Shown: positions 1-64,000 of the stretch, one piece after another
Layout: every line of letters begins with the position of its first letter
Position numbering within the stretch: position 1 is the first letter of the stretch
Source: an uncultured Opitutia bacterium
GTDB lineage: Bacteria > Verrucomicrobiota > Verrucomicrobiia > Opitutales > UBA953
Direction of reading: 5' to 3'
Length of the DNA: 64,000 nt
Assembly: GCA_903913915.1 (NCBI GenBank)
Contig: CAIWNE010000087.1
Span: 1-64,000 of the forward strand
Translations under genes and position numbers: made by a program
The notes under the pieces: model-generated
Seen by the model: the letters and a program-made list of their open reading frames with translations, nothing else
Databases searched by the model: none
Told to the model about the DNA's origin: nothing

Positions 1-684
<684 letters not shown>

Positions 685-705
685 GGCGGTCGTCACCTCC
701 CGACC

Positions 706-733
706 AAAGCCCCGGCATCCGCCGGGGCTTTTT
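706..733 (+). terminator. Rho-independent terminator after the aldolase gene
   Basis: A 9-bp perfect stem AGCCCCGGC / GCCGGGGCT (708-716 and 721-729) with loop ATCC is followed by TTTT. It lies 21 bp after the aldolase stop codon. The upstream A residues are too few for it to be an equally good terminator on the other strand. Confidence 0.9.
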
Positions 734-803
734 GTTGGGCGACGACGCGAGGCCGTCACCCAATCAGCGGCGAGGGTTGACGGTTATGGTGTATGCGAAT
801 GCC

Positions 804-862
804 TCAGGCAGGGCCGAGCATCCCTGCTCGGCCGCGGCCGGCCAAGGATGGCCCGACCTACC
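804..862. repeat. Cloverleaf-like palindromic repeat, copy 1
   Basis: An element of about 58 bp whose second copy is at 23458-23515. Its parts in order are an outer arm AGGCAGGGC, hairpin CGAGCA-TCCC-TGCTCG, a self-palindromic centre GCCGCGGC, hairpin CGGCCA-AGGA-TGGCC(C), and a closing arm ending CCTACC. The second copy carries AGGTAGGGC...GCCCTACC, showing the outer arms were complementary. The layout suggests a REP-like mobile palindrome or a conserved structured element between convergent genes. Confidence 0.7.
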
Positions 863-1016
863 CAAGACATTCGAAAGAACCCAGACGGAGACCAGAAACC
901 GGAAATCCTGATGCGGACACAAGACCCCCGGACAATCATCCGGTCTCCGGTTTACTTCGTGGCGTTTTAGCTGTCTTTCCTATCAGCAATCCGCCAACCG
1001 CGATCGCCTAAAACAA

Positions 1017-1047
1017 AAGGCCCGGTCCTCTCGCGAGGCCGGGCCTT
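1017..1047 (-). terminator. Rho-independent terminator of the di-cytochrome HEAT gene
   Basis: The stem is AAGGCCCGG / CCGGGCCTT (1017-1025 and 1039-1047). Read on the minus strand it is followed by TTGTTTTAGG, a T-rich tail. It lies 18 bp beyond the stop codon of the minus-strand gene ending at 1065. Confidence 0.85.
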
Positions 1048-1064
1048 GCACGCGGAGAGGCCGC

Positions 1065-4000
1065 TTACTTGGCCGGGATGAGGTCGGCTTCGGTCAGCAT
1101 GGGCTTGCCGACTTCGCCGCGGAGCGCCTTCACCTGCTCCGCCGTGACGGCCGGGGCGGAGTTGCCGAAGCTGTTACGCACATACGTGAGCACGGCGGCG
1201 ATCTGCTCGTCGGTCTGCTGCGCCTGGGGCGGCATGGGGACGGGCAGCGCGTAAGCCTTGCCGGAGACGTTGATCGGACCGTTCAGGCCGCGCAGCTGGA
1301 TGCGGATGAGATTCTCGACGGGTCCGTTGACCCAGTTCGACTTGGCGAGGGGCGGAGCGATGACGGTGCCTTCGGCATTCGGGCCGTGACAAGCCATGCA
1401 CAGCATGAAGCCCTGCTTGCCGGCGGCCATGACGGCCGGATCGATACCTGCGACGGACACCGCGGCGACGGGCTTGATGGTCGAAATATCCAACGGCTTC
1501 GGATCGGCAGGCTTGGCCTTCTTGGGAGCCTTCTCGAGCGTGGAGAGCCAGGCCACGAGGTCGCGGACTTCGTTGAGCGTCAGGACGGCATCCAGCGCGG
1601 GCATGCCCGAGACCGGAGCCGTCATGGACTTGATGTCCTTACGGTCGATACGCCAGGCGTTCCCCGCCACATCGACGTCGACATGTTCAGGGGCATCCTT
1701 GATGAGCGCTCCGACCAGGGCGCCGCCATTGGCGAGCTCGATGTTCACCGAGCCGTAGCCGGCGACGACCACGGCGTTGGAATAGACGATGGACTCGAGG
1801 AGGTAGCGACGATCGCCGCGCTTGGCCACGCCGGCGAGGTTAGGACCGGCTTCGCCACCTGCGGCATGGGCGTCATCCGACGCACGATGACAGCGGAGGC
1901 ACTGCCCGGCCGGCAGGGCCTGGAAGAGCGCGAAACCGTTCTTGGGGTCGCCGCCTTCGAGGGCCGGCATCCACTTGGCGAGTTTGTCCGGGCTCGTGGC
2001 GAGGACCTTCTGGACCGTGGCGAGAGCCTCTTTCACGGCCGGCTCGGAGCGGACCGCGGCGGCCTCGAGGAGTTCGATGGCGGCAGGCGAGACGCCCTTG
2101 GCCTGCTCGAGGGCCTTGAGATTCTCGACGAAGAGAGAGTCGACGCCGGAAGCCTGGAGGCGGGCGAGCGCCTTCCAAGCGCCTTGTCGACGGGCGGCGG
2201 AACCGTTCTTCGCCGACTTGGCGAGCTCGACGAGTCCCTGCGTGGGATTGAGATGAGCCAGTGCGCCGATGGCCACCATGGCGACTTCGTCCTGCCTGTC
2301 CTTCGCATACTTGCCGGCGACTTCGGCGAGGTCGGCAGGCTTACGGCTCAGCCAGAGTTCCAAGGCTTTGGCACGGGCGGAACCGCTGAGCTTGGCGTTG
2401 GCGACCAGACCGGAGAGCAAGTCGTCGGACAGGGATGCGACCTCGAGCTTGTACTGTTCGACGAGTTCGAGCGAAGCGCGGAGGATGTCCGACTCGCCCT
2501 TGAGGAGCGTCGGCAGCGCGGCGCTGAGGCTGGTACGCAGCTCCTTGACGTCACGCGGCGCCAGCGGCGCCCAGTGGGCCGTGGATTGATCGACCGGATA
2601 AGGATTGGTCCACTGCGCCAGCAGGCGCAGCGCCTCCAAACGGGCCTCGACCGGCAGCTTCTCGTCGGCGGCGATGGCGACCACGCGGGCGGCGTTCTTC
2701 TCTCCCCCGAGACGGAAGGCGCTGTGCGTGAGGCGACGCAGCATGAAGATGGTCCACTCACGCGAGCCGAGGTCGTCGATGAGCGCGGCGACGGCGGGAC
2801 GACCGGCCTCAAAGGCCAGGTCATGCACGGCCCGGATGGCTTCGTCGGCGACGATGGTCGACTTGTCCTTCACGAAGCGGGCCGCGGAAGCGTCGTTACG
2901 GCGGCGCAAGGCGATCACGGCGGCGAGACGGACGGAGGCGTTGTCATCCTTGGCGACGGCGTCGAATGATTCCGGAGTCCGGCAAAGATGATCGATCGCG
3001 AAGGAGCCGGCGTGGCGGAGGATCGGGTCGGCGTCGGCGTTCTCCCTGAGCATCGTGAGCACCTCAGGAAGACACTTGTCGGCGCCAAGGCGCGCGGCGG
3101 CGAGCGCGGCGAAGGAACGCACGCGCAACGAGGTATCCAGGATCAGCTTGCCGAGGGGCAGGTCGTTGCCCTTGAGCGGGGCCTCTTCCAGCGCACGGAC
3201 GGCCTGGGCGCGGACTTCGGCGTCGGCGTCGGCCAGCAGCGGCACGAGACGTTGCGCGGCGGCGATACGATCGGCCAAGGGCGCGACCGGGGTATGCTTG
3301 CCGCTGAAGGCCTCGCCCGGGGCGATGGCGGCGCCGCGACGGGCCAGGATGCCGAGGCCCCAGACGCCATGCAGGCGTTCGAGCTGGTTCGCGGACTTCG
3401 TGGCGGCCTCGAAACGGTCGGCGGCATCCGGACGGCGGGTCAGCTCAAGCTGGGCGCGTAGACGGACACGCTGATCGCCATGGGAGAGCAGCTTGGCCAG
3501 CTCGGCGGAGGACTGCTTGACGAAACCCCCTTTGATCAGGTCTGCGACCGTCGCCACCACCTCGGGCTTGGCCATCTTCTCCGCCTCCAAAGTGATGATA
3601 CGGCCGGCATCATGCGACTCCCAGCCGGTGATGAAGTCGGCCACGACCAGGCGTCCCTTCCAGTCGTACTCGATGTCGGTCGCGGCGACGCCCCAGAGAA
3701 GCTGGTGCGATTCGGTCATCTTCATGCCGGCGCCCGCCGGCTCCATCTTGAAGGACCAGATGCCGGATGCGCCGGCGGAGCCCCGGTAATCGCAGATATG
3801 GAAATGCCGGGCCTCGGCCTCGACGAAACCGGCGCCGGGATTATAGGTCAGTCCGCACGGACCGGAGGTGATGTAAGCCGACGGTGGGATGATGAAGGCC
3901 GGCTGCACAGGATTCTGCAATTCCCAGGTCTTCTCCGTCATCCAGCGGGAAAGGGGACGCTGCTCGAGGCCGATCTCGCGATGGAAGGTATGCATCGCCT

Positions 4001-5399
4001 GATGTTCCATCTCCCAGCCCGAATCCGCGCCTTCGACCACGTAGACGACGCGAGCGGCGTCGCCCATGTCGGCGTTGTTGTCGACCGAGAAGCCGTTGCC
4101 GAACTCGTCGAAGGCGATTTCCTTCGGGTTACGAAGGCCGAAGTGGACGACTTCGAAGTTCGTGCCGTCCGGCTCGAAACGGAAGACGGCGCCGCGGTTA
4201 TGCGAGTCGTACTTCCGGCCTTCCTTCGTGGTGAAGTTGAAGCCTCGGTCGCCGATGGTGCCCCAGACGCGGCCGTCGGGACCGATGGCGAAGCCGTTCA
4301 TATCGTGGCCGGAAAGCGAGACGCGCACGCCGAAGCCATCCTGGATGACCTTGCGCTGGGCCTCGGTGCCGTCGTTCTTCGCATCCTGCAGCATCCAGAG
4401 CTTGGGGATGCAGGCGAAGTAGATGTTGTCATCCCAGGCAAGGACGCCGCCGGAAGTGCCATCCAGGACGTCGTTGAACTTCTCGGCGAAGACCTTGTTC
4501 TGCCGGAAGGTTCCGTCGGCCTGGTCGACGCCGAGATAACGGATCACCTCGGACTTGGCCGTCATCCACTCGAGGGGCTTCTTGGCCTTCCACTTCTCAT
4601 GCAAGGCGCGGCGGTCGGCGGTCGTGGTCGAGGCCAGGTCGTCATGATACCAGAAGAGGTTGTTGCGATCGTCCTCGACGCCGAAACGGAAACGATGGGT
4701 CTCCGCGACATAGAGGCTGCCGTCGTTACCGAAGGAAATCGCCGTCGGAGAATAGACGCCGGTGACGGCGTGGTCGCCCGTGGTCCGGAAGGTCGCCCCG
4801 GGAATCAGCGCCGCCGTGCCCTCGCCGGCCACGCGGACGAGATTGTTGGCCGCCTTGGGCTTGGGGCGGCCGCCGTTGGCGAATTTGGGCTTCGCGTCGG
4901 TGCTGAACACGAAATGGTCGGCGGCGATGATTCCCCAGGCGCCGGAATGGCTGTCGATGATGCGGATGACGCCGGTCTTGTCCTTGAACTCGGAGATGTC
5001 CCAGACGGCCTCCCGCAAGGTCAGGTCGTTGGCGCCGGTCGATTCGCGGACGACCTTGCCGCCGACGAGGAGCTGGACGGCGGTCTTGCCAGGATGGTTG
5101 CCGCCGGCGATGAGGAAGCCGACATAGGGATAGGTAAGTTTGAGTTCCGGAGAAGTCAGCGTGCCGACGGCGGCGTCCCCTCCGTGGCCCGAGCAGACCA
5201 AGGAGTTGCCGCCATAGTTGCGGAACTCTCCATTGACGCCGTCGACCTTGCCGGCGATCGGCGCCAGACCGAAGGCGGTGCCGGTCGTTTGCCAGCTGTC
5301 GAAGCCGTCGCCTTCGAAGGCTTGGATGACCTTGGTCTCGGCCTGCAAGGCGGCCGAAACCAGGCAAAGGGTAAACAAAGCGAACAGGGACGACTTCAT
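1065..5399 (-). CDS. Secreted PVC-type dehydrogenase with HEAT repeats and two c-type haem sites
   Basis: A 1444-residue protein. The start is placed at 5399 because it gives a clean signal peptide (MKSSLFALFTLCLVSAALQA); an upstream in-frame ATG at 5462 would bury it. Order of parts: a beta-sandwich module (about 22-165, with FLIAGGNHPGKT and GGKVVRESTG, resembling the C-terminal module of GH32-like proteins); a beta-propeller sugar-dehydrogenase-like domain of the PVC 'membrane-bound dehydrogenase' type (about 200-590); a long alpha-helical HEAT region (about 600-1130); a first haem site CLRCH (about 1167-1171); and a second haem site CMACH (about 1334-1338) in a cytochrome c domain. Such proteins are expanded in Planctomycetes and Verrucomicrobia and are thought to oxidise sugars in the periplasm. 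The substrate cannot be read from the sequence. It has its own terminator and is probably transcribed alone. Confidence 0.88.
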   Translation of the reverse strand: MKSSLFALFTLCLVSAALQAETKVIQAFEGDGFDSWQTTGTAFGLAPIAGKVDGVNGEFRNYGGNSLVCSGHGGDAAVGTLTSPELKLTYPYVGFLIAGGNHPGKTAVQLLVGGKVVRESTGANDLTLREAVWDISEFKDKTGVIRIIDSHSGAWGIIAADHFVFSTDAKPKFANGGRPKPKAANNLVRVAGEGTAALIPGATFRTTGDHAVTGVYSPTAISFGNDGSLYVAETHRFRFGVEDDRNNLFWYHDDLASTTTADRRALHEKWKAKKPLEWMTAKSEVIRYLGVDQADGTFRQNKVFAEKFNDVLDGTSGGVLAWDDNIYFACIPKLWMLQDAKNDGTEAQRKVIQDGFGVRVSLSGHDMNGFAIGPDGRVWGTIGDRGFNFTTKEGRKYDSHNRGAVFRFEPDGTNFEVVHFGLRNPKEIAFDEFGNGFSVDNNADMGDAARVVYVVEGADSGWEMEHQAMHTFHREIGLEQRPLSRWMTEKTWELQNPVQPAFIIPPSAYITSGPCGLTYNPGAGFVEAEARHFHICDYRGSAGASGIWSFKMEPAGAGMKMTESHQLLWGVAATDIEYDWKGRLVVADFITGWESHDAGRIITLEAEKMAKPEVVATVADLIKGGFVKQSSAELAKLLSHGDQRVRLRAQLELTRRPDAADRFEAATKSANQLERLHGVWGLGILARRGAAIAPGEAFSGKHTPVAPLADRIAAAQRLVPLLADADAEVRAQAVRALEEAPLKGNDLPLGKLILDTSLRVRSFAALAAARLGADKCLPEVLTMLRENADADPILRHAGSFAIDHLCRTPESFDAVAKDDNASVRLAAVIALRRRNDASAARFVKDKSTIVADEAIRAVHDLAFEAGRPAVAALIDDLGSREWTIFMLRRLTHSAFRLGGEKNAARVVAIAADEKLPVEARLEALRLLAQWTNPYPVDQSTAHWAPLAPRDVKELRTSLSAALPTLLKGESDILRASLELVEQYKLEVASLSDDLLSGLVANAKLSGSARAKALELWLSRKPADLAEVAGKYAKDRQDEVAMVAIGALAHLNPTQGLVELAKSAKNGSAARRQGAWKALARLQASGVDSLFVENLKALEQAKGVSPAAIELLEAAAVRSEPAVKEALATVQKVLATSPDKLAKWMPALEGGDPKNGFALFQALPAGQCLRCHRASDDAHAAGGEAGPNLAGVAKRGDRRYLLESIVYSNAVVVAGYGSVNIELANGGALVGALIKDAPEHVDVDVAGNAWRIDRKDIKSMTAPVSGMPALDAVLTLNEVRDLVAWLSTLEKAPKKAKPADPKPLDISTIKPVAAVSVAGIDPAVMAAGKQGFMLCMACHGPNAEGTVIAPPLAKSNWVNGPVENLIRIQLRGLNGPINVSGKAYALPVPMPPQAQQTDEQIAAVLTYVRNSFGNSAPAVTAEQVKALRGEVGKPMLTEADLIPAK

Positions 5400-5472
5400 G
5401 GCGAAACTAGGGGTACAGCCGAGAAAAGGGGATGTTCCCCTCAGGTCGAGCGTGGCTTCCAAAAACTTCCGT

Positions 5473-6450
5473 TTAACCCCGGATACCGTGCATGACCTGG
5501 AACTTTGCCCCGAAATGAGCCGGGTGCGTCAAGGCCCGGAGACGGCCCGTGGCCTCATGGTCGCCCGATGTCGCGACCCGTTCCATCTCCTCTGCCGCAT
5601 ACCTGACGAAGAAGGCCTCCTGCCGGTCAAGCCTCACGCTACGGAAGCCGGCCTGAACCAGGACAGGCTCGATCCGGTCCCATAGGACATGGCAGGTCAG
5701 GTCCTGCGAACCGAGGTCCTCGAGGATCGCCCCGGAAAGCTGATGGCTGCGATAGGCGCGTGCCGTTCCCGCCGGCGAAGACTCGAGGCACTGGGCGACG
5801 GTCTTGCCGTAATCAAGCAGGATGACCGCGCCCGACCAACCGCCGGCGAAGAGTTTCCGGAGCAGTTCCTCTGCCGCCAAGGGCGCATCGATGATCCAAC
5901 CTTCTTCCGCAACGGGCAAAGATCGCGCGAACTCGGTGGCCAGCGAAGTGGAAGGCGCGCCCAACGGCTCGACGGTGAGTTCGGCACCGTCCACGCGTAC
6001 GCCGAGCTCCCGCCAGACGTCGTCTTGGCGGACGAACCGATGGAATGGCTGGGCGTCCAGGAGTTCGTTCGCCACCAGCACGCTGCGGCCGGCGAAATCC
6101 GGCGCGCCTCCGAAGCGGAAGGTACGGAGTTCGGCGAACTGCGTCGCGACCCCGGCGTAATGCGTCTGGCCAGGCTCGGCTCCGACCTCGACGAGAGCAT
6201 GCGACTTCAGGTCGCCGACCAATGTCTTCGCCGCGGCGGCGATCAGCTGGCCGAACATCGGCCCGAGCGCCGCGGCGGTCGTGAAGTCGGTCCCGGCCGC
6301 CTTGCCGACGCGCACGCGTTCGGAGGAATAATAGCCGTGGCCCGGCGCATAGAGGGCGGCCTCGACCACGCGGGCGAACGGCACCACGCCGCCGCGGGCC
6401 TCGCGACGAAGCAAGGCGACGATGGCGTCATGGCGGGCCTTTGCGTCCAT
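5473..6450 (-). CDS. MidA/NDUFAF7-family SAM-dependent methyltransferase
   Basis: A 325-residue protein of the COG1565/DUF185 family, whose mitochondrial member NDUFAF7 methylates an arginine of complex I; the bacterial substrate is unclear. Visible hallmarks are the N-terminal YAPGHGYYSS segment, DFTTAAALGPMFGQL, the SAM-binding-like EVGAEPG (about residue 88) and ANELLDAQPF (about 123, the family's NE-x-x-DA motif). The glycine motif is weaker than the usual EVGPGRG. The gene lies 48 bp downstream of the beta-helix gene and 73 bp upstream of the HEAT gene on the same strand, so co-transcription is possible. No functional link to the neighbours is evident. Confidence 0.82.
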   Translation of the reverse strand: MDAKARHDAIVALLRREARGGVVPFARVVEAALYAPGHGYYSSERVRVGKAAGTDFTTAAALGPMFGQLIAAAAKTLVGDLKSHALVEVGAEPGQTHYAGVATQFAELRTFRFGGAPDFAGRSVLVANELLDAQPFHRFVRQDDVWRELGVRVDGAELTVEPLGAPSTSLATEFARSLPVAEEGWIIDAPLAAEELLRKLFAGGWSGAVILLDYGKTVAQCLESSPAGTARAYRSHQLSGAILEDLGSQDLTCHVLWDRIEPVLVQAGFRSVRLDRQEAFFVRYAAEEMERVATSGDHEATGRLRALTHPAHFGAKFQVMHGIRG

Positions 6451-6498
6451 ACGCCAGCGTGGAAGGGGTGACGGGCGACCGCCAGACGAAACCCCGGC

Positions 6499-8628
6499 TC
6501 AGCGGCCGTCATCCGTGCGTCGGATGTCGACGTCGGAGTCGAACACCGCCTCGGCGGACTTCGTCGCCGGGCCGAAGACGCGCTGCGGCAGCGTGGTCCG
6601 ATAGGCGTCGCGGCGTAAACCGATCTCCGCGAAAGGAATCGCGGGGAAACCGGGGATCTTCGCGAAGACTCCGGAATCAGGACGCAACGCGAAGTCACCA
6701 TGGGCCGGATCCTTCAATCCCGCCTCGGCGAGGCCGAAGGCGACGTTGCCCTCGACATACGAGTCGGCGAGTTCCTTGGCCTTGGCGAAATGGAACGGCT
6801 CCGCGCAGGCCACGACGGCATTGGCGGTGACCCGGTTCCCGAACGGCTTCTCGGGATGCCGGTCGAGGATGCCAGGCAAGGAGGGATAGCGCTCGGCCCA
6901 TGGGGACTGGCGGTAAGGCACGGAGGCGAGTCCGGACAGCAGCATCCGGTCCTTGTCGTACCCCCGGGGCAATCCGCGGGCGTCCAGGTGGAGCCCGCGC
7001 TCGCAGGCGATGACCAGATTATGCCGGACGACGTTGTCATGTCCGCCGCCGATGAACGGTCCGTACGAAAAACCATGGCAGACATTGCCCTCGATCAGGT
7101 CGCCGCTGTCTCCGTCGTCCATGTAGAAAGCGTTCGCCCGCGGGCTGCTGTGCACGAAGTTATGGCGGATCACGTTGCCGTAGCTCGCCCAGTCGTTCGC
7201 GGTGTAGAACGCGCCCATGTCGGCGGAGGTCAGCACCACGCGGCAGATTTCGTTGAACTCGAAGAGGTTGTCGTTGCCGCCGTAAAGGACGCCCGCGTGC
7301 GGCAGGTCATGGATGTAGTTATGCGTCACGCGGCAGCCGACCGCGGCGCCCGCGCCGTAGGCGCCGACCTGGATGCCGGCGGCATAGGTCTTCTTCCGGA
7401 TGCCGAGGTGATGGAGATGGTTGTTCTCGGCGAAATTCCCGCAGGGCGTCAGCCTGGCGCGATCGCCTCCCGAAAGAAGGATGCCGCCTTCGCCGAGGTC
7501 GTGGAAATCCGAACTGCGGACGCCGTTCCGGACGCCGCCGCGGACGACGACGCCGTTGCCGCCGAGCGAACGGAAGACGCAACCGGCGACCAGCACGTCC
7601 TCGCCGCCGCGGATGTCGATGCCGTCGCCCAAGCCCTGCTCGAAGGCGACGCCCTCGAAGACGATGCGGCTGGCGCCTTGCGCCACGACCATCGGCGACT
7701 CCATGTCCGCGACGGACAAGGTCGCGCCAGCGGCGGCGGACGGCGGCCAGAGGTAGAGTTTCTTCGCCTCGAAATCGACGCACCATTCGCCGGGCTGGTC
7801 GATCTCTTCCAGGAGATTCACGGCCCACCACGGCTCCTTGCCGTCGCCGAGCGCCGGCTTCTTGGCATACTTCGATCCGATGCCGCCGCCGATCGGGACC
7901 GCCAAGGTGATCGCACGCTTCGCCGGGTCGATCGCGCTCACCCGCAAGACCGAAGGCGCCCAGGGCACGCGCCAATAGCCCTCGACCCAGACGCCGGCGC
8001 CCACGTTCCAGCGGGCGACGCGATCCTCGCGGGCGACGAACACGCCGCCATGACCGGTCCTCGACTTGTCGTCGCCGCGCTCGAGCACCTGCTCGATGGT
8101 GGCGTCCGCTCCGTTCGGCCAGCGCGACAACGGCAGGCGACGCCCGTTCCAATAGAGTTCGCACAGCCCTCCGCCGCCGCTGAAATGATCGGGGAACTGA
8201 CGGACGTTGCGGAGGCCCGCGACGCGAAGGTCGATCTCGCGGAGCTGGCCGCGCGCCGCGGCGTCGAGACGAGCCAGCACCTGCGGATCGGACACGGGAA
8301 GGAGCGATGCGGCCGGGATCGTCTTGCCCGCACGGAGGATGACCTCCCCCTCCGCCCGATAGGTCACCGCGCCCCCGTCCTTGGCCGTGAGCTCGAAGGA
8401 TTTGCCCCGAGGGTAGACGCCGGGAAGGAGATGCACCACCGCCGGCGCGGCAGCGGACGCGCCCCTGGACTCACGCAGGGCGTCCCGGGCCCGCTCCAAG
8501 GTCGCGAACGGCCGGGCTTTCGTGCCCGGCCCGGCATCATCGCCGGCCGGGGAAAGCCAGTACTCGGTCCCGGCGGCGAGACAAAGCGTGGGACCCATGA
8601 GCAACCAAGCCAGCAACCATCGACGCAT
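6499..8628 (-). CDS. Secreted right-handed parallel beta-helix protein (carbohydrate-active-like)
   Basis: A 709-residue protein. The start at 8628 is chosen because it opens a signal peptide (MRRWLLAWLLMGPTLCLAA); further upstream in-frame ATGs lack one. After the signal comes the typical opening TEYWLSPAGDDAGPGT and PFATLERARDAL, seen in bacterial pectate-lyase-like or GH141-like proteins. A middle domain (SRWPNGADATIEQ) follows, then beta-helix rungs from about 360 to 600 with repeated N/D-H-N patterns (ENNHLHHLG, VTHNYIHDLPHAGV, VIRHNFVHSS, VVRHNLVI). It probably acts on an extracellular polysaccharide, but the catalytic residues and substrate cannot be assigned from sequence alone. It is divergent from tsaD, 114 bp away. 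Confidence 0.8.
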   Translation of the reverse strand: MRRWLLAWLLMGPTLCLAAGTEYWLSPAGDDAGPGTKARPFATLERARDALRESRGASAAAPAVVHLLPGVYPRGKSFELTAKDGGAVTYRAEGEVILRAGKTIPAASLLPVSDPQVLARLDAAARGQLREIDLRVAGLRNVRQFPDHFSGGGGLCELYWNGRRLPLSRWPNGADATIEQVLERGDDKSRTGHGGVFVAREDRVARWNVGAGVWVEGYWRVPWAPSVLRVSAIDPAKRAITLAVPIGGGIGSKYAKKPALGDGKEPWWAVNLLEEIDQPGEWCVDFEAKKLYLWPPSAAAGATLSVADMESPMVVAQGASRIVFEGVAFEQGLGDGIDIRGGEDVLVAGCVFRSLGGNGVVVRGGVRNGVRSSDFHDLGEGGILLSGGDRARLTPCGNFAENNHLHHLGIRKKTYAAGIQVGAYGAGAAVGCRVTHNYIHDLPHAGVLYGGNDNLFEFNEICRVVLTSADMGAFYTANDWASYGNVIRHNFVHSSPRANAFYMDDGDSGDLIEGNVCHGFSYGPFIGGGHDNVVRHNLVIACERGLHLDARGLPRGYDKDRMLLSGLASVPYRQSPWAERYPSLPGILDRHPEKPFGNRVTANAVVACAEPFHFAKAKELADSYVEGNVAFGLAEAGLKDPAHGDFALRPDSGVFAKIPGFPAIPFAEIGLRRDAYRTTLPQRVFGPATKSAEAVFDSDVDIRRTDDGR

Positions 8629-8742
8629 GCCCCATCCTTTCCGACCGGCGGAGGCGCAGGCAACGCCTAATCGACAAGACAAAACCTCATCCGCACCTTC
8701 CCGCTTGAGCCCGCCGAAGGGCGGCGACATCAAAGGCCATCG

Positions 8743-9765
8743 ATGATCCTCGCGATCGAAAGTTCCTGCGACGAATCGGCCCTGGCGCTCTTCGACCCGG
8801 CCCGAGGCATCGTGCGCGAACTCATCAGCTCGCAGGCGGCGGAACACGAGAAGTACGGCGGCGTCGTGCCCGAACTGGCCAGCCGCATGCACCTCTCCGC
8901 CCTGCCCATCCTGCTGGCGGACTTCCAATCCGAACTGAATCAGGCGGATACCATCGCCGTCACGCGAGGTCCCGGCCTCCTCCCTTGCCTGTCGATGGGC
9001 GTGACGCTCGCCCGCTCCCTCGCCGTCTCCCGCAAGCTTCCTATCGTCGGCGTCAACCACCTGCGCGCCCACGTCCTTTCGCCCTTCATCGCCGTACACG
9101 CCAAGGATCCGGCCGGATTCGCCGCCGCCCGCGCCGCGATGCTCCCCCACCTCGCGATCGTGGTCTCCGGCGGCAACACGCTCCTCGTGAAGCTCGACGA
9201 ACAGCTCCGCCTCACGGTCGTCTCACGCACGGTCGACGACGCCGCCGGCGAAGCCTTCGACAAGGGCGCGAAACTCCTCGGCCTGCCCTACCCGGGCGGC
9301 GCGCTGATCGAGCAACAGGCGCTGCTAGGCGACCTGAAGAAATACCCATTCCCTCGCGGCATCCCGGAGAAGGCGGACCTGCGCATGAGTTTCTCGGGTA
9401 TAAAGACGGCCCTGCGCTATCAGCTGGAAAAGATGCCCGACGATCGCCTCGCCGCCGAGATGCCCGATCTGTGCGCAGGCTATCAGCATGCGATCATCGA
9501 GCAACTCGCGTCGAAGACCGGCGCGGCGCTGGACCTTTCCGCCTACAAGTCGGCCGGGCTCTCGGGCGGCGTCGCCAATAACCGCACCCTCCGCGCGCGA
9601 CTCGCGCAAGTCGCCCAGCAACGCGGCCTGCCGATGCTGGTGGCCGAGCCGAAACATTGCGGCGACAACGCCGGGATGATCGCCTTCGCCGCATGGGCGG
9701 ACGTCGGCCTGCCCGTCGACGCCGCGGCCGTGCCTGCGGCGAGCCTGACGGTCGACCAAGTCTAA
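8743..9765 (+). CDS. tsaD: tRNA N6-adenosine threonylcarbamoyltransferase TsaD
   Basis: A 340-residue protein, full length for the family. It transfers the threonylcarbamoyl group to A37 of ANN-decoding tRNAs, working with TsaB, TsaC and TsaE. Seen: the N-terminal ASKHA signature MILAIESSCDESALA, GGVVPELASRMH (metal-binding region), VTRGPGLLPCLSMG, the NHLRAH metal motif (usually NHLEGH), VSGGNTLL, DDAAGEAFDKGAKLLGLPYPGG and the C-terminal SGGVANNRTLR and HCGDNAGMIA. ATG at 8743 is the natural start. The 3' end overlaps the convergent isochorismatase-like gene by 4 bp. Confidence 0.97.
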   Translation: MILAIESSCDESALALFDPARGIVRELISSQAAEHEKYGGVVPELASRMHLSALPILLADFQSELNQADTIAVTRGPGLLPCLSMGVTLARSLAVSRKLPIVGVNHLRAHVLSPFIAVHAKDPAGFAAARAAMLPHLAIVVSGGNTLLVKLDEQLRLTVVSRTVDDAAGEAFDKGAKLLGLPYPGGALIEQQALLGDLKKYPFPRGIPEKADLRMSFSGIKTALRYQLEKMPDDRLAAEMPDLCAGYQHAIIEQLASKTGAALDLSAYKSAGLSGGVANNRTLRARLAQVAQQRGLPMLVAEPKHCGDNAGMIAFAAWADVGLPVDAAAVPAASLTVDQV

Positions 9766-10319
9766 GCGGCCTGCTTGACGAGATCGGTATAGGCGCGGAA
9801 CTGCGGGTGCGTCGCGTCGCCGAGCATGGCGTAGAAGACGGTCTCGGTCGGCAGGATGTGCGCCCCGGCGACCCGGAGGGCTTCAAGGCAGGTACAGGCG
9901 TCTTCCGGCCGACGGGCCTCCACGGCGTCCGACAGGATCGTCACGCCCATGCCCTCACGAAGGGCATCCATGGCGGTCAGGTAGACGCAGACGGGGATTT
10001 CCAGGCCGCAGATGAGCAACTGGCTGACCTCGGCCTTGCCGAGAGCCTCGACCAAGCCAGGTGCGCCGAAGGCGGAGAAGGCGGTCTTGCCGAAGACGGC
10101 ACGTCCCTCCCCCGCGGCGAGGAGCAGGTCCGGGTGGGTCGGGCCTAGTTTGGCGGGGACCTGCTCGGTGAAGAGCACGGGGACCCCCAGCAACTTGGCG
10201 GCGGAGACGGCCAACCGACAGCGGCGGAGGCAACCCTCGCCATCCTGCATGGCCTTGAGGAAGGTCGGCTGGACGTCGATCACGAGCAAGACGACGCCGG
10301 CGGCAGGGGTTTCGGACAT
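9762..10319 (-). CDS. Isochorismatase-family cysteine hydrolase
   Basis: A 185-residue protein. The start at 10319 (MSETPAAGV) places the conserved VLLVIDVQPTFL at residue 9 onward; longer in-frame starts add unrelated sequence. The alpha/beta fold has the expected triad region: Asp in VIDVQ, Lys in FGKTAFSAF and Cys in CGLEIPVCVYLTA. The cis-peptide-like GLEI-PVC segment replaces the more usual GI-x-T-x-x-C. Family members hydrolyse isochorismate, nicotinamide or other small amides or esters; without neighbours of a pathway no substrate can be given. It overlaps the end of tsaD by 4 bp on the opposite strand. Confidence 0.85.
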   Translation of the reverse strand: MSETPAAGVVLLVIDVQPTFLKAMQDGEGCLRRCRLAVSAAKLLGVPVLFTEQVPAKLGPTHPDLLLAAGEGRAVFGKTAFSAFGAPGLVEALGKAEVSQLLICGLEIPVCVYLTAMDALREGMGVTILSDAVEARRPEDACTCLEALRVAGAHILPTETVFYAMLGDATHPQFRAYTDLVKQAA

Positions 10320-10413
10320 GCCGGGCAGACTGGCTCTGACGGCCAATAAGTCAGCCGCAAACCGCCGTGAATGGGGTTGCCCGCCCCGCCCCGCCCGACT
10401 TCTCTCTTCGGTC

Positions 10414-10905
10414 ATGGACTGGCAGGTCAAACCCATCGCGCGCGTCTGCGCCGCTTCCGGCAAGGAACTCCACGTCGGCGATCTCGTGACGTGCGTCGTC
10501 TACAAGCCCGTCGGCGGCAACATCGAGCGCTGCGACGTGCTCCGCGACCACGCGGCCGCGTTCAAGCCCGACGGCATCTTGCTCGGCCGCTGGACCCGTG
10601 AGGTCAAGGAACGCGGAGAAGAGGAGCAGGCCCACCGAGCCCAGCTCCTCGCCTCGCGCGAAGAATTCTTCCTTTCCCTTTACGAAGAAGAGTCCGACCC
10701 TTCCGGCGACAAAGGCGTGCTCAAGCACATCCTCGCCATGCTGCTGGAGCGCAAACGCATCATCAAGCAGGTCGGCGTCGCCGACAAGGGCCTGATGACC
10801 TACGTGCACGCGGCCACCAAGCAGACCTACCTGGTCCCGGTGCTCGACCTCCAACCTGCCCATATCCTGCAGGTAGGCGCTTCGCTCGACCTGCTCGTCG
10901 GCTGA
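10414..10905 (+). CDS. Conserved-looking protein of unknown function
   Basis: A 163-residue soluble protein with no signal peptide, starting with MDWQVKPIAR. It shows CAASGKELHVGDLVTC near the N-terminus (two Cys, possible metal or structural role), an acidic middle helix region (EEEQAHRAQ, YEEESD) and a C-terminal beta-rich part (YLVPVLDLQPAHI). I do not recognise the family. The stop is 7 bp before a lipoprotein gene, which itself overlaps a peptidase gene, so the three probably form one operon of envelope or protein-quality function (inference from arrangement only). Confidence 0.65.
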   Translation: MDWQVKPIARVCAASGKELHVGDLVTCVVYKPVGGNIERCDVLRDHAAAFKPDGILLGRWTREVKERGEEEQAHRAQLLASREEFFLSLYEEESDPSGDKGVLKHILAMLLERKRIIKQVGVADKGLMTYVHAATKQTYLVPVLDLQPAHILQVGASLDLLVG

Positions 10906-10912
10906 CCTTTCC

Positions 10913-11428
10913 ATGACCCTTTCCCGCCTCGCCCTCGCCCTCTGCGCCGTCCTCCTCGCGGGCTGCAAGAACACCGACATCCCCGAAGACATCGCGTCCG
11001 TCTTCGTCGAGGCCTCCCCCGGCGTCGGAAGCGCGATGAAGCAGGAAGTCCGCCTGCCGGTGAGCCAGATCGGCATCACGGTGCTGACCCGCGCGCTCGT
11101 CCCGGCCGAGGAGATCCTCGGCACCCAGCCTATCACCAGCGGCGAACCGGACCTGCGCCAGGAATTCCTGCTCGTCCAGCTCGACCGCAAGTCGGCGACC
11201 GACGTGATGAACTACACGCGCGAGGCCGTCGGCCGCCATTTCGTCCTGGTGATCAATGATACGGCGGTCGGCATCATGCCGATCGACCAGCAGATCACGG
11301 ACGGAAACCTGATCTTCCACGTCGAGAAGAAGGGCATGTCGAACACGCAGGCGGTCATGGAGCTCAGCCGTCGCCTGAACATCTCGGCGCTGAAGATCCG
11401 CAAGATCAAGGAAGCCGAACGCAAGTGA
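10913..11428 (+). CDS. Putative lipoprotein with SecD-like P1-head pattern
   Basis: A 171-residue protein with a lipoprotein signal peptide (ALALCAVLLAGC, Cys as lipidation site). The mature part holds EFLLVQLDRKSATDVM, then VLVINDTAVGIMPIDQQITDG and a final helix VMELSRRLN. This pattern (substrate segment, then a strand with 'IND-x-A-V-x-x-M-P-I') recalls the periplasmic P1 head of SecD, but the similarity is weak and only by eye. It is likely anchored in a membrane and faces the periplasm. It starts 7 bp after the previous gene and its TGA overlaps the GTG start of the M23 peptidase gene (4 bp), implying translational coupling. Confidence 0.65.
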   Translation: MTLSRLALALCAVLLAGCKNTDIPEDIASVFVEASPGVGSAMKQEVRLPVSQIGITVLTRALVPAEEILGTQPITSGEPDLRQEFLLVQLDRKSATDVMNYTREAVGRHFVLVINDTAVGIMPIDQQITDGNLIFHVEKKGMSNTQAVMELSRRLNISALKIRKIKEAERK

Positions 11429-12420
11429 GCCTGCGCAGCAGCCTCTGCCTACTCTCCTACGCCCTCCTCACGGCGCTCCCGCTGGACGCGACTGACGTCG
11501 TCTGGCCGACCACGATGGACCGCGCCGCGATCCACGCCCCGCAGGACTACCTTCAGCCGACGGTCTCCGGCAAGACGGAGTCCGGCTCCTTCGGCATGGT
11601 CCGCGAAGACGGCAGACGCTTCCACGAAGGCATCGACATCCGCCCGACCTCGGTCAACGCCGACGGCGAGCCGCTCGACCTCGCGCTGGCCGCGATGGAC
11701 GGCCAGGTCGCCTACCTCAACCCGAATATCAACGGCCCCTACGGGAAGTACGTCGTACTCTTCCATGGCAGCGCGGAGATCCCGGTCTACACGCTCTACG
11801 CCCATCTCGCGAAGATCGAGCCTTCCCTCCGGGTAGCCCAGCCGTTGCGCCGCGGCACCCCGATCGGCCTGATGGGCCACACCTCCGCCGGCGTCAGCCC
11901 CATCACGAAGGACCGCTCGCACCTCCACTTCGAGGTCGGGCTGATGCTCTCGACGGGCTACAAACTCTGGTACGCTGCCCAGGCCGAGAACAAGCAGAGC
12001 GCCAACCTGCACGAACTCTATAACGGCCAGAACCTCGTCGGGATGGATCCGATGCTCGTGCTGGCCAGACCCAAGGTCGACTTGCTTGCGGCGCTCCGCA
12101 GCCAACCGACGGCCCTCACGGTGGCCATGCGCACGAACAGGACCCCCGACTTCGTGCAACGCTACCCGGCGCTCGCCCGCGGCGACGTCACCCGGGCCGC
12201 CGGCTGGTACGTGGAATTCGCCTGGCACGGGATGCCGCTACGCTGGACGGCCCTCGACGCCCATAGCCCTCAGCTACCCTCCGGCGGCTGGCGCCTGATG
12301 GAGGTCGACCAGGAAAAGCGCGCCCAACTGATCCAGCGCAAGATGCTCGGCGCGGACGGACGTTCGGCTGGAGAGCTGCTCAGGCAGAACGTCGAGATCC
12401 TCCTCTCGACCGCACGCTGA
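11425..12420 (+). CDS. M23-family peptidase (LytM/lysostaphin-type)
   Basis: A 331-residue secreted protein with a short signal peptide-like N-terminus. The GTG at 11425 overlaps the stop of the lipoprotein gene and is the most upstream plausible start. The M23 zinc motifs are present: H67-EGI-D71, YTLYAHL and HLHFEVG. This suggests a peptidoglycan cross-link hydrolase or a regulator of one. The C-terminal 120 residues (DFVQRYPALARG...) look like an additional unknown domain. Being coupled to a lipoprotein suggests action in the periplasm near a membrane. Substrate and cell-cycle role are inferred. Confidence 0.88.
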   Translation: MSLRSSLCLLSYALLTALPLDATDVVWPTTMDRAAIHAPQDYLQPTVSGKTESGSFGMVREDGRRFHEGIDIRPTSVNADGEPLDLALAAMDGQVAYLNPNINGPYGKYVVLFHGSAEIPVYTLYAHLAKIEPSLRVAQPLRRGTPIGLMGHTSAGVSPITKDRSHLHFEVGLMLSTGYKLWYAAQAENKQSANLHELYNGQNLVGMDPMLVLARPKVDLLAALRSQPTALTVAMRTNRTPDFVQRYPALARGDVTRAAGWYVEFAWHGMPLRWTALDAHSPQLPSGGWRLMEVDQEKRAQLIQRKMLGADGRSAGELLRQNVEILLSTAR

Positions 12421-12422
12421 CC

Positions 12423-12968
12423 TCAGTTAAGTCCGGGATTATCCGGCGAATCCGCCTCGAGCCGCAGGTCCGGCCGGTGTCGTTCGAGCAATTTCTTCCA
12501 GAGGTCGATGCCCTCCAGCTCGCCGCATAGCGCGTCGAACGGACAGACGACCCAGGCATTCATGCGTAGTTCGTTCTCAAGCTGCCCGGCCGACCATCCG
12601 GCGTAGCCGATGTAGGCGCTAAGCCGGAACCGTCCGTCCTTGGCGAGCTCCGCGGCTTCTTCCTGGCCGAGGCCGAAACGCACCTCGGGTTCGCCCTTGG
12701 CCGGAAAACGCCAGCCGCCGAAGGCCAGCCGATCGGTCGCGACGGGTCCTCCTTCGAACAGCGGCACGCCGTCCAGGGGCTTGAGCTCGGCCGACGTCTG
12801 GATCTGACCCAAGACGCGTCCGAGCGGGCGGTTGACGATCACGCCCAGCGCGCCTTCCGCCGCGTCGTGCGTATGCATCAGCACGACGGTCTCACGGAAA
12901 TGGTCGTCGCGCAGCTGCGGATGCGAGACCAGCAATCGCCCCGCCAACGTCTGCGGAGCGCGCGCCAT
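12423..12968 (-). CDS. yqgE: YqgE/AlgH-family protein
   Basis: A 181-residue protein starting MARAPQTLAGRLLVSHP. It has the family core: LVSHPQLRDDHFRETVVLM, GALGVIVNRPLG, LFEGGPV, YAGWSAGQLENELRMNAW (usually GY-x-GW-x-x-GQLE-E) and W at the substrate-like pocket. The molecular function of YqgE is unresolved. Its start codon overlaps the stop codon of the dCMP deaminase gene by one base (TGATG), so it is the last gene of the menA operon. It ends 2 bp before the M23 peptidase gene, which reads towards it. Confidence 0.92.
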   Translation of the reverse strand: MARAPQTLAGRLLVSHPQLRDDHFRETVVLMHTHDAAEGALGVIVNRPLGRVLGQIQTSAELKPLDGVPLFEGGPVATDRLAFGGWRFPAKGEPEVRFGLGQEEAAELAKDGRFRLSAYIGYAGWSAGQLENELRMNAWVVCPFDALCGELEGIDLWKKLLERHRPDLRLEADSPDNPGLN

Positions 12969-13444
12969 CAGCGGTCGAGGCGCGCGATCTTCACGCCTGC
13001 CTGGTTGAACATCTCCGTCACGAGCGGGTCGTTCTTGTAGTCGTGGCGGTAGCGCACCTCGGTGATGCCGGCGGCGGCGAGGATCTTGGCGCAGTTCACG
13101 CACGGGAAGTGGGTGACGTAGCAGACGGTGCCCTGCAGCGAGACGCCGCGCTTGGCGGCGTCGGCCACGGCGTTCTGCTCCGCATGCACGGTCGCGAGCT
13201 CATGGCCGTCGCGGACATGCGAGTCATGCGGCGCGCCCGGCAGGAAACCGTTGTAGCCGGCGGCCACGAGGCGGTTCGGGTGCTTGCCGGTCGAGACGAT
13301 GATGCAGCCGACGTGCAGGCGTTCGCAGCTGGAACGGGAACTCACCAGCACCGCGGTCGCCATGAAGTATTCGTCCCACGACGGGCGAGAGCCCCCGTTG
13401 ACGAGGACTTCGAGCTGTTCGGCGAGTGATTTGGGCTGGGTCAT
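12968..13444 (-). CDS. dCMP deaminase (ComEB/deoxycytidylate deaminase family)
   Basis: A 158-residue zinc enzyme; the start at 13444 is in ATGA overlap with menA. It converts dCMP (or related cytidines) to dUMP, feeding thymidylate synthesis. Motifs: RPSWDEYFMATA, SRSSCERLHVGCIIV, the catalytic HAEQNAV and the second zinc half FPCVNCAKIL. The Ser-Cys-x-Arg-x-x-V-G-x-x-I pattern is typical of bacterial dCMP deaminases. It is the middle gene of a menA - deaminase - yqgE operon, an association with no obvious metabolic logic. Confidence 0.93.
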   Translation of the reverse strand: MTQPKSLAEQLEVLVNGGSRPSWDEYFMATAVLVSSRSSCERLHVGCIIVSTGKHPNRLVAAGYNGFLPGAPHDSHVRDGHELATVHAEQNAVADAAKRGVSLQGTVCYVTHFPCVNCAKILAAAGITEVRYRHDYKNDPLVTEMFNQAGVKIARLDR

Positions 13445-14385
13445 CGCATCCACAGGGTGCCAGCCGGCACCCATCCGAGGCAAGTGGCAGTTACGCACAG
13501 GATGGTCGCCAGGAGCATCAGGCCCGCGGCACGCCCCAGAAACGGCAGGAATTCGGCGGGTTGGGCGGCCCGCCGGAAGGCAAGATGCTGCCAGAGGGCC
13601 AAGGGCAGCAAGACCATGGGCACCCAGCCGAAGACATGCCCGAGACAGGCAAGGCCGAAGATCGAATTGAAGCCGTGCAGGTTGCGCGCGAAGTTGCGCC
13701 CGAAACGGACGACCGTGGTGCGCTTGCCGACGGCGAGGTCGGTCTCGTAATCGCGGGCGTTATTAGCGACGAGGATGTTGTCGGCGAGCAGGCCGAGCCC
13801 AAGACCGGCGAGGAACGCGGGGCGCCATGGCATATGCGGCGTATCGCACCCGCAATCGCCAGGGCCGGGAGTACAGGCAGCCAACGCAGTCAGGGTCGTC
13901 GCCTGCACGCCGAAGCAACCGACGACGAAGACGTCGCCGAGACCACGGTAAGCCAAGGGGAACGGTCCGAGGGTATACGCCAGAGCACAGGCGATCGCCA
14001 GCAGTCCGGCGAGGAGGAGCCACGGCGAGAGGGTCGCGACCGGAGCGCCGAGGAAAAGCGCGAGGACGCAGGCGAACCAGATGCCGCGACGCATGGCGGC
14101 GGCCGAGATATCCCCGGAGGAGACGGCGCGACGCGGGCCCACGCGCACGGCGGTATCCGCGCCACGGAGCGAATCGCCGAGGTCGTTGGCGAAATTACAG
14201 GCGACCTGCACGCAGAGCGCGAAACCGAGGCAGCTCAGGAGAATGAGGACGAAAGACCGGTCGGCCCAAAGCCCGGGCGCGCCCGAGTAGGCGACGACGA
14301 CCGCGCCGCCAAGCACGATGGGCGCGACGGCCGCCACCAAGGTCTTGGGACGAGTCGCAGCCAGCCATGCGCGGAAAGTCGTCAT
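13441..14385 (-). CDS. menA: 1,4-dihydroxy-2-naphthoate prenyltransferase MenA (UbiA family)
   Basis: A 314-residue integral membrane protein with about nine hydrophobic segments. It attaches a polyprenyl chain to DHNA to give demethylmenaquinone. The prenyl-diphosphate/Mg motifs are seen: NDLGDSLRGAD and NNARDYETDLAVGKRTTVV. The start at 14385 follows the usual MenA opening (AWLAATRPKTL). The start codon of the deaminase gene overlaps the menA stop (ATGA). No other men genes are in the window. Menaquinone implies respiration on low-potential or anaerobic acceptors in this organism (known for the family; inferred here). Confidence 0.93.
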   Translation of the reverse strand: MTTFRAWLAATRPKTLVAAVAPIVLGGAVVVAYSGAPGLWADRSFVLILLSCLGFALCVQVACNFANDLGDSLRGADTAVRVGPRRAVSSGDISAAAMRRGIWFACVLALFLGAPVATLSPWLLLAGLLAIACALAYTLGPFPLAYRGLGDVFVVGCFGVQATTLTALAACTPGPGDCGCDTPHMPWRPAFLAGLGLGLLADNILVANNARDYETDLAVGKRTTVVRFGRNFARNLHGFNSIFGLACLGHVFGWVPMVLLPLALWQHLAFRRAAQPAEFLPFLGRAAGLMLLATILCVTATCLGWVPAGTLWMR

Positions 14386-14421
14386 GCCTTGAAAGAAAGT
14401 GTCAGACGCTGAGCGAACGGA

Positions 14422-14452
14422 AACAAAAAAGCCCCGCATCGCGGGGCTTTTC
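14422..14452 (-). terminator. Terminator of prepilin copy 1 (also palindromic for plus strand)
   Basis: Stem AAAAGCCCCGC / GCGGGGCTTTT with loop AT. On the minus strand it ends in a T run (CTTTTTTGTTT) 18 bp past the stop codon. It is nearly identical to the terminator of the second prepilin copy (one base differs in the loop). It lies between the menA start and the prepilin stop. Confidence 0.9.
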
Positions 14453-14469
14453 GAGAGGCCGCCGAAGGC

Positions 14470-15183
14470 TTACTTGGACTTCAGCTCGGTCACCGTGCCG
14501 GAGGCGATGACGGCGTTGTTCCAGTTCACGGTGCTGGTACCAGGGCTGACCTTCGAGTTGAACTGGTTAGCCGGATCGACGGTGTCGGCGCGCCAGTCGA
14601 TATGCGAATCGCCGAAGGCGATATGGCCGCCGGACGAACCCCAGACGCCGGTGTTGACGTCCCACTTGCCGGTGGCGAGCAACCCGCGGGTCCAGAGCAG
14701 AGGGGTCTGTTCGTTGATATTCTTCAGGGAAGGGACATAGGTCGTCCACGCCTGATAGCCAGAAGTGGCGCTCGGGGTCTTGAAATTCGTATCGAGCGTC
14801 TCGGAGCCGGCGGCGCCGGTGATCACCTGGGTCGGGAAAGTCGCGGTGTCATTGGCCGGATCGGCGTCGACATACCAGATGGCGGCGTTGTTCAAGCCGG
14901 CATTGAGGGCGAGGACGGCGGCGTATTCCTGGATGCTCGAGGCGGAGGTCGGCGCCGTGGAGGTATTCCAAGCCCCCTGCTTGATCATCTTGGTGCCGTT
15001 ATTGTAGGTGACATAGGACTGGGCGATATTGCGCAGTTTGGTCGAGGCGGCTGACTGCTTGGCCTTCTTCATGACGCCTTGGACGCCAGGGAAGAGGACG
15101 GCGGCCAGAATACCGATGATCGCGATGACCGTCAGGAGTTCGATGAGCGTGAAACCACGGCGAAAAGAGGTGGGGGTCTTCAT
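14470..15183 (-). CDS. Prepilin-like protein, copy 1
   Basis: A 237-residue protein starting MKTPTSFRRG at 15183. The prepilin N-terminal methylation signature RRGFTLIELLTVIAIIGILA has Gly before the cleavage site, Phe+1 and Glu+5. The C-terminal part is Ser/Thr/Asn-rich and ends with GGHIAFGDSHIDWR, the verrucomicrobial-type pseudopilin end (H-x-D-like motif). It is likely exported and assembled by a type II secretion or type IV pilus-like system; neither is encoded here. It is 840 bp from a near copy, with its own terminator. Confidence 0.9.
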   Translation of the reverse strand: MKTPTSFRRGFTLIELLTVIAIIGILAAVLFPGVQGVMKKAKQSAASTKLRNIAQSYVTYNNGTKMIKQGAWNTSTAPTSASSIQEYAAVLALNAGLNNAAIWYVDADPANDTATFPTQVITGAAGSETLDTNFKTPSATSGYQAWTTYVPSLKNINEQTPLLWTRGLLATGKWDVNTGVWGSSGGHIAFGDSHIDWRADTVDPANQFNSKVSPGTSTVNWNNAVIASGTVTELKSK

Positions 15184-15261
15184 GGGTTCAGATATAGTGA
15201 AACTATTTCCTAAGAGCCTCATGGCAAGATACATATTTACCCGTATATCGGCGTCGGCGGG

Positions 15262-15292
15262 CACAAAAAAGCCCCGCAACGCGGGGCTTTTC
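15262..15292 (-). terminator. Terminator of prepilin copy 2
   Basis: Stem AAAAGCCCCGC / GCGGGGCTTTT with loop AA, followed on the minus strand by a T-run (CTTTTTTGTGC). It is the duplicated counterpart of the terminator at 14422-14452 and lies between the two prepilin genes, so each copy can be an independent transcript. Confidence 0.9.
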
Positions 15293-15309
15293 GAGAGGCC
15301 GGCGAAGGC

Positions 15310-16023
15310 TTACTTGGACTTCAGCTCGGTCACCGTGCCGGAGGCAACGACGGCGTTGTTCCAGTTCACGGTGCTGGTACCAGGGCTGACCTTCGAGTTG
15401 AACTGGTTAGCCGGATCGACGGTGTCGGCGCGCCAGTCGATGTGCGAGTCACCGAAAGCGATGTGGCCGCCTTCAGCACCCCAGACACCGGCGGTGACGT
15501 CCCACTTGCCGGCGGCGGTCAGCCCGCGGGTCCAGAGGAGGGGGGTCTGCTCGTTGATGTTCTTCAGGGAAGGAACGTAGGTGGTCCAGGACTGGTAGCC
15601 AGAGGTGGCGCTGGCGGTCTTGAAGTTCGTGTCGATCGTCTCGGAACCGGCGGCACCGGTGATGACCTGAGTCGGGAAGGTGGCGGAGTCGTTGGCCGGG
15701 TCGGCGTCGACGTACCAGATGGCGGCGTTGTTCAGGCCGGCATTGAGGGCGAGGACGGCGGCGTATTCCTGGATGGTCGCGGCGGAGGTCGGGGCGGTCG
15801 AGGTGTTCCAAGCGGCCTGCTTGATCATCTTCGTGCCGTTGTTGTAGGTGATGTAGGACTGGGCGATGTTGCGCAGCTTGGTCGAAGCGGCGGACTGCTT
15901 GGCCTTCTTCATGACGCCCTGGACGCCAGGGAAGAGGACGGCCGCGAGGATGCCGATGATCGCGATGACCGTCAGGAGTTCGATGAGCGTGAAGCCCTTG
16001 CGGTTACGGGTGGAGGTATTCAT
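15310..16023 (-). CDS. Prepilin-like protein, copy 2
   Basis: A 237-residue protein starting MNTSTRNRKG. It has the same architecture as copy 1: methylation signature KGFTLIELLTVIAIIGI, hydrophobic helix to about residue 30, then a secreted Ser/Thr/Asn-rich head and the end GGHIAFGDSHIDWR. It differs from copy 1 mainly in the leader and at scattered sites (for example GVWGAEGGH against GVWGSSGGH, and TASATSGYQSW against TPSATSGYQAW). Direct repeats ATAGATTAGG (16022-16031 and 16038-16047) lie at the start codon. It could give a second pilus subunit type. Confidence 0.9.
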   Translation of the reverse strand: MNTSTRNRKGFTLIELLTVIAIIGILAAVLFPGVQGVMKKAKQSAASTKLRNIAQSYITYNNGTKMIKQAAWNTSTAPTSAATIQEYAAVLALNAGLNNAAIWYVDADPANDSATFPTQVITGAAGSETIDTNFKTASATSGYQSWTTYVPSLKNINEQTPLLWTRGLTAAGKWDVTAGVWGAEGGHIAFGDSHIDWRADTVDPANQFNSKVSPGTSTVNWNNAVVASGTVTELKSK

Positions 16024-16094
16024 AGATTAGGTGGGGTATAGATTAGGCTAGGAGGTTTTGTTCCCTTGGAAAGGGAAAAAGGGAGGACTTAAGA

Positions 16095-17348
16095 TTAATA
16101 AGGGAGGGGGAAACGGCTGGTCAGGGAGCCCACGATGCCCTGCGCCTCGGCAATCTTGGCGGGATTCTGGGGGTCGGACAGGACGATGGCGATCGCCTTG
16201 GCGATTTCACGCATCTCGGCTTCCTTCATGCCGCGGGAAGTCACGGCCGGCGTACCGACGCGGATGCCGCTGGCCTGGAACGGGCTGCGGGTCTCGTCCG
16301 GCACGGTGTTCTTGTTGGTGGTGATGTGGGCGGCGTCCAGGGCGAGCTGGGCGTCCTTGCCGGAGACGTTCGGGTGGCTCTTGCGGAGGTCGAGCAGGCT
16401 GAGGTGGTTGTCGGTGCCGCCGCTGATCAGGCCGAAGCCGAGCTTCACGAGCTCGTCGGCGAGGGCGCGGGAATTGGCGACGACCTGCTTGGCGTATTCC
16501 TTGAACTCAGGCGTGGCGCACTGGGCGAAGCAGACGGCCTTGGCAGCGATGACGTGCTCGAGGGGGCCGCCCTGGGCGCCAGGGAAGACGGAGGAGTCGA
16601 CGGCCTTGGCGTGCTCGGCCTTGCAGAGGATCAGGCCGCCGCGCGGACCGCGCAAGGTCTTGTGCGTGGTGGTGGTCACGAAGTCGGCGTACGGGACGGG
16701 CGACGGATGCACGCCCGCGGCGACGAGGCCGGCGATGTGGGCGATGTCGGCGAGGAGGAGGGCGCCGTTTTCCTTGGCGATCTTGCCGAAGCGGGCGAAG
16801 TCGATCTCGCGGGCGTAGGCGGACGCGCCGACGGTGATCATCTTGGGCTTCTCACGCTTGGCCATCTCCTCGACTTCGTCGTAGTTGATGCGGCCGTCGG
16901 CGCCCACGCCGTAGTGGACGACGGTGTAGAGCTTACCGGAGAAGTTCGCGGCGTTGCCGTGAGTGAGGTGGCCGCCATGCGAAAGGTTCATGGTCAGGAT
17001 CTTGTCGCCGGGCTTGATGGTCGCGAAGTAGACGGCGGCGTTGGCCTGGCTGCCCGAGTGCGGCTGGACGTTGGCATGGTCGGCGCCGAAGAGGGCCTTG
17101 GCGCGGTCGATGGCCAGTTGCTCGATCTGGTCGACGTTCTCACAGCCGCCGTACCAGCGCTTGCCGGGATAACCTTCGGCGTACTTGTTGGTGAGGATGC
17201 TGCCCTGGGCTTCCATGACGGCGGGGAGCGTGAAGTTCTCGGAGGCGATCAGCTCGATGTGCGTCTGCTGGCGCTTGAGCTCGGCCTTGATCAGGCGGTC
17301 GATCTCAGGGTCGAGCTGGGCGAGAGGGATGCGGCGAATGGCGGTCAT
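16095..17348 (-). CDS. glyA: Serine hydroxymethyltransferase GlyA
   Basis: A 417-residue, full-length PLP enzyme: serine + THF to glycine + methylene-THF, the main one-carbon source. Seen: [19 protein letters not shown], the [19 protein letters not shown] segment, [25 protein letters not shown] and the PLP lysine in [14 protein letters not shown] (about Lys230). The start at 17348 is supported by a good promoter 22-50 bp upstream. It is followed at a distance by the prepilin genes; no rho-independent terminator of the classic type is seen after it. Confidence 0.97.
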
Positions 17349-17369
17349 GGTATGCGTGAGGAAAGGGCA

Positions 17370-17398
17370 ATTATTGGAAGGAAGCGTGGCAACGGCAA
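17370..17398 (-). promoter_or_regulatory. Predicted sigma70-like promoter of glyA
   Basis: On the minus strand TTGCCG (17393-17398), a 17-bp spacer and AATAAT (17370-17375) lie upstream of the glyA start at 17348. The expected start of transcription is about 17363, leaving a leader of about 15 nt. No riboswitch-sized leader fits. Confidence 0.5.
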
Positions 17399-17408
17399 AT
17401 CGGCGGGG

Positions 17409-17858
17409 TTATCCACAGGAAGACTCCATCTTGTCCACGCGGCGAGTATGGCGACCTGCTTCGAATTCGGCAGACAGGAAGGCCTCCACGCACGCCAGGG
17501 CGGTCGGCAGGTCGACGTATTTGGCCCCGAAACAAAGGACGTTGGCGTCGTTATGGCGACGGCTCAGGCCGGCGGCGTCGGCGCTCTGGACGAGGGCGGC
17601 GCGGATGCCCCGCATCTTGTTGGCGGCGATGGAAATGCCGATGCCCGTGGTGCAGACGAGGATGCCGAACCTGGCCTGACCCCCGACGACGTCGGCGCCC
17701 ACGGCGTGCGCGTAGTCGGGATAATCGCAGGAGGCTTCGGTCTCGGTGCCGCGGTCGAGGATGGCATAGCCCTTGGCCTTGAGCGCCTCGATCAGGCCGC
17801 GTCGCAAGGCGAGGCCGCCGTGGTCACTGCCGAAGGAGAGCGTAAGCGGGCTGGTCAT
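17409..17858 (-). CDS. rpiB: Ribose-5-phosphate isomerase B (RpiB/LacAB family)
   Basis: A 149-residue protein that interconverts ribulose 5-phosphate and ribose 5-phosphate. Motifs: FGSDHGGLALR, DYPDYAHAVG and the active-site CTTGIGISIAANKMRGIRAAL, plus the end SRRHNDANVLCFGAKYV. The start at 17858 overlaps the stop of the phosphatase gene (ATGA), so the pair is co-translated. It lies upstream of glyA on the same strand (60 bp); glyA seems to have its own promoter. Confidence 0.95.
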   Translation of the reverse strand: MTSPLTLSFGSDHGGLALRRGLIEALKAKGYAILDRGTETEASCDYPDYAHAVGADVVGGQARFGILVCTTGIGISIAANKMRGIRAALVQSADAAGLSRRHNDANVLCFGAKYVDLPTALACVEAFLSAEFEAGRHTRRVDKMESSCG

Positions 17859-18340
17859 CGGGAAAGGTTCTGGCGCAGAAACTCGACCATCGCAGGGACG
17901 GCTTCAACCATGGAATCGCGGCACTCCTCGTAGTCGCGATAACCGCCGCCGAAGGGGTCCGGGATGTCGCGCGGGACGTCGGTCGGCAGGACGTCGCGCA
18001 GGAGGAGCACGAAGTCGGGCAGGACGTCGAAACGGGAATGGAGCGCGGCGAGGTGCGACTCGGTCATGCCGAAGATGACCGCGCTGCGGTCTACGTCGGC
18101 CTGGGTCAGCAGCCGGCTGCGATGGCCGGATACGTCCAGGCCGATGCGCTGCATGGCCTTCACTGAATTCGCGGAGGCGGGCTGTCCGTCCTGCGCGGCG
18201 AGTCCGAACGAGGCTACCTTGAGCTTCTCAAGCCCCTGCCCTCGCTTGGCCAGCGTCGCACGGAGCAACGCCTCCGCCATCGGACTGCGACAGGTATTAC
18301 CCGTGCAGACAAACGTGACGGTGTCTCGTTCGACGGCCAT
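17855..18340 (-). CDS. Low-molecular-weight protein-tyrosine phosphatase family
   Basis: A 161-residue protein with the CX5R loop near the N-terminus (Cys12-TGNTC-Arg18-S) and the catalytic DPF segment DIPDPFGGG near 121. Such enzymes dephosphorylate tyrosine kinases of exopolysaccharide systems, small metabolites or arginine residues, and arsenate reductases share the fold. The coupling to rpiB by a 4-bp overlap is shared with many bacteria (ywlE-ywlF order in Bacillus), which supports a YwlE-like enzyme. Confidence 0.88.
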   Translation of the reverse strand: MAVERDTVTFVCTGNTCRSPMAEALLRATLAKRGQGLEKLKVASFGLAAQDGQPASANSVKAMQRIGLDVSGHRSRLLTQADVDRSAVIFGMTESHLAALHSRFDVLPDFVLLLRDVLPTDVPRDIPDPFGGGYRDYEECRDSMVEAVPAMVEFLRQNLSR

Positions 18341-18379
18341 GCGCCAGAAGATGAGGGATAAGCCCCTCGGTTCAAGTGT

Positions 18380-19678
18380 TCAAACCGCTCCGTCGCGGCG
18401 GAGCTGGCGGTAACCGATGTCCCGACGGTAGTGGCAACCTTCGTAACGGATCTGCGGGACGACGGCGTAAGCCCGACGGGCGGCTTCCTGGAGGGTCGAG
18501 CCATGGGCGACGACACCAAGGACGCGGCCGCCGGTGGTGACGACCCGGCCGTCCGGCAGGCGCTTGGTGCCGCCATGGACGATATCGACGCCCTCGGGCA
18601 GGCTGGCGGGCAAGGTGATGGGGTCACCCTTGCGGATCTCGCCAGGGTAGCCGCCGGCGGCCAGGACGACGATGATCGTGGCGCCCGGACGCAGCTTCAC
18701 GGCGGAAGGGCGGAAACGGCCATGCGCGATGTCCTCCATGATCTGCACGGGGTCGGTCTCGAGCGAAGGCATGAGCACCTGGCACTCGGGGTCGCCGAAG
18801 CGGACGTTGAATTCGACGACCTTCGGGCCGGTCGCGGTGACCATGATGCCGACGTAGAGCGTACCGCGGTAATCGATGCCGTCGGCCTTAAGGCCGCTCA
18901 GCGTGGGCGCGATGATCTCCTCGCGGAGACGGCGTTCGACCTCGGGCGTGACGACGGTGGTGGGAGCATACGCGCCCATGCCCCCGGTATTAAGGCCAGT
19001 GTCGCCTTCGCCGACGCGCTTATGATCCTGGCTTGGCGGCAGCATGAGGTATTCGTCGCGGCACACCATGAGCATGATCGACGCTTCCTCGCCCTGCATG
19101 AACTCCTCGATGACGACCTCGTCGCCCGACGCGCCAAAGACCTTGGTCTCCATCATGTCGCGCAGCGCGGCCTCGGCCTCGGCCTGCGTGGTCGCGATGA
19201 CGACGCCCTTCCCCGCCGCAAGGCCCGAGGCCTTGATGACGATCGGAACGGGCTGCTTGCGTACGTAATCCAGCGCGGGCGCGAGCGAGCGGAAGGTCTC
19301 GGAAGCGGCGGTGGGCACCTTATGGCGCACAATGAAATCCTTGCTGAAGGCCTTGCTGGCCTCGAGGCGGGCGCCGGCGGCGAGCGGACCGTAGGCCGGG
19401 ATGCCCGCGGCTTCGAGGACGTCGACCACGCCGGCGGCGAGCGGGACTTCCGGGCCGACGATCACGAAGGTGGAATTCGTGCGACGGACAAGTTCCAGGA
19501 CGGCGGCGGGATTGGCGGCGTCGACGTCGAGGCATTCGGCCTCGAGGGCCATGCCGCCGTTGCCAGGGGCCACGCGGACCTTCGCCACGCGGGGACTGCG
19601 GAGGCAGGCCTTGAGCAAGGCGTGTTCCCGGCCGCCGGAGCCGAGGATGAGGACGTCGAGTTTTCCCTGCGTAGCCAT
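18380..19678 (-). CDS. purD: Phosphoribosylamine-glycine ligase PurD
   Basis: A 432-residue ATP-grasp enzyme, second step of purine synthesis: phosphoribosylamine + glycine + ATP to GAR. Seen: the N-terminal LILGSGGREHALLKAC, APGNGG, FVIVGPEVPLAAGVVD, KASGLAAGKGVV, IEEFMQGEEAS, QDHKRVGEGDTGLNTGGMGAYAP and FNVRFGDPECQVLMP. It ends 39 bp before the phosphatase gene. A tRNA-Leu gene lies 80 bp upstream on the same strand. Confidence 0.97.
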   Translation of the reverse strand: MATQGKLDVLILGSGGREHALLKACLRSPRVAKVRVAPGNGGMALEAECLDVDAANPAAVLELVRRTNSTFVIVGPEVPLAAGVVDVLEAAGIPAYGPLAAGARLEASKAFSKDFIVRHKVPTAASETFRSLAPALDYVRKQPVPIVIKASGLAAGKGVVIATTQAEAEAALRDMMETKVFGASGDEVVIEEFMQGEEASIMLMVCRDEYLMLPPSQDHKRVGEGDTGLNTGGMGAYAPTTVVTPEVERRLREEIIAPTLSGLKADGIDYRGTLYVGIMVTATGPKVVEFNVRFGDPECQVLMPSLETDPVQIMEDIAHGRFRPSAVKLRPGATIIVVLAAGGYPGEIRKGDPITLPASLPEGVDIVHGGTKRLPDGRVVTTGGRVLGVVAHGSTLQEAARRAYAVVPQIRYEGCHYRRDIGYRQLRRDGAV

Positions 19679-19758
19679 GTCCCTACTACTGCGGGGTGTC
19701 GGGTTTGATGTGAACCAAAAACAGGGTCGGCCCGTTTCCGGACCGACCCAGCCTAAAT

Positions 19759-19842
19759 TGGTGCTCAGGCCGGGACTTGAACCCGGACACCTTGCGGCAC
19801 ATGCACCTCAAGCATGCGTGTCTGCCATTCCACCACCTGAGC
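19759..19842 (-). tRNA. tRNA-Leu(GAG)
   Basis: An 84-nt gene on the minus strand. The acceptor stem GCTCAGG pairs with CCTGAGC, followed by discriminator A and an encoded CCA. The D-arm is GTGGTGGAATGGCAGACA, the anticodon stem CATGC/GCATG has loop TTGAGGT (anticodon GAG), the long variable arm is of class II type, and the T-loop is GGGTTCAAGTCCC. It reads CUU/CUC leucine codons, matching the CTC-rich codon use here. Confidence 0.95.
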
Positions 19843-19946
19843 AATAAAGGAAGGTGCACGCTGGAACTCCTGACGGCTGGTGCAAGTAAAAAGCGTTCGT
19901 CCCGATGCTTGCCAAGCGGACTTCTTTCCAAACGCTCATCCCCTCA

Positions 19947-21395
19947 ATGTCCTCCGACTCGGCTGAAAACAACCCTCCCAAGGAAAAGTCCTTCGAACTG
20001 GACCTCTCTTCCCTTGGTTTCGGGCCCTCTTGGGTCAGCGGACCCTCCGAAAAGGTCAGCTCCGGCAATGGCGGCCCTCGCCGCGACGGCGACCGCCCTC
20101 GCTTCCGCGACGGCCCTGGTGGCGAACGCCGTGGCCCTCCCCGCGACGGCCAGAGCCGCGGACCTCGCCGTGACGGCCCTGGCGCCGGCCCCGGCGGCCC
20201 CCGCCGCGATGGTCCTGGCGGTCCTCGCCGCGACGACCGTCGTCGCGACGATCGCGGCCCTTCCCGCTACGACGACGCCCCGGCCTTCCGTCCGGTCGTC
20301 GCCAGCTCCTTCTTCCCCGACGACGCGAAGTTCGAACTGCTCGGCGGCGCGATGAAGAAGAGCAAGATGACCTACGAGCTCTTCGAGGTCGCCCGCCTGA
20401 TCCTCGACAAGGAAGACCGCCTCTCGATCGTCATCCGTCATCTCGAAGCCGAACAGCGCCCCGACGCCCTGCTCGCCGTCTCCGTGCCTGACGGCCATCC
20501 CTTCCTCAGCGAAGGCGACGCGGTCTCGCACGTGATGTCCCGTCACCTCGACAAGTTCTTCGACGTCGTCGAGGTCGAGGTCGAAGCGCCCAAGGGGTCC
20601 TTCCTCATGGTCGCGAAGTGCCCGCAGACGGGCAAGCTGCTCGGCGCCCCGACGCACCATAGCTACCAGCGCAACCTGCGTGAACACCACGCCCGCCATT
20701 GCCCGAACGTGCCGTTCGACGCCTTCAAGGGCCGCCTCGAGATGGTCCGCGAACAGGAGCAGATCGACGCGTGGCTTAAGTCGATGTCCACCCGCAGCGA
20801 ATACGCGCCGAAGGACCGCAAGGAAGGCGAACCCGAGCGCCTCGAGTCCCTCGACGCCGCCCGCGGCTTCCTCCAGGCCTTCCGAAAGGACCTCGTCGTG
20901 AAGACCCATCCGTGGGTCCGCTTCGCCGGCCGTCTGCTCGAAGAGATGAATCCCGGCCCCCTCCGCGATTCCGTCCGCTACGCCCTCGAACAGCAGCGCG
21001 CCTTCCCTCTCGACACCGCCAACGGCATCCGCGGCCGCCTCCGCAAGGAAGGCTTCCACCTCTACAAGAAGGGCTCGAAGGGCATCACCTACGCCTGCTC
21101 CGTCCGTCGTCGCTGCCGCGACCCGAAATCCGCCTTCAGCGATCCGATGGCCAAGATCTTCGACTCGCTCGACCGCAAGCCGGCCCAGCAGGCGAAGGAC
21201 CTCGTCCTCGCGCTCGCGGGCGAGAACGCCGAAGAAGCCGCCAAGGCCCAGGTGCTCACGGACCTCTCGTTCCTCATCGGCGAAGGCTACATCGCCAACC
21301 TCCCCGACGGCCGCCTCTTCGCCCAGCCCATCCTGAGCAGTCAGGCCCAGGCCAAGGAAGAAGCCGCCAACGACGAGGCCGCCGACGAGAAGTAA
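19947..21395 (+). CDS. Protein with Arg/Gly-rich N-terminal repeats, function unknown
   Basis: 482 residues from the ATG at 19947; an upstream ATG at 19905 adds 14 residues and cannot be excluded. Residues about 30-110 are a low-complexity tract of GGPRRDG, GPPRDG and GPRRDD units, like RGG/RG RNA-binding tails. The rest is a folded domain of mixed helices and strands, with motifs SFFPDDAKFELLGG, THHSYQRNLREHH and GIRGRLRKEGFHLYKKGSKG, and an acidic C-terminus. I do not recognise the domain; an RNA-binding or ribosome-associated role is only suggested by the basic repeat tail. It is transcribed alone and ends with a terminator. Confidence 0.7.
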   Translation: MSSDSAENNPPKEKSFELDLSSLGFGPSWVSGPSEKVSSGNGGPRRDGDRPRFRDGPGGERRGPPRDGQSRGPRRDGPGAGPGGPRRDGPGGPRRDDRRRDDRGPSRYDDAPAFRPVVASSFFPDDAKFELLGGAMKKSKMTYELFEVARLILDKEDRLSIVIRHLEAEQRPDALLAVSVPDGHPFLSEGDAVSHVMSRHLDKFFDVVEVEVEAPKGSFLMVAKCPQTGKLLGAPTHHSYQRNLREHHARHCPNVPFDAFKGRLEMVREQEQIDAWLKSMSTRSEYAPKDRKEGEPERLESLDAARGFLQAFRKDLVVKTHPWVRFAGRLLEEMNPGPLRDSVRYALEQQRAFPLDTANGIRGRLRKEGFHLYKKGSKGITYACSVRRRCRDPKSAFSDPMAKIFDSLDRKPAQQAKDLVLALAGENAEEAAKAQVLTDLSFLIGEGYIANLPDGRLFAQPILSSQAQAKEEAANDEAADEK

Positions 21396-21416
21396 GCGCG
21401 CAGGCGCAGCCTCCTC

Positions 21417-21453
21417 AAGAAAGGGCAGCACCTCGTGTTGCCCTTCTTTGTTT
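21417..21453 (+). terminator. Terminator after the Arg/Gly-repeat protein gene
   Basis: Stem AAGAAAGGGCA / TGCCCTTCTTT, loop GCACCTCGTGT, then GTTT. It lies about 20 bp after the stop at 21393-21395. Confidence 0.8.
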
Positions 21454-21478
21454 CTGCGGCCGCCGCATGGTGGCCCAA

Positions 21479-21542
21479 GGCAGGGGCAGGACTACGTCGT
21501 GCCCTTGATGCAGAACGGGCGCGGCGTAGCCTCGCCCCTACC
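21479..21542. repeat. 64-bp long imperfect hairpin between genes
   Basis: Two 26-nt arms (21479-21504 and 21517-21542) pair around a 12-nt loop. 20 positions are Watson-Crick, three are G-U type, and only three (arm positions 3, 10 and 13) mismatch. The sequence runs GGCAGGGGC...GCCCCTACC, similar in outer-arm style to the palindromes at 804 and 23458 but with different interior. It sits in the 258-bp gap between the convergent genes ending at 21395 and 21654, and is followed by a tract GGCGGCAGGCGGTGCTGCC and TTACCGCTAACCGCCAACCG near 21572-21630. Confidence 0.7.
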
Positions 21543-21653
21543 ATCGCATTCACCATCCGGCGAACACACGAGGGCGGCAGGCGGTGCTGCCCCTACGCCA
21601 AGGCAACCCTTACCGCTAACCGCCAACCGCTATCCGCCACCACCTGTTGCCGC

Positions 21654-22385
21654 TTATTTCCAATTCTCCGCGATCCAAGCGGTCGGCAGCACGCGGCGAT
21701 ACCACTTGCCGCTGCGGCCGACGAGCGCATCGGGCGGATTGGGCAATCCATGGAAGACGACGATCTTCGCGCCTTCGGGGATCTCGGGCGCCTGCCAGAA
21801 CGAGAACGGGAAATACTTCACGCAGTGCTTCTTGAAGCTGCGGCACCAGGTCTCGGGCCAGTAGCTGACCTTGCCCTGCGCGGTGAGGTGCGCGGTCAGG
21901 AACTCCTGCTCGTTGCGATGGCGCTTGCGCACGGCGTCGAGGTTGGCGCGGAAATATTCGAGGACGTCGGGATACGTGCCGGCGCGCCAGCGGTAGACCG
22001 AGGAGTTGCCGGTGTAGTCGCCCTTCTGCCAGTCGCGGATGATCAGGAAGTCGCCGGGCTGCTCGAAGAAGGAATCCATGTTGCCGACGATGACGATGTC
22101 GATGTCGAGGAAGAGGATGTCGCCCTTGAGCTCCGGACCGCCGGGAGCGGTCAGCGCCGGCGAGAACGAGACGAGCTTGGTCCAGCCGCGCTCGGGCGCG
22201 CCGGCGGGAAGTTCGAGGCTGGGGATCGGGAAAGTCTCGATGCCGGCGTTCAGGCCGGTCCGGTCGTCCGTCAGGCACACGAAGCGGTGCGGGATGGTCA
22301 GGTGGCGGCTCACCATGGAGTGCAGCCGGTTCACGTATTCCGGGCCGTACTTCTTGCCCCACTTCATGCAAAGGATGGTCGCCAT
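21654..22385 (-). CDS. Glycosyltransferase-like protein (DxD, GT-A type)
   Basis: 243 residues from the ATG at 22385 (MATILCMKWGKKYG). The pattern KYVNRLHSMVSRHL-type start (here GPEYVNRLHSMVSRHLTIPH), an internal LFLDIDIVIVGNMDSF with the DxD metal motif, and late WPETWCRSFKKHC and VVFHGLPNPPDAL resemble GT-A glycosyltransferases of capsule or LPS type. No signal peptide is seen. Donor and acceptor are unknown. The start is 45 bp from the GH16 gene stop on the same strand, so they may be expressed together. Confidence 0.7.
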   Translation of the reverse strand: MATILCMKWGKKYGPEYVNRLHSMVSRHLTIPHRFVCLTDDRTGLNAGIETFPIPSLELPAGAPERGWTKLVSFSPALTAPGGPELKGDILFLDIDIVIVGNMDSFFEQPGDFLIIRDWQKGDYTGNSSVYRWRAGTYPDVLEYFRANLDAVRKRHRNEQEFLTAHLTAQGKVSYWPETWCRSFKKHCVKYFPFSFWQAPEIPEGAKIVVFHGLPNPPDALVGRSGKWYRRVLPTAWIAENWK

Positions 22386-22429
22386 GCTGCCGTCAGCGTG
22401 AGGATTCCCCGCCTTTGCTCCAGCCTGTT

Positions 22430-23170
22430 CTACTTGCGCGCGAACACCCGGACGTAGTCGTAGAGGGCCGTGGCCGGCAGGCGGGCGTCGTCGACGGCCT
22501 TCACCCCGCCGAGCGAGGGCGCCGCGATCAGGGTGAGCCAGACCTGCATGTCGCCATGCTGGGACTGCTTGGCGTCCAGCTGCTGCACGACCTGCCCGTC
22601 GAAGAAGAAACGGATGTCTTCCGCCGTGAACTCGCAGCCCCACACGTGGAAATTCTCCGCCAACGAAGGCGTCTTCACGACCTTGTGCCCGGCGCCTTTG
22701 TGCGGACCCGGGATCCACTGGTGGGTATTGACGCCGTAGCTGTTCGGCCGGCTCGATTCGTTCTCGCAGATGTCGAGTTCGAGGTTCGGCCCGTCCGCGG
22801 CCTTGGCCCAGTTACGCATGGTCCAGAAGGAGGTGTGCCATCCCGCGCCGACCGGCACCTTGAACCTGGCTTCGTAATAACCATAGCGGAAAAGCCGCTT
22901 GCTGATGATGCCGCCGGAGGAATACGGGGCCTTGCCGTCGGTCTCCTTGAGTCCGGTCAGCACGAGGCAGCCATCCTTGACCGCGACGTTCTCCTTGCGA
23001 TGCGTGCTCTGGAAACGCTCACCGGTGCGATAGCTCCAGCGGCTTTCGTCCAGTTTCGCGCCATCGAACTCGTCGCCCCAGACGTAGGCGTAGCCAGGCA
23101 ACGGACACTCGGGCTCCGCGGCGCGGACGAGCGGAGACAGGAGGAGCAGGCATGCCAGGACGGACTTCAT
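22430..23170 (-). CDS. Secreted glycoside hydrolase family 16 protein
   Basis: A 246-residue protein with signal peptide MKSVLACLLLLSPLVRAA. It opens with VWGDEFDGAKLDESRWSYRTG, typical of GH16 beta-glucanases. The catalytic motif E131-LDIC-E136 (general E-x-D-x-x-E; usually ELDIxE) is intact, with SFWTMRN and YGVNTHQW before and after. Probable substrates are beta-1,3/1,4-glucans or algal polysaccharides such as laminarin, agar or porphyran. The Cys in the motif place is unusual but still in-family. Confidence 0.9.
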   Translation of the reverse strand: MKSVLACLLLLSPLVRAAEPECPLPGYAYVWGDEFDGAKLDESRWSYRTGERFQSTHRKENVAVKDGCLVLTGLKETDGKAPYSSGGIISKRLFRYGYYEARFKVPVGAGWHTSFWTMRNWAKAADGPNLELDICENESSRPNSYGVNTHQWIPGPHKGAGHKVVKTPSLAENFHVWGCEFTAEDIRFFFDGQVVQQLDAKQSQHGDMQVWLTLIAAPSLGGVKAVDDARLPATALYDYVRVFARK

Positions 23171-23208
23171 GGCTTCTTGCTAGGGACCTCCGCCCCCGAG
23201 GCAACCCC

Positions 23209-23236
23209 TTGCGCCCACCCTCCGCCCGGGCATACT
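23209..23236 (+). promoter_or_regulatory. Possible promoter of the 59-codon membrane-protein gene
   Basis: TTGCGC (23209-23214), a 16-bp spacer, then CATACT (23231-23236). The start codon at 23246 is only 9 nt after the -10, so the transcript would be nearly leaderless. No competing promoter is seen in the 75-bp gap. Confidence 0.35.
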
Positions 23237-23245
23237 GCGTCCCAC

Positions 23246-23425
23246 ATGAGCGACGACTTCGATGACAGCGGTATCCCCGAGGATCTGGACGAGCGCATCC
23301 AGGAAGAAGTCGATGATTACGTCGGGGACGTCTACCCCGAGTTAGACCCGGAGAACCGCCCCCAGTCCAGCGGTTGCCTGCTCATCGTCGCCCTGCCGAC
23401 CCTCTTACTGTGGTTCATGAGGTAA
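23246..23425 (+). CDS. Small acidic protein with C-terminal membrane segment
   Basis: 59 residues (MSDDFDDSGIPEDLDE...). The first 43 are strongly acidic (Asp/Glu about 20). The last 18 residues form a hydrophobic stretch SGCLLIVALPTLLLWFMR, a likely membrane anchor with Arg at the end. Not recognised. Translation is supported by the promoter-like sequence just upstream and by the biased composition; a spurious frame would not give an acid-then-hydrophobic layout. It is divergent from the GH16 gene. Confidence 0.55.
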   Translation: MSDDFDDSGIPEDLDERIQEEVDDYVGDVYPELDPENRPQSSGCLLIVALPTLLLWFMR

Positions 23426-23457
23426 AGGTAGCACCGCGTGCTGACCTGGCTGGATTT

Positions 23458-23515
23458 AGGTAGGGCCGAGCATCCCAGTTCGGCCGCGGCCGGCCAAGGA
23501 TGGCCAGCCCTACCT
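23458..23515. repeat. Cloverleaf-like palindromic repeat, copy 2
   Basis: Second copy of the element at 804-862. The outer arms AGGTAGGGC and GCCCTACCT are complementary. Inside are CGAGCA-TCCC-AGTTCG, the centre GCCGCGGC and CGGCCA-AGGA-TGGCCA. The two copies match over about 58 bp with a handful of substitutions. This copy lies between the convergent small-membrane-protein gene and the DUF1080/cytochrome gene. Confidence 0.75.
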
Positions 23516-23562
23516 ATCAACGATGCAAGCCTCAGCTAATACCCCGGCTCCTGTTTCCCTTT

Positions 23563-23613
23563 AAGTGAGTACCTCGGGCCAACTGGCCCTCCGGTCGACG
23601 GATCAACTCACTT
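23563..23613. repeat. Inverted repeat at the 3' end of the DUF1080/cytochrome gene
   Basis: AAGTGAGT (23563-23570) pairs with ACTCACTT (23606-23613), with an inner hairpin GGGCC-AACT-GGCCC-like (23576-23589). It overlaps the stop codon of the minus-strand gene (23608-23610). It has no T-run, so it is a weak terminator candidate at best. Confidence 0.45.
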
Positions 23614-26600
23614 GAGGGACCGCAGGAACGCCACGAGGTCGAGCAGTTCCTGCTCGGTGAACATGGCGTCGAGTCCGGAAGGCATGAGGCTCGTGGTGAG
23701 CTGGGTGGTGGAGGCGATCGACTCCTGGGCCAGCAGGCGCTTCTGACCGGAGGCTTCGACGATCGTCACGCCCTCGGCCGAACGGCCCTTGATGAGGCCG
23801 AGCACGCTGGTCCCGTCGGTCATCTGGAACGAGTTGAGGTCGTAATCTCGCGCGATGCTGTTGCTCGGGAAAAGGATGCTCTCGACGAGCTCGCGTTCGA
23901 CGCGAATGCCGCCGATCTTGGAAAGGTTCGGTCCGACCTCGTTGCCGACGTCGCCGACCTTGTGGCAGGCGATGCAGGCGCCCTTCCCGGCTTCGAAGTT
24001 ACGGCGACCGACGGCGGGATCCCCCTTCTTGGCCGCGGCGAGCGCGAGCGCACCCATGCGCTCCTTCTTAGCCTCGTTGGCGGCGAGAGCCGCGTCGAAC
24101 GCCGGCTCGAGGATTTCGTAGACTTCGCGCGGCAGGAAGCCGAAGGCCTTGCGCACGAGGTCCTGATTGAAAGTCCCAAGCATCGGCGACTTCGCGTAGG
24201 CGGCGGCGATCTTCTTGCCGGTCTCGACGTTCACGCCCTTGTAGACCTGCGGCAAGGCGAGCGCCACCAGGAGCTCGCCCTGTTCGAGGGGGCCGGTCGC
24301 GGGCAGGAGGGCGAGGTAAGCCTCCCACTGCGCCGGGGTCAGTGGGCTGTTCGCGAGACGCGTCGCGGCGTCCATGCGCAGTCCCGGGCTGGCGGGATCG
24401 ACGAGCAGTTCGGTGAGCAGCTTGAAGGCCGGATCGCTCAGGGTGCTGCCGCTGCCGGAAAGGGCCAGCAGTGCCTTGAGGCGCAGCGACGAGGGCTTGG
24501 CGGCGTCCGCGGCCAAGGCGTTCAGCTGGGCGTCGTAGCGCTTGTCCTTCACGCGGGCCAGCGCATCGAGCAGCAGAGGCGAAGCGCCCTGGGCGAGCAT
24601 CGCCTCGAGCGTGGGCGCCCATTCCTTGGCATCGACCTTGCCCGCCTGGGCCGCGATGGCGCGCAAGGCGGACTGGCGGACGGCCCCCTTGCCGTGCGCG
24701 AGCATCGCGCCGATGACCTTGGCGACGCCGGGCTTGCCGGCGAGGGCGGTCGAGAATTTCTCCAATGCGGCGACCTGCTCGGAGGACGGCGCAGGCTGCT
24801 TCAGCCAGCCTTCGAAGACAGGGTCGAGGAGTTTGTCGGCCTCCGGGGCCTTCACCAAGGCGAGGTAGGCGTTCTTCGCGAGGGCGGCGTCCGCAGAGTC
24901 CGCCTTGGCGACGGCGAACTTCAGGACATCGCCGTAATCGGACTCCTTGGTCCGCGTCTGCGAGACGATGCGCAACAGGCGAGCCTGGGCGACTTCGCCC
25001 TTGGCGGTGGCGAGGTCGGCGGCGGTGAAGCCGGCAAGTCGCATGCCGGCGGCGAGGATGGCGTGCTCGAGCACGAGGTCGGCGTCGCGCGAAAGAAGGC
25101 CGCGGATAGCCTCGGTGACGGCAGGCGACCTGGTCTCACGGAAGGTCAGGCCTTCGAGGCCGCGGCGGACTTCGGCTTGGTCAGTCGACGCGAGCTGGGC
25201 GAGGAGTTCGCCATCGGCCTTGGGCCGGGCAAGCTCGAGCGGCTTATGCGCGGCGAGCACGGCGGCGTGCGCGGCCTTCCCTTCCGCGGTGCGTCGGATG
25301 CGGTAGATCATCCCGGGAACGTTGGCCGAACCCTGCAGGCTGGACGGGCAATGGGAATACCAGGTGCCGGTGTCGAAGACGATGAGCGAGCCGTCCGGGG
25401 CTTCCATGACGTCGGTGAGGTGGGCGCCCTTGCGTTCGACGGTGAAGAATTCGTGCTCGGTGGTGCGATAGGTGGAACCTTCCTTCTGGAGCTCGTAGCG
25501 CAGGACCTTCTGCGAGTTGTACATGGACACCATCAGCTGCAGGTTGGCCGGGTCGGCGGCCCAAGGATGGCCGTCGGTCGCGAGGGCATTGGCGTTCTTC
25601 CAGAAGATGCAACCGCTGGGCACCATGTGGCCGAGTTCGCGGAGGATGGGCATGCGCTCGTGGGTGCGCGGGAGATCGGCGATGATACGGAGGAAGTCCG
25701 GACGCTCATAGACACCCCCGAGCTGCCACTGCATGAGGGTGTCGACGCGCGGGCTGCCGAAATAAAGGTTGGTGGTCCCGATGAGCTCGCCGGTGGGCGT
25801 GAAATCGAGGCCGGTGGGATTGTCGGCGCAACCGAGCGAATGCCAGCGGACGTCGGAGCCGTCGGGCTTCATCGACCAGATGCCGCTGTTGAGGCCGGCG
25901 TGCACGAGAGTGCCGTCCTGCTGCTTGATGGTATGGCCCTTACGACCGTGCGTCCAATAGAAGCGGCCGTCAGGATGGAGGCGCGGGCCGTGGCAGTCGG
26001 CGCTGTTGGCGGTCCACTGGAAGCCGCCGACGATCAGTTCACGTTTGTCGGCGACACCACTGCCGGTGGTATCGGTGAATTTCCAGATGCCGGGGGTGTC
26101 GGCGACGTAGAGACTGCCCTGATACCAGTAGGCGCCCTTGGGATAAGCGAGCTTGTCCGCGAAGACGGTGCTGTGCTCGTAGACGCCGTCGCCGTCGCGA
26201 TCTTCCAGGAGGAGGATGCGATTAGGGAGCACGGTCTCGAACTTCTTCGGGCTCCAATTCACGCCAGCGGAGTCGCCCACGAAGAGGCGACCACGGTCAT
26301 CGACGCATCCCATGGTGGGATTGGCGACCATCGGAGCGGTGGCGGCGACGACCATTTCAAAACCCGGCGGCAGCTTGGCCTTCGGGGTGTTCTGGGCGAT
26401 CTGCTCCTTGGAGAGATCCAGGAACTGCGGACGATAGGCGTAGGCCGGGAACTCCTCGGCGTCGCCGTGGCCGACATGCTTGGCGGCGCCCCACTTCTCC
26501 TTGAACTCGCCGAGCGGATAGAGATCCAGGCGACGCACGAACATCTCCGCACCTTCGACCTGCAGGAGGATGCGGCCCTGGCTGGGCTTGCACTCGAAGG

Positions 26601-27360
26601 CTTCGTTCACCTTCACGCCGTTGACGAAGTACTGGAGCGTGTCGCCTTTGGCGATGACCTCGAAACGGGTCCATTCGCCGGACGGCGACTCGACGTCGTC
26701 CTTGCCGCGGAAGCCTTTGACGTCTTTCCAGTTGGCGGCGCGGTGCTGCCAGTTGAGGCGGCCGGCGGTCATCGTGCGACGCGGGGCGCCGGGCGACCAG
26801 ATGGTCTGCTTGTTGGTATCGATGCCGGCTTCGGCGCTGATCGAAGTCGTGAGCACGGTGCCGTCGGCGAGCTTCGGCGAGAGCACGAGGATGTCGCCGA
26901 CGCCGCCTTCGATGATCTGGGCCTCGATGCTGGCCATCCAGCTGCCGCCCATGGCGCCCTGCGGGCCCCAGCAATGGACGAGGATGCCGTTGTCGCGCGA
27001 AGCCTTCTCGCGTTTTCCCCAGGTCTTCTCGCCCCACTTGAACTCGATGACGAGGTGGTAGTCCTTGAAGCTGTCGAGGGTCGTGATGCCTCCGTAGCCG
27101 TTGCCGCTGACGTGGAACAGGCCGTCGGGCTCGAACTTGAAGACGTTCTTGGCGTCGTCATGGACGTCGGCCTTCGGGTTGATGAAGGTCTCGGCCTTTC
27201 CTTCGCGGAACAAATCGAGCACGCTGATCTTCTTCGTGACAGCCTGCGCGACGGGCTCAGGCGGCAGGACGATTTTGGCGACCGGCTCCTTGGTCTGCGC
27301 GCAAAGCCCGAGGACGGACAGCAGCGCGAACACGCAGGCGGCGAGGGGGTGGATTCTCAT
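23608..27360 (-). CDS. Secreted DUF1080 + PVC-type dehydrogenase + HEAT + c-type haem protein
   Basis: A 1250-residue protein with signal peptide (MRIHPLAACVFALLSVLGLCA). Parts in order: a DUF1080 module (about 45-285; 3-keto-disaccharide hydrolase-like fold, laminin-G/GH16-like); a PVC-type beta-propeller dehydrogenase (about 330-695; LPPGFEMVVAATAP, GRLFVGDSAG, ILLLEDRDGDGVYE, LYVADTPGIWKF); HEAT-like helices (about 720-1080); and a haem site C1129-IACH followed by GNEVGPNLSKIGG. It shares its last three parts with the gene at 1065-5399 but has a different N-terminal module and one haem site instead of two. It is probably periplasmic sugar or disaccharide oxidation. The next gene on this strand (27544-28755) starts 1.3 kb further and reads the same way, but is 183 bp apart. 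Confidence 0.9.
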   Translation of the reverse strand: MRIHPLAACVFALLSVLGLCAQTKEPVAKIVLPPEPVAQAVTKKISVLDLFREGKAETFINPKADVHDDAKNVFKFEPDGLFHVSGNGYGGITTLDSFKDYHLVIEFKWGEKTWGKREKASRDNGILVHCWGPQGAMGGSWMASIEAQIIEGGVGDILVLSPKLADGTVLTTSISAEAGIDTNKQTIWSPGAPRRTMTAGRLNWQHRAANWKDVKGFRGKDDVESPSGEWTRFEVIAKGDTLQYFVNGVKVNEAFECKPSQGRILLQVEGAEMFVRRLDLYPLGEFKEKWGAAKHVGHGDAEEFPAYAYRPQFLDLSKEQIAQNTPKAKLPPGFEMVVAATAPMVANPTMGCVDDRGRLFVGDSAGVNWSPKKFETVLPNRILLLEDRDGDGVYEHSTVFADKLAYPKGAYWYQGSLYVADTPGIWKFTDTTGSGVADKRELIVGGFQWTANSADCHGPRLHPDGRFYWTHGRKGHTIKQQDGTLVHAGLNSGIWSMKPDGSDVRWHSLGCADNPTGLDFTPTGELIGTTNLYFGSPRVDTLMQWQLGGVYERPDFLRIIADLPRTHERMPILRELGHMVPSGCIFWKNANALATDGHPWAADPANLQLMVSMYNSQKVLRYELQKEGSTYRTTEHEFFTVERKGAHLTDVMEAPDGSLIVFDTGTWYSHCPSSLQGSANVPGMIYRIRRTAEGKAAHAAVLAAHKPLELARPKADGELLAQLASTDQAEVRRGLEGLTFRETRSPAVTEAIRGLLSRDADLVLEHAILAAGMRLAGFTAADLATAKGEVAQARLLRIVSQTRTKESDYGDVLKFAVAKADSADAALAKNAYLALVKAPEADKLLDPVFEGWLKQPAPSSEQVAALEKFSTALAGKPGVAKVIGAMLAHGKGAVRQSALRAIAAQAGKVDAKEWAPTLEAMLAQGASPLLLDALARVKDKRYDAQLNALAADAAKPSSLRLKALLALSGSGSTLSDPAFKLLTELLVDPASPGLRMDAATRLANSPLTPAQWEAYLALLPATGPLEQGELLVALALPQVYKGVNVETGKKIAAAYAKSPMLGTFNQDLVRKAFGFLPREVYEILEPAFDAALAANEAKKERMGALALAAAKKGDPAVGRRNFEAGKGACIACHKVGDVGNEVGPNLSKIGGIRVERELVESILFPSNSIARDYDLNSFQMTDGTSVLGLIKGRSAEGVTIVEASGQKRLLAQESIASTTQLTTSLMPSGLDAMFTEQELLDLVAFLRSLK

Positions 27361-27543
27361 GGGTGCAGTAAGGACGGGGAAAGGTACCCCGATGTTCCAA
27401 GCTCGTCGCCACTCTTCAAACCTTTCGCGTCTATTGAGCGGAATAGGTCATTATCGGCGCGTCCGGAGCCACGCTTCAGCTACAGAACCACTTGTCACCT
27501 AGCCCATGCGCCCCCACGCATGCGTGCGAGCGCGCTTCCGCGC

Positions 27544-28755
27544 TCACTTTCCGAACTCGCGGATCGCCCAGTTCTTGAAGTCGCCCTGCGCCTTGTTGCC
27601 GGCTCCGGGGAAACCCTGGTGCTGCACCATCCAGACCACGACGATCCCGTTCTTGGTACGGATATCCATGTTGGTGGCCTGCGCACCACCATGACCGAAG
27701 CCGTCAGGGCTGACGCTCAGGCCGAAGCTGTAATCCTGCCTGATGTTCGGAGGTGTCTGACGGACCGAGAGCGCCTCGAACGATTTCATGCTGATGTAGC
27801 GACGTCCATCGAGCTCGCCGCGGTTCAACAGCATGCGGCAGAACTGCGAGACGTCCCTCGCGGTCGAGAACAGGCCGCCAGCAGGCATCGGGAAACGATG
27901 CTGGCGATCGGTGAGATCCGCCTGCAGCTGGTTGAGGCTGCCGGGCACGAGCTTCCTCTTCGAGGCGTCCGGCTTGTAGGTCTTGGCGAGACGCGACACC
28001 TGCTCCGCGTTGGGCCAGAAGGTGGTGTCCTTCATGCCGAGCGGGCCGAACAGGCGTTGCTGCATGAATTCCTCATAGGGCATGCCGCTGACGACTTCGA
28101 GGACGCGGGCGGCGGTGTTGATGCCGGCGTTGGAATACTGATAATTCGCGCCCGGCTGCGTCGCGAGCGGAGCCTTGGCGTAGGTCTTCACGGCCTCCGC
28201 CAAGGGCAAGCCGTCGAGCGTGGGCTTCTCTTCCTCGGACTTGAACGGCAGGCCGCTGACGTGGGAGAGCACTTCGCGGATGGTGATCGGATGGATGGCG
28301 GCGACCGGTTCAGGCTCGGGCACGGGGGAGGGGGCGGTCTTGGCCGCGGCGTCCTTGTCCTTCTTCTTGTCCTTAGGCTCCGGCTTGGCCACGGGCTTGG
28401 GCGCAGCGACGCGCTGGCCCTTGAATTCCGGCAGGTACTTCTCGACCGGATCGTCGAGGGCGATCTTGCCTTCGTCGACGAGCATCAGCACGGCGACGGC
28501 GGTCATGGCCTTCGACTGCGAGGCGATCCAGAAGACGGCATCCTCCGTCATCGGCTTCTTGGCTTCGATGTCGGCGAAGCCGACCGCGGTGACCGAGAGC
28601 ACCTTTTCGCGGTCGGCGACGAGCGCGACGGCGCCGGCGAGCTCCTCGTGCTGCACGTAAGGTGCGAGGACTTCCTCGGGCTTGAGGTGCGGAGGCGTGG
28701 CGGCGAAGCCGTTGGCGGCCAGCAGGAGGCCGAGGACGAAAGCGGAGGTGCGCAT
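27544..28755 (-). CDS. Secreted beta-lactamase-family serine hydrolase
   Basis: 403 residues from the ATG at 28755 (signal peptide MRTSAFVLGLLLAANGFAA). The class C beta-lactamase/DD-peptidase motif S79-QS-K82 is followed by YQYSNAG (Tyr-x-Asn) and a C-terminal HGG (FGHGGAQ). A Lys/Pro/Glu/Asp-rich insert (about 115-150, PKPVAKPEPKDKKKDKD) splits the N-terminal half and is likely disordered. Such proteins are often esterases or peptidases, not antibiotic-resistance enzymes; nothing here points to beta-lactam hydrolysis. Confidence 0.85.
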   Translation of the reverse strand: MRTSAFVLGLLLAANGFAATPPHLKPEEVLAPYVQHEELAGAVALVADREKVLSVTAVGFADIEAKKPMTEDAVFWIASQSKAMTAVAVLMLVDEGKIALDDPVEKYLPEFKGQRVAAPKPVAKPEPKDKKKDKDAAAKTAPSPVPEPEPVAAIHPITIREVLSHVSGLPFKSEEEKPTLDGLPLAEAVKTYAKAPLATQPGANYQYSNAGINTAARVLEVVSGMPYEEFMQQRLFGPLGMKDTTFWPNAEQVSRLAKTYKPDASKRKLVPGSLNQLQADLTDRQHRFPMPAGGLFSTARDVSQFCRMLLNRGELDGRRYISMKSFEALSVRQTPPNIRQDYSFGLSVSPDGFGHGGAQATNMDIRTKNGIVVVWMVQHQGFPGAGNKAQGDFKNWAIREFGK

Positions 28756-28859
28756 GCGTCCAGTGTCCCGCCCCTTCCCGCGCTTGCAAACCAAAGCACT
28801 GTGGCCGAAACGACGGACCCTAAGCCTCGGGCTGGGCGGTAAGCACAGCCAGAGGAGGC

Positions 28860-29999
28860 TTAGCGTGAGGCCGCTCGCCGCATCAGCCAGCAGGCGACGC
28901 CGATCACCGCGACATTGGGCATCATCACCAGGGCCTCTGGATGCATCGACGGCACTTTGACCCAAGTGGCCATCGAGGTCATAAGGTAATAGGTCAGGGC
29001 CACCCCGAGGGCCAGACCTGCGTTCACATTGGTCTCGGACCGGCCGACGGAGACGGCGAGCGGCACCGCCAGGAGGGCGAGGGAGAAAACGGAGACGGCG
29101 GTCGCCAAACGGAACATGAGTTGCACCTTAAGGCGCATCACCTCCGCGGCCCTCTCCGCCGCCGGCGCATCCGGCGCAAGCTGCCAGCCGGCCTCCATGG
29201 CGTGCAGCAGTTCTTCGGCGGTCATCATGCGCAGTCGCTTGACGTAGGCGACATGGCCGGATTCTTCCCGGGGGAATTCCAAGGTCGCTTCCTTGGCCGA
29301 GGTGAAGCTCTCCGGTCGCTGGTCGAGCAGGTCGTGTCCGTCGCGGGCCGTGAGTTGAGCATCGGAGAGCCGCACCCTGAGGACCGGCCTGCCGTTGGCG
29401 TCGTCCGCGAGCGCCAGCCGCGCCGTCGCGGCATGTAAGGTCTCGCAGACGCCGCCTCTGTCGTCCACCTGCCAGAGCCGGAAGCCCCGGAGGAGTTCGC
29501 CTTCCTTCGATTCCACGCGGATCAGCAGGCCCTTGAACTGACGGTTGAGCTTGCCGGGGACGATCAGGCTGGCCGGATTAGCGCCGGCCGACCCGGCGAG
29601 GATGCGTTGAAAACCATTTTCCGCCTCGGGACCGGCCTGCAGATTAAGCCAAGCGGAAAATGCGGCGAGCAGGGCGGCGCCGACCCAGACGGGCATGGCG
29701 ATCCGCCAGAGGCTCACGCCCGCCGACTTCATCGCGGTGATCTCCGCATCCGCCCCCATGCGGCCGAACGTCATTAGGACCCCCGTGAGCAATCCCATCG
29801 GCAAGGCGTAGGGCAGCACCGTCGGAAAGAGCAGCCCGAGCAGTTCGAGCGCCTGCCAGCCATCCACGCGTCCGGCGGAGACGGCGCCGATCACTTGTTG
29901 GACCACGTTGCCGGCGACCAAGATGAAGACGAAGGCGGCGGTCGCGAGGAGCGACATCCTTCCGCACTCGGCCAGCACGTGTCGGTCAAGGATACGCAC
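28860..29999 (-). CDS. LptF/LptG-family permease
   Basis: A 379-residue inner membrane protein. It starts MRILDRHVLAECG (typical N-terminal coupling helix), has TM segments at about 15-35, 55-80 and 100-120, a large periplasmic beta-jellyroll domain (about 125-275) and C-terminal TM segments. The family forms part of the LPS transport ABC complex (LptB2FG), moving LPS to LptC and LptA. LptF versus LptG cannot be decided here, and the partner is not in the window. The stop of the upstream phosphatase gene lies 4 bp before its start. Confidence 0.88.
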   Translation of the reverse strand: MRILDRHVLAECGRMSLLATAAFVFILVAGNVVQQVIGAVSAGRVDGWQALELLGLLFPTVLPYALPMGLLTGVLMTFGRMGADAEITAMKSAGVSLWRIAMPVWVGAALLAAFSAWLNLQAGPEAENGFQRILAGSAGANPASLIVPGKLNRQFKGLLIRVESKEGELLRGFRLWQVDDRGGVCETLHAATARLALADDANGRPVLRVRLSDAQLTARDGHDLLDQRPESFTSAKEATLEFPREESGHVAYVKRLRMMTAEELLHAMEAGWQLAPDAPAAERAAEVMRLKVQLMFRLATAVSVFSLALLAVPLAVSVGRSETNVNAGLALGVALTYYLMTSMATWVKVPSMHPEALVMMPNVAVIGVACWLMRRAASR

Positions 30000-30003
30000 G
30001 CGG

Positions 30004-30606
30004 CTACCGGGCGACGCCAGCCAGCGGCCCCCTCATCTGCCCTAGATAGCGCTCCAGGCTCAAGTCCATCGCGCGCGCGTCCTCCCAGAGCAGGTGCGGG
30101 AAGTGTCCGTAGCAGAACGAAAGCTGTTCGCGCGCCGCCTGCGGAGACATCCCCGCATCGACACAGTAGAGTGCGCAGGCCAGCCCAGTCCGGTCGGCAC
30201 CGCTCCCGCAATGGATCAGCACGGGCTTGGGGCAGTCATGGATCAGGAGCGAAATGCGCTTCATCTGCTCGATGGTCAGCTCGGAGCGGGCGCTGATCGG
30301 ATAGTTGATCAGCAAGACGCCTGAGGCCTGCGCGCTGCGCAGCTCCTGGTCGTACCACCCTTCGCCGATGTGCGCACCGCGCAGGTTGATCACGCTGCGA
30401 ACCCCGGACGACCTGATCAAACGGGTAAGCTCTTGGGGCGTCATCTGGCCGGACCGATAGACCAAGCCCGGCTCGACGGCATGCAGGTTGAAGTTGAACT
30501 GGACGCAACAATACGCCGTTCCGAGGACGGCCAAGGCACCCAACAAGGCGAGGCCGAGAATCCTGACCGTCGAGCCGAGGAACCTGAGGATGGCGCTCTT
30601 GAGCAT
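30004..30606 (-). CDS. Membrane-anchored dual-specificity/tyrosine phosphatase
   Basis: A 200-residue protein. Start at 30606 (MLKSAILRF) chosen because a hydrophobic anchor (about 10-35) follows immediately. The CX5R loop is H-C133-GSGAD-R139-TG, and a general-acid candidate Asp lies in the loop before it. The PTP-family LIHCGSGADRTGLA segment identifies a dual-specificity-like phosphatase (Siw14/ DSP type). It probably faces the periplasm. It sits upstream of and nearly touching LptF/G, which suggests they are co-transcribed. Confidence 0.85.
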   Translation of the reverse strand: MLKSAILRFLGSTVRILGLALLGALAVLGTAYCCVQFNFNLHAVEPGLVYRSGQMTPQELTRLIRSSGVRSVINLRGAHIGEGWYDQELRSAQASGVLLINYPISARSELTIEQMKRISLLIHDCPKPVLIHCGSGADRTGLACALYCVDAGMSPQAAREQLSFCYGHFPHLLWEDARAMDLSLERYLGQMRGPLAGVAR

Positions 30607-30743
30607 GAAGCAAAATTGCCTTCGGGCGGGCGGATAGCCAGCCATAACAGGCGGCCGCCGACACGATTCAGCGACATGCCCGCAACAGGAGCGAGACGAC
30701 CGCCGGATATCGCCCCGGAATCGCGCCGTCCGAACCTGCGCGC

Positions 30744-31646
30744 CTACTTCTTCTCCCACACGAGTTCGCTCACGTGCCCGCGCGGAAGCCGGCCGCTGCC
30801 GGCGCAGGTCTTGCACTTCTCGTCCACCGCCAGCGATCCGCCGCTAAGCTGGAAGGATTTCACGCCCTTGCCTTTCTGGTCGTAGTTGCCGGCGACCAGG
30901 CCCGAGCCCTTGCAGGCGTAGCAAAGACCTTCCTTGAACCAGAACACCTTGAAGCCTTCGCCGGCCTTCAAGGCGGCCATGAAGCGGTCTTGGTTGGCCT
31001 TGGAATCCGCGAGCTCGCCGACGAGGTTGAAGCCACCTTGGGTCGGCTCGACATGCGCCTTGATCGTCCCGAACGGCACGGCGTCGGGATCCGTCAGGAA
31101 GAGCGTCACCGGAGTGTTCTTGAACGAGCCGGCGAAATCATCCGTGCCGAGGGCTTTGTCGAATTCGTTCGGCACCTTGCGGATCAGCACGGCCGTATGC
31201 GCGCCGACGAGGCGGTCCGACAAAGCAGCGCCGACCTGGATCTCCGCCATCCGGCAGGTGACGTCTCGCGCATGCTCGGCCGCATCCTTCGGCGTACGCA
31301 AGACCCGGATGGGCGCATGCTGGAGTTCCGCGCCTTCGGCTCGCATCTGGCCCGCTTTGCCCAAGGCGTTGTCGCCGAAAAGACGCGTGAGGTCGGAGAA
31401 CGCGAACGGGCTGTTCTCGTCGACCTTGCGGATGAGTTCACGCGCATAGTCCTGCTGGACGAGCGTGCCGTTCGCGCCGACCCGGTACTGCTGGCGGAAG
31501 GCCGACCAGAGCACCGCGAAGTCCTTCGGATTATAGGCACCGGTCGGCGAGACCTTGGAAACGACGAACGTCTCGACCGGCAACGACGGCGCCGCCTGCC
31601 CCCAGACGGCGGCAAAAACTCCCGCGATGACCAGCCAGGCTTTCAT
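30744..31646 (-). CDS. Secreted protein with C-terminal CxxCxGxG zinc-ribbon pair
   Basis: A 300-residue protein with signal peptide MKAWLVIAGVFAAVWGQAA. The C-terminus has two half sites, CYACKGSGLVAG (about 243) and CKTCAGSGR (about 280), of DnaJ-type zinc-finger form. The rest is not recognised; a middle part (VTLFLTDPDAVPFGTIKAHVEPTQGG) has beta-rich character. The metal-binding ribbon suggests a periplasmic zinc-dependent or structural role. It reads opposite to the Sel1 genes, 115 bp away. Confidence 0.65.
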   Translation of the reverse strand: MKAWLVIAGVFAAVWGQAAPSLPVETFVVSKVSPTGAYNPKDFAVLWSAFRQQYRVGANGTLVQQDYARELIRKVDENSPFAFSDLTRLFGDNALGKAGQMRAEGAELQHAPIRVLRTPKDAAEHARDVTCRMAEIQVGAALSDRLVGAHTAVLIRKVPNEFDKALGTDDFAGSFKNTPVTLFLTDPDAVPFGTIKAHVEPTQGGFNLVGELADSKANQDRFMAALKAGEGFKVFWFKEGLCYACKGSGLVAGNYDQKGKGVKSFQLSGGSLAVDEKCKTCAGSGRLPRGHVSELVWEKK

Positions 31647-31761
31647 GGAGAAACCCTAAGCTTGCCTCACCCGCCCGCAAGCCTCGGGCAACGGAGGCCG
31701 ACCCCCCTTGGCTCCTTACTCTTTCCTCGATACTCCAAAACTGCCCGCTTATTTATCCTTC

Positions 31762-32586
31762 ATGGAGCCTAACCCGCTAAAGCCCCTGATCAAAGGCCTG
31801 TTCGTCATGCTGGCCGTGGCAGCTATCGTGTTGTTCGTTCATGCTGGCTGGCAATCCATCCTCGAGGAAGTACGCCGCAATGAGGTGGCCAGCCAAGCCG
31901 CCCAGGCGCGCCGAGATAAATGGCGCCGGGAACAGGAAGCGGCCGAACTCAAGTTAAGCCAACGACGGAAGGATGATGAGCTCCGGCTTACCCTGGGACG
32001 AGCGAGGGACCATGAGACGCTGATGGCCGCCCAAGCGAAGAAGCGGCCCGTCGACGTCGGCGCCGCGTTCGGCGACGTCCGACGTCGCGCCGAAAGCGGC
32101 GACGCCAATGCGCAGAACCTGCTCGGCCGGATCTATCTCCGAGGCATGGATGACGTACTCAGCGTCGACCCCGCGAACTCCCGCCCCATCGGCTACTATG
32201 CGCCCGCCGCGGCGGCGTTGACCGGCGAGGAAGACTTCGCCGGCTCGTCTGACGTCATCCGCTTCGTCAACATGCCGCTGACCCCCGCGAACCCCAAGGA
32301 AGCCGCCCGCTGGTTCGAACGTGCCGCCCAGCAAGGTCATCGCGAAGCCCAATCCAACTTGGCCCAGCTCTTCTATTATCACCTGCCAGATCCGGCCGCT
32401 GGTTACCGCTGGGTGTTGCTGGCGGACGGACCCGCCATCCTGCAGGACGAACAGAAGCTCGAATCCCATACGTCGGCATGGCTAAAGCAGATGAGGGAGA
32501 AGTTGCTGACAAGACTCACTCCGATCCAGAAAGCGGAAGCCGAGAGACAGGCCCAGGACTGGAAACCGACGAAGGAGCATCGCTGA
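31762..32586 (+). CDS. Membrane-anchored Sel1-like repeat protein, paralogue A
   Basis: 274 residues from the ATG at 31762 (MEPNPLKPLIKG). TM helix about 9-30, then a charged coiled-coil (about 35-85, ERAR/QAKK-rich), then Sel1-like repeats (RRRAESGDANAQNLLGRIYLRG and ARWFERAAQQGHREAQSNLAQLFYY). Sel1/TPR repeats act as protein-interaction scaffolds. The C-terminus ends in DWKPTKEHR. It is the paralogue of the gene at 33064-33852, from which it is separated by a small gene. Confidence 0.75.
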   Translation: MEPNPLKPLIKGLFVMLAVAAIVLFVHAGWQSILEEVRRNEVASQAAQARRDKWRREQEAAELKLSQRRKDDELRLTLGRARDHETLMAAQAKKRPVDVGAAFGDVRRRAESGDANAQNLLGRIYLRGMDDVLSVDPANSRPIGYYAPAAAALTGEEDFAGSSDVIRFVNMPLTPANPKEAARWFERAAQQGHREAQSNLAQLFYYHLPDPAAGYRWVLLADGPAILQDEQKLESHTSAWLKQMREKLLTRLTPIQKAEAERQAQDWKPTKEHR

Positions 32587-32736
32587 GCAAACGGGGGGGG
32601 TAATCTGCCGGCGCAGGCCTCGATGCTACAACCTCAGCCTGCAGGTCATGCTTTCATGCCGAGGAAGGAAAAACCCTAGGAGAACACCCCAGAGGTTGTC
32701 CTTTGACGGTGACCCCGCGGCCGGGAGGCTTCCCCT

Positions 32737-32967
32737 ATGCCCTTCCGACTCCTCCGTCCGCGCACCGCTCGTCCTGCCCACGCCGCCCCTTATTCGCGAC
32801 TGCTCTGCGTGAAGCTCAAGTCCGGCAAGACCTTCATCCTGAGCAAGGAGCTCTGGAACCTGCTGCCCCAAGGCGACGAGGTCGTCTCGATCCTCAGCGC
32901 CAGCGGCCGCCCGGTCTTCGCCGCCATGGAACCCGTGAAGAACGTGAAACTGCAGCCGTTGAGATAA
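32737..32967 (+). CDS. Small protein, unknown
   Basis: A 76-residue basic protein (MPFRLLRPRTARPAHAA...) with a beta-strand-rich second half (LCVKLKSGKTFILSKELWNLLPQGDEVVSILSASG). It might fold as a small SH3-like or PilZ-like barrel, but this is not established. Located 150 bp after one Sel1 gene and 96 bp before its paralogue on the same strand. Existence supported only by its consistent length and gene-like codon pattern. Confidence 0.4.
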   Translation: MPFRLLRPRTARPAHAAPYSRLLCVKLKSGKTFILSKELWNLLPQGDEVVSILSASGRPVFAAMEPVKNVKLQPLR

Positions 32968-33063
32968 GGCACGAAACTTGGTGACTCCGGACAGCCACGG
33001 GGGGCACGCCGCTCGACGACTCTTTTGCTGGTTAGCCTGAAATCTTCGCCTTATTCTTCGGCC

Positions 33064-33852
33064 ATGAAGCCTGATCCGCTCAAGGCCCTCACTCTTGGCA
33101 CCTTGGCCATGCTCGTCTTGACGACGGCCATCCTCTCCGTCCACTTCGCGCGCATCGCGGCGATAGACCAGCTAGAACAAGTCGAAGCCGAGGAGCGCGC
33201 CACCAAAGAAAACGAACGGCAGGCGCTCGAACGATACCAAGCAGAAGAGGAAAGCATCAAGGCCGAAGCCAGGGCGGCCGCCGCCCGCGCCAAGGAAAAC
33301 GTCGCGCGCGAGGCGAAGAAACCGCCGCTCGATGTCGGCATTGCCTACAAGCGCCTGCTAAGCAAGGCCGAGGCGGGCGACGCCTACGCGCAATCCGTGA
33401 TCGGTGAAATCCATTACTTCGGGATCGAGCGCATCCTTACGCAGGAAATGGACCAATATGCCGGCATCCTCCTCGGCGCCGACTTCCTCGCCCGCCGTCA
33501 CGACTTCCGGCTGGTCAACCTCCCTCGCCTGCCGCCCGCCGACATGGAGTCGGCCTTCCCTTGGTTTCTCCGCTCCGCCAGACAGGGCAACGCCTACGGG
33601 ATGTCGGGATTACGCAACGCGTACATGTTCGGCCGCGGCACGGACATGGACCGGGTGGAGGCCTTCAAATGGGCGCAGCTTCTGGTCGACTGCGCAGCCG
33701 CGACCGAGGCGGGTCGCCAGCCCCCTTACACGGGGCTGAAATCGGTATTCCGGCCGACGCCGGTGGGGCTCTACGAAGAACTCACTCCCCAGGAAAAAGC
33801 CGAAGTGAAAAGGCGCGTCGCCGACTTCAAGCCCAAGAAGGAGACTCGTTGA
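33064..33852 (+). CDS. Membrane-anchored Sel1-like repeat protein, paralogue B
   Basis: 262 residues from the ATG at 33064 (MKPDPLKALTLG). Layout matches paralogue A: TM helix about 8-28, Glu/Arg/Ala-rich coiled-coil about 30-85, a Sel1-like unit (RLLSKAEAGDAYAQSVIGEIHYFG) and a second (FPWFLRSARQGNAYGMSGLRNAYMFGRG), and the C-terminal DFKPKKETR. Only two repeats can be recognised. Likely a periplasmic protein-protein adaptor. Confidence 0.75.
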   Translation: MKPDPLKALTLGTLAMLVLTTAILSVHFARIAAIDQLEQVEAEERATKENERQALERYQAEEESIKAEARAAAARAKENVAREAKKPPLDVGIAYKRLLSKAEAGDAYAQSVIGEIHYFGIERILTQEMDQYAGILLGADFLARRHDFRLVNLPRLPPADMESAFPWFLRSARQGNAYGMSGLRNAYMFGRGTDMDRVEAFKWAQLLVDCAAATEAGRQPPYTGLKSVFRPTPVGLYEELTPQEKAEVKRRVADFKPKKETR

Positions 33853-33941
33853 GGCTGACGCCGGACAAGCGGCTTACGAAAGCGACAACAGGAGCCGGAC
33901 TTGCCCGACTCCACGCGTTGGTGAAGACCCAGGGGAAGCGC

Positions 33942-34544
33942 CTATCTACATGGCGTCAGTCCGACCACCGCCGCCTTCAAGGCCTGCGTCCTCTCCTTCA
34001 CGTCACCCGTCGGATCCATCGGCGCACCGATGACGATCTTGACGCCTCGGCGATAAAACGGCCAGAGGCAGAACAGGATCATGTTCTGCACGGTGATCGA
34101 GAACGGCGTCACCCATCGGCCGGGGTAGTTGCCGTAATGGAAATACACCGGGACCATCCGGACGCCGGCCTGCTGCGCGATGCGCACCGCCCCGGTCTTG
34201 AAAGGCAGCTCAGCCTCGCCCAGAGCCTCGACCAATCCTGTCGGACAGATCGCCACGGTCTCGCCCCGCCTGAGCAAGGCGACCGCATCGTCGATCGACA
34301 CCTGCACGAAGCCCCAGCGGAGCGCATATTTCTCGAGAAAGGGGAACGTGAACACCAACGGGTGCACGAGCAGCCGGGCCGACGAACGAATCATTCCGAA
34401 CAGGAAGACGTCGCGATAGCTGACATGGTTGCCGCAGAGCAGCACGGGGCCGTCCGGCAAAGTTCCGACAACCTCGACCTCCCCCACGAGCATCCGCACC
34501 AACGAGGTCGCGGGCCGGGGAACGCATCGGGCTGGCTCGCTCAT
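33942..34544 (-). CDS. Lysophospholipid acyltransferase-like protein (PlsC family)
   Basis: 200 residues from the ATG at 34544. The family's catalytic H-x4-D motif is NHVSYRD, with the later block PTGLVEALGEAELPFKTGAVRIAQQAG of PlsC-type proteins. There is one hydrophobic segment but no clear second one. Substrate: probably acyl transfer to lysophosphatidate or a glycolipid. It is divergent from the Sel1 gene starting at 34638, so a promoter pair must lie in the 93-bp gap. Confidence 0.82.
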   Translation of the reverse strand: MSEPARCVPRPATSLVRMLVGEVEVVGTLPDGPVLLCGNHVSYRDVFLFGMIRSSARLLVHPLVFTFPFLEKYALRWGFVQVSIDDAVALLRRGETVAICPTGLVEALGEAELPFKTGAVRIAQQAGVRMVPVYFHYGNYPGRWVTPFSITVQNMILFCLWPFYRRGVKIVIGAPMDPTGDVKERTQALKAAVVGLTPCR

Positions 34545-34637
34545 GGGCCTAGGTTGCCGGGTCCGCCCGGCGACGCAACCCGGCGTATAGCGCTCGCAAC
34601 TCGGCACAGCCACCGGGGTTCCATACGAACCCCCTCC

Positions 34638-35258
34638 ATGCGCCCCTATCTCAGATCGGTCCGCTCTTTCGCCCTGCTCGCCCTGCTGCTCGCCGGCACG
34701 GCACTCGCCCAGCAGACCCCGGCGACCGAACGCACCTTCCAGCAGTACAAGGCCGAGGCCGAGAAAGGCGACCTTGACGCGATGCATAAGCTGGGCTGGG
34801 CCTACGAACATGGCGCCGGCACGAATCGCAGCATGTCCGAGGCGCTCCGCTGGTATCGCCGCGCCGCCGAAGCAGGCAATGCCGCGTCACAGGAGGAACT
34901 CGGCCAGGCCTACCTGCACGGCGAAGGCGTCGCCGTCGACCAGAGAGAGGCCGTGGAGTGGCTCGAGAAAGCCGCGCTCCAAGGACGGGGCACCGCGCAG
35001 TTCGCGCTCGCCGAATACTATGGCGGCGAACTCCGTTTCGTGACGTCCAAATACGTCGAAGCCTACGCCTGGGCGCACCTCTTCGCGAAGACCGAGCCGA
35101 TGGAAGCCAAGTCGCCCCGCCATGAGACGTTCCTCAAATCGATCGACAACCAGCTCGTCGACAAGCTGATGCTGGCCGACGCGCAGAAGCGCCTGGCCGA
35201 GCTCGAGAAGCAACTCGCCGCCAACACTCCGGCCAAAAAGGCGGGAAACAAGAAGTAA
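34638..35258 (+). CDS. Secreted Sel1-repeat protein
   Basis: 206 residues from the ATG at 34638 with signal peptide (FALLALLLAGTALAQ). Sel1 units are clear: KAEAEKGDLDAMHKLGWAYEHGAG, WYRRAAEAGNAASQEELGQAYLHGEG, WLEKAALQGRGTAQFALAEYYGG. The end is Lys/Ala-rich. Third Sel1-type gene in 4 kb. Confidence 0.85.
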   Translation: MRPYLRSVRSFALLALLLAGTALAQQTPATERTFQQYKAEAEKGDLDAMHKLGWAYEHGAGTNRSMSEALRWYRRAAEAGNAASQEELGQAYLHGEGVAVDQREAVEWLEKAALQGRGTAQFALAEYYGGELRFVTSKYVEAYAWAHLFAKTEPMEAKSPRHETFLKSIDNQLVDKLMLADAQKRLAELEKQLAANTPAKKAGNKK

Positions 35259-35326
35259 GCTGGCTGGCCGGACAACAAGAAGGCCGGCCTTACCGCCGGC
35301 ATTCTGCCTTTAGGCTAGCCTCCAGA

Positions 35327-35608
35327 TCAGGCCGTGGCAGCGGGCTTAACCTCCGGCTTGGCGGCACCATCGTCTCCGGCACCCGTCTTCTTGGCCTCGC
35401 CGCGACGTTCCTCGGCTTCCTCACCCTTCTTATGATGATGCTTGTGGTGCTTATGATGCTTATGCGGACGGCCTGCATCATCCGCGTCGGGCTTGGCGAC
35501 GGTCGGAGCGGAGGAGGTCGGAGTGGGGTCGGTCGTGCTCGTCAGGGCGACGGCGTTCGCGGCGGCAACCATGAAGGCGGCCAAGGCGAGGAGGGTTGGA
35601 AGTTTCAT
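35327..35608 (-). CDS. Small secreted histidine-rich protein
   Basis: 93 residues with a signal peptide (MKLPTLLALAAFMVAAANA). The mature part is Asp/Pro/Thr-rich, then a cluster GRPHKHHKHHKHHHKK (9 His in about 16 residues) and an acidic-basic tail ending KPAATA. His clusters commonly bind Ni, Cu or Zn, so a periplasmic metal reservoir is a possible role; no partner gene is nearby. Confidence 0.65.
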   Translation of the reverse strand: MKLPTLLALAAFMVAAANAVALTSTTDPTPTSSAPTVAKPDADDAGRPHKHHKHHKHHHKKGEEAEERRGEAKKTGAGDDGAAKPEVKPAATA

Positions 35609-35733
35609 GATGGTTTGGGGTACGTAGATAGAACCCCGACGTCGGAACAGAAGTTACACGGGGTCGCACGAAAAGGATGTGAGGCGACGAGAAATAGGCT
35701 TCAAGGGAAGGCCGGTCGGAATTAGACGAAAGC

Positions 35734-36492
35734 ATGCGCCGCTTCGCCCTGCTCTGCCTTATCGCCTTCGCCGCCTTCGCCACCGCGGAGGACAAGGTCG
35801 TCATCTGGAAGTTCGACGACGTGAAGGCCGGCGAGAAGAAGCGCCTGGCCCCGGGCTTCAAACGCGTGGCCGAATGGGCCAAGGCGGAGAAGACCGTCGT
35901 GACGATGGGCGTCATCTGCGATTCCCTCGCCCAGCCCAACGCCGACGACGTCGCGTGGATCAAGGCCAACGCCGTGGAGAACGGCGGCGTCGTCGAGTTC
36001 TGGGACCATGGCTGAGATCACCGCAGCTGGGCCGACGCCACCGGCAAGGCCATGTGGGAGTTCCGCGGGCCCGACGCCGCCACCCAGGCCAAGCACCTCA
36101 AGGACTCCTGCGATATCTTCAAGAAGACGACCGGGCTGACCTTCCATGCCTTCGGCGCGGGCTTCAACCAGACCGACGACGCCACGATCGCGGCCATGGA
36201 CGCCGTGCCCGAGTTGACCATCTGGATGTACCCGCCCAAGAACGAGACCAAGCGCAAGGTCCTCGGCCGCACCCTCAACATCGAGGTCGCGACCGGCAAG
36301 GTCAGCTATGACAAGTTCGCGAAAGACTACGCCGCCAGGAAGCCCACGTCCATGATGCTGCTCCAAGGCCACTGCGGCATGTGGAACGACGACTCCTTCA
36401 AGGACTTCGTCAAGATCGCCGCCCTCCTCAAGCAGGACGGCTGGACGACCCTGACCGCCAGCCAGTACGCCGAGAAGACCTCGAAGAAATAA
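35734..36492 (+). pseudogene. Polysaccharide deacetylase-like gene interrupted by an in-frame TGA
   Basis: The frame from ATG 35734 runs to TAA 36492 in one reading frame, with a single TGA at 36013-36015. Signal peptide (MRRFALLCLIAFAAFATA) is followed by VVIWKFDDVKAG and VEFWDHG-stop-DHRSWAD, then GAGFNQTDDATIAAMDAVPELTIW and MMLLQGHCGMWND. The family motif HGWDHRSW would have Trp here, so the stop is TGG changed to TGA by one base. No frameshift is needed. Either a recent loss of function or a sequencing error. Resembles DUF2334/NodB-type secreted deacetylases. Confidence 0.75.
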
Positions 36493-36495
36493 GGG

Positions 36496-36580
36496 CGGAG
36501 AGGGAGGGATTCGAACCCCCGGAGCCTTGCGGCTCGGCTGATTTCAAGTCAGCTGCAATCGACCACTCTGCCACCTCTCC
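36496..36580 (-). tRNA. tRNA-Ser(TGA)
   Basis: An 85-nt minus-strand gene. The acceptor stem GGAGAGG pairs with CCTCTCC, followed by discriminator G. Anticodon stem GCTGA/TCAGC with loop CTTGAAA gives anticodon TGA. The variable arm GCCGAGCCGCAAGGCTCC is the long class II arm, the T-loop is GGGTTCGAATCCC. The genome follows with CCC, so CCA is not encoded. Reads UCA/UCG. Convergent to the deacetylase-like pseudogene, 3 bp from its end. Confidence 0.95.
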
Positions 36581-36690
36581 GTAAGCGGGATTCAACGGCG
36601 GCTGGGGTCTTCCCTCAAGCGGATTCGGTGCGCAACCCTTGGGCTTTCTCCTGATTTCCCAGGCGGCTTTGTTTCGGCGTGGATGCGCGC

Positions 36691-37827
36691 ATGAGCACCT
36701 GCGCCCGCGTCGAGGAAATCGACGGCCCATACGGCCCCTTCGCCATCGGCGAACGGGCCATCCAACGCCTCTGGGCCTCCGGCGAAGTCCGTGGTCCGAT
36801 GGCCGCCGCCTCAGGCGCGACGATCGAGATCGTCCACCCGGGCGACTGGAACCGCGGCGCGGGCCCCGACTTCCTGGGCGCGGAGATCCTCGCCGACGGG
36901 AAGCGGCTCCGCGGCGACATCGAGATCCACCTGCGTTGCTCGGACTGGCACGCGCACGGCCACGACCGCGATCCGCACTTCGGCGGCGTGATCCTGCACG
37001 CGGTGCTGCTGCCGGGCACGAAGGACGTCTCGACGCTCTCGGGCCACCGCCCGGAGACGGTGGTGCTCCTGCCCTACCTGCCCCGCGACCTCGAAGACCT
37101 CGCCGAAGAAGACGCGCTACTCGAACTGCGCGGCCGCTCCGGCGAAGTCGCCAAGCGCGTGCTGGCGGCGGAACCGAACCTGTCGCTGGGCCTGAAACGC
37201 CGGGCACTCGAACGCTTCCGCAACAAGACGAAGCACGCCCGCACCCGCATCAAGGAAGTCGGCTGGGATGCCGCGTGTCACGAGATCTTCGTGGAATCGC
37301 TTGGCCTTGGTGGCAACCGCGCCCCGATGTCGGAGCTCGCGCGCAGCCATTCGCCGGAACAGATGCTCATCCTGGGCATCGACGCGCTCTATATGGAGAA
37401 ATGCGGGCGATGGCGCCTGCGCGGACTGCGTCCCGCCGGCCACCCGCATCGTCGGCTCGGCCAATACCTCGAGCTCTACCGACGTCGTCCCGACTGGCGC
37501 GCGCAACTCCGCGACTGGGCCCTCGCCCTTCCTTCTTCGCCTCTGGTCTCCGCGCGAAGGAGGCTCATCGATGACGTCTTCGCGTGCCTGCTCTCCGACG
37601 GACGGGCCGACACCTTGTGCGTCAACGCATTGCTGCCGCTGCTGCAGGACCCGCGGCACACGCTCGACCGCAGCTGGCTCGATTGGCCGCCCGGCCATCA
37701 CCCGGACGACATCCATGAAGCCCGGGCCCTGATCGGCCTCCCGGGCACGGCCCGGAACTGGGAAATCCAAGGAATCCTCGATATCCTGCGTCGGTCGATG
37801 GCCTCGGCCGAACCCAAGACAGCCTGA
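36691..37827 (+). CDS. DUF2851 family protein
   Basis: 378 residues from the ATG at 36691; a GTG at 36679 adds four residues and is equally possible. Family hallmarks are IVHPGDWNRGAGPDFLGAEILADG, RGDIEIHLRCSDWHAHGHDRDPHFGGVILHAVLL and a C-terminal helical part with RNKTKHARTRIKEVGWDAACHEIF. The N-terminal domain has a set of conserved His/Asp residues that could bind a metal; function is unknown. No obvious operon partner. Starts 109 bp after tRNA-Ser. Confidence 0.88.
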   Translation: MSTCARVEEIDGPYGPFAIGERAIQRLWASGEVRGPMAAASGATIEIVHPGDWNRGAGPDFLGAEILADGKRLRGDIEIHLRCSDWHAHGHDRDPHFGGVILHAVLLPGTKDVSTLSGHRPETVVLLPYLPRDLEDLAEEDALLELRGRSGEVAKRVLAAEPNLSLGLKRRALERFRNKTKHARTRIKEVGWDAACHEIFVESLGLGGNRAPMSELARSHSPEQMLILGIDALYMEKCGRWRLRGLRPAGHPHRRLGQYLELYRRRPDWRAQLRDWALALPSSPLVSARRRLIDDVFACLLSDGRADTLCVNALLPLLQDPRHTLDRSWLDWPPGHHPDDIHEARALIGLPGTARNWEIQGILDILRRSMASAEPKTA

Positions 37828-37861
37828 GGCAAGTTCCCTAGGCCGTCGCCGCTAAGGCGGA

Positions 37862-37890
37862 TTGACCGCCCGGAAAGCCCATCCTATATT
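37862..37890 (+). promoter_or_regulatory. Strong sigma70-like promoter with leaderless layout
   Basis: TTGACC (37862-37867), a 17-bp spacer, TATATT (37885-37890), then ATTCCT and the ATG at 37897. The start of transcription would fall on or next to the start codon, giving a leaderless or nearly leaderless mRNA. There is no room for a Shine-Dalgarno. Confidence 0.65.
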
Positions 37891-37896
37891 ATTCCT

Positions 37897-38502
37897 ATGA
37901 ACCCCAAGCTCACCCTGGCGCTGCTCGCCCTCGGCCTCTCCGCCCCTGCCTTCGCCGTCTCCTCCGCCGACCCGACCGCCCACCTCCTCTCGTCCGGCCC
38001 CACCGGCCCAGGCCCGTCCGCCCCCGGCGGCGACTTCGGCGTCGTCGACGAGTGGGACGAACAGGAAGACACGCTCCTCGACCAGGCCATCAAGCTGCTC
38101 GAAGCCTCCCAAGCCGCCCCGTCGGTGAAGGACCTCAACGAGGCCATCAAGGACCTCTCCGTCGCCGAGGACATGGAAGAACAGGAGATCCACCCGCGCG
38201 AGACCAAGGCTTCCCGCGGTCCGGCCGGACCCCGCAAGCCGACTTCTTCCCGTCCGCGCCACATGAAGGAAGACCATGACGAGATCATCAAGCAGGAGAA
38301 GTCCGCCATCGCCCTCATCCAGGACGCCGTCAACGCCCTCAAGTCGAACAATCGCGCCAAGACCGCCGATAGCATCGAAGCCGCCCTCGCCGCTATCCGG
38401 AAGGCCGACGACCTCAACGAGGACATCGACCCGAACGAAGGCAGCGAGAAACTCCGCGCCGCCCGCGCCGCCGCGCCGTCCGTCAAGGCTCGCAAGAAGT
38501 AA
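37897..38502 (+). CDS. Small secreted protein, unknown
   Basis: 201 residues with signal peptide (LTLALLALGLSAPAFA). The mature part is Asp/Glu/Lys-rich with two helical repeats: AIKLLEASQAAPSVKDLNEAIKDLS and AIALIQDAVNALKSNNRAKTADSIEAALAAIRKADD. A linker SSGPTGPGPSAPGG is flexible. Not recognised. Strongly expressed by the look of its promoter (TTGACC/TATATT) and terminator. Probably an abundant envelope protein. Confidence 0.7.
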   Translation: MNPKLTLALLALGLSAPAFAVSSADPTAHLLSSGPTGPGPSAPGGDFGVVDEWDEQEDTLLDQAIKLLEASQAAPSVKDLNEAIKDLSVAEDMEEQEIHPRETKASRGPAGPRKPTSSRPRHMKEDHDEIIKQEKSAIALIQDAVNALKSNNRAKTADSIEAALAAIRKADDLNEDIDPNEGSEKLRAARAAAPSVKARKK

Positions 38503-38524
38503 GCGCTCTCCGGAAGCATCTACG

Positions 38525-38549
38525 AAAAGGCCCCTCCCGGGGCCTTTTT
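38525..38549 (+). terminator. Terminator after the small secreted protein gene
   Basis: Stem AAAAGGCCCC / GGGGCCTTTT, short loop TCCC, followed by T and CTTTG. Starts 23 bp after the stop codon at 38502. Confidence 0.9.
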
Positions 38550-38628
38550 CTTTGGGGGTGGCTCGAAGCCGTGCAGAACATTTGCCTCCGCCCGCAGTCA
38601 TAGGCTACCAACACCCACCCTTCAGTCC

Positions 38629-40317
38629 ATGGCCACTTCTCTCTTCCGCCCCCTCCTCCTTGCCCTCGCCGTCGTCGGCTTCGCCAAGGAACTGCCCAAG
38701 CCCTCCAACCCGAATCCCGGCCTGCGCTACTACTACCCGGTGCCGAAGATCGCGGAGCCGAAGACCTATGAGTTCGACGTCGTCATCTACGGTTCCAGCC
38801 CGGCGGCCGTCTCCGCCGCCTGCCAGGCGAAGAAGATGGGCAAGTCGGTCGGCGTCTTCGTGTTCCGCCGCCACGTCGGCGGGATGTCCTCCTCCGGCCT
38901 GAGCGACGTCGACTACGGCAAGAAGACGGCCATCGGCGGCATGGCGAAGACGGTCTTCCTCGATTTCTTCAAGAAGCAGGTCCAGAGCCCGGCCGAGGTG
39001 GAGACGCTGTTCCTCACGATGCTCGCCGACCTGGACATCCCGGTCTTCTTCGAACACCGCCTCGAGAAGGTGGAGCGCGACGGCGACCGGATCGCAAAGC
39101 TCGTCTTCGAGAACGGCAACGCCGCCCGCGGCAAGGTCTTCATGGACACGACCTATGAAGGCGACCTGATGGCCCTCGCGGGCGTGGCCCACGTCGCCGG
39201 ACGCGAACCCAACGCCGACTTCGGCGAGAAACTCAACGGCATCCAGATCGGCGCCGCCGCCGCGCCCCACAACTTCCAGTGGAAGGTCGACCCGTACGTG
39301 ATTCCCGGCGACCCCGCCAGCGGCGTCATCGAAGGCGTGGACGGGACGCCTTGCTCCGCGTCGGAGCACGGCAAGCCTGACAAGCGCTACCAGCCCTTCT
39401 GCTTCCGCGTCTTCGCCACCACGAAAGACCCCATGCCTTGGCCGAAGCCGGAAGGCTATCGCCCGGCCCGCTACGAGCTGCTCAAGCGCTACGTCAACGC
39501 GGCGCCGGACTCTACTTGGTGGAACCTCATCTACTCCCGCGGTCCGCTGAAGCTGAACGAAGGCGACTGCAACAGCGCCGGCCCGGTGTCGCTCGACTAC
39601 GTCGAAGGCAGCAGGCACTGGGTCGAAGCCAGCTATGCGGAGCGCGAACGGATCTTCCAGGACCACGTGAACTACCAGCAGGGCTACCTCTACTTCCTCG
39701 CCAACGACGCGAGCATCCCGGCGGAGCTCCGCGGCCGCGTCAGCCGGTTCGGCCTCCCGAAGCAGGAATTCCCCGAGACCGGCGGCTGGCCGCATGAGCT
39801 GTACGTGCGCGAAGGCCGCCGCCTGCGCGGCGATTACGTGCTCACCGAGCACGACTGCCTCGGCAAGACCACCGTCGATGACTCCGTCGGCCTGGGCAGC
39901 TTCATCATGGATTCGCACGTCGTGCGCCGCATCATCTACAAGACGGCCAAGGAAGGCCGCATCACCCACCTGCGCACGTCCAAGCCCGAGGAGATCACCG
40001 CCGCCCAGCGCGACTGGAAAGGCGACATGGTCGGGGTCGAAGGCCAGTTCGACTACGCGGTGCCGAAGCCTTACCGCATCAGCTACCGGACGCTCCGTCC
40101 GAAGAAGGCCGACTGCGTCAACCTGCTCGTCCCCACCGTCATCTCGTCCACCCACCCCGCCTTCGGCTCGATGCGCATGGAGCCCGTCTTCATGATCCTC
40201 GGCCAGAGCGCCGGCGCCGCGGCGGCCCTCGCCATCGACGGAGGCCTGGCGGTCCAGGACGTCGACTACGCCAAGCTCCGCGCCATCCTGCTGAAGGAAG
40301 GCCAGCTGCTCGACTGA
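38629..40317 (+). CDS. Secreted FAD-dependent oxidoreductase (pfam12831-like)
   Basis: A 562-residue protein with a signal peptide-like start (MATSLFRPLLLALAVVGFA). FAD-binding Rossmann motif DVVIYGSSPAAVSAACQAKKMG (about 43-65), then FRRHVGGMSSSGLSDVDYG, and a C-terminal FAD-closing block GQSAGAAAALAIDGG. Secreted FAD oxidoreductases of this type are common in Verrucomicrobia and Planctomycetes and are often linked with polysaccharide breakdown; substrate unknown. Followed 14 bp by the convergent sufS gene. Confidence 0.85.
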   Translation: MATSLFRPLLLALAVVGFAKELPKPSNPNPGLRYYYPVPKIAEPKTYEFDVVIYGSSPAAVSAACQAKKMGKSVGVFVFRRHVGGMSSSGLSDVDYGKKTAIGGMAKTVFLDFFKKQVQSPAEVETLFLTMLADLDIPVFFEHRLEKVERDGDRIAKLVFENGNAARGKVFMDTTYEGDLMALAGVAHVAGREPNADFGEKLNGIQIGAAAAPHNFQWKVDPYVIPGDPASGVIEGVDGTPCSASEHGKPDKRYQPFCFRVFATTKDPMPWPKPEGYRPARYELLKRYVNAAPDSTWWNLIYSRGPLKLNEGDCNSAGPVSLDYVEGSRHWVEASYAERERIFQDHVNYQQGYLYFLANDASIPAELRGRVSRFGLPKQEFPETGGWPHELYVREGRRLRGDYVLTEHDCLGKTTVDDSVGLGSFIMDSHVVRRIIYKTAKEGRITHLRTSKPEEITAAQRDWKGDMVGVEGQFDYAVPKPYRISYRTLRPKKADCVNLLVPTVISSTHPAFGSMRMEPVFMILGQSAGAAAALAIDGGLAVQDVDYAKLRAILLKEGQLLD

Positions 40318-40330
40318 GGCCGGGACGGCC

Positions 40331-41551
40331 TCAGGCCATCATCTTCCTGGCCTTCTCGAGCGAGACGGCCAGGCGGTCGACTTCCTCGAGCGTGTTGTAG
40401 AACGCGAACGAGGCGCGGGCGGTGCCGCTGAGACCGTAATGCTTCATGAGCGGCATGCAGCAATGGTGGCCGGTGCGGATGGCGATGCCGTCCGCGTCGA
40501 GCAGCGTGCCGATGTCATGCGGATGCCCGCCTTCGATGTTGAAGGAGATCACGGCGACCTTCTCGGGCGCTTCGCCCACGATGGTCAGCCCCTTGATGGC
40601 CTTGAGACGCTCCGTGGCGGCGGCGAGCAACGCCTGCTCGTGCGCATGGGCGGCGACTTGGATGGGCATGACGTATTCGAGCGCGACGCCGAGGGCGATG
40701 GCGCCGGAGATGTCCGGCGTACCGGCCTCGAAACGCTCCGGGGCCTCGCGGAAGGTGGTGCCGGCGAAGTCGACCTTGCGGATCATGTCGCCGCCGAACT
40801 GGTAAGGCGGCATGGCGTCGAGCAGCTCGGGGCGTCCCCACAGCACGCCGATGCCGGTCGGGCCGAAGGTCTTGTGGCCGGAGAAGGCGTAGAAGTCGCA
40901 ACCAAGCGCGGGGACGTCGACCTTGAAGTGCGCGGCGGCCTGGCAGCCGTCGATCAGCACGAGGGCCCCGGCGGCCTTGGCGAGGCGCGTCATCTCGGCG
41001 GCCGGATTGACCGTGCCGAGGGCGTTGGAGACGTGCGCGAAGGCGACGAGCCGGGTGCGGGACGAAAGCAGGCCCTTGAAGGCGACGAGGTCCACCTCGC
41101 CGCGAGGCGTGACGGGCGTGACGACGACCTTGGCACCGGTACGCTCGGCGATGACCTGCCAAGGCACGATGTTGGCGTGGTGCTCGAGATGCGTGATCAG
41201 GATCTCATCCCCGGCCTTGAGGTTCGCGCGACCCCAGCATTCGGCGACGAGGTTGATGCCCTCGGTGGCGCCACGGACGAAGACGCAGCCGCGGGTTTCC
41301 TTGAGGCCGAGGAATTTCGCGACCGAGGCGCGGGCGGCTTCGTAAGCCGTGGTGGCCTCCTCGCTCAGCAGGTGGACGCCTCGGTGCACGTTGGCGTTCT
41401 GCTCGGAGTAGTAGCGTTCGAGGGCCTTGATGACCGCCGCCGGCTTCTGGGAAGTCGCGGCGTTGTCGAGGTAGGTCAGCGGACGGCCGCGGACGGAGCG
41501 TCCCAGGATCGGGAAGTCCTTGCGGAGGGCGGCGACGTCGAACACGGGCAT
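40331..41551 (-). CDS. sufS: Cysteine desulfurase SufS-type
   Basis: A 406-residue PLP enzyme that removes sulfur from cysteine to give a persulfide for iron-sulfur cluster assembly. N-terminal YLDNAATSQKPAAVI, PLP lysine in FSGHKTFGPTG (about Lys227), catalytic Cys364 in TGHHCCMPLMKHYG. The lack of neighbouring sufBCD genes is notable. It begins 47 bp after the ftsZ stop on the same strand, so readthrough from the dcw cluster is possible. Confidence 0.94.
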   Translation of the reverse strand: MPVFDVAALRKDFPILGRSVRGRPLTYLDNAATSQKPAAVIKALERYYSEQNANVHRGVHLLSEEATTAYEAARASVAKFLGLKETRGCVFVRGATEGINLVAECWGRANLKAGDEILITHLEHHANIVPWQVIAERTGAKVVVTPVTPRGEVDLVAFKGLLSSRTRLVAFAHVSNALGTVNPAAEMTRLAKAAGALVLIDGCQAAAHFKVDVPALGCDFYAFSGHKTFGPTGIGVLWGRPELLDAMPPYQFGGDMIRKVDFAGTTFREAPERFEAGTPDISGAIALGVALEYVMPIQVAAHAHEQALLAAATERLKAIKGLTIVGEAPEKVAVISFNIEGGHPHDIGTLLDADGIAIRTGHHCCMPLMKHYGLSGTARASFAFYNTLEEVDRLAVSLEKARKMMA

Positions 41552-41598
41552 GGGCCCAACGTAGGAGGACCCGGCCGAGGCGCAACCGGGAAGCGAAA

Positions 41599-42726
41599 TC
41601 AGGGCGACGGAGGCAGGCGGACGGCCTTGCGGATATAGGCCGGCACGTCCACGTCCTGTCCGTCGATGAAGGTCATCGGCGTGCCGCCGAAGAGGCCGCG
41701 GCGCATGGATTCTTCCGTCGCGAACTCGAAGATCGGCTGCGCCGGATCCTCGGCCTTGGCGCCCTTCTTGGGCTTGGCCGGAGCCTTCGGCGCGGGCAGC
41801 GAAGCGCCGAGCACCGAGACTTCGATGCGGTCGCCGAGCGCAGGCTCGATGCGCGCGCAGAGGATCGTGGAGGTCTCGCCCCCGAACCGCGCGCGGACCG
41901 TGGCGACGGCCTCGAAGGCCTCGGTCGAGGTCATCGCAGGACCGCCGGCGACATAGACGAAGAGCGAGGCGACCTTGGCGACCGCGCCGGGCGCGTGCGC
42001 GAGCGGACAGTCGCAGGCCGCACGGGCGGCCTTCATCGCGGCGCCTTCGCCTTCGCCGACGCCGAAGGCGAAGAGCGTGGGCGAGCCGGGCGTGGAAAGG
42101 AGGGAGCGGACCGCGGCGGGATCGACCGCGATGAGCGCGCCGGGCGCGAAGGCGGAGGCGAGGCCGCGGATGGCGCCGCCGACCCAGTTGTCCGCCGCGG
42201 CGAACGATTCGGAGAGCGGAGCGTCGGGCGAGACCTGCTGGAGCAGGAGGTCGTTATGCACCACGACGAGCCCGTGGCACTTCTGCCCGAGCTTGACCGT
42301 GGCTTCGTTGGCCTGACGCATGCGACGTTCGCCTTCGTGCGAGAACGGCATCGTGGCGAAGGAGAGGACGGTCGCGCCGGCCTCGGACGCGAGTCCGGCG
42401 ACCACCGGAGCGGCGCCGCTGCCGGTGCCGCCGCCGAGGCCCGTGACGAGCACCACGAGAGGCACGCCCGCGAACAGGCGACGGAGGCCGGCTTCTTCGG
42501 ATTCCGCGGAAGCGAGCCCCAGCGCGGCTTCGCCGCCCGTGCCCATGCCGCGGGTCTGCGCGCGGCCGAGCTGCAGCGTCTGCGCGGCGCCGGCGGGCAA
42601 GGAACGGGCGTCGGTGTCGAGCAAGGCCACGGCGACCTCGGCCGGCAGCTGCGCTGAGAGGCGCGTGACCATCGAGCACCCCGCCCCGCCGAGGCCGACC
42701 AGAAGGATGGAAGCGGGCGTCGGCAT
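41599..42726 (-). CDS. ftsZ: Divergent FtsZ, T7 catalytic loop degenerate
   Basis: A 375-residue tubulin-like GTPase of the division ring, in its normal place after ftsA. Preserved: T1-like LVGLGGAGCSMV (residues about 9-20; Asn in GGGGN lost), T4 loop GLGGGTGSGAAP (about 96-107), MPFSHEGERRMRQA, HNDLLL and FAAADN. The T7 loop reads I199-A-V-D202-P-A-A-V-R207; in canonical FtsZ it is N-V-D-F-A-D. Asn207 and Asp212 of E. coli are replaced by Ala, only the middle Asp remains. T7 completes the active site of the neighbouring subunit, so hydrolysis is likely lowered. The C-terminal peptide DVDVPAYIRKAVRL fits FtsA binding. Verrucomicrobial FtsZs are known to be divergent; whether others share this loss I cannot check. 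Confidence 0.92.
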   Translation of the reverse strand: MPTPASILLVGLGGAGCSMVTRLSAQLPAEVAVALLDTDARSLPAGAAQTLQLGRAQTRGMGTGGEAALGLASAESEEAGLRRLFAGVPLVVLVTGLGGGTGSGAAPVVAGLASEAGATVLSFATMPFSHEGERRMRQANEATVKLGQKCHGLVVVHNDLLLQQVSPDAPLSESFAAADNWVGGAIRGLASAFAPGALIAVDPAAVRSLLSTPGSPTLFAFGVGEGEGAAMKAARAACDCPLAHAPGAVAKVASLFVYVAGGPAMTSTEAFEAVATVRARFGGETSTILCARIEPALGDRIEVSVLGASLPAPKAPAKPKKGAKAEDPAQPIFEFATEESMRRGLFGGTPMTFIDGQDVDVPAYIRKAVRLPPSP

Positions 42727-42727
42727 C

Positions 42728-43963
42728 TTAGAGACGGAAAAGCTCCTTCAGCTGGGCGAGGAAACCGCGCGGACGACGCACCGGCGGCGGAGCGTCGGTG
42801 ATCGCGGCGGTCATGAGGCCCACCACGCCGGCGTACTCGGGCTTGCGGAGGGATTCGTTCTCGAAGTTCGGGACGCCCACGCGGGCGGAGAGGCCGGTCA
42901 CGAGCTGCACGGCCTCGACGGCGTCGGCCAGGCTGGCGGAACCGCCGGTCAGGATGACGCCGGAAGGGATCATGTTCTGGTCGAGCTTCACGGCGTGGCC
43001 GGGGAAGATCGCCTCGAGGCGGCGGAGCACGTCCTTGCGCACGAATTCGATCGTCTCCTGGTAGCGGAGCGAAAGCACCTGCGTGATCGTGCCGCGGTTG
43101 AACTGCTGGTCGCCGACGCCCTTGTCGCCGTCCTTCCAGATGATCTGGTTGACGTCGGTATCGCGGTGCATCGCCGAACCGAAGCGCACCTTCAGGTCCT
43201 CGGCCGTCTCGCGGCTGATGCGGAGCGCCACGCTGAGGTCGTTGGTCAGGTGCTCGCCGCCCACGGGGATCGAGCCCGCGCAGAGGATATGCTCCTTGTA
43301 ATAGAGGATCCAGTCGGTCGTGCCGGCGCCCATGTCGATCACCAGCACACCGCCCTGCTTGTCGGCGTCGCTGGCGGTCGCGCAGGCCGCGGCGTGCGAG
43401 GCCAGGATGAAGTCGCGGACGCGGATGCTCATGCCGTTCACCATGCCCACGCGCATGCGCATGTTGCCTTCTTCCATCGTCACGCGCCAGAAGTTCACCT
43501 CGAGGCGCTTGCCGGCCATGCCGACGGGGTTGCTGACCGGACGGTTGTCCAGCATCGTCGGCTGGCGCATGTAGAGGATCGTCGCGCGGCCCGAGGGCGG
43601 TTCGAGGCGCTTGGCGGAGGCGACCGCGTCGGCGACGTCCTTGGCGGTGACCTTGCCGTCGTGCGCGGGCACGGCGACGAAGCCCTTCACGCGTTCGCCT
43701 TCGGCGGCGGGGCCGGACAGGGAGAGATAGACGTGGTCGACGGCGCGGCCGGAACCGCGTTCGATGTCGTTGACGACCTCATGGACGCACTGCGTGAGCT
43801 TCTCGAGGTCGGTGACGGTGCCCTTCACGACGCCGTCGGTGCGGCGTTCGCTGAAGCTGAGCATGCGGGCCTTGCCGTCGATGATCTGGCCGAGGAGGCT
43901 GGCGGTCTTGTGCGTGCCGATGTCGATGACGGCGATGAGCGAAGGAAGGGGCTTGGGGGTCAT
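42728..43963 (-). CDS. ftsA: Cell division protein FtsA
   Basis: 411 residues from the ATG at 43963, which overlaps the ftsQ stop (ATGA). Actin-like ATPase that tethers FtsZ to the membrane. Phosphate-1 AVIDIGTHKTASLLG, phosphate-2 VIDMGAGTTDW, adenosine motif SGVILTGGSASL; the C-terminal amphipathic helix RGFLAQLKELFRL fits the membrane anchor. A middle VGMVNGMSIRVRD is in the 1C subdomain region. The stop is 1 bp before ftsZ, which would couple the two. Confidence 0.95.
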   Translation of the reverse strand: MTPKPLPSLIAVIDIGTHKTASLLGQIIDGKARMLSFSERRTDGVVKGTVTDLEKLTQCVHEVVNDIERGSGRAVDHVYLSLSGPAAEGERVKGFVAVPAHDGKVTAKDVADAVASAKRLEPPSGRATILYMRQPTMLDNRPVSNPVGMAGKRLEVNFWRVTMEEGNMRMRVGMVNGMSIRVRDFILASHAAACATASDADKQGGVLVIDMGAGTTDWILYYKEHILCAGSIPVGGEHLTNDLSVALRISRETAEDLKVRFGSAMHRDTDVNQIIWKDGDKGVGDQQFNRGTITQVLSLRYQETIEFVRKDVLRRLEAIFPGHAVKLDQNMIPSGVILTGGSASLADAVEAVQLVTGLSARVGVPNFENESLRKPEYAGVVGLMTAAITDAPPPVRRPRGFLAQLKELFRL

Positions 43964-44943
43964 CGGAGAGGGGCGGAAGGGGCGGGGACGAGGCGAGGTT
44001 CGGGCACGGGGGAGGAGGCGTTGGTGCGATTCTGGATCGACATCTTCAGCACGTAGGCCTGGGCGGTCGTGCCGGGCCGGCGGAGCAGCTCGTCGACGTT
44101 GATGCGCCCGAGCAACGCGAGCTCGTTGCGCCAGTTGGCGGTGGAGAAGACGATCTCGACGAGCGCGGGCCGGTCCATCGGCTGGGTGCCGGGACGCACG
44201 GTGACGCGCAGGTTGGAGCCCGGCGAATCCTCCTGCGCGCCGAAGCAGTCGCGGAGCGAGACCGCCGACCACTGCTTGTAGAGGTTCGGATACTGCGTGC
44301 GCACGACGAGCAGGAACGGGGCGGCGATCTCGATGCCTTCGACGAGCATCTTGTCGTCGCTGCCGGTGGAACGGTAGTCCTGGATCTCGGGCAGGCTGCG
44401 GACGGCCTGCTCGGGGTAGCCGGCGCCGGCGAAGGTCTGGCCGTCGGAAGCCACGAGGCGCACCTGGATCGGCGAATTCTTGCCGGACTGGGTGGTGATC
44501 CGGGCGACCGCGAGGCGCTCGCGCAGCGAGATCTCGAGCGAGCCGTCGTTGCGGCGGCGGACGTCGGCGGCGACGACCTGGTTGTCCGACTCGAGGTCGG
44601 ACTTGATGGCGCGCACGTCGCGTCCGAAGCCGTCGGGTCCGTTGGCGACGATCTTCTTCACGAAGTCCGCGGCCAGGAAGCCGTCGGTCTTGAAACGGAG
44701 GGTGCCGCCCGCGGGGGCGGTCGTGGCGGATTCGTCGAGGGCCCACCAGAGCACGCCGACGACGGCGGCGAAGAAGATCACCGCGAGGACCGTGGGCAGT
44801 TTGGAGCGCACGGCGCGCTTGCGGCCGATCTCGCCCTCGGGGACGCGGTTGACGTCCTGCGGCACGAGCGCGCGCCAATCACGGTCGGCCGGGCCCATGA
44901 AGGCGTCGCGGCGCTTGCGGAAGAGGTTGTCGAAGAGGCCCAT
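43960..44943 (-). CDS. ftsQ: Cell division protein FtsQ (POTRA-like, bitopic)
   Basis: A 327-residue protein with N-terminal basic cytoplasmic part (about 1-50, RKRRDAF and KRAVRSK), a single TM helix (about 51-70, LAVIFFAAVVGVLWWA) and a periplasmic POTRA domain (about 80-150) with a beta domain behind. Links early divisome proteins to FtsL/FtsB and FtsW/FtsI. It overlaps ftsA by 4 bp and starts 2 bp after ddl. Confidence 0.85.
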   Translation of the reverse strand: MGLFDNLFRKRRDAFMGPADRDWRALVPQDVNRVPEGEIGRKRAVRSKLPTVLAVIFFAAVVGVLWWALDESATTAPAGGTLRFKTDGFLAADFVKKIVANGPDGFGRDVRAIKSDLESDNQVVAADVRRRNDGSLEISLRERLAVARITTQSGKNSPIQVRLVASDGQTFAGAGYPEQAVRSLPEIQDYRSTGSDDKMLVEGIEIAAPFLLVVRTQYPNLYKQWSAVSLRDCFGAQEDSPGSNLRVTVRPGTQPMDRPALVEIVFSTANWRNELALLGRINVDELLRRPGTTAQAYVLKMSIQNRTNASSPVPEPRLVPAPSAPLR

Positions 44944-44945
44944 GT

Positions 44946-45869
44946 TCAGCGGCGGACGGGTTGGGCGGCGCGCGCGAGGGCCGGGGCGGCCATGCGGCGG
45001 ACGAGGGCGGGGAAGTCGAGGCCGACGCAGGAAGCGCTCTTGGGCATCAGGCTGGTTTCGGTCATGCCGGGCATCGTGTTGATCTCGAGGAAATAGAACC
45101 TTCCGTCAGGCTCAAGGAAGACATCCGCGCGGGCGAAATCCCGGCAGCCGCAGGCGGCGAAGAGCCGGGCGGCGGCCGCGCCGATGGCGGCGGTGGCTTC
45201 CGGGCCCACGGGCGCAGGGAAGCGATACTCCGAGGCGCCCTTGGTATATTTGGTCTTATAATCGTACACGCCGGTCAGGGGGACGATCTCGACGAGCCCC
45301 ATGGGCTGGCCGTCCAGGAGACCGATGGACATCTCGCGGCCGCGGAGGCGGCGTTCGGCCATCCATTGGCCGGAAGCGGGTATCTCGGCCAGGGCCTTGG
45401 CCACGGCGGCCTCCCCTTCCAGCATGTAGAGACCGACGCTGCTGCCCTGGTCCGAAGGCTTGATGACGACCTGCTCGCCCAAGGCGGCCACGAGCGCGGC
45501 GGCGGTCGGCTTGGCGGCGCCCGCGAAGGCGACCTCAGGGATGGCGGGGACGTCGGCGCCGCGCATGGCGCGCTTGGTCGCGACCTTGTCCATGCAGAGT
45601 CGGTTGGCGACGGATCCGCAGCCGGCGAAGGCGATGCCGCGGGCTTCCATCTCGGCCTGGGCGCGGCCGTCCTCACCCCAGCCGCCGTGCAGGACGGGCA
45701 GGACGACGTGCCTGGCGCCGTCGAGCCAGCCGGGCAGGACGTCGGCCTCGAGCTCGACGAGACGAGCGCCCGGGAGCGCCGACGCCACGGCCTTGCCGGA
45801 GCGCAGCGAGACCTCGCGTTCGGAGGAAAGGGCGCCGCAGAGGACGATGATTTCAGGGACGAAGGTCAT
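44946..45869 (-). CDS. ddl: D-alanine-D-alanine ligase
   Basis: 307 residues from the ATG at 45869, overlapping the murC/B stop by 4 bp. Adds ATP-dependent D-Ala-D-Ala for the pentapeptide. Motifs: LSSEREVSLRSG, LPVLHGGWGEDG, VIKPSDQGSSVG, ARADVFLEPDGRFYFLEINTMPGMT. In Chlamydiae, Ddl is fused to MurC; here MurC is fused to MurB and Ddl is separate. Confidence 0.95.
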   Translation of the reverse strand: MTFVPEIIVLCGALSSEREVSLRSGKAVASALPGARLVELEADVLPGWLDGARHVVLPVLHGGWGEDGRAQAEMEARGIAFAGCGSVANRLCMDKVATKRAMRGADVPAIPEVAFAGAAKPTAAALVAALGEQVVIKPSDQGSSVGLYMLEGEAAVAKALAEIPASGQWMAERRLRGREMSIGLLDGQPMGLVEIVPLTGVYDYKTKYTKGASEYRFPAPVGPEATAAIGAAAARLFAACGCRDFARADVFLEPDGRFYFLEINTMPGMTETSLMPKSASCVGLDFPALVRRMAAPALARAAQPVRR

Positions 45870-48142
45870 AGCAGTTCCTTCCATTCGCGGCCGAGGGCGA
45901 CGATCTCCGGCTGGAGCTCGACGCCTTGGCGCGACTTCACCTCGGCGCGGACGGCGCGCATGAGTTCGATGAAGTCGGCGGCCTTGGCGTCGCCGGCGTT
46001 GACGAGGAAGTTGGCGTGCGTCGGCGAGACGGAGACCGGACCGACGGCGCGGCCCTTGAGCCCGCTGACGTCGATGAGGCGGCCGGCCCTGTCGCCTTCG
46101 GGATTCTTGAACACGCAGCCGGCGCTGGCCTCGCGGGGCTGGGAGGCGCGGCGTTGCGCGGCCATGTCGTCCATGCGCGCGCGGATGGCGGCGGGTTCGT
46201 CGCGGCCGGCCGCGCGGAGCACGGCCGAGAGGACCACGGAGCCGTGCAGCTGCGGGCAGTCGCGGTAAAGGGCGTCGAAGCTGTCGCGTCGCGCGGCGCG
46301 CACCCGGCCCTGCGGGGTCAGCCATTCGATCGATTCCACGACGTCGAAGATCCAGCCGCCCATCGCGCCGGCGTTCATGCGCAGCGAGCCGCCGACCGTG
46401 CCGGGGATGCCTTCGAGGAATTCGAAACCCTTCCAGCCTTCGCGCGCGGCGAAACCGCAGAGTTCCTTGAGGCGCGTGCCGCCGCCGACGCGCAGGCGGC
46501 CTTCGCCGAGGTCGGTGACGGACCCCCAATGGGCCGCGTCGAGATGCAGGATGAGCCCGTCGTAGCCTTCGTCGGGCACGAGGAGGTTGGAGCCGCGCCC
46601 GAGGGCGAACCAACGCAGGTCGAGCTCCGCGGCGGCGCGGAGCAACGCGACGATGTCGTCGACGGCCGCCGGCTCCGCATACCAGCGGGCGACGCCGCCG
46701 AGGCCGAGCGTGGTATGACGGGCGAGCGGCTCGTTGGCGCGCAGCACGCAATCCGCGGAAAGGCGGCCGGAGACGAGGTCCGGCAGGTCGAGCGAAAGGA
46801 TGTCGTCGCCGCGGCGGCGGAGCACCTTGGCGTAGGCTTCGGCGTCGCGCTCGATGTCGCCCGCGCCCACGAAGGCCACGACCGTGTCGGCGCCCTGGGC
46901 GAGGCCGTCGAGCAAGGCAGGCAGGCCGCGGCGGTCCTCGACGAGGCGATGCGAAGACCCGGCCACGATCGCGTCGGAGCCGCCGCCTTCGACGGCGGCC
47001 TCGCCGGCGGAGTAGACCGGCAGCACCAAGGCATGGTCGGCGACGGCGAGGGCGTCGCGGAACTCGCGGGAGTATTGGCGCGTGCGCGTGTGACGATGCG
47101 GCTGGAAGACGACGACGAGGCGGCCCGCGTGCGTCTCGCGGACCCAGTTGAGCAGCGCCGCGATCTCCGTCGGGTGATGCGCGTAGTCGGCGAGCACGCG
47201 GAGACCCGTGCGTTCGAAGAGCACGTCCTGGCGGCGACGGATACCACGCCAGCGGGCGAGCGGTTCGGCGACGAGTCCGCCGGTGATGAAGTGCGTGACG
47301 GCGAGCGCCAGCGAGGCGTTCGAACGGTTGAAGGTGCCCGCGACGGGCAGGTTGAACTGGCCGTGGGGGAAACGCCCCTCGAGCGAGACCACCGAGGAGG
47401 AATGCCCGCCTTGCACGAGCCGGAAGGAATAATCGCCGCCCTCGCCGACGCGGATCACCGGGACCTTGAGGCCGGCGACGAGCCGCTCGAGGCGTTCGTT
47501 GCCGACAGGGATCACGACGGCGGTGCGGGTGCGTTCGAACAGCGCGCGGAAGACGCCCTCGAGCGCGGCTTCGTCGCGGTAATAGTCAGGATGGTCCCAG
47601 TCGAGGTTCACCGCGACGGTGACGTCGGGCGAGAACGCGCCGATCGTGCCGTCGCTCTCGTCGACTTCGGCCACGACCCATGGCGACGTCGCGGAGGCGC
47701 GGGCGGGCGGGAAGGTCGGGTCGCGGAAGAGGCCGCCGAGCACGTAGCCGAAGTCGGCCTCGGCGCTGGCGAGCGCCGCGACGAGCAGGCCGCAGGTGGT
47801 CGTCTTGCCGTGGCTGCCGCAGACGGCGACGAAACGACGCTTGGCGACGGCTTCGGCGAGGAGTTCGCCGCGACGCAGCGTGCGCACCTCATGGCGGCCG
47901 GCGAGCGCGAGCGCGGCGTGGCCGGGCTTCACCGCGCTGGAGCGGCCGACGACGGAAGGGCGGCGGCCCGCGGCCCAGGGATCGCGCAGCAGCGGGATGT
48001 CGGCGTCGGCGAGCTGGAGTTCCATGGGGCTGCCCGTCGAGTCGTCCCAGCCCGAGACGTCCCAGCCCTCCCCTTTCAGGTAGATGGCGAGCGGACCGAC
48101 GCCCATGCCGCAGGCGCCGAGCATCCAGGCGGAGGGGCTCAT
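45866..48142 (-). CDS. murC/murB: MurC-MurB fusion protein
   Basis: 758 residues from the ATG at 48142 (MSPSAWMLGAC). Residues 1 to about 455 are UDP-MurNAc-L-Ala ligase (MurC): ATP loop GSHGKTTT (about 107), and later DYAHHPTEIAALL, QPHRHTRTRQY. From about 465 on is UDP-GlcNAc-enolpyruvate reductase (MurB): HTTLGLGGVARWYAEP, GRGSNLLVPDEG, FLEGIPGTVGGSLRMNAGAMG and SAGCVFKNPEG (Cys at the general acid position that is Ser229 in E. coli). No stop, frameshift or start lies at the junction, so it is one polypeptide. Both reactions are successive (MurB then MurC), so channelling is possible. Confidence 0.95.
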   Translation of the reverse strand: MSPSAWMLGACGMGVGPLAIYLKGEGWDVSGWDDSTGSPMELQLADADIPLLRDPWAAGRRPSVVGRSSAVKPGHAALALAGRHEVRTLRRGELLAEAVAKRRFVAVCGSHGKTTTCGLLVAALASAEADFGYVLGGLFRDPTFPPARASATSPWVVAEVDESDGTIGAFSPDVTVAVNLDWDHPDYYRDEAALEGVFRALFERTRTAVVIPVGNERLERLVAGLKVPVIRVGEGGDYSFRLVQGGHSSSVVSLEGRFPHGQFNLPVAGTFNRSNASLALAVTHFITGGLVAEPLARWRGIRRRQDVLFERTGLRVLADYAHHPTEIAALLNWVRETHAGRLVVVFQPHRHTRTRQYSREFRDALAVADHALVLPVYSAGEAAVEGGGSDAIVAGSSHRLVEDRRGLPALLDGLAQGADTVVAFVGAGDIERDAEAYAKVLRRRGDDILSLDLPDLVSGRLSADCVLRANEPLARHTTLGLGGVARWYAEPAAVDDIVALLRAAAELDLRWFALGRGSNLLVPDEGYDGLILHLDAAHWGSVTDLGEGRLRVGGGTRLKELCGFAAREGWKGFEFLEGIPGTVGGSLRMNAGAMGGWIFDVVESIEWLTPQGRVRAARRDSFDALYRDCPQLHGSVVLSAVLRAAGRDEPAAIRARMDDMAAQRRASQPREASAGCVFKNPEGDRAGRLIDVSGLKGRAVGPVSVSPTHANFLVNAGDAKAADFIELMRAVRAEVKSRQGVELQPEIVALGREWKELL

Positions 48143-49227
48143 GCGGCGGGGGTCCGGCGGCGGCCGGCGAGCGCCAGGGTTTCCCGGGCGAGTTCCTCCC
48201 AACGATTGGAAGCGTCGGCCAAGGCCAGCGCATCACGCATCACGGACAGCGCGGCGACGTCGGCGAGGCGGTCGAAGACGACGGTCGAAAGCCTCGCGAG
48301 GTCGGACTCGGCGAGCAGGATCGCCGCGCCCGCCTGCTCGCTCTGGCGGGCGTTGGCCGTCTGATGGTCGTCGGCCGCGCGCGGATAAGGGACGAGGACC
48401 GCCGGCGTGCGGCAGGTGGCGAGCTCGGCGAGCGTCCCCGCGCCGGCGCGCGTGACGGCGAGGTCGGCGGCGGAATAGGCCATCGCCATCTGGTGGCAGA
48501 ACGGGACGAACTTCACGGACGACTGCGGGGCGCGCACCTCGTCCTCGCGGCCGCCCGGTCCGGTGAGGCAGAGCACATGGACGCCGCGGATCGCGAACTC
48601 CTCGAGATTGTCCTCCACCCAGCGGTTGAGCGACGAAGCGCCTTGGCTGCCTCCCGTGACGAGCACCAGGCGGCCCGTCGCAGGCAGGCCGAGCGCACGG
48701 CGGGCGGCGTCGCGGGCCTGCGGACGGATCTCGGCGCGCACCGGATAGCCGGAATCATGCTGACGCTCCGCGGCGAGGCCCGGCAGGCGCACCCCGGCGG
48801 GAAGATGCACCGAGTCGGCGAAACGGGCGATGAGACGCACCGCCTTGCCGGGCCTGCGGTTCGCCTCATGCACCAGCACGGGGATGCCGGAGAGACGGCA
48901 CGCGAGCGCGGGACCGAGGCTCATGAAGCCGCCGAAGCACACCAGGGCGTCGGGGCGGAAACGCCGGAGCAGACGCCACGAAGACCAGACCGCGCCGAGC
49001 AGCGCCGGGAAGAAGAGCAGCTTGGCGACCAGGCCCGGACCGAAGCCGCGTCCCTTGCCCGGCACGAAGCTGAGGCGCGGGTAGTTGGACGTCATGCGCG
49101 CGTCGACGGCCTTGCTGCTGACGACCAGCAGGCACTCGTGGCCGTCCTCCGTGAGCCGCTGGGCGAGGGCGATGCCCGGGGCGAGATGCCCGCCGGTACC
49201 GCCGCACGCGAGCAGCACGCGGCTCAT
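48139..49227 (-). CDS. murG: UDP-GlcNAc:lipid I transferase MurG
   Basis: 362 residues from the ATG at 49227, overlapping ftsW by 4 bp. GT-B transferase making lipid II at the inner face of the membrane. Motifs GGTGGHLAPGIALAQRL, CFGGFMSLGPALACR, HEANRRPGKAVRL, VTGGSQGASSLN, TRAGAGTLAEL. MurG lacks a separate TM; a hydrophobic patch LLFFPALLGAVW is present. Confidence 0.95.
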   Translation of the reverse strand: MSRVLLACGGTGGHLAPGIALAQRLTEDGHECLLVVSSKAVDARMTSNYPRLSFVPGKGRGFGPGLVAKLLFFPALLGAVWSSWRLLRRFRPDALVCFGGFMSLGPALACRLSGIPVLVHEANRRPGKAVRLIARFADSVHLPAGVRLPGLAAERQHDSGYPVRAEIRPQARDAARRALGLPATGRLVLVTGGSQGASSLNRWVEDNLEEFAIRGVHVLCLTGPGGREDEVRAPQSSVKFVPFCHQMAMAYSAADLAVTRAGAGTLAELATCRTPAVLVPYPRAADDHQTANARQSEQAGAAILLAESDLARLSTVVFDRLADVAALSVMRDALALADASNRWEELARETLALAGRRRTPAA

Positions 49228-50438
49228 GCGCGCGCCTCCTTGGCCTCGAAGGCCGGCTGGGCCGAAGCGCGGATGCAGTTCAGGACGAGGCCGACCATGC
49301 AGCCCATGATGACGAGATTGGTGCCGCCGTAGCTGATGAACGGGAGCGAGATGCCCTTGGTCGGCAGCAGGCCCGTCACCACGCCCATGTTGATGAGCGC
49401 CTGGAGGACGAGGAAGAGCGTGGCGCCGAGGCAGACGTTGAAGCGGTAGAGATCCGCGGAATGACGCATCGCGCGGTAGGCGCACCAGAAGATGCCGAGG
49501 TAGACCGCGGCCACGAGCGTCGTCGCGACGAGGCCGTATTCCTCGCCGATCACCGAGAAGACGAAGTCCGTGTGCGCTTCCGGCAGGTAGGCGCGCCCCT
49601 GGATGCCGTTGGCCGCGCCCTTGCCGGTGAGGCCGCCGACGCCGAAGGCGACCATGCCTTCGAAGAGCTGGTAAGCCTCGTCGCCGCGCTTCTCCCAGGG
49701 CTCGAGGAACGAAGTGAAGCGGCGGAGCCGGTTGGGCCAGTTGAGGATCAGGACGGTGAAGCCGCTGAGCCCGATGAGGAAGGTCGGGACGACGTAGGCC
49801 CAGCGCACGCCGGAGACCAGCATCATCGTGCCGCCCACCGCGCAGCAGAGGATGATCGTGCCGAGGTCGGGACCGAGGGCGATGAAGCCCGCGATGGTCA
49901 CCAGCACCGCCACCGGCTTCACGAAGCCTTCGCGGCAGTCGATCCAGCCGAGCGGCGTGAAGAGGTAAGGCTCGCGCGCGCTGAGCCGATAGATCGCGAA
50001 CTTGTTCGGCAACGTATGCCGCTGCATGCGGGCGAGGACGTCGGAAAGCACGACCACCAAGGCGAGCTTGCCGAGGTCCGAGGCCTGCAGGCGGAAGAAA
50101 CCGAAGTCGATCCAGCGCCACGAGCCGTTCACCGAGACGCCGATGTGCGGGATGCGCGCGAGGAACATCGCGACGCAGGCGCCGCCGAGGATGTACCAGC
50201 GCCACTCACGCGCCTTCTCGAGGTCGATCCGGAAGAACACGTAGCCGGCCACGATCGCGATCGGCACGTAGGCCAGCTGACGATAGAACGCCGCGGTGCG
50301 GTTGCTCGACGAAAGCGAGATGCCGGCGCTGTACTGCACCACCAGCCCGAACAGCGCCAGGGACAAGGCGAGCAGCAGGATGCCCCAGGAGTACCCACCC
50401 AGGGTTCCCGGACCTTCCTGCTTCTCCTTGATGACCAT
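49224..50438 (-). CDS. ftsW: Lipid II polymerase FtsW
   Basis: A 404-residue SEDS protein, about 10 TM helices. Family core: NGSWRWIDFGFFRLQASDLGKLALVV, LGPDLGTIIL, FSVIGEEYGLV, TGLLPTKGISLPFISYGGTNL (start of the SEDS C-terminal signature). Glycosyltransferase of the divisome, partner of FtsI. There is a longer loop FAIYRLSAREPYLFTPLGWIDCREGF between TM segments than in typical FtsW. Starts 20 bp after the LysM gene. Confidence 0.94.
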   Translation of the reverse strand: MVIKEKQEGPGTLGGYSWGILLLALSLALFGLVVQYSAGISLSSSNRTAAFYRQLAYVPIAIVAGYVFFRIDLEKAREWRWYILGGACVAMFLARIPHIGVSVNGSWRWIDFGFFRLQASDLGKLALVVVLSDVLARMQRHTLPNKFAIYRLSAREPYLFTPLGWIDCREGFVKPVAVLVTIAGFIALGPDLGTIILCCAVGGTMMLVSGVRWAYVVPTFLIGLSGFTVLILNWPNRLRRFTSFLEPWEKRGDEAYQLFEGMVAFGVGGLTGKGAANGIQGRAYLPEAHTDFVFSVIGEEYGLVATTLVAAVYLGIFWCAYRAMRHSADLYRFNVCLGATLFLVLQALINMGVVTGLLPTKGISLPFISYGGTNLVIMGCMVGLVLNCIRASAQPAFEAKEARA

Positions 50439-50458
50439 GGCGCGGCGCGAGGTTCAGC

Positions 50459-51031
50459 TTACTTCTTGTCGGCCTGAGCCGGAGCGGCGTCGGCCGGCTT
50501 GGCGCCCGTGAGCGGGACGAGCTTGAGCGGGGCGAAGGTCGGGGCGGGCTCGGCCGGCGCGGCGGACGTGGTCGCGGGCTTGGCGGCGGACGCGGCGGAC
50601 TTCGTACCGGCCTTCGTGCCGGCCTTCGTCGGAGCCTTGGAGGCGGCGGGGATGGTCAGCACCTGACCGGGCTTGAGGTCGGCGTTGAGGCTGAGCTTGT
50701 TGGCCTTGGCGAGGTCGGCGCGGGAGACCTTTTCGCTGTCGGCGATGCTCATGAGGGTCTCGCCCTTGGCGACCGTACGCTTGCCGCCGGGGCCGACGGC
50801 GCCGACGGGCGTGAGCTTCGTCGGCACGGGAGCAGGGAGGCGGTCGGCGACCGGCAGCGGCGCGGCGACGGGAGCGACCGGGGTGGTGGCGCGGGCTCCG
50901 CCGGAGAAGGCGGCGAGGTCGCCGGTCTGCTCGAAGCCGCTGGTGCTTCGGCAGCCGTTGACGCCGACGAGGACGGCGATGACGCAGAGGTGCACGAGCA
51001 CGACGGCGGTGACGGTGATGATGGGACGCAT
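50459..51031 (-). CDS. LysM-domain protein in the dcw cluster
   Basis: 190 residues from the ATG at 51031. Hydrophobic anchor (about 6-26) ending VNGC, a possible lipidation Cys at 27. Pro/Ala-rich linker (44-83), LysM domain at about 84-129 (KRTVAKGETLMSIADSEKVS, LNADLKPGQVLTIP), then an Ala/Lys/Pro-rich tail. LysM binds peptidoglycan. Sits between murD (44 bp before) and ftsW (20 bp after), both same strand. Might localise to the septum or tie the divisome to the wall; this is inferred from the place. Confidence 0.85.
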   Translation of the reverse strand: MRPIITVTAVVLVHLCVIAVLVGVNGCRSTSGFEQTGDLAAFSGGARATTPVAPVAAPLPVADRLPAPVPTKLTPVGAVGPGGKRTVAKGETLMSIADSEKVSRADLAKANKLSLNADLKPGQVLTIPAASKAPTKAGTKAGTKSAASAAKPATTSAAPAEPAPTFAPLKLVPLTGAKPADAAPAQADKK

Positions 51032-51075
51032 GATGGTGGTCTTGTTTGGGTGGGTGGGTTGTTTGGTTGGAAAGA

Positions 51076-52350
51076 TCAGACGCGGTTGGCGAGGGCGGTG
51101 GCGGCGCGTTCGAACACGAGGCCGCGCTCGGCGTAGCCACGGAACTGGTCGAAACTCGAGAAGCCGGGGCTCAGCAGGACGACGGCGGGCCCCTGTGCGT
51201 CCTTGGCGGCCGCGACGACGGCGTCCTGGAGCGTCGCGTAGCAACGGGCGGCCTTGCCCGTCTCGTCGAAATGGCGCTTCAGTTCGTCGGCGGTCTCGCC
51301 GATGAGGTAAGCGGAATCGATCAGCGGAGCGATGTTGCGGACGAAGCGGGCGAGGTCGCCGCCCTTCCACTTCCCTCCCCCGATCCAGCGGACCGGGACG
51401 CTGAACTGCGAGAGCGCGGCCTGGACCGCGTGGAAATTCGTGCCCTTCGAGTCGTTCCAGAATTCGACGCCCTTGTTCTCGGCGACCTTGCGCAGGCGAT
51501 GCGGGGGGACGCGGAAGAGACGGGCCGCCTCCTCGAGGTGGCGCATCGGGATGCCGCGCGCCTGCCAGTACTTGCAGAGGATGGCCCAGTTCTCGCGCTG
51601 CGGCCAGGAATCGAAGACCGATCCCGGGGGCACCGTGTCGGCGACCTCGGCGCGCGTGGCGACGAGCGCCTCGGCGGGCAGCTCGATGCCGAACGAACGG
51701 GCGGCGGACACGACGGATTCGCCGACCACGAGGATACCGCCGGGCATCATGCGCTCGATCAGCCTGAACTTCGCGCGGAAGTAGCTCTCCATGTCGCCGT
51801 GCCGGTCGAGATGGTCCTCGTCGAAGTTGGTCCAGAGCACCGCCTCGGGCGTGAAATGCCGGAGGTCCTCGGCCTGGAAGGAGCTCACCTCCACGATCGC
51901 GACGAACGAGCCGTTCGAGACCGTGCGATGGAGCGAAGTGAGCGGGAGGCCGACGTTGCCGCAGGCGATGGCGTCGAGCCCCGAACGCTTGAAGGCGAAC
52001 GAGAGGAATTCGGTGATGGTCGTCTTGCCGTTGGTGCCGGTGATGGCGATGGCGGGGCCGGTCCAGAGCAGCGCCCCGAAGTCGAGCTCGGTCAGGCAAT
52101 GCAGGCCGGCGCGGCGCGCGGCGAGGATCCACGGGTGCGACTGCGCGAAGCCCGGGCTGTAGACCAGGAGATCGTGACGTGCGGCCTCCTCGGGACCGAA
52201 CTGCCGGTTCTCCCCGCGTTCGTCATAGATGACCGAAGCGAAGCCGGCGGTGGCGAGGGATTCCGCGACGGAACGCCCGCTCACGCCCTCGCCGAAGACG
52301 GCGGCGGGCCGGGTGAGCCGGCGGCGGAGGGATTCGGGGAACTCGCTCAT
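51076..52350 (-). CDS. murD: UDP-MurNAc-L-Ala:D-Glu ligase MurD
   Basis: 424 residues from the ATG at 52350 (ATGA with mraY). Mur ligase: GEGVSGRSVAESL at the N-terminus, ATP loop AITGTNGKTTITEFL, VEVSSFQAEDLRH, WTNFDEDHLDRHGDM, NDSKGTNFHAVQAAL and LLSPGFSSFDQFRGYAERG. All steps as known for the family. Confidence 0.96.
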   Translation of the reverse strand: MSEFPESLRRRLTRPAAVFGEGVSGRSVAESLATAGFASVIYDERGENRQFGPEEAARHDLLVYSPGFAQSHPWILAARRAGLHCLTELDFGALLWTGPAIAITGTNGKTTITEFLSFAFKRSGLDAIACGNVGLPLTSLHRTVSNGSFVAIVEVSSFQAEDLRHFTPEAVLWTNFDEDHLDRHGDMESYFRAKFRLIERMMPGGILVVGESVVSAARSFGIELPAEALVATRAEVADTVPPGSVFDSWPQRENWAILCKYWQARGIPMRHLEEAARLFRVPPHRLRKVAENKGVEFWNDSKGTNFHAVQAALSQFSVPVRWIGGGKWKGGDLARFVRNIAPLIDSAYLIGETADELKRHFDETGKAARCYATLQDAVVAAAKDAQGPAVVLLSPGFSSFDQFRGYAERGLVFERAATALANRV

Positions 52351-53459
52351 CGGAGCTTCAGGGAGAGCAGGCCGAGGAGGCCGCACAGAAGGGAGAGGAT
52401 CCAGAAGCGCGCCACGACCTTCGTCGCAGGCCAGCCCTTCTTCTGGAAATGATGATGGATGGGCGTCATCAGGAACAGGCGCTTGCCGCCCGTCCGCTTG
52501 AAATAGGCCACCTGCAGCATGACCGAGACCGCCTCGACGACGAACACGCCGCCGACGATCGCGAGCAGGAACGGCTGGTGCATCAGGCACGCCACGGCGC
52601 CGAGTCCGCCGCCGAGCCCGAGCGCGCCGACGTCGCCCATGTAGATCTCGGCCGGGGCCGCGTTATGCCAGAGGAAGACGAGGCTGCCGCCGACGAGGGC
52701 CGAGCAGAACACCGCGAGCTCGCCGGCGCCCGGCACGTAGCTGATGCGCAGGTAGGTGGCGAACTCATGGTGGCCGGCGAGATAGGCGACCGCGCCGAGT
52801 ATCATGGTGGTGATGAGCACGCAGCCGATCGCGAGCCCGTCGAGGCCGTCGGTGAGGTTGACGGCGTTGGAGCAGCCCACGCAGACCAGCACGAAGAAGA
52901 CGACGGCGACGCCGAGGCACGCGAGGAAAGGCCAGCCGAAGGACTTCGCGGACCAGAGCGGGCCGTTGAGGATGGGCAGCCAGACCTCGCAGAGGCTTTC
53001 GCGGTAGGCCGGGTCGAGGAGCACGATGCCGAAGGCGACGAGCGCGACGAGCCCCTGCCCCGCCAGCTTCATGCGGGCCGAGATGCCGTCGGAACTGCCA
53101 TGGCGCACCTTCAGCCAGTCGTCGTAAAGCCCCACGAGGCCCATGCCGACCAGGCACCAGAGCGCCGCGAGCACGAGGACATTGAGGCGCGCCCAGAGGA
53201 GCACCGAGGGGATCATCGCCACGGCGATGATGAGGCCGCCCATGGTCGGGACCTTGCCGCCTTCCTTGGCGAGCTCGCCCATCAGCTTGGCCGAACGCTC
53301 CGGCTGGCGCAGGCGCGCGAGCACCGCGATGAGCCGGCCGGAGAAGAACATGCCCAGCAGCAACGCCGTCACGCCGGCCATGATCGCGCGGACGGAGATG
53401 TACTCGAAGAGTCGGAAAGGTCCCCAGGTGTGGACGAGTTCGCTGAGACGGTAAAGCAT
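52347..53459 (-). CDS. mraY: Phospho-MurNAc-pentapeptide transferase MraY
   Basis: A 370-residue protein with about 10 TM helices, makes lipid I. Motifs: PTMGGLIIAVA, LVGLYDDWLKV, NAVNLTDGLDGLA, GDVGALGLGGGLG, LMTPIHHHFQKKGW (His cluster). Start at 53459 is 1 bp after the murF stop; its stop overlaps murD. Confidence 0.97.
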   Translation of the reverse strand: MLYRLSELVHTWGPFRLFEYISVRAIMAGVTALLLGMFFSGRLIAVLARLRQPERSAKLMGELAKEGGKVPTMGGLIIAVAMIPSVLLWARLNVLVLAALWCLVGMGLVGLYDDWLKVRHGSSDGISARMKLAGQGLVALVAFGIVLLDPAYRESLCEVWLPILNGPLWSAKSFGWPFLACLGVAVVFFVLVCVGCSNAVNLTDGLDGLAIGCVLITTMILGAVAYLAGHHEFATYLRISYVPGAGELAVFCSALVGGSLVFLWHNAAPAEIYMGDVGALGLGGGLGAVACLMHQPFLLAIVGGVFVVEAVSVMLQVAYFKRTGGKRLFLMTPIHHHFQKKGWPATKVVARFWILSLLCGLLGLLSLKLR

Positions 53460-53460
53460 C

Positions 53461-54834
53461 CTAGTGGAAAGAAAGCGCGGAGCACAGGGAGCCGGGCAGG
53501 CAACGCTCGAGGGCGAAGGAACGGCTGCCCTTCAGGAAGACGAAGCCGCGGTGCGCGGCGACGCGGGCGGCGGCGTCCTCGACGGAAGCCGCGACGGAAA
53601 GTTCCACCCCCGGGAGCGCAACTCCCTGCAGCAGCGCGGCCGACTCGCCGCCGAAGACGACCACGTGGTCGCCGGAGCGGAGAGGCAGCTGCGCGCCGCA
53701 GTCGCGGTGGAGTTGCGCGGAAGTGGGACCGAGCTCGGCCATGCCGCCGAGCAGGAAAAGACGAGGGGCCGCGGAAGCGCGGCTGAGGCGGTCGAACGCG
53801 CGGGCCGAATCCAGGAGCGAGGCCGGGCTGGAATTATAGCAGTCGACGTAGTAGGTGCGGTCGCCTTCGACGTGCACGCTCCCGCGGCCGGCGGGCGGCA
53901 TCCATTTCGCGGCCGCGGCGGCAAGGGCTTCGGCCGGGCGGCCGACCTCGAGGGCGGCGACGAGCGCGAGCGCCGCGTTGCGGGCCAGTCCGTCGGAGAT
54001 CGGGGCGAGCGGAAAGGCTTCGCCGTCGAGGACGAGCGAACGCAGGCCGCGCGCATCGGTGACGAAGGAGGCGCGGACGAGACGGGCCGGGACGACGGCC
54101 GGGGCGGCTTCGCCCTCGAACTGCACGGCGACGCAACGGGCGGCGTGGGCGGCGAACTCGGGCCAGGCCAGGAGCGCGGCAGGGATGACGGCGCGGCCGC
54201 CGGGGGCGAGCGCGGCGACGAGCGTGGCCTTCTCCCGGGCGACGCCGGCGAGCGAGCCGACGCCCTCGAGATGCACCGGGGCGACATTGGTCACGATCGC
54301 GATGTCGGGACGGATAACAGCGGCGGAGACGCCGAGTTCACCCGGGACGCTCATGCCGGCCTCGATGACGGCGAAGCGATGCCGCGTCGGCTCGATGCGC
54401 AGCAGCATGAGCGGCACGCCGATGAGGTTGTTGAGGTTGGCTTCGGTGACGAAGGCCTCGGCGCCGAGGAGGGCGGCGAGCAGCTCCTTGGTGGAAGTCT
54501 TGCCGACGCTGCCGGTCACGCCGATGACCTGGCCTTGGAAGTTCGCGCGCCAGCGGGCGGCGACCCGACGGAGCGCGGCGAGCGGATCGTCGACGACGAG
54601 CTGGGGCAGGTCGTCCGCGACCGGGCGGGCGACGAGCGCGCAGGCGGCGCCCTGCGAACGGGCGGCGACCAGGAAATCATGGCCGTCGCGGCGATCGGTA
54701 CGCACGGCCACGAAGACGTCGCCGGAACGGAGGGCCCGGGTATCAGTGCAGAAGCCCGTGACCGCGGCGCGCGGCGCGGCGGTCCAGCGGCCTTCGGCCC
54801 AAGATACGAGGTCGGCTGACGAGAACGTCGGCAT
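53461..54834 (-). CDS. murF: UDP-MurNAc-tripeptide:D-Ala-D-Ala ligase MurF
   Basis: 457 residues from the ATG at 54834, one-base overlap with the murE stop (TGATG); GTG at 54837 is an alternative. Core: VIGVTGSVGKTSTKELLAALL, LNNLIGVPLMLL, VIEAGMSVPGELG, VDCYNSSPASLLDSA, LGGMAELG. Adds D-Ala-D-Ala to complete the pentapeptide. Confidence 0.95.
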   Translation of the reverse strand: MPTFSSADLVSWAEGRWTAAPRAAVTGFCTDTRALRSGDVFVAVRTDRRDGHDFLVAARSQGAACALVARPVADDLPQLVVDDPLAALRRVAARWRANFQGQVIGVTGSVGKTSTKELLAALLGAEAFVTEANLNNLIGVPLMLLRIEPTRHRFAVIEAGMSVPGELGVSAAVIRPDIAIVTNVAPVHLEGVGSLAGVAREKATLVAALAPGGRAVIPAALLAWPEFAAHAARCVAVQFEGEAAPAVVPARLVRASFVTDARGLRSLVLDGEAFPLAPISDGLARNAALALVAALEVGRPAEALAAAAAKWMPPAGRGSVHVEGDRTYYVDCYNSSPASLLDSARAFDRLSRASAAPRLFLLGGMAELGPTSAQLHRDCGAQLPLRSGDHVVVFGGESAALLQGVALPGVELSVAASVEDAAARVAAHRGFVFLKGSRSFALERCLPGSLCSALSFH

Positions 54835-56357
54835 CACGACTTCGCGCCCCTCCGGAGCTCGAGGATCTCGCGGACGACCTGACGGTCGTCGAAAGGCACC
54901 ACCGTGTCGGCGAATTCCTGGGTCGTCTCATGGCCCTTGCCGGCGATGACGACGCAGTCTCCCGACTTCGCGGCGGAGAGGGCGCGGCCGATGGCGTCGC
55001 GGCGGTCCGCGACGAATTCGACGGTCGGCAGCGCGCCGAGGCCTTCGCGCATGTCGGCGAAGATCCGGTCGAGGCTTTCCTTGCGCGGATTGTCGGCGGT
55101 GGCCCAGGCGAGGTGGGCGAGGTCGGCGACGGCCTTGGTCATCGCGGGACGCTTGCCGCGGTCGCGGTCGCCTCCGCAGCCGTAGACGCAGAGAACGCGG
55201 CCCGGGGTGATGTCGCGCAGCATGCGCAAGGCGTTGCGGAGGGCGTCGTCGGTGTGGGCGTAATCGACGAAGACCGGGAACGGCTGGCCGGCCTCGACGC
55301 GTTCCATGCGGCCGGGGACGCCGGGGAAGGAAGCCAGCGCGGGACCGAGCGAAAGCGGGTCGCGACCGAGGGCAGCGGCCATCGCGAGCGCGCAGAGCAC
55401 GTTCGAGACGTTGTAGCCGCCGGGCAGCGTCGACTTGAAGACGGCCGCGCGGCCTTCGTGGCGCACGGTGAAGACCGCGCCGCCGGTATCGAGGGCCAGG
55501 TCGGTCGCGCATACGTCGGCATCCGGCGCGAGGCCGAAGGTAATCACCGCGCCGCGACGGCGGCAGGCCTCGGCCAACACGCGTCCCGCCGGGTCGTCGA
55601 TGTTGATGACGCATACGTCGGGCACCGAGCCGTTGCGGCCGTCGAAGAGGGCCGTCTTCGCGTCGAGGTACGAAGCGAGGTCGCCGTGGTAGTCGACGTG
55701 GTCGCGGGTGAGGTTGGTGAAAGCAGCGACGCGGAAGCGGAAGCCGTGGACGCGGTCCTGATGGAGCGCGTGGGAGCTGACCTCGAGGCAGGCGCCGGCG
55801 CAGCCCGCGTCGACCATCTGACGGAAGAAGGCGGCGAGGTCGGCGGATTCCGGCGTCGTCTTATAGGAAGGGATCGAACGGCGGCCGAGGTGATAGCGCA
55901 CCGTCCCCACCAAGCCCCACTGCGACCCGTCGGACTGCAGCAGATGACGGAGGAGCGTGGAAATCGTGGTCTTGCCGTTGGTACCGGTCACGCCGACGAG
56001 CTGGAGCGCGGCTTCCGGATGGCCGTAGAAGCGGCGGGCGATCTCGGCGAGGGCGCGGCGGGGATCGGCGACATGGGCGGCGGCGACGGCGGGGAGCCCG
56101 CCGACCGGCTCGCCCGAGATGATGGCCGCGGCGCCGCGGGCGATCGCGTCGTCGAGGAAGGCGTGGCCGTTGGCGCGCAGGCCGGGCAACGCGAAGAACA
56201 GCGAGCCCGGGATGATGCGACGGCTGTCCGTGACGATCGAGGAGATGCGGACCGAGCCGTCGCCGGCGCGGCCGAGGACCGGGAAGCCCTGGAGCAGGGA
56301 GTTGAAGGTCGGGCGCTCCATGGCGGCGGGCATCGTCATCGCAGGCAGGGGCGTCAT
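54834..56357 (-). CDS. murE: UDP-MurNAc-tripeptide synthetase MurE (meso-DAP type)
   Basis: 507 residues from the ATG at 56357, overlapping ftsI by 4 bp. Adds the third amino acid. Motifs: TDSRRIIPGSLFFALPG, VTGTNGKTTISTLL, TTPESADL, EVSSHALHQDRV and ADNPRKESLDRIF. The DNPR motif indicates meso-diaminopimelate as substrate. Confidence 0.96.
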   Translation of the reverse strand: MTPLPAMTMPAAMERPTFNSLLQGFPVLGRAGDGSVRISSIVTDSRRIIPGSLFFALPGLRANGHAFLDDAIARGAAAIISGEPVGGLPAVAAAHVADPRRALAEIARRFYGHPEAALQLVGVTGTNGKTTISTLLRHLLQSDGSQWGLVGTVRYHLGRRSIPSYKTTPESADLAAFFRQMVDAGCAGACLEVSSHALHQDRVHGFRFRVAAFTNLTRDHVDYHGDLASYLDAKTALFDGRNGSVPDVCVINIDDPAGRVLAEACRRRGAVITFGLAPDADVCATDLALDTGGAVFTVRHEGRAAVFKSTLPGGYNVSNVLCALAMAAALGRDPLSLGPALASFPGVPGRMERVEAGQPFPVFVDYAHTDDALRNALRMLRDITPGRVLCVYGCGGDRDRGKRPAMTKAVADLAHLAWATADNPRKESLDRIFADMREGLGALPTVEFVADRRDAIGRALSAAKSGDCVVIAGKGHETTQEFADTVVPFDDRQVVREILELRRGAKS

Positions 56358-58150
56358 CGGCCGAGGTCGGCGACGTGGCCGCGGGGGACGGTGGTGACGG
56401 GAGGCAGGTCGAGCCAGCGGATGCACTTCTCGGCGACCTCGCGGAACACCGGCGCCGAGATCTTGCCGCCGTAGGCGATGCCTTCGGTATGCGGCTCGTC
56501 GATGATCACCGTGATCGCGAGCTTCGGGTCGCCGACCGGGAAGAAGCCGGCGAACGAAGCCACGTGATGCGAGGAGGAATAATGCCCGTTGATGATCTTC
56601 TGCGTCGTCCCGGTCTTGCCGGCGACCTCGTAGCCCGGGATGTCGGCGATCGGCGCCGTGCCGCCCTTGCCGCAGACCGCGCGGAGGAGCGAGGCCGTCT
56701 GCGCGGCCGTGGCGGCCGTGATGGCGCGACCGCGCGAACGCGGGGCGTAATTGATGACGGAGGCCTTCGACTTCGGGTCCTCGACGCGGAGCACCAGCTG
56801 CGGCTGCATCAGGAGGCCGTCGGCGGCGATGACCGACATCGCGAAGTGCATCTGCATCGCGGTGACGCTGACGGAGTGGCCCATCGGCATGCGCGAGATC
56901 GTCATGCCGTCCCAGCGCTTCGGCGGGATGAGCAGGCCCGGGACCTCGGCGCCCGTGATCAGCCCCGTGTTGGCGCCGAAGCCGAACGACTTGATGAGCG
57001 AGAAGAACCGCTCTTCGCCCATGCGCTCGGCGTACTGCATGCCCACCTGGACGGTGCCGCGGTTGGAGGATTCGCGGACGATCTCGCGGATGTCGGCGAC
57101 GCCGATCGCGTGGGAGTCGGCGGGCAGCGAGACCATGCGGCCGCGGTACGGCACGCTCGTGGCGCCGCAGTCGAAGACCGAGTTCGGCGTGATGAGATGC
57201 TCCTCGAGGGCGCCCGAGATCGAGACGATCTTGAAGACGGAACCCGGCTCGTAGACGTCGGACACGGCGCGGTTGCGCTGGCTGTCCATCGGCGCGGCCT
57301 TCGCGTCGAAGAAACGGTTGAGGTCGAAGGTCGGCCAGTTGGCGAGGCCCAGGATGCGGCCGGTACGCGGCTCGCTGACGATGATGATGCCGCTCTTCGG
57401 CGTATAGCGGGCGGCGGCGGCGTCGAGGGCGTCCTCGCACGTCTTCTGGATCAGGCTGTTGATCGTGAGCACGACCGTGCTGCCGTCGACCGGGGCGACC
57501 TCGCGGAGCCGGTTGCTGGCGATCTCGCGGTGGCGGCCGTCGCGTTCGGATTCGATCCAGCCCTTCTGGCCGATGAGGAGCTGGTTCATCACGCTCTCGA
57601 TGCCGGCGGCCGGGACGCCGTCCTTGTTCACGTAGCCGAGCACGTGGGCCGCGAGCTGGCCCTTAGGATAATTACGGCGGTACTTCAGGTCCGCGCGGAT
57701 GGCCTTGATGCCGAGCGCCTTGATGCGCTTCGTCGTGGCCTCGTCGACCTCATGGGCGAGGATGGTCCAGCGGATCGTCTTCTCTTCGCCGGCGTCGTCG
57801 GTGCGCGTGAGGGTCTCGAAGGCCTGGCGGACCTTGAGGAAGGGCAGGCCCAGGATCTTCGCGACCTCGGCGGCGCGGTCGCGGTCGCCCTTGGCGAGGG
57901 AGTCCGGGTCCACGCCGATGTCCCACACGTCTTCGGAGACCGCGAGGAGGTTGTCCTGGGCGTCACGGATCTCGCCGCGCCTGCAGGGGATCTCCTGGAA
58001 CACGCGGCGCGCCTGCAGGGCTTCCGCGCGCAGACGAGGGGCGTCGACCCAATGCAACCAGACCAGCCGTGCGGTCACGGCCAGGAAGCAGAGGGAAACG
58101 GCCCAAGCCAGCAAACGGTAGCGCGTTCGCCTGGCGTGGGGGAGGCTCAT
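56354..58150 (-). CDS. ftsI: Division transpeptidase FtsI (PBP3-like)
   Basis: A 598-residue class B PBP with an N-terminal TM helix (about 11-31), a pedestal domain and a transpeptidase domain. SXXK: EPGSVFK (catalytic Ser about 304); SXN: ESSNRGTVQVG; KTG: GKTGTTQK. Overlaps ftsL and murE by 4 bp. The partner SEDS is FtsW in the same cluster. Confidence 0.95.
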   Translation of the reverse strand: MSLPHARRTRYRLLAWAVSLCFLAVTARLVWLHWVDAPRLRAEALQARRVFQEIPCRRGEIRDAQDNLLAVSEDVWDIGVDPDSLAKGDRDRAAEVAKILGLPFLKVRQAFETLTRTDDAGEEKTIRWTILAHEVDEATTKRIKALGIKAIRADLKYRRNYPKGQLAAHVLGYVNKDGVPAAGIESVMNQLLIGQKGWIESERDGRHREIASNRLREVAPVDGSTVVLTINSLIQKTCEDALDAAAARYTPKSGIIIVSEPRTGRILGLANWPTFDLNRFFDAKAAPMDSQRNRAVSDVYEPGSVFKIVSISGALEEHLITPNSVFDCGATSVPYRGRMVSLPADSHAIGVADIREIVRESSNRGTVQVGMQYAERMGEERFFSLIKSFGFGANTGLITGAEVPGLLIPPKRWDGMTISRMPMGHSVSVTAMQMHFAMSVIAADGLLMQPQLVLRVEDPKSKASVINYAPRSRGRAITAATAAQTASLLRAVCGKGGTAPIADIPGYEVAGKTGTTQKIINGHYSSSHHVASFAGFFPVGDPKLAITVIIDEPHTEGIAYGGKISAPVFREVAEKCIRWLDLPPVTTVPRGHVADLGR

Positions 58151-58530
58151 CGAGAGCGCGGTCCTCCCTGCCCTCCTGCGGATAGGAAGGCGGTTTCGCG
58201 GGCCGTCATCCGGGGGCTCGCGGAAAGCAGAGGGGTCGGGGATGTGACCGCTGGGAAATATCGGACCCAGACCACCTGTTCAGGGACCGGGGGCTTGAGC
58301 GCATCGCCGATGCGCTGCTGGAGTTCGAGGGTGTTGATGGCCTGGTCGCGCTGGCGACGGACCGTCTCGAGCTCCTTCTTGGAGAGGGCGATGTCGCGTT
58401 CGATGCGCTGGATGCGGCTGCCGATCGTCTCGGCCTCGACGCGCAGGCGCATGATGTTGATCGTCCCGACGGCGGCCGCGGCGACGGTCCCGAACACGCA
58501 GACCCAGGCGATGCAGAAGCGCAGGCTCAT
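58147..58530 (-). CDS. ftsL: FtsL-like bitopic division protein
   Basis: A 127-residue protein at the ftsL position: a TM helix at the N-terminus (about 3-25), then a coiled coil with heptad pattern (RLRVEAETIGSRIQRIERDIALSKKELETVRRQRDQ). The sequence itself is not conserved, the assignment rests on position between rsmH and ftsI, and on topology. Overlaps both neighbours by 4 bp. Confidence 0.8.
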   Translation of the reverse strand: MSLRFCIAWVCVFGTVAAAAVGTINIMRLRVEAETIGSRIQRIERDIALSKKELETVRRQRDQAINTLELQQRIGDALKPPVPEQVVWVRYFPAVTSPTPLLSASPRMTARETAFLSAGGQGGPRSR

Positions 58531-59471
58531 GCGGAGAGGCGGCGCACGGCGCGGAGGCGGGCCGAGCGGCTGCGGGGGTTGCGTTCCTGTTCGGCGTCCG
58601 AGGGCTGGAGCGCCTTGCGGGTGAGGAGGTCGGCCTGCTTCACGCGGTCGTCCTGGTTGCGGGAGTCGTCGCGGTCGACCGGACGGCCGGCGACCTCGTT
58701 CATGTAGCGCTTCACCATCCGGTCCTCGAGGGAGTGGAAGGAGATGACGGCGAGCACGCCGCCGGCGTTGAGCTTGCCGAAGGCGAGCGGCAGGGCGTCG
58801 GCCAGGGCCCCGAGCTCGTCGTTGACCGCGATGCGGACGCCCTGGAAGGTGCGGGTGGCGGGATGCGGGCCGCGGGGACCGGGCGCGGGATGCGGGCCGC
58901 GGGGACCGGGCGCGGGGGGCGCGGCCTCGGCGACCAGTTCGGCGAAGCTCGAGGTGCGGGCGAGGCGGCCGGTGCCGCGGGCGGCGATGATCGCGTTGAC
59001 CACGCGGAACCAGCGGGGCTCCTCGCCGTAGTCGCGGACCGCGCGTTCGAGCTCGGCGCGTTCGCCGCGCTCGAGGACTTCGGCGGCGCTGCGGCCGACG
59101 CGCGTGTCCATGCGCATGTCGTTCGGCGCGTCGTAGCGGAAGGAGAAGCCGCGCTCCGGGACATCCAGCTGGTACGAGGACACCCCAATGTCCATCAGAA
59201 CACCATCGAACAGCCCCGGAACGCGGTCAAGGTGGCGGAAGTTCTCGGAATGGAAACGCAGGCGGCCCGGATGGGCGGCGAGCAGCGCGGCGGAGCGTTC
59301 GCCGGCGGCGGGATCGCGGTCCATCGCGTCGACCGTGCAGCGCGGCGCACGGGCGAGGATCGCCGACGTGTGGCCGCCGCCGCCGAAGGTGCAGTCCAGG
59401 TAGGCGCGCCCGTCCTGCGGGGCGAGGAGCGTCAGGCACTCCTCGAGCAGGACTGGAACGTGGCTGGTCAT
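58527..59471 (-). CDS. rsmH: 16S rRNA m4C1402 methyltransferase RsmH
   Basis: A 314-residue SAM enzyme that methylates N4 of C1402 in 16S rRNA. Motifs: HVPVLLEECLTLL, DCTFGGGGHTSAIL, DGVLMDIGVSSYQLD, RGFSFRYDAPNDMRMD, FHSLEDRMVKRYM. A 27-bp tandem repeat inserts a second PAPGPRGPH unit between helices (about residue 190). Ends in ATGA with ftsL. Also known as mraW. Confidence 0.95.
   Translation of the reverse strand: MTSHVPVLLEECLTLLAPQDGRAYLDCTFGGGGHTSAILARAPRCTVDAMDRDPAAGERSAALLAAHPGRLRFHSENFRHLDRVPGLFDGVLMDIGVSSYQLDVPERGFSFRYDAPNDMRMDTRVGRSAAEVLERGERAELERAVRDYGEEPRWFRVVNAIIAARGTGRLARTSSFAELVAEAAPPAPGPRGPHPAPGPRGPHPATRTFQGVRIAVNDELGALADALPLAFGKLNAGGVLAVISFHSLEDRMVKRYMNEVAGRPVDRDDSRNQDDRVKQADLLTRKALQPSDAEQERNPRSRSARLRAVRRLSA
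58861..58914. repeat. 27-bp tandem repeat inside rsmH
   Basis: Two exact head-to-tail 27-bp units (58861-58887, 58888-58914) encode PAPGPRGPH twice, in frame. Lies in a loop segment of the RsmH family's inserted domain, so probably harmless. Confidence 0.9.
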
Positions 59472-59523
59472 TCGGCGGGCTGTGAATAAGGTGTGAGCAG
59501 TGTAAGTAACTTCCGGATACGCA

Positions 59524-59976
59524 TCACAGGCCGAGCTCGCGCAGGGCGCGGAGGATGGTGAGCGCGGACTCGGATTCGCGGTCGGCCTTGGGCGGCGTCG
59601 GCGAGGAGATGTGGAAGGTGGTGAAGCCGCCGCGGAAGATCACCTCGTGCTCGAGCCTGGCTTCCTTGACGATGTGTTCGTTCAGCGTGATGCGGCCGGC
59701 CTTGTCGCATGTGACCTGGATGCTGTTCGTGCCGAGCAGGCTCAGCGCGTCCATCTTCACCGGATCGCTGACCGTCACCTGCGAAGCGGCGACGCGGATG
59801 CGTTCGGCCATCGACGGAGGAAACACCACGACGGACGCGAGCGCGGGGTGATACATCGCGAGGAAAGTCGCTTCCGCATCGAACCGCCAGGCCGCCGGGA
59901 TGGTGACACGGTTCTTCTCATCCAGCTTTCCGTTATGGATGCCGGTGAAGAGACCGTTGTTGGCGCCAATAGACAT
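59524..59976 (-). CDS. mraZ: Transcriptional regulator MraZ
   Basis: 150 residues from the ATG at 59976 (MSIGANNGLFTG); a longer in-frame start at 60018 would run through the operator. AbrB-type double barrel: NGKLDEKNRVTIPAAWR and the second copy SIQVTCDKAGRITLNEHIV. MraZ binds DNA upstream of its own gene and controls dcw transcription. First gene of the cluster; 52 bp ahead of rsmH. Confidence 0.93.
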   Translation of the reverse strand: MSIGANNGLFTGIHNGKLDEKNRVTIPAAWRFDAEATFLAMYHPALASVVVFPPSMAERIRVAASQVTVSDPVKMDALSLLGTNSIQVTCDKAGRITLNEHIVKEARLEHEVIFRGGFTTFHISSPTPPKADRESESALTILRALRELGL

Positions 59977-60356
59977 TGCGTATGGGGAGATGCCCCCAGA
60001 TGACCCACTTTTCCCCACAGCCCTCCACCCGTCAACATTTTAGCCTCAGATCTGCCTAATTTCTTGTTCACAGCGCGGCCCAGTTGTCTAAATGACTGTT
60101 TTCGGTCTTTATTTCATGTAAGTTATTCATTAACATAATTTTATGTAATAATTAGGCCTGAGGAGCTTCCGGCGGCCTTTCCCACCCCGCCCCGGCCGCC
60201 TACCGGACGCGCCGATCGTGGCGGAGCCGGGGCCATTCGTAATTAAATTATCATTACAAAACGTCGTGTCCCGCGGCCCCGGAGCGAGGGCGAAACTGTT
60301 TGCCAACGGACCCCGGCTGTGCTTTGTCTCCAAGCACTCCCACACGACTCTCGCAC
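59977..60356. other. 380-bp intergenic region, mraZ operator and AT-rich stretch
   Basis: Between the divergent mraZ and lipoprotein genes. Contains the MraZ boxes (59994-60027), a possible mraZ -10, and an AT-rich tract (about 60050-60160: TTTATTTCATGTAAGTTATTCATTAACATAATTTT), the most AT-rich part in the window. A second AATTAAATTATCATTAC stretch is at 60240-60256. No gene or tRNA is seen. The AT-rich tract is a candidate for promoters or nucleoid-protein binding. Confidence 0.7.
59994..60027 (-). promoter_or_regulatory. Predicted MraZ operator (four TGGG-like boxes)
   Basis: On the minus strand, TGGAG (60023-60027), TGGGG (60013-60017), TGGGT (60003-60007) and TGGGG (59994-59998) follow at steps of 10, 10 and 9 bp, 18-50 bp ahead of the mraZ start. 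Known MraZ sites are TGGGN repeats at 10-bp pitch, one helical turn. A TAAAAT (minus strand, about 60037-60042) just upstream may be the -10 of the mraZ promoter. Confidence 0.75.
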
Positions 60357-60773
60357 ATGAAAACCGCCCTCGCCCTCCTCGCCGCCCTCGTCCTCTCCGG
60401 ATGCTCCACCCAGCTCGGCGTGGATAACTCCCAGAACCACGAAGCCTCCTTCTCCAACGTCACGGGCGTCCTGACCACCCGCTACAACTCCGACACCGAA
60501 GCCGTCTTCAACGCCGTCAAGCGCACCATCGACGCCATGCCCGGAACACTTCGCACCGGCGAGACCGACGAACGCGGCGCCAACAAGGAGCTGATCAGCG
60601 TCGTGGCCTATGCCCGCACCATCGGCGACCTGGAGATCAAGATCACCATCGAGAAGGCCGAAGATGAGGTCACCAAGGCCGCCTTCACCCAGGTGAAGGT
60701 CAAGTACGGCTTCTTCGGCAACCTGCCTGAAAGCCAGAAGATCGTCTCCAAGATCACCTCCAACCTGCGCTGA
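60357..60773 (+). CDS. Small lipoprotein (DUF3568-like)
   Basis: 138 residues from the ATG at 60357. Lipobox LVLSGCS (Cys about 16). Mature part: [23 protein letters not shown], then a strand-rich half [30 protein letters not shown], a small alpha-beta fold of the DUF3568 type seen in Verrucomicrobia. Function unknown. Followed by a strong terminator, so monocistronic. Confidence 0.75.
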
Positions 60774-60798
60774 GCGCCGGGGCGGTACCGCCAAACGG

Positions 60799-60836
60799 AC
60801 GCCGCCCAGCCATCTGGCTAGGCGGCGTTCTTTTTT
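60799..60836 (+). terminator. Terminator after the small lipoprotein gene
   Basis: ACGCCGCC / GGCGGCGT (60799-60806, 60821-60828), with inner AGCC-ATCT-GGCT, then TCTTTTTT. It ends 14 bp before aroC. Confidence 0.92.
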
Positions 60837-60849
60837 AACCACTTTACCA

Positions 60850-61959
60850 ATGGGCAACATCCACGGACACAGTTTCCGCATCACCACCTTCGGCGAAAGC
60901 CACGGCCCGGCCCTCGGCGTCATCATCGACGGGTGCCCTCCCCGCGTACCCTTCGACGCCGCGTTCCTGCGCAGCGAACTCGACCGTCGGCGTCCCGGCC
61001 AGAGCGCGCTGACCACCCAGCGCAAGGAAGCCGACGCGCCCGAAGTCCTCTCCGGCGTGTCGCACGACGGCCTCACCCTGGGTTCGCCGATCGCCATCGT
61101 CATCCGCAACGGCGACCAGCGTCCGCAGGCCTACGCCGAGATGAAGGCCGCCTATCGCCCTTCGCACGCCGACTTCACCTACGACGCCAAGTACGGCATC
61201 CGCGCCGTCGAAGGCGGCGGCCGTTCCTCCGCCCGCGAGACCGCCGCGCGTGTCGCCGCCGGCGCCGTCGCCAAGACGGTGCTCAAGCACGCCTGCGGCG
61301 CCCGCATCATCGCCTGGGTCGAGAGCGTCGGCGACGTGCGCATGCCCGCCGCCGCCAAGGTCCCCACGCTCAAGCAGGTCGAGGCCTCGCCCACGCGCTG
61401 CCCGCACCCCGCCACCGCGGCGAAGATCGACGCCCTCATCCGCGACGCGCGCGCCGACGGGGACTCCGTAGGCGGCGTGATCTGCTGCGTCATCGAGAAT
61501 CTTCCCGCCGGCCTCGGCTCGCCGGTCTTCGACCGCTTCGAGGCCGACCTCGCCAAGGCCATGCTCTCGCTGCCCGCGACCAAGGGCTTCGAGATCGGCA
61601 GCGGCTTCGCCGGCACCGTCCAGCGCGGCAGCGCGCACAACGACGAGTTCGTCCGCAAGGGCGGCCGCATCCGCACCGCGACCAACCGCTCAGGCGGCAC
61701 GCAGGGCGGCATCACCAACGGCGAAGACGTCGTCTTCCGCATCGCCTTCAAGCCCACCGCTACCGTGCTCAAGCCGCAGAAGACCGTCCGTCCCGACGGC
61801 CGCGCCACCGAGCTCAGCGCCAAGGGCCGCCACGACCCGTGCGTCCTCCCGCGCGCCGTGCCCATCGTCGAAGCCATGGCCGCCTTGGTCGCCGTGGACC
61901 ACTGGATCCGCGACCGCGGACAGAACGCTCCCTTCGGCCGCTGCGGACGCAAGGCATGA
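60850..61959 (+). CDS. aroC: Chorismate synthase
   Basis: 369 residues. FMN-dependent last step of the shikimate pathway, EPSP to chorismate. Motifs: [30 protein letters not shown], the [17 protein letters not shown] segment, [64 protein letters not shown], and [20 protein letters not shown] overlaps the following ATG by 4 bp. Confidence 0.97.
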
Positions 61960-62687
61960 CGCCCCTCGTCATCATCCTCGGCCCGACGGGCGCCGGCCGG
62001 GCCGCCACGGTGCGCGAACTCGCCGAGAACGCCTGGCCCGAAGGCCGCAAGATCCGCATCCTCCGCGAGGTCCGCGAAGGCGGCGTCGCCCCCGACGCCT
62101 GGGAGTTCAAGGACGGCCAGGCCATCCTCCCCGCGCCGGGCGACGAAGACGCGGCTATCCTCGTGACCAACGGCTCGCTCCATGTCATCGACCAGATGGA
62201 AGCGCTGCACCGCTCGATCCGTCCGACGCTTCCCGACGCGGTGTGGCACGTCGCGCGCATCATCACCGTCGCGGACTGCCCGCTCGCGATGAAGCACAAG
62301 ACCGTCGAGGAATGGTACCGGGTCTGCGTGCACTTCTCCGACGCCGTGATCATCAACCGCCGCTGGGAAGTCCCGGGCCAATGGGTGAGCAAGTTCCTCG
62401 AACCGTACGAGAAGGAATTCTACCCCTGCCTGTTCTTCAACCTCACCAAGGTCGGCGCGATCGCGAATCCCGCCGCGGTCATCGACGGCGAACCGCTGCG
62501 CCTGACGCACATCTTCGACGATATCGACGCCGTCGACGAGATGGAGTTCGACGAGGACAACCTGCCCGACGAGCCGTTCGACCTCATCCGCCAGGTCGAC
62601 AAGTATTTCGCGCGGGACGAACTCGGACGCCGCAACATCCTCGTCCCCGAGATCGGCGACCTGCTCCGGCAGGAAGGGCGCTGCTGA
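61956..62687 (+). CDS. P-loop-like protein with Arg instead of Walker Lys
   Basis: 243 residues from the ATG at 61956, coupled to aroC by ATGA. The N-terminus [16 protein letters not shown] resembles a Walker A (GxxGxGK[ST]), but has RA where KT/KS is expected. Later [25 protein letters not shown] and an acidic end ([19 protein letters not shown]). Not recognised; could be a degenerate NTPase or nucleotide-binding regulator. Confidence 0.7.
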
Positions 62688-62698
62688 GGAACCGACGC

Positions 62699-63571
62699 AT
62701 GCGGCCGCTGATCGTCACCTACGCCTGGCTGCTGACCCGCCTTCCCGAAGCGTTCGCCCGCCTCAACGCGACGTTGCTCGGCGAACTGCTCTGGCTCATC
62801 CGCGGCAAGGTGATCCGCCGCAATCTCTCGCGGGCCTTCCCGGACAAGGATGCCGGCTGGGTCCGCCGCATCGGCCGGACGTCCTGTCGTCGCACGGCCG
62901 AGATGGGGCTGTTCTCCATCGCCTCGCCGATGATGTCCGAGGCGGAGATCCGCCGCCGCATCGTCGTGGACGACAGCGTCACCAGCGAAGAAGACGGCCT
63001 GCCGCCCAAGGGCACGGGCGCCGTCCTCTTCGTGCCGCACTTCGCGCTGATGGAGATGATGACGACCACCACGCTCCTCCGCCCCGAGCTCGCGAAGCGC
63101 GAGTGGGTCGTGATCTACCGGCCCCTCGACCAGCCGGCCGCCGAACGCTGGGTGAAGGAAGCCCGCGAACGTTTCGGCATGAAGCTCGCCTCGCGCCGCG
63201 ACGGCTTCGCCCGCTCGATGAAGGCCGTGCGCGAAGGCCATGTCGCGGCAGTGCTCTTCGACCAGACCACGCAGACGGGCTCCATCTGGCGGTTCCTCGG
63301 ATCGCCCTGCGCGGTGACGGAGCTCCCGGGCATCATCGCGCAACGCTTCAAGTGCCCCAGCCGCATCTACTGGGCGGACCGCACCGGGTTCTGGCGCTGC
63401 CGGCTGCGCATGGAGGCGCTGAGCGCGACGGACTCCATCGGCCTGACGATCGAGTCGAACGCCTGGCTGGAGCGGAAGCTCCGCTCCGGCGACGACGTCT
63501 GCGCGAACTGGCTCTGGGCGCACGACCGCTGGAAGCACGGCAACCAGCCGTTCAGGAAACTCGGGGAGTAA
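62699..63571 (+). CDS. Lipid A-type acyltransferase (LpxL/HtrB-like)
   Basis: 290 residues from the ATG at 62699, 11 bp after the previous stop. Family H-x4-E: VPHFALMEMM; then FDQTTQTGSIWRFLGSPCAVTELPGIIAQRF (usual PxGxxxxFxGxxxxxxxG block). Transfers secondary acyl chains to Kdo-lipid A. Forms with aroC and the P-loop gene one unit (aroC - P-loop - lpxL). Confidence 0.85.
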   Translation: MRPLIVTYAWLLTRLPEAFARLNATLLGELLWLIRGKVIRRNLSRAFPDKDAGWVRRIGRTSCRRTAEMGLFSIASPMMSEAEIRRRIVVDDSVTSEEDGLPPKGTGAVLFVPHFALMEMMTTTTLLRPELAKREWVVIYRPLDQPAAERWVKEARERFGMKLASRRDGFARSMKAVREGHVAAVLFDQTTQTGSIWRFLGSPCAVTELPGIIAQRFKCPSRIYWADRTGFWRCRLRMEALSATDSIGLTIESNAWLERKLRSGDDVCANWLWAHDRWKHGNQPFRKLGE

Positions 63572-63574
63572 GCC

Positions 63575-64000
63575 TTACTGCTTGGCCTCGCCGGCCGCGG
63601 CGGGCGCCTCGGCTTCGTCCTTCTTGCGGCGCTTCTTGTCGCCTTCCTTGGCCTCGCCGCCCTTGCCCTTCTCCTTCGCGAGCTCGGGACCGTACTTCTC
63701 GGCGAGCTTGCGGACGAATTCCATGCGCTGTTCCGGCGTGAGGGCCTGGATGCGGGCCCGTTCGGCCTTGGCCTCCTCGGGGCTGAGCGTCTTGAAATGA
63801 TGTTCGAGCACGCGCGCGCCGAGACCGCCGCGTTCGCGCATCTCCTTCATGATCTTATGACGCTCCTCAGGGGTCGCGGTCTCGTACTTGGCGAGGTTGG
63901 CGGCAAACTCACGGCGGGACTCGGGCGACATGCGCTCCATCTTCTCGATGGCGGAGCGCATGCGCGCGAGACGTTCGGGCGGGAGCTCGACGATCTTGCG
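63575..64000 (-). CDS. Partial gene, Lys/Glu-rich protein with LTPEQR motifs
   Basis: The frame is open to the window end, so the N-terminus is missing; 141 codons are seen. Helical repeats PPERLARMRSAIEKM, SPESRREFAANL, TPEERHKIMKEM, LSPEEAKAERAR and LTPEQRMEFVRKL recall DUF3106 or CpxP/Spy-like helix bundles. The tail is Lys/Glu/Ala-rich (KGKGGEAKEGDKKRRKKDEAEAP). Convergent with the acyltransferase, 3 bp apart. Confidence 0.6.
   Translation of the reverse strand, partial: RKIVELPPERLARMRSAIEKMERMSPESRREFAANLAKYETATPEERHKIMKEMRERGGLGARVLEHHFKTLSPEEAKAERARIQALTPEQRMEFVRKLAEKYGPELAKEKGKGGEAKEGDKKRRKKDEAEAPAAAGEAKQ

Follow-up and report, generated by a model that had tools for sequence, protein, structure and literature searches.

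The DNA analysed here, a 64,000-nt stretch from an uncultured Opitutia bacterium (the window), encodes an FtsZ whose inter-subunit active site is reduced from Asn-x-Asp-x-x-Asp to one Asp. We consider it probable that a freshwater UBA953-type member of the Opitutales uses this protein as its resident division FtsZ, and that the protein binds GTP and hydrolyzes it at a reduced rate through a single-Asp site based on D209 (E. coli numbering is used unless stated otherwise). GTP hydrolysis by FtsZ is held to set treadmilling and the pace of septal synthesis. Its T7 aspartates are generally regarded as conserved and indispensable, in line with the failure or slowing seen in S. aureus FtsZ mutants and E. 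coli D212 mutants.

The ftsZ gene and its sequence motifs

The minus strand between positions 41599 and 42726 forms one open frame of 375 aa, and no other gene of the tubulin family was found in the genome. Its T7 (synergy) loop (42106-42132, minus strand, as are all features given here) reads IAVDPAAVR. Since HMMER aligns this segment without gaps to INVDFADVK of Mycobacterium tuberculosis FtsZ, the assignment of the residues is unambiguous: N207 is replaced by Ala, D209 is kept and D212 is replaced by Ala. The canonical T7 pattern N-x-D-x-x-D is thus absent, and the protein has A-x-D-x-x-A. This is how the initial annotation had read the loop, and its remark that the first loop lacks an Asn is likewise confirmed by translation, T1 being GLGGAGCS (42673-42696) with Ser at the N24 position, which is S, A or G across the genus.

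Translation also agrees with the earlier statement that the other hallmark motifs are kept. These include the T4 tubulin signature GGGTGSG (42415-42435), the T5 segment PFSHEGERR with E138 and R142 (42322-42348), the guanine-side residues of T6 (ND, within HND) and H7 (F-x3-D) (42190-42255), and a C-terminal peptide of the FtsA-binding type, DVDVPAYIRK (41626-41655). R142 corresponds to Staphylococcus aureus R143, an Arg-finger-like residue (PMC8936486). Two further segments are partly changed: T2/H2, DTDAR (42604-42618), keeps D45 and has N43 replaced by Asp and Q47 by Arg, and the T3 loop, GMGTGGE (42529-42549), keeps G71 and has N73 replaced by Glu. When 50 Opitutales FtsZs were aligned, D202 of the window protein, the equivalent of E. 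coli D209, was one of only eight invariant columns. In alignment A1, the tail residues G356, D358, D360, P362 and R366 are near-invariant.

Identity of the protein and its dcw context

The protein passes the Pfam cut-offs for both PF00091 (101.6 bits; cut-off 33) and PF12327 (33.3 bits; cut-off 27). Its AlphaFold model has a confident FtsZ fold (mean pLDDT 89.7), and in Foldseek searches the nearest matches are FtsZ crystal structures, including the S. aureus filament 7ohh/7ohk (probability 1.00; TM-score 0.72-0.76 of query). E values for the matches to S. aureus, Bacillus subtilis, M. tuberculosis and E. coli FtsZ are about 1e-28 to 1e-33. The score against the NCBIfam FtsZ equivalog TIGR00065 is 202.5 bits, below the cut-off of 295.2 bits. 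This cut-off is reached in just 27 of 338 sampled Verrucomicrobiota genomes; hence, the shortfall reflects mostly the divergence of the phylum rather than membership in a different family.

The gene lies last in a dcw cluster with the order mraY, murD, ftsW, murG, murC-murB fusion, ddl, ftsQ-like ORF, ftsA, ftsZ. Directly upstream of ftsZ is ftsA (42728-43963; TIGR01174, 244 bits, cut-off 175.85), the product of which ends in an amphipathic-type tail (RGFLAQLKELFRL). In all 173 FtsZ loci in which ftsA was seen (repeat loci counted), it precedes ftsZ and shares its strand. The ftsQ-like ORF (327 aa, 43960-44943) has no Pfam match and was assigned by position, and the genes from ddl to mraY (44946-53459) were assigned by Pfam domains. 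The murC-murB fusion occupies 45866-48202 of this run; Verrucomicrobium spinosum is likewise reported to have such a fusion (PMC12283558).

The initial annotation had raised the prospect that the cell depends on another tubulin homologue and had proposed a search for a second ftsZ or btubA/B. The host draft genome (2.53 Mb, 148 contigs) is 94% complete, and in it the PF00091 profile has a single match, with no second ftsZ, BtubA/B-like gene or other tubulin. The 6% of missing sequence leaves a small gap for a second tubulin, and congeners normally have a single copy too. These data lend no support to dependence on another homologue. Nor does the protein itself belong among the other tubulins. 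BtubA/B, FtsZl1/FtsZl2, CetZ and TubZ share only the tubulin superfamily with it; unlike them, the window protein has an FtsZ_C domain, a dcw location and a place among Opitutales FtsZs. With respect to BtubA/B in particular, the host genome has one PF00091 match, which carries the FtsZ_C domain and lies in the dcw cluster, and with respect to FtsZl1/FtsZl2, which have family-specific inserts or a coiled coil and lie outside the dcw context (PMC2875224), the length of 375 aa and the dcw context do not fit.

Conservation and selection within the genus

The genus includes MAGs of UBA953-type Opitutae, and the isolate names of many of them refer to lakes or surface water. An FtsZ match was present in 46 of the 55 genomes sampled, the window's own included, and full-length orthologues in the other genomes are 63-98% identical to the window FtsZ. 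Among 41 distinct congeneric sequences, position 209 is always D, position 207 is A, P or S, and position 212 is A (39 sequences), S or V. Other residues found in all 41 are D45, E138, R142, N165, F182 and Asp at 186, together with Glu at position 73 and Asp at position 43; Arg occurs at position 47 in 33.

Synonymous codon variation is seen at the T7 motif itself, and median pairwise dN/dS is 0.055 (89 genus pairs with >90% identity). Given the concordance of the 41 congeners, this synonymous variation and the low dN/dS, a sequencing error or pseudogene is ruled out, and the window ftsZ is under purifying selection. In particular, the error at 42106-42132 that had been entertained initially is excluded by the 41 distinct congeners with the same pattern. 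More generally, it is very improbable that the gene is decaying or artefactual (a pseudogene, an assembly error or a non-functional copy) in a cell that divides with another tubulin. Such a reading might draw on the score below the equivalog cut-off, and on the observation that FtsA is better conserved than FtsZ in 97% of genus pairs (mean identity 82% versus 76%). However, most FtsZs of the phylum also fall under that cut-off, and the open frame, the dN/dS value, the concordant sequences, the dcw context and the sole PF00091 match largely refute it.

One genome of the genus (G045) carries two full-length genus-type ftsZ genes (L098/L102), on two contigs, which share 93% and 89% identity with the copy in the window. 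D212 is absent from both, and they probably represent mixed strains in one bin.

Distribution of the T7 acids across the order, class and phylum

E. coli FtsZ served as the reference to which FtsZs from the order, from the phylum and from two control phyla were aligned, and D or E was scored as an acid. One caveat here is that alignment is less certain for the most divergent members. N207, D209 and D212 are each present in 64 of 64 control FtsZs from Pseudomonadota and Bacillota (the 30 best-scoring of about 40). In the Opitutales, by comparison, 140 of 147 main copies have an acid at 209 only, six have both acids and one has neither; the commonest T7 motif is N-L-D-F-A-T-L, and T, A or S is usual at the D212 position. 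The other orders of the class are the mirror image, having mostly lost D209 and kept D/E212. This is the case for 19 of 20 FtsZs (mostly Gly at 209), with the remaining one retaining the acid at 209 only. For the other classes of the phylum (n = 45), we found both acids in 25, only 209 in 13 and only 212 in 7, although the phylum FtsZs fetched were mostly the better-scoring ones and eroded loops may truly spread wider. N207 has been lost in several lineages, and most of the phylum has an acidic residue at T3 position 73. Overall, both acids are absent in only one of 212 scored verrucomicrobial main copies. That one T7 acid is almost always kept supports the reading of the window protein as a single-Asp enzyme.

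Alignment to other verrucomicrobial FtsZs, the check suggested at the outset, thus uncovered the divergence anticipated there, with a T7 motif eroded across the phylum. It also shows that the original claim, loss of two polar residues, was right for the window protein and too narrow in scope, D212 being absent nearly order-wide.

A tree built without the T7 columns unites the Opitutales FtsZs in one supported clade (93 rows, support 99) and places the window genus together with its sister genus, g5, whose T7 motif is P-L-D-P-G-A-L. Judged from these comparisons, the loss of D212 is ancient, having taken place early in the order, and is nearly order-wide; the same comparisons show that N207 was later lost as well, and Q47 changed, in the genus of the window and in its sister lineage. 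There are at least 7 changes at position 209 and at least 15 at position 212 on the tree. A pairwise test on the tree for mutual exclusion of D209 and D212 loss was not significant. Because few events account for most of the pattern, mutual exclusion is suggestive and unproven. Co-loss of N207 and Q47 gave a Fisher P value of 0.011 among the other classes of the phylum and was not significant on the tree.

Several individual sequences stand apart. The sole scored main copy with neither T7 acid is L157 (LINVNFSTL), from G171 of family f8, a 900-contig MAG. In the reduced-genome family f26 (~1-Mb genomes), which lies outside the counts of 147 and 212 and whose alignment is less sure, the T7 segments of L339, L340, L341 and L342 read GNLNNF, CSLSDF, CRLNDF and CNLSDF. 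As these four readable FtsZs have lost D209, the constraint on this residue in the order is not absolute. An apparent second FtsZ in the order (L061, in G265) groups with Pseudomonadota; it was rejected as a probable contaminant. G144 (f21) has, beside its Opitutales-type copy, a second FtsZ (L155) with NVGLDDL, a motif typical of another order. This copy represents either horizontal transfer or contamination and was set aside.

Predicted consequences for GTP hydrolysis

The roles of the T7 residues are best seen in S. aureus FtsZ. There, D210 (E. coli D209) swings to position the catalytic water; D213 (D212) is static and, together with R143, shapes the water site via a bridging water; N208 (N207) and Q48 (Q47) hold the T7 K+ ion, which Q48 locks; and G72 (G71) touches the catalytic water (PMC8936486). 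The window protein resembles S. aureus FtsZ in its fold, GTP-binding loops, swinging Asp, T5 Arg, dcw location and FtsA-binding tail. It retains the equivalents of D210, R143, D46 and G72 and lacks those of N208, D213 and Q48. The changes at N207 and Q47 would be expected to alter the K+ site.

The window protein is predicted to retain GTP binding and the formation of FtsA-anchored filaments. Hydrolysis would proceed through D209, which would place the attacking water with the help of R142 and the T3 glycine. Compared with that of E. coli FtsZ, the reaction is predicted to be slower and to depend less on K+. This prediction of a slower, less K+-dependent, single-Asp GTPase is an analogy, made because of the S. 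aureus residue roles and the behavior of E. coli D212 mutants. If hydrolysis is slower, then filaments should be longer-lived. D212A has 7% of wild-type GTPase activity, as quoted in PMC8142252, and D212G forms static rings (PMC7320174). When FtsZ(D212A) is over-expressed with FtsA in a wild-type E. coli background, cells divide (PMC4383033). These mutants and the window protein lack the same residue in an otherwise intact FtsZ. In the mutants, however, the background is unadapted, whereas the loss seen here is natural, mostly fixed order-wide and accompanied by the N207 and Q47 changes. Weak hydrolysis, as initially proposed, is thus a reasonable expectation from D212A and D212G, whereas an inability to hydrolyze GTP would not follow, because the Asp that is kept is the swinging, water-positioning one.

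In S. aureus FtsZ, either N208L or D213N is enough to suppress assembly (PMC8936486). Given this, it follows that loss of both N207 and D212 should be harmful unless compensated, and E73 in T3 or R47 in H2 could possibly provide some compensation. We think it unlikely that compensation is full, with the new residues (Glu 73, or Arg 47 in place of K+) taking over and GTP being hydrolyzed at an ordinary rate. The gene is under strong constraint across lineages, the Glu 73/Asp 43 pair is invariant and Arg 47 prevalent in the genus, and acidic residues at 73 extend over most of the phylum, all of which would fit. But an acidic residue 73 is not tied to the loss, as it is also common in classes with many FtsZs that keep both T7 acids, and the co-change of N207 and Q47 is unsupported once phylogeny is considered.

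At the other extreme, the filament might be GTPase-dead, a static scaffold turned over by other factors or by spontaneous exchange. A precedent is the inner site of the tubulin heterodimer: in beta-tubulin the residue that matches is non-acidic, and the GTP facing it is not hydrolyzed. The poor hydrolysis of D212 mutants, the static rings of D212G and the absence of both N207 and D212 are consistent with such a filament. We nonetheless regard it as improbable, since D209, R142 and G71, which would be needless in a dead site, are strongly constrained, and since one acid is kept in almost every verrucomicrobial FtsZ. Slow, D209-based hydrolysis is the reading we prefer.

Relation to earlier work

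FtsZ of Verrucomicrobiota is among the most divergent (PMC9871819, PMC12283558), and its accelerated evolution was noted earlier (PMC2474590). The window protein shares this divergent, fast-evolving character with the FtsZs of Verrucomicrobium, Prosthecobacter and Methylacidiphilum. Binary fission is the mode of division in V. spinosum, where ftsZ is essential (PMC12283558). Yee et al. singled out eight core positions of V. spinosum FtsZ as unusual and did not discuss the T7 loop (PMC1845146), and there is no statement on verrucomicrobial T7 loops in PMC12283558, PMC9871819, PMC1845146, PMC5147048 or PMC2474590. In the literature searched, the scope of which excluded the 2007-2008 Pilhofer papers, the order-wide loss of D212, the mirror loss of D209 and the change in the K+ site are undescribed, and we found no biochemical data on Opitutales FtsZ. 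In Candidatus Thiosymbion oneisti, the resident FtsZ is naturally low in GTPase activity (PMC8953583). That protein reportedly has conserved catalytic residues, whereas those of the window FtsZ are changed.

Because almost all of the order lacks the acid at 212, a single catalytic acid is apparently enough for a core enzyme of bacterial division. More tentatively, the whole order may divide with a one-Asp FtsZ (D209, with D212 in the sister orders as the mirror case), in which event the T7 dyad would be dispensable, and single-Asp catalysis or hydrolysis-poor filaments would suffice. The FtsZs of Opitutales and its sister orders are natural, selected single-Asp proteins. As such, they could be used to ask which Asp is truly catalytic and whether division needs the K+ site and fast turnover, and they offer a way to approach the mechanism behind the rapid evolution of verrucomicrobial FtsZ, which was noted long ago.

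Opitutales genomes apparently without FtsZ

The superphylum of Verrucomicrobiota includes phyla that lack FtsZ. Within the Opitutales, neither FtsZ (two profiles) nor a strong FtsA match was detected in genomes of four families (0.8-1.0 Mb, 68-95% complete): G084, G151 and G161 of f7; G102, G119, G133 and G147 of f25; G106, G136, G149, G160 and G170 of f27; and G111 of f28. A Chlamydia-like loss of FtsZ and FtsA is possible in these families; alternatively, the genes may have diverged beyond detection or lie in masked sequence. One further candidate, G155, seemed to lack FtsZ, FtsA, FtsW and Mur proteins; this was an artefact, as the two 20-kb stretches of it that were read (L362, L363) are all N. 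The genomes listed above in which no FtsZ was detected each carry two FtsW/RodA genes, with Mur ligases in the two genomes tested and MreB where checked (L352, G136).
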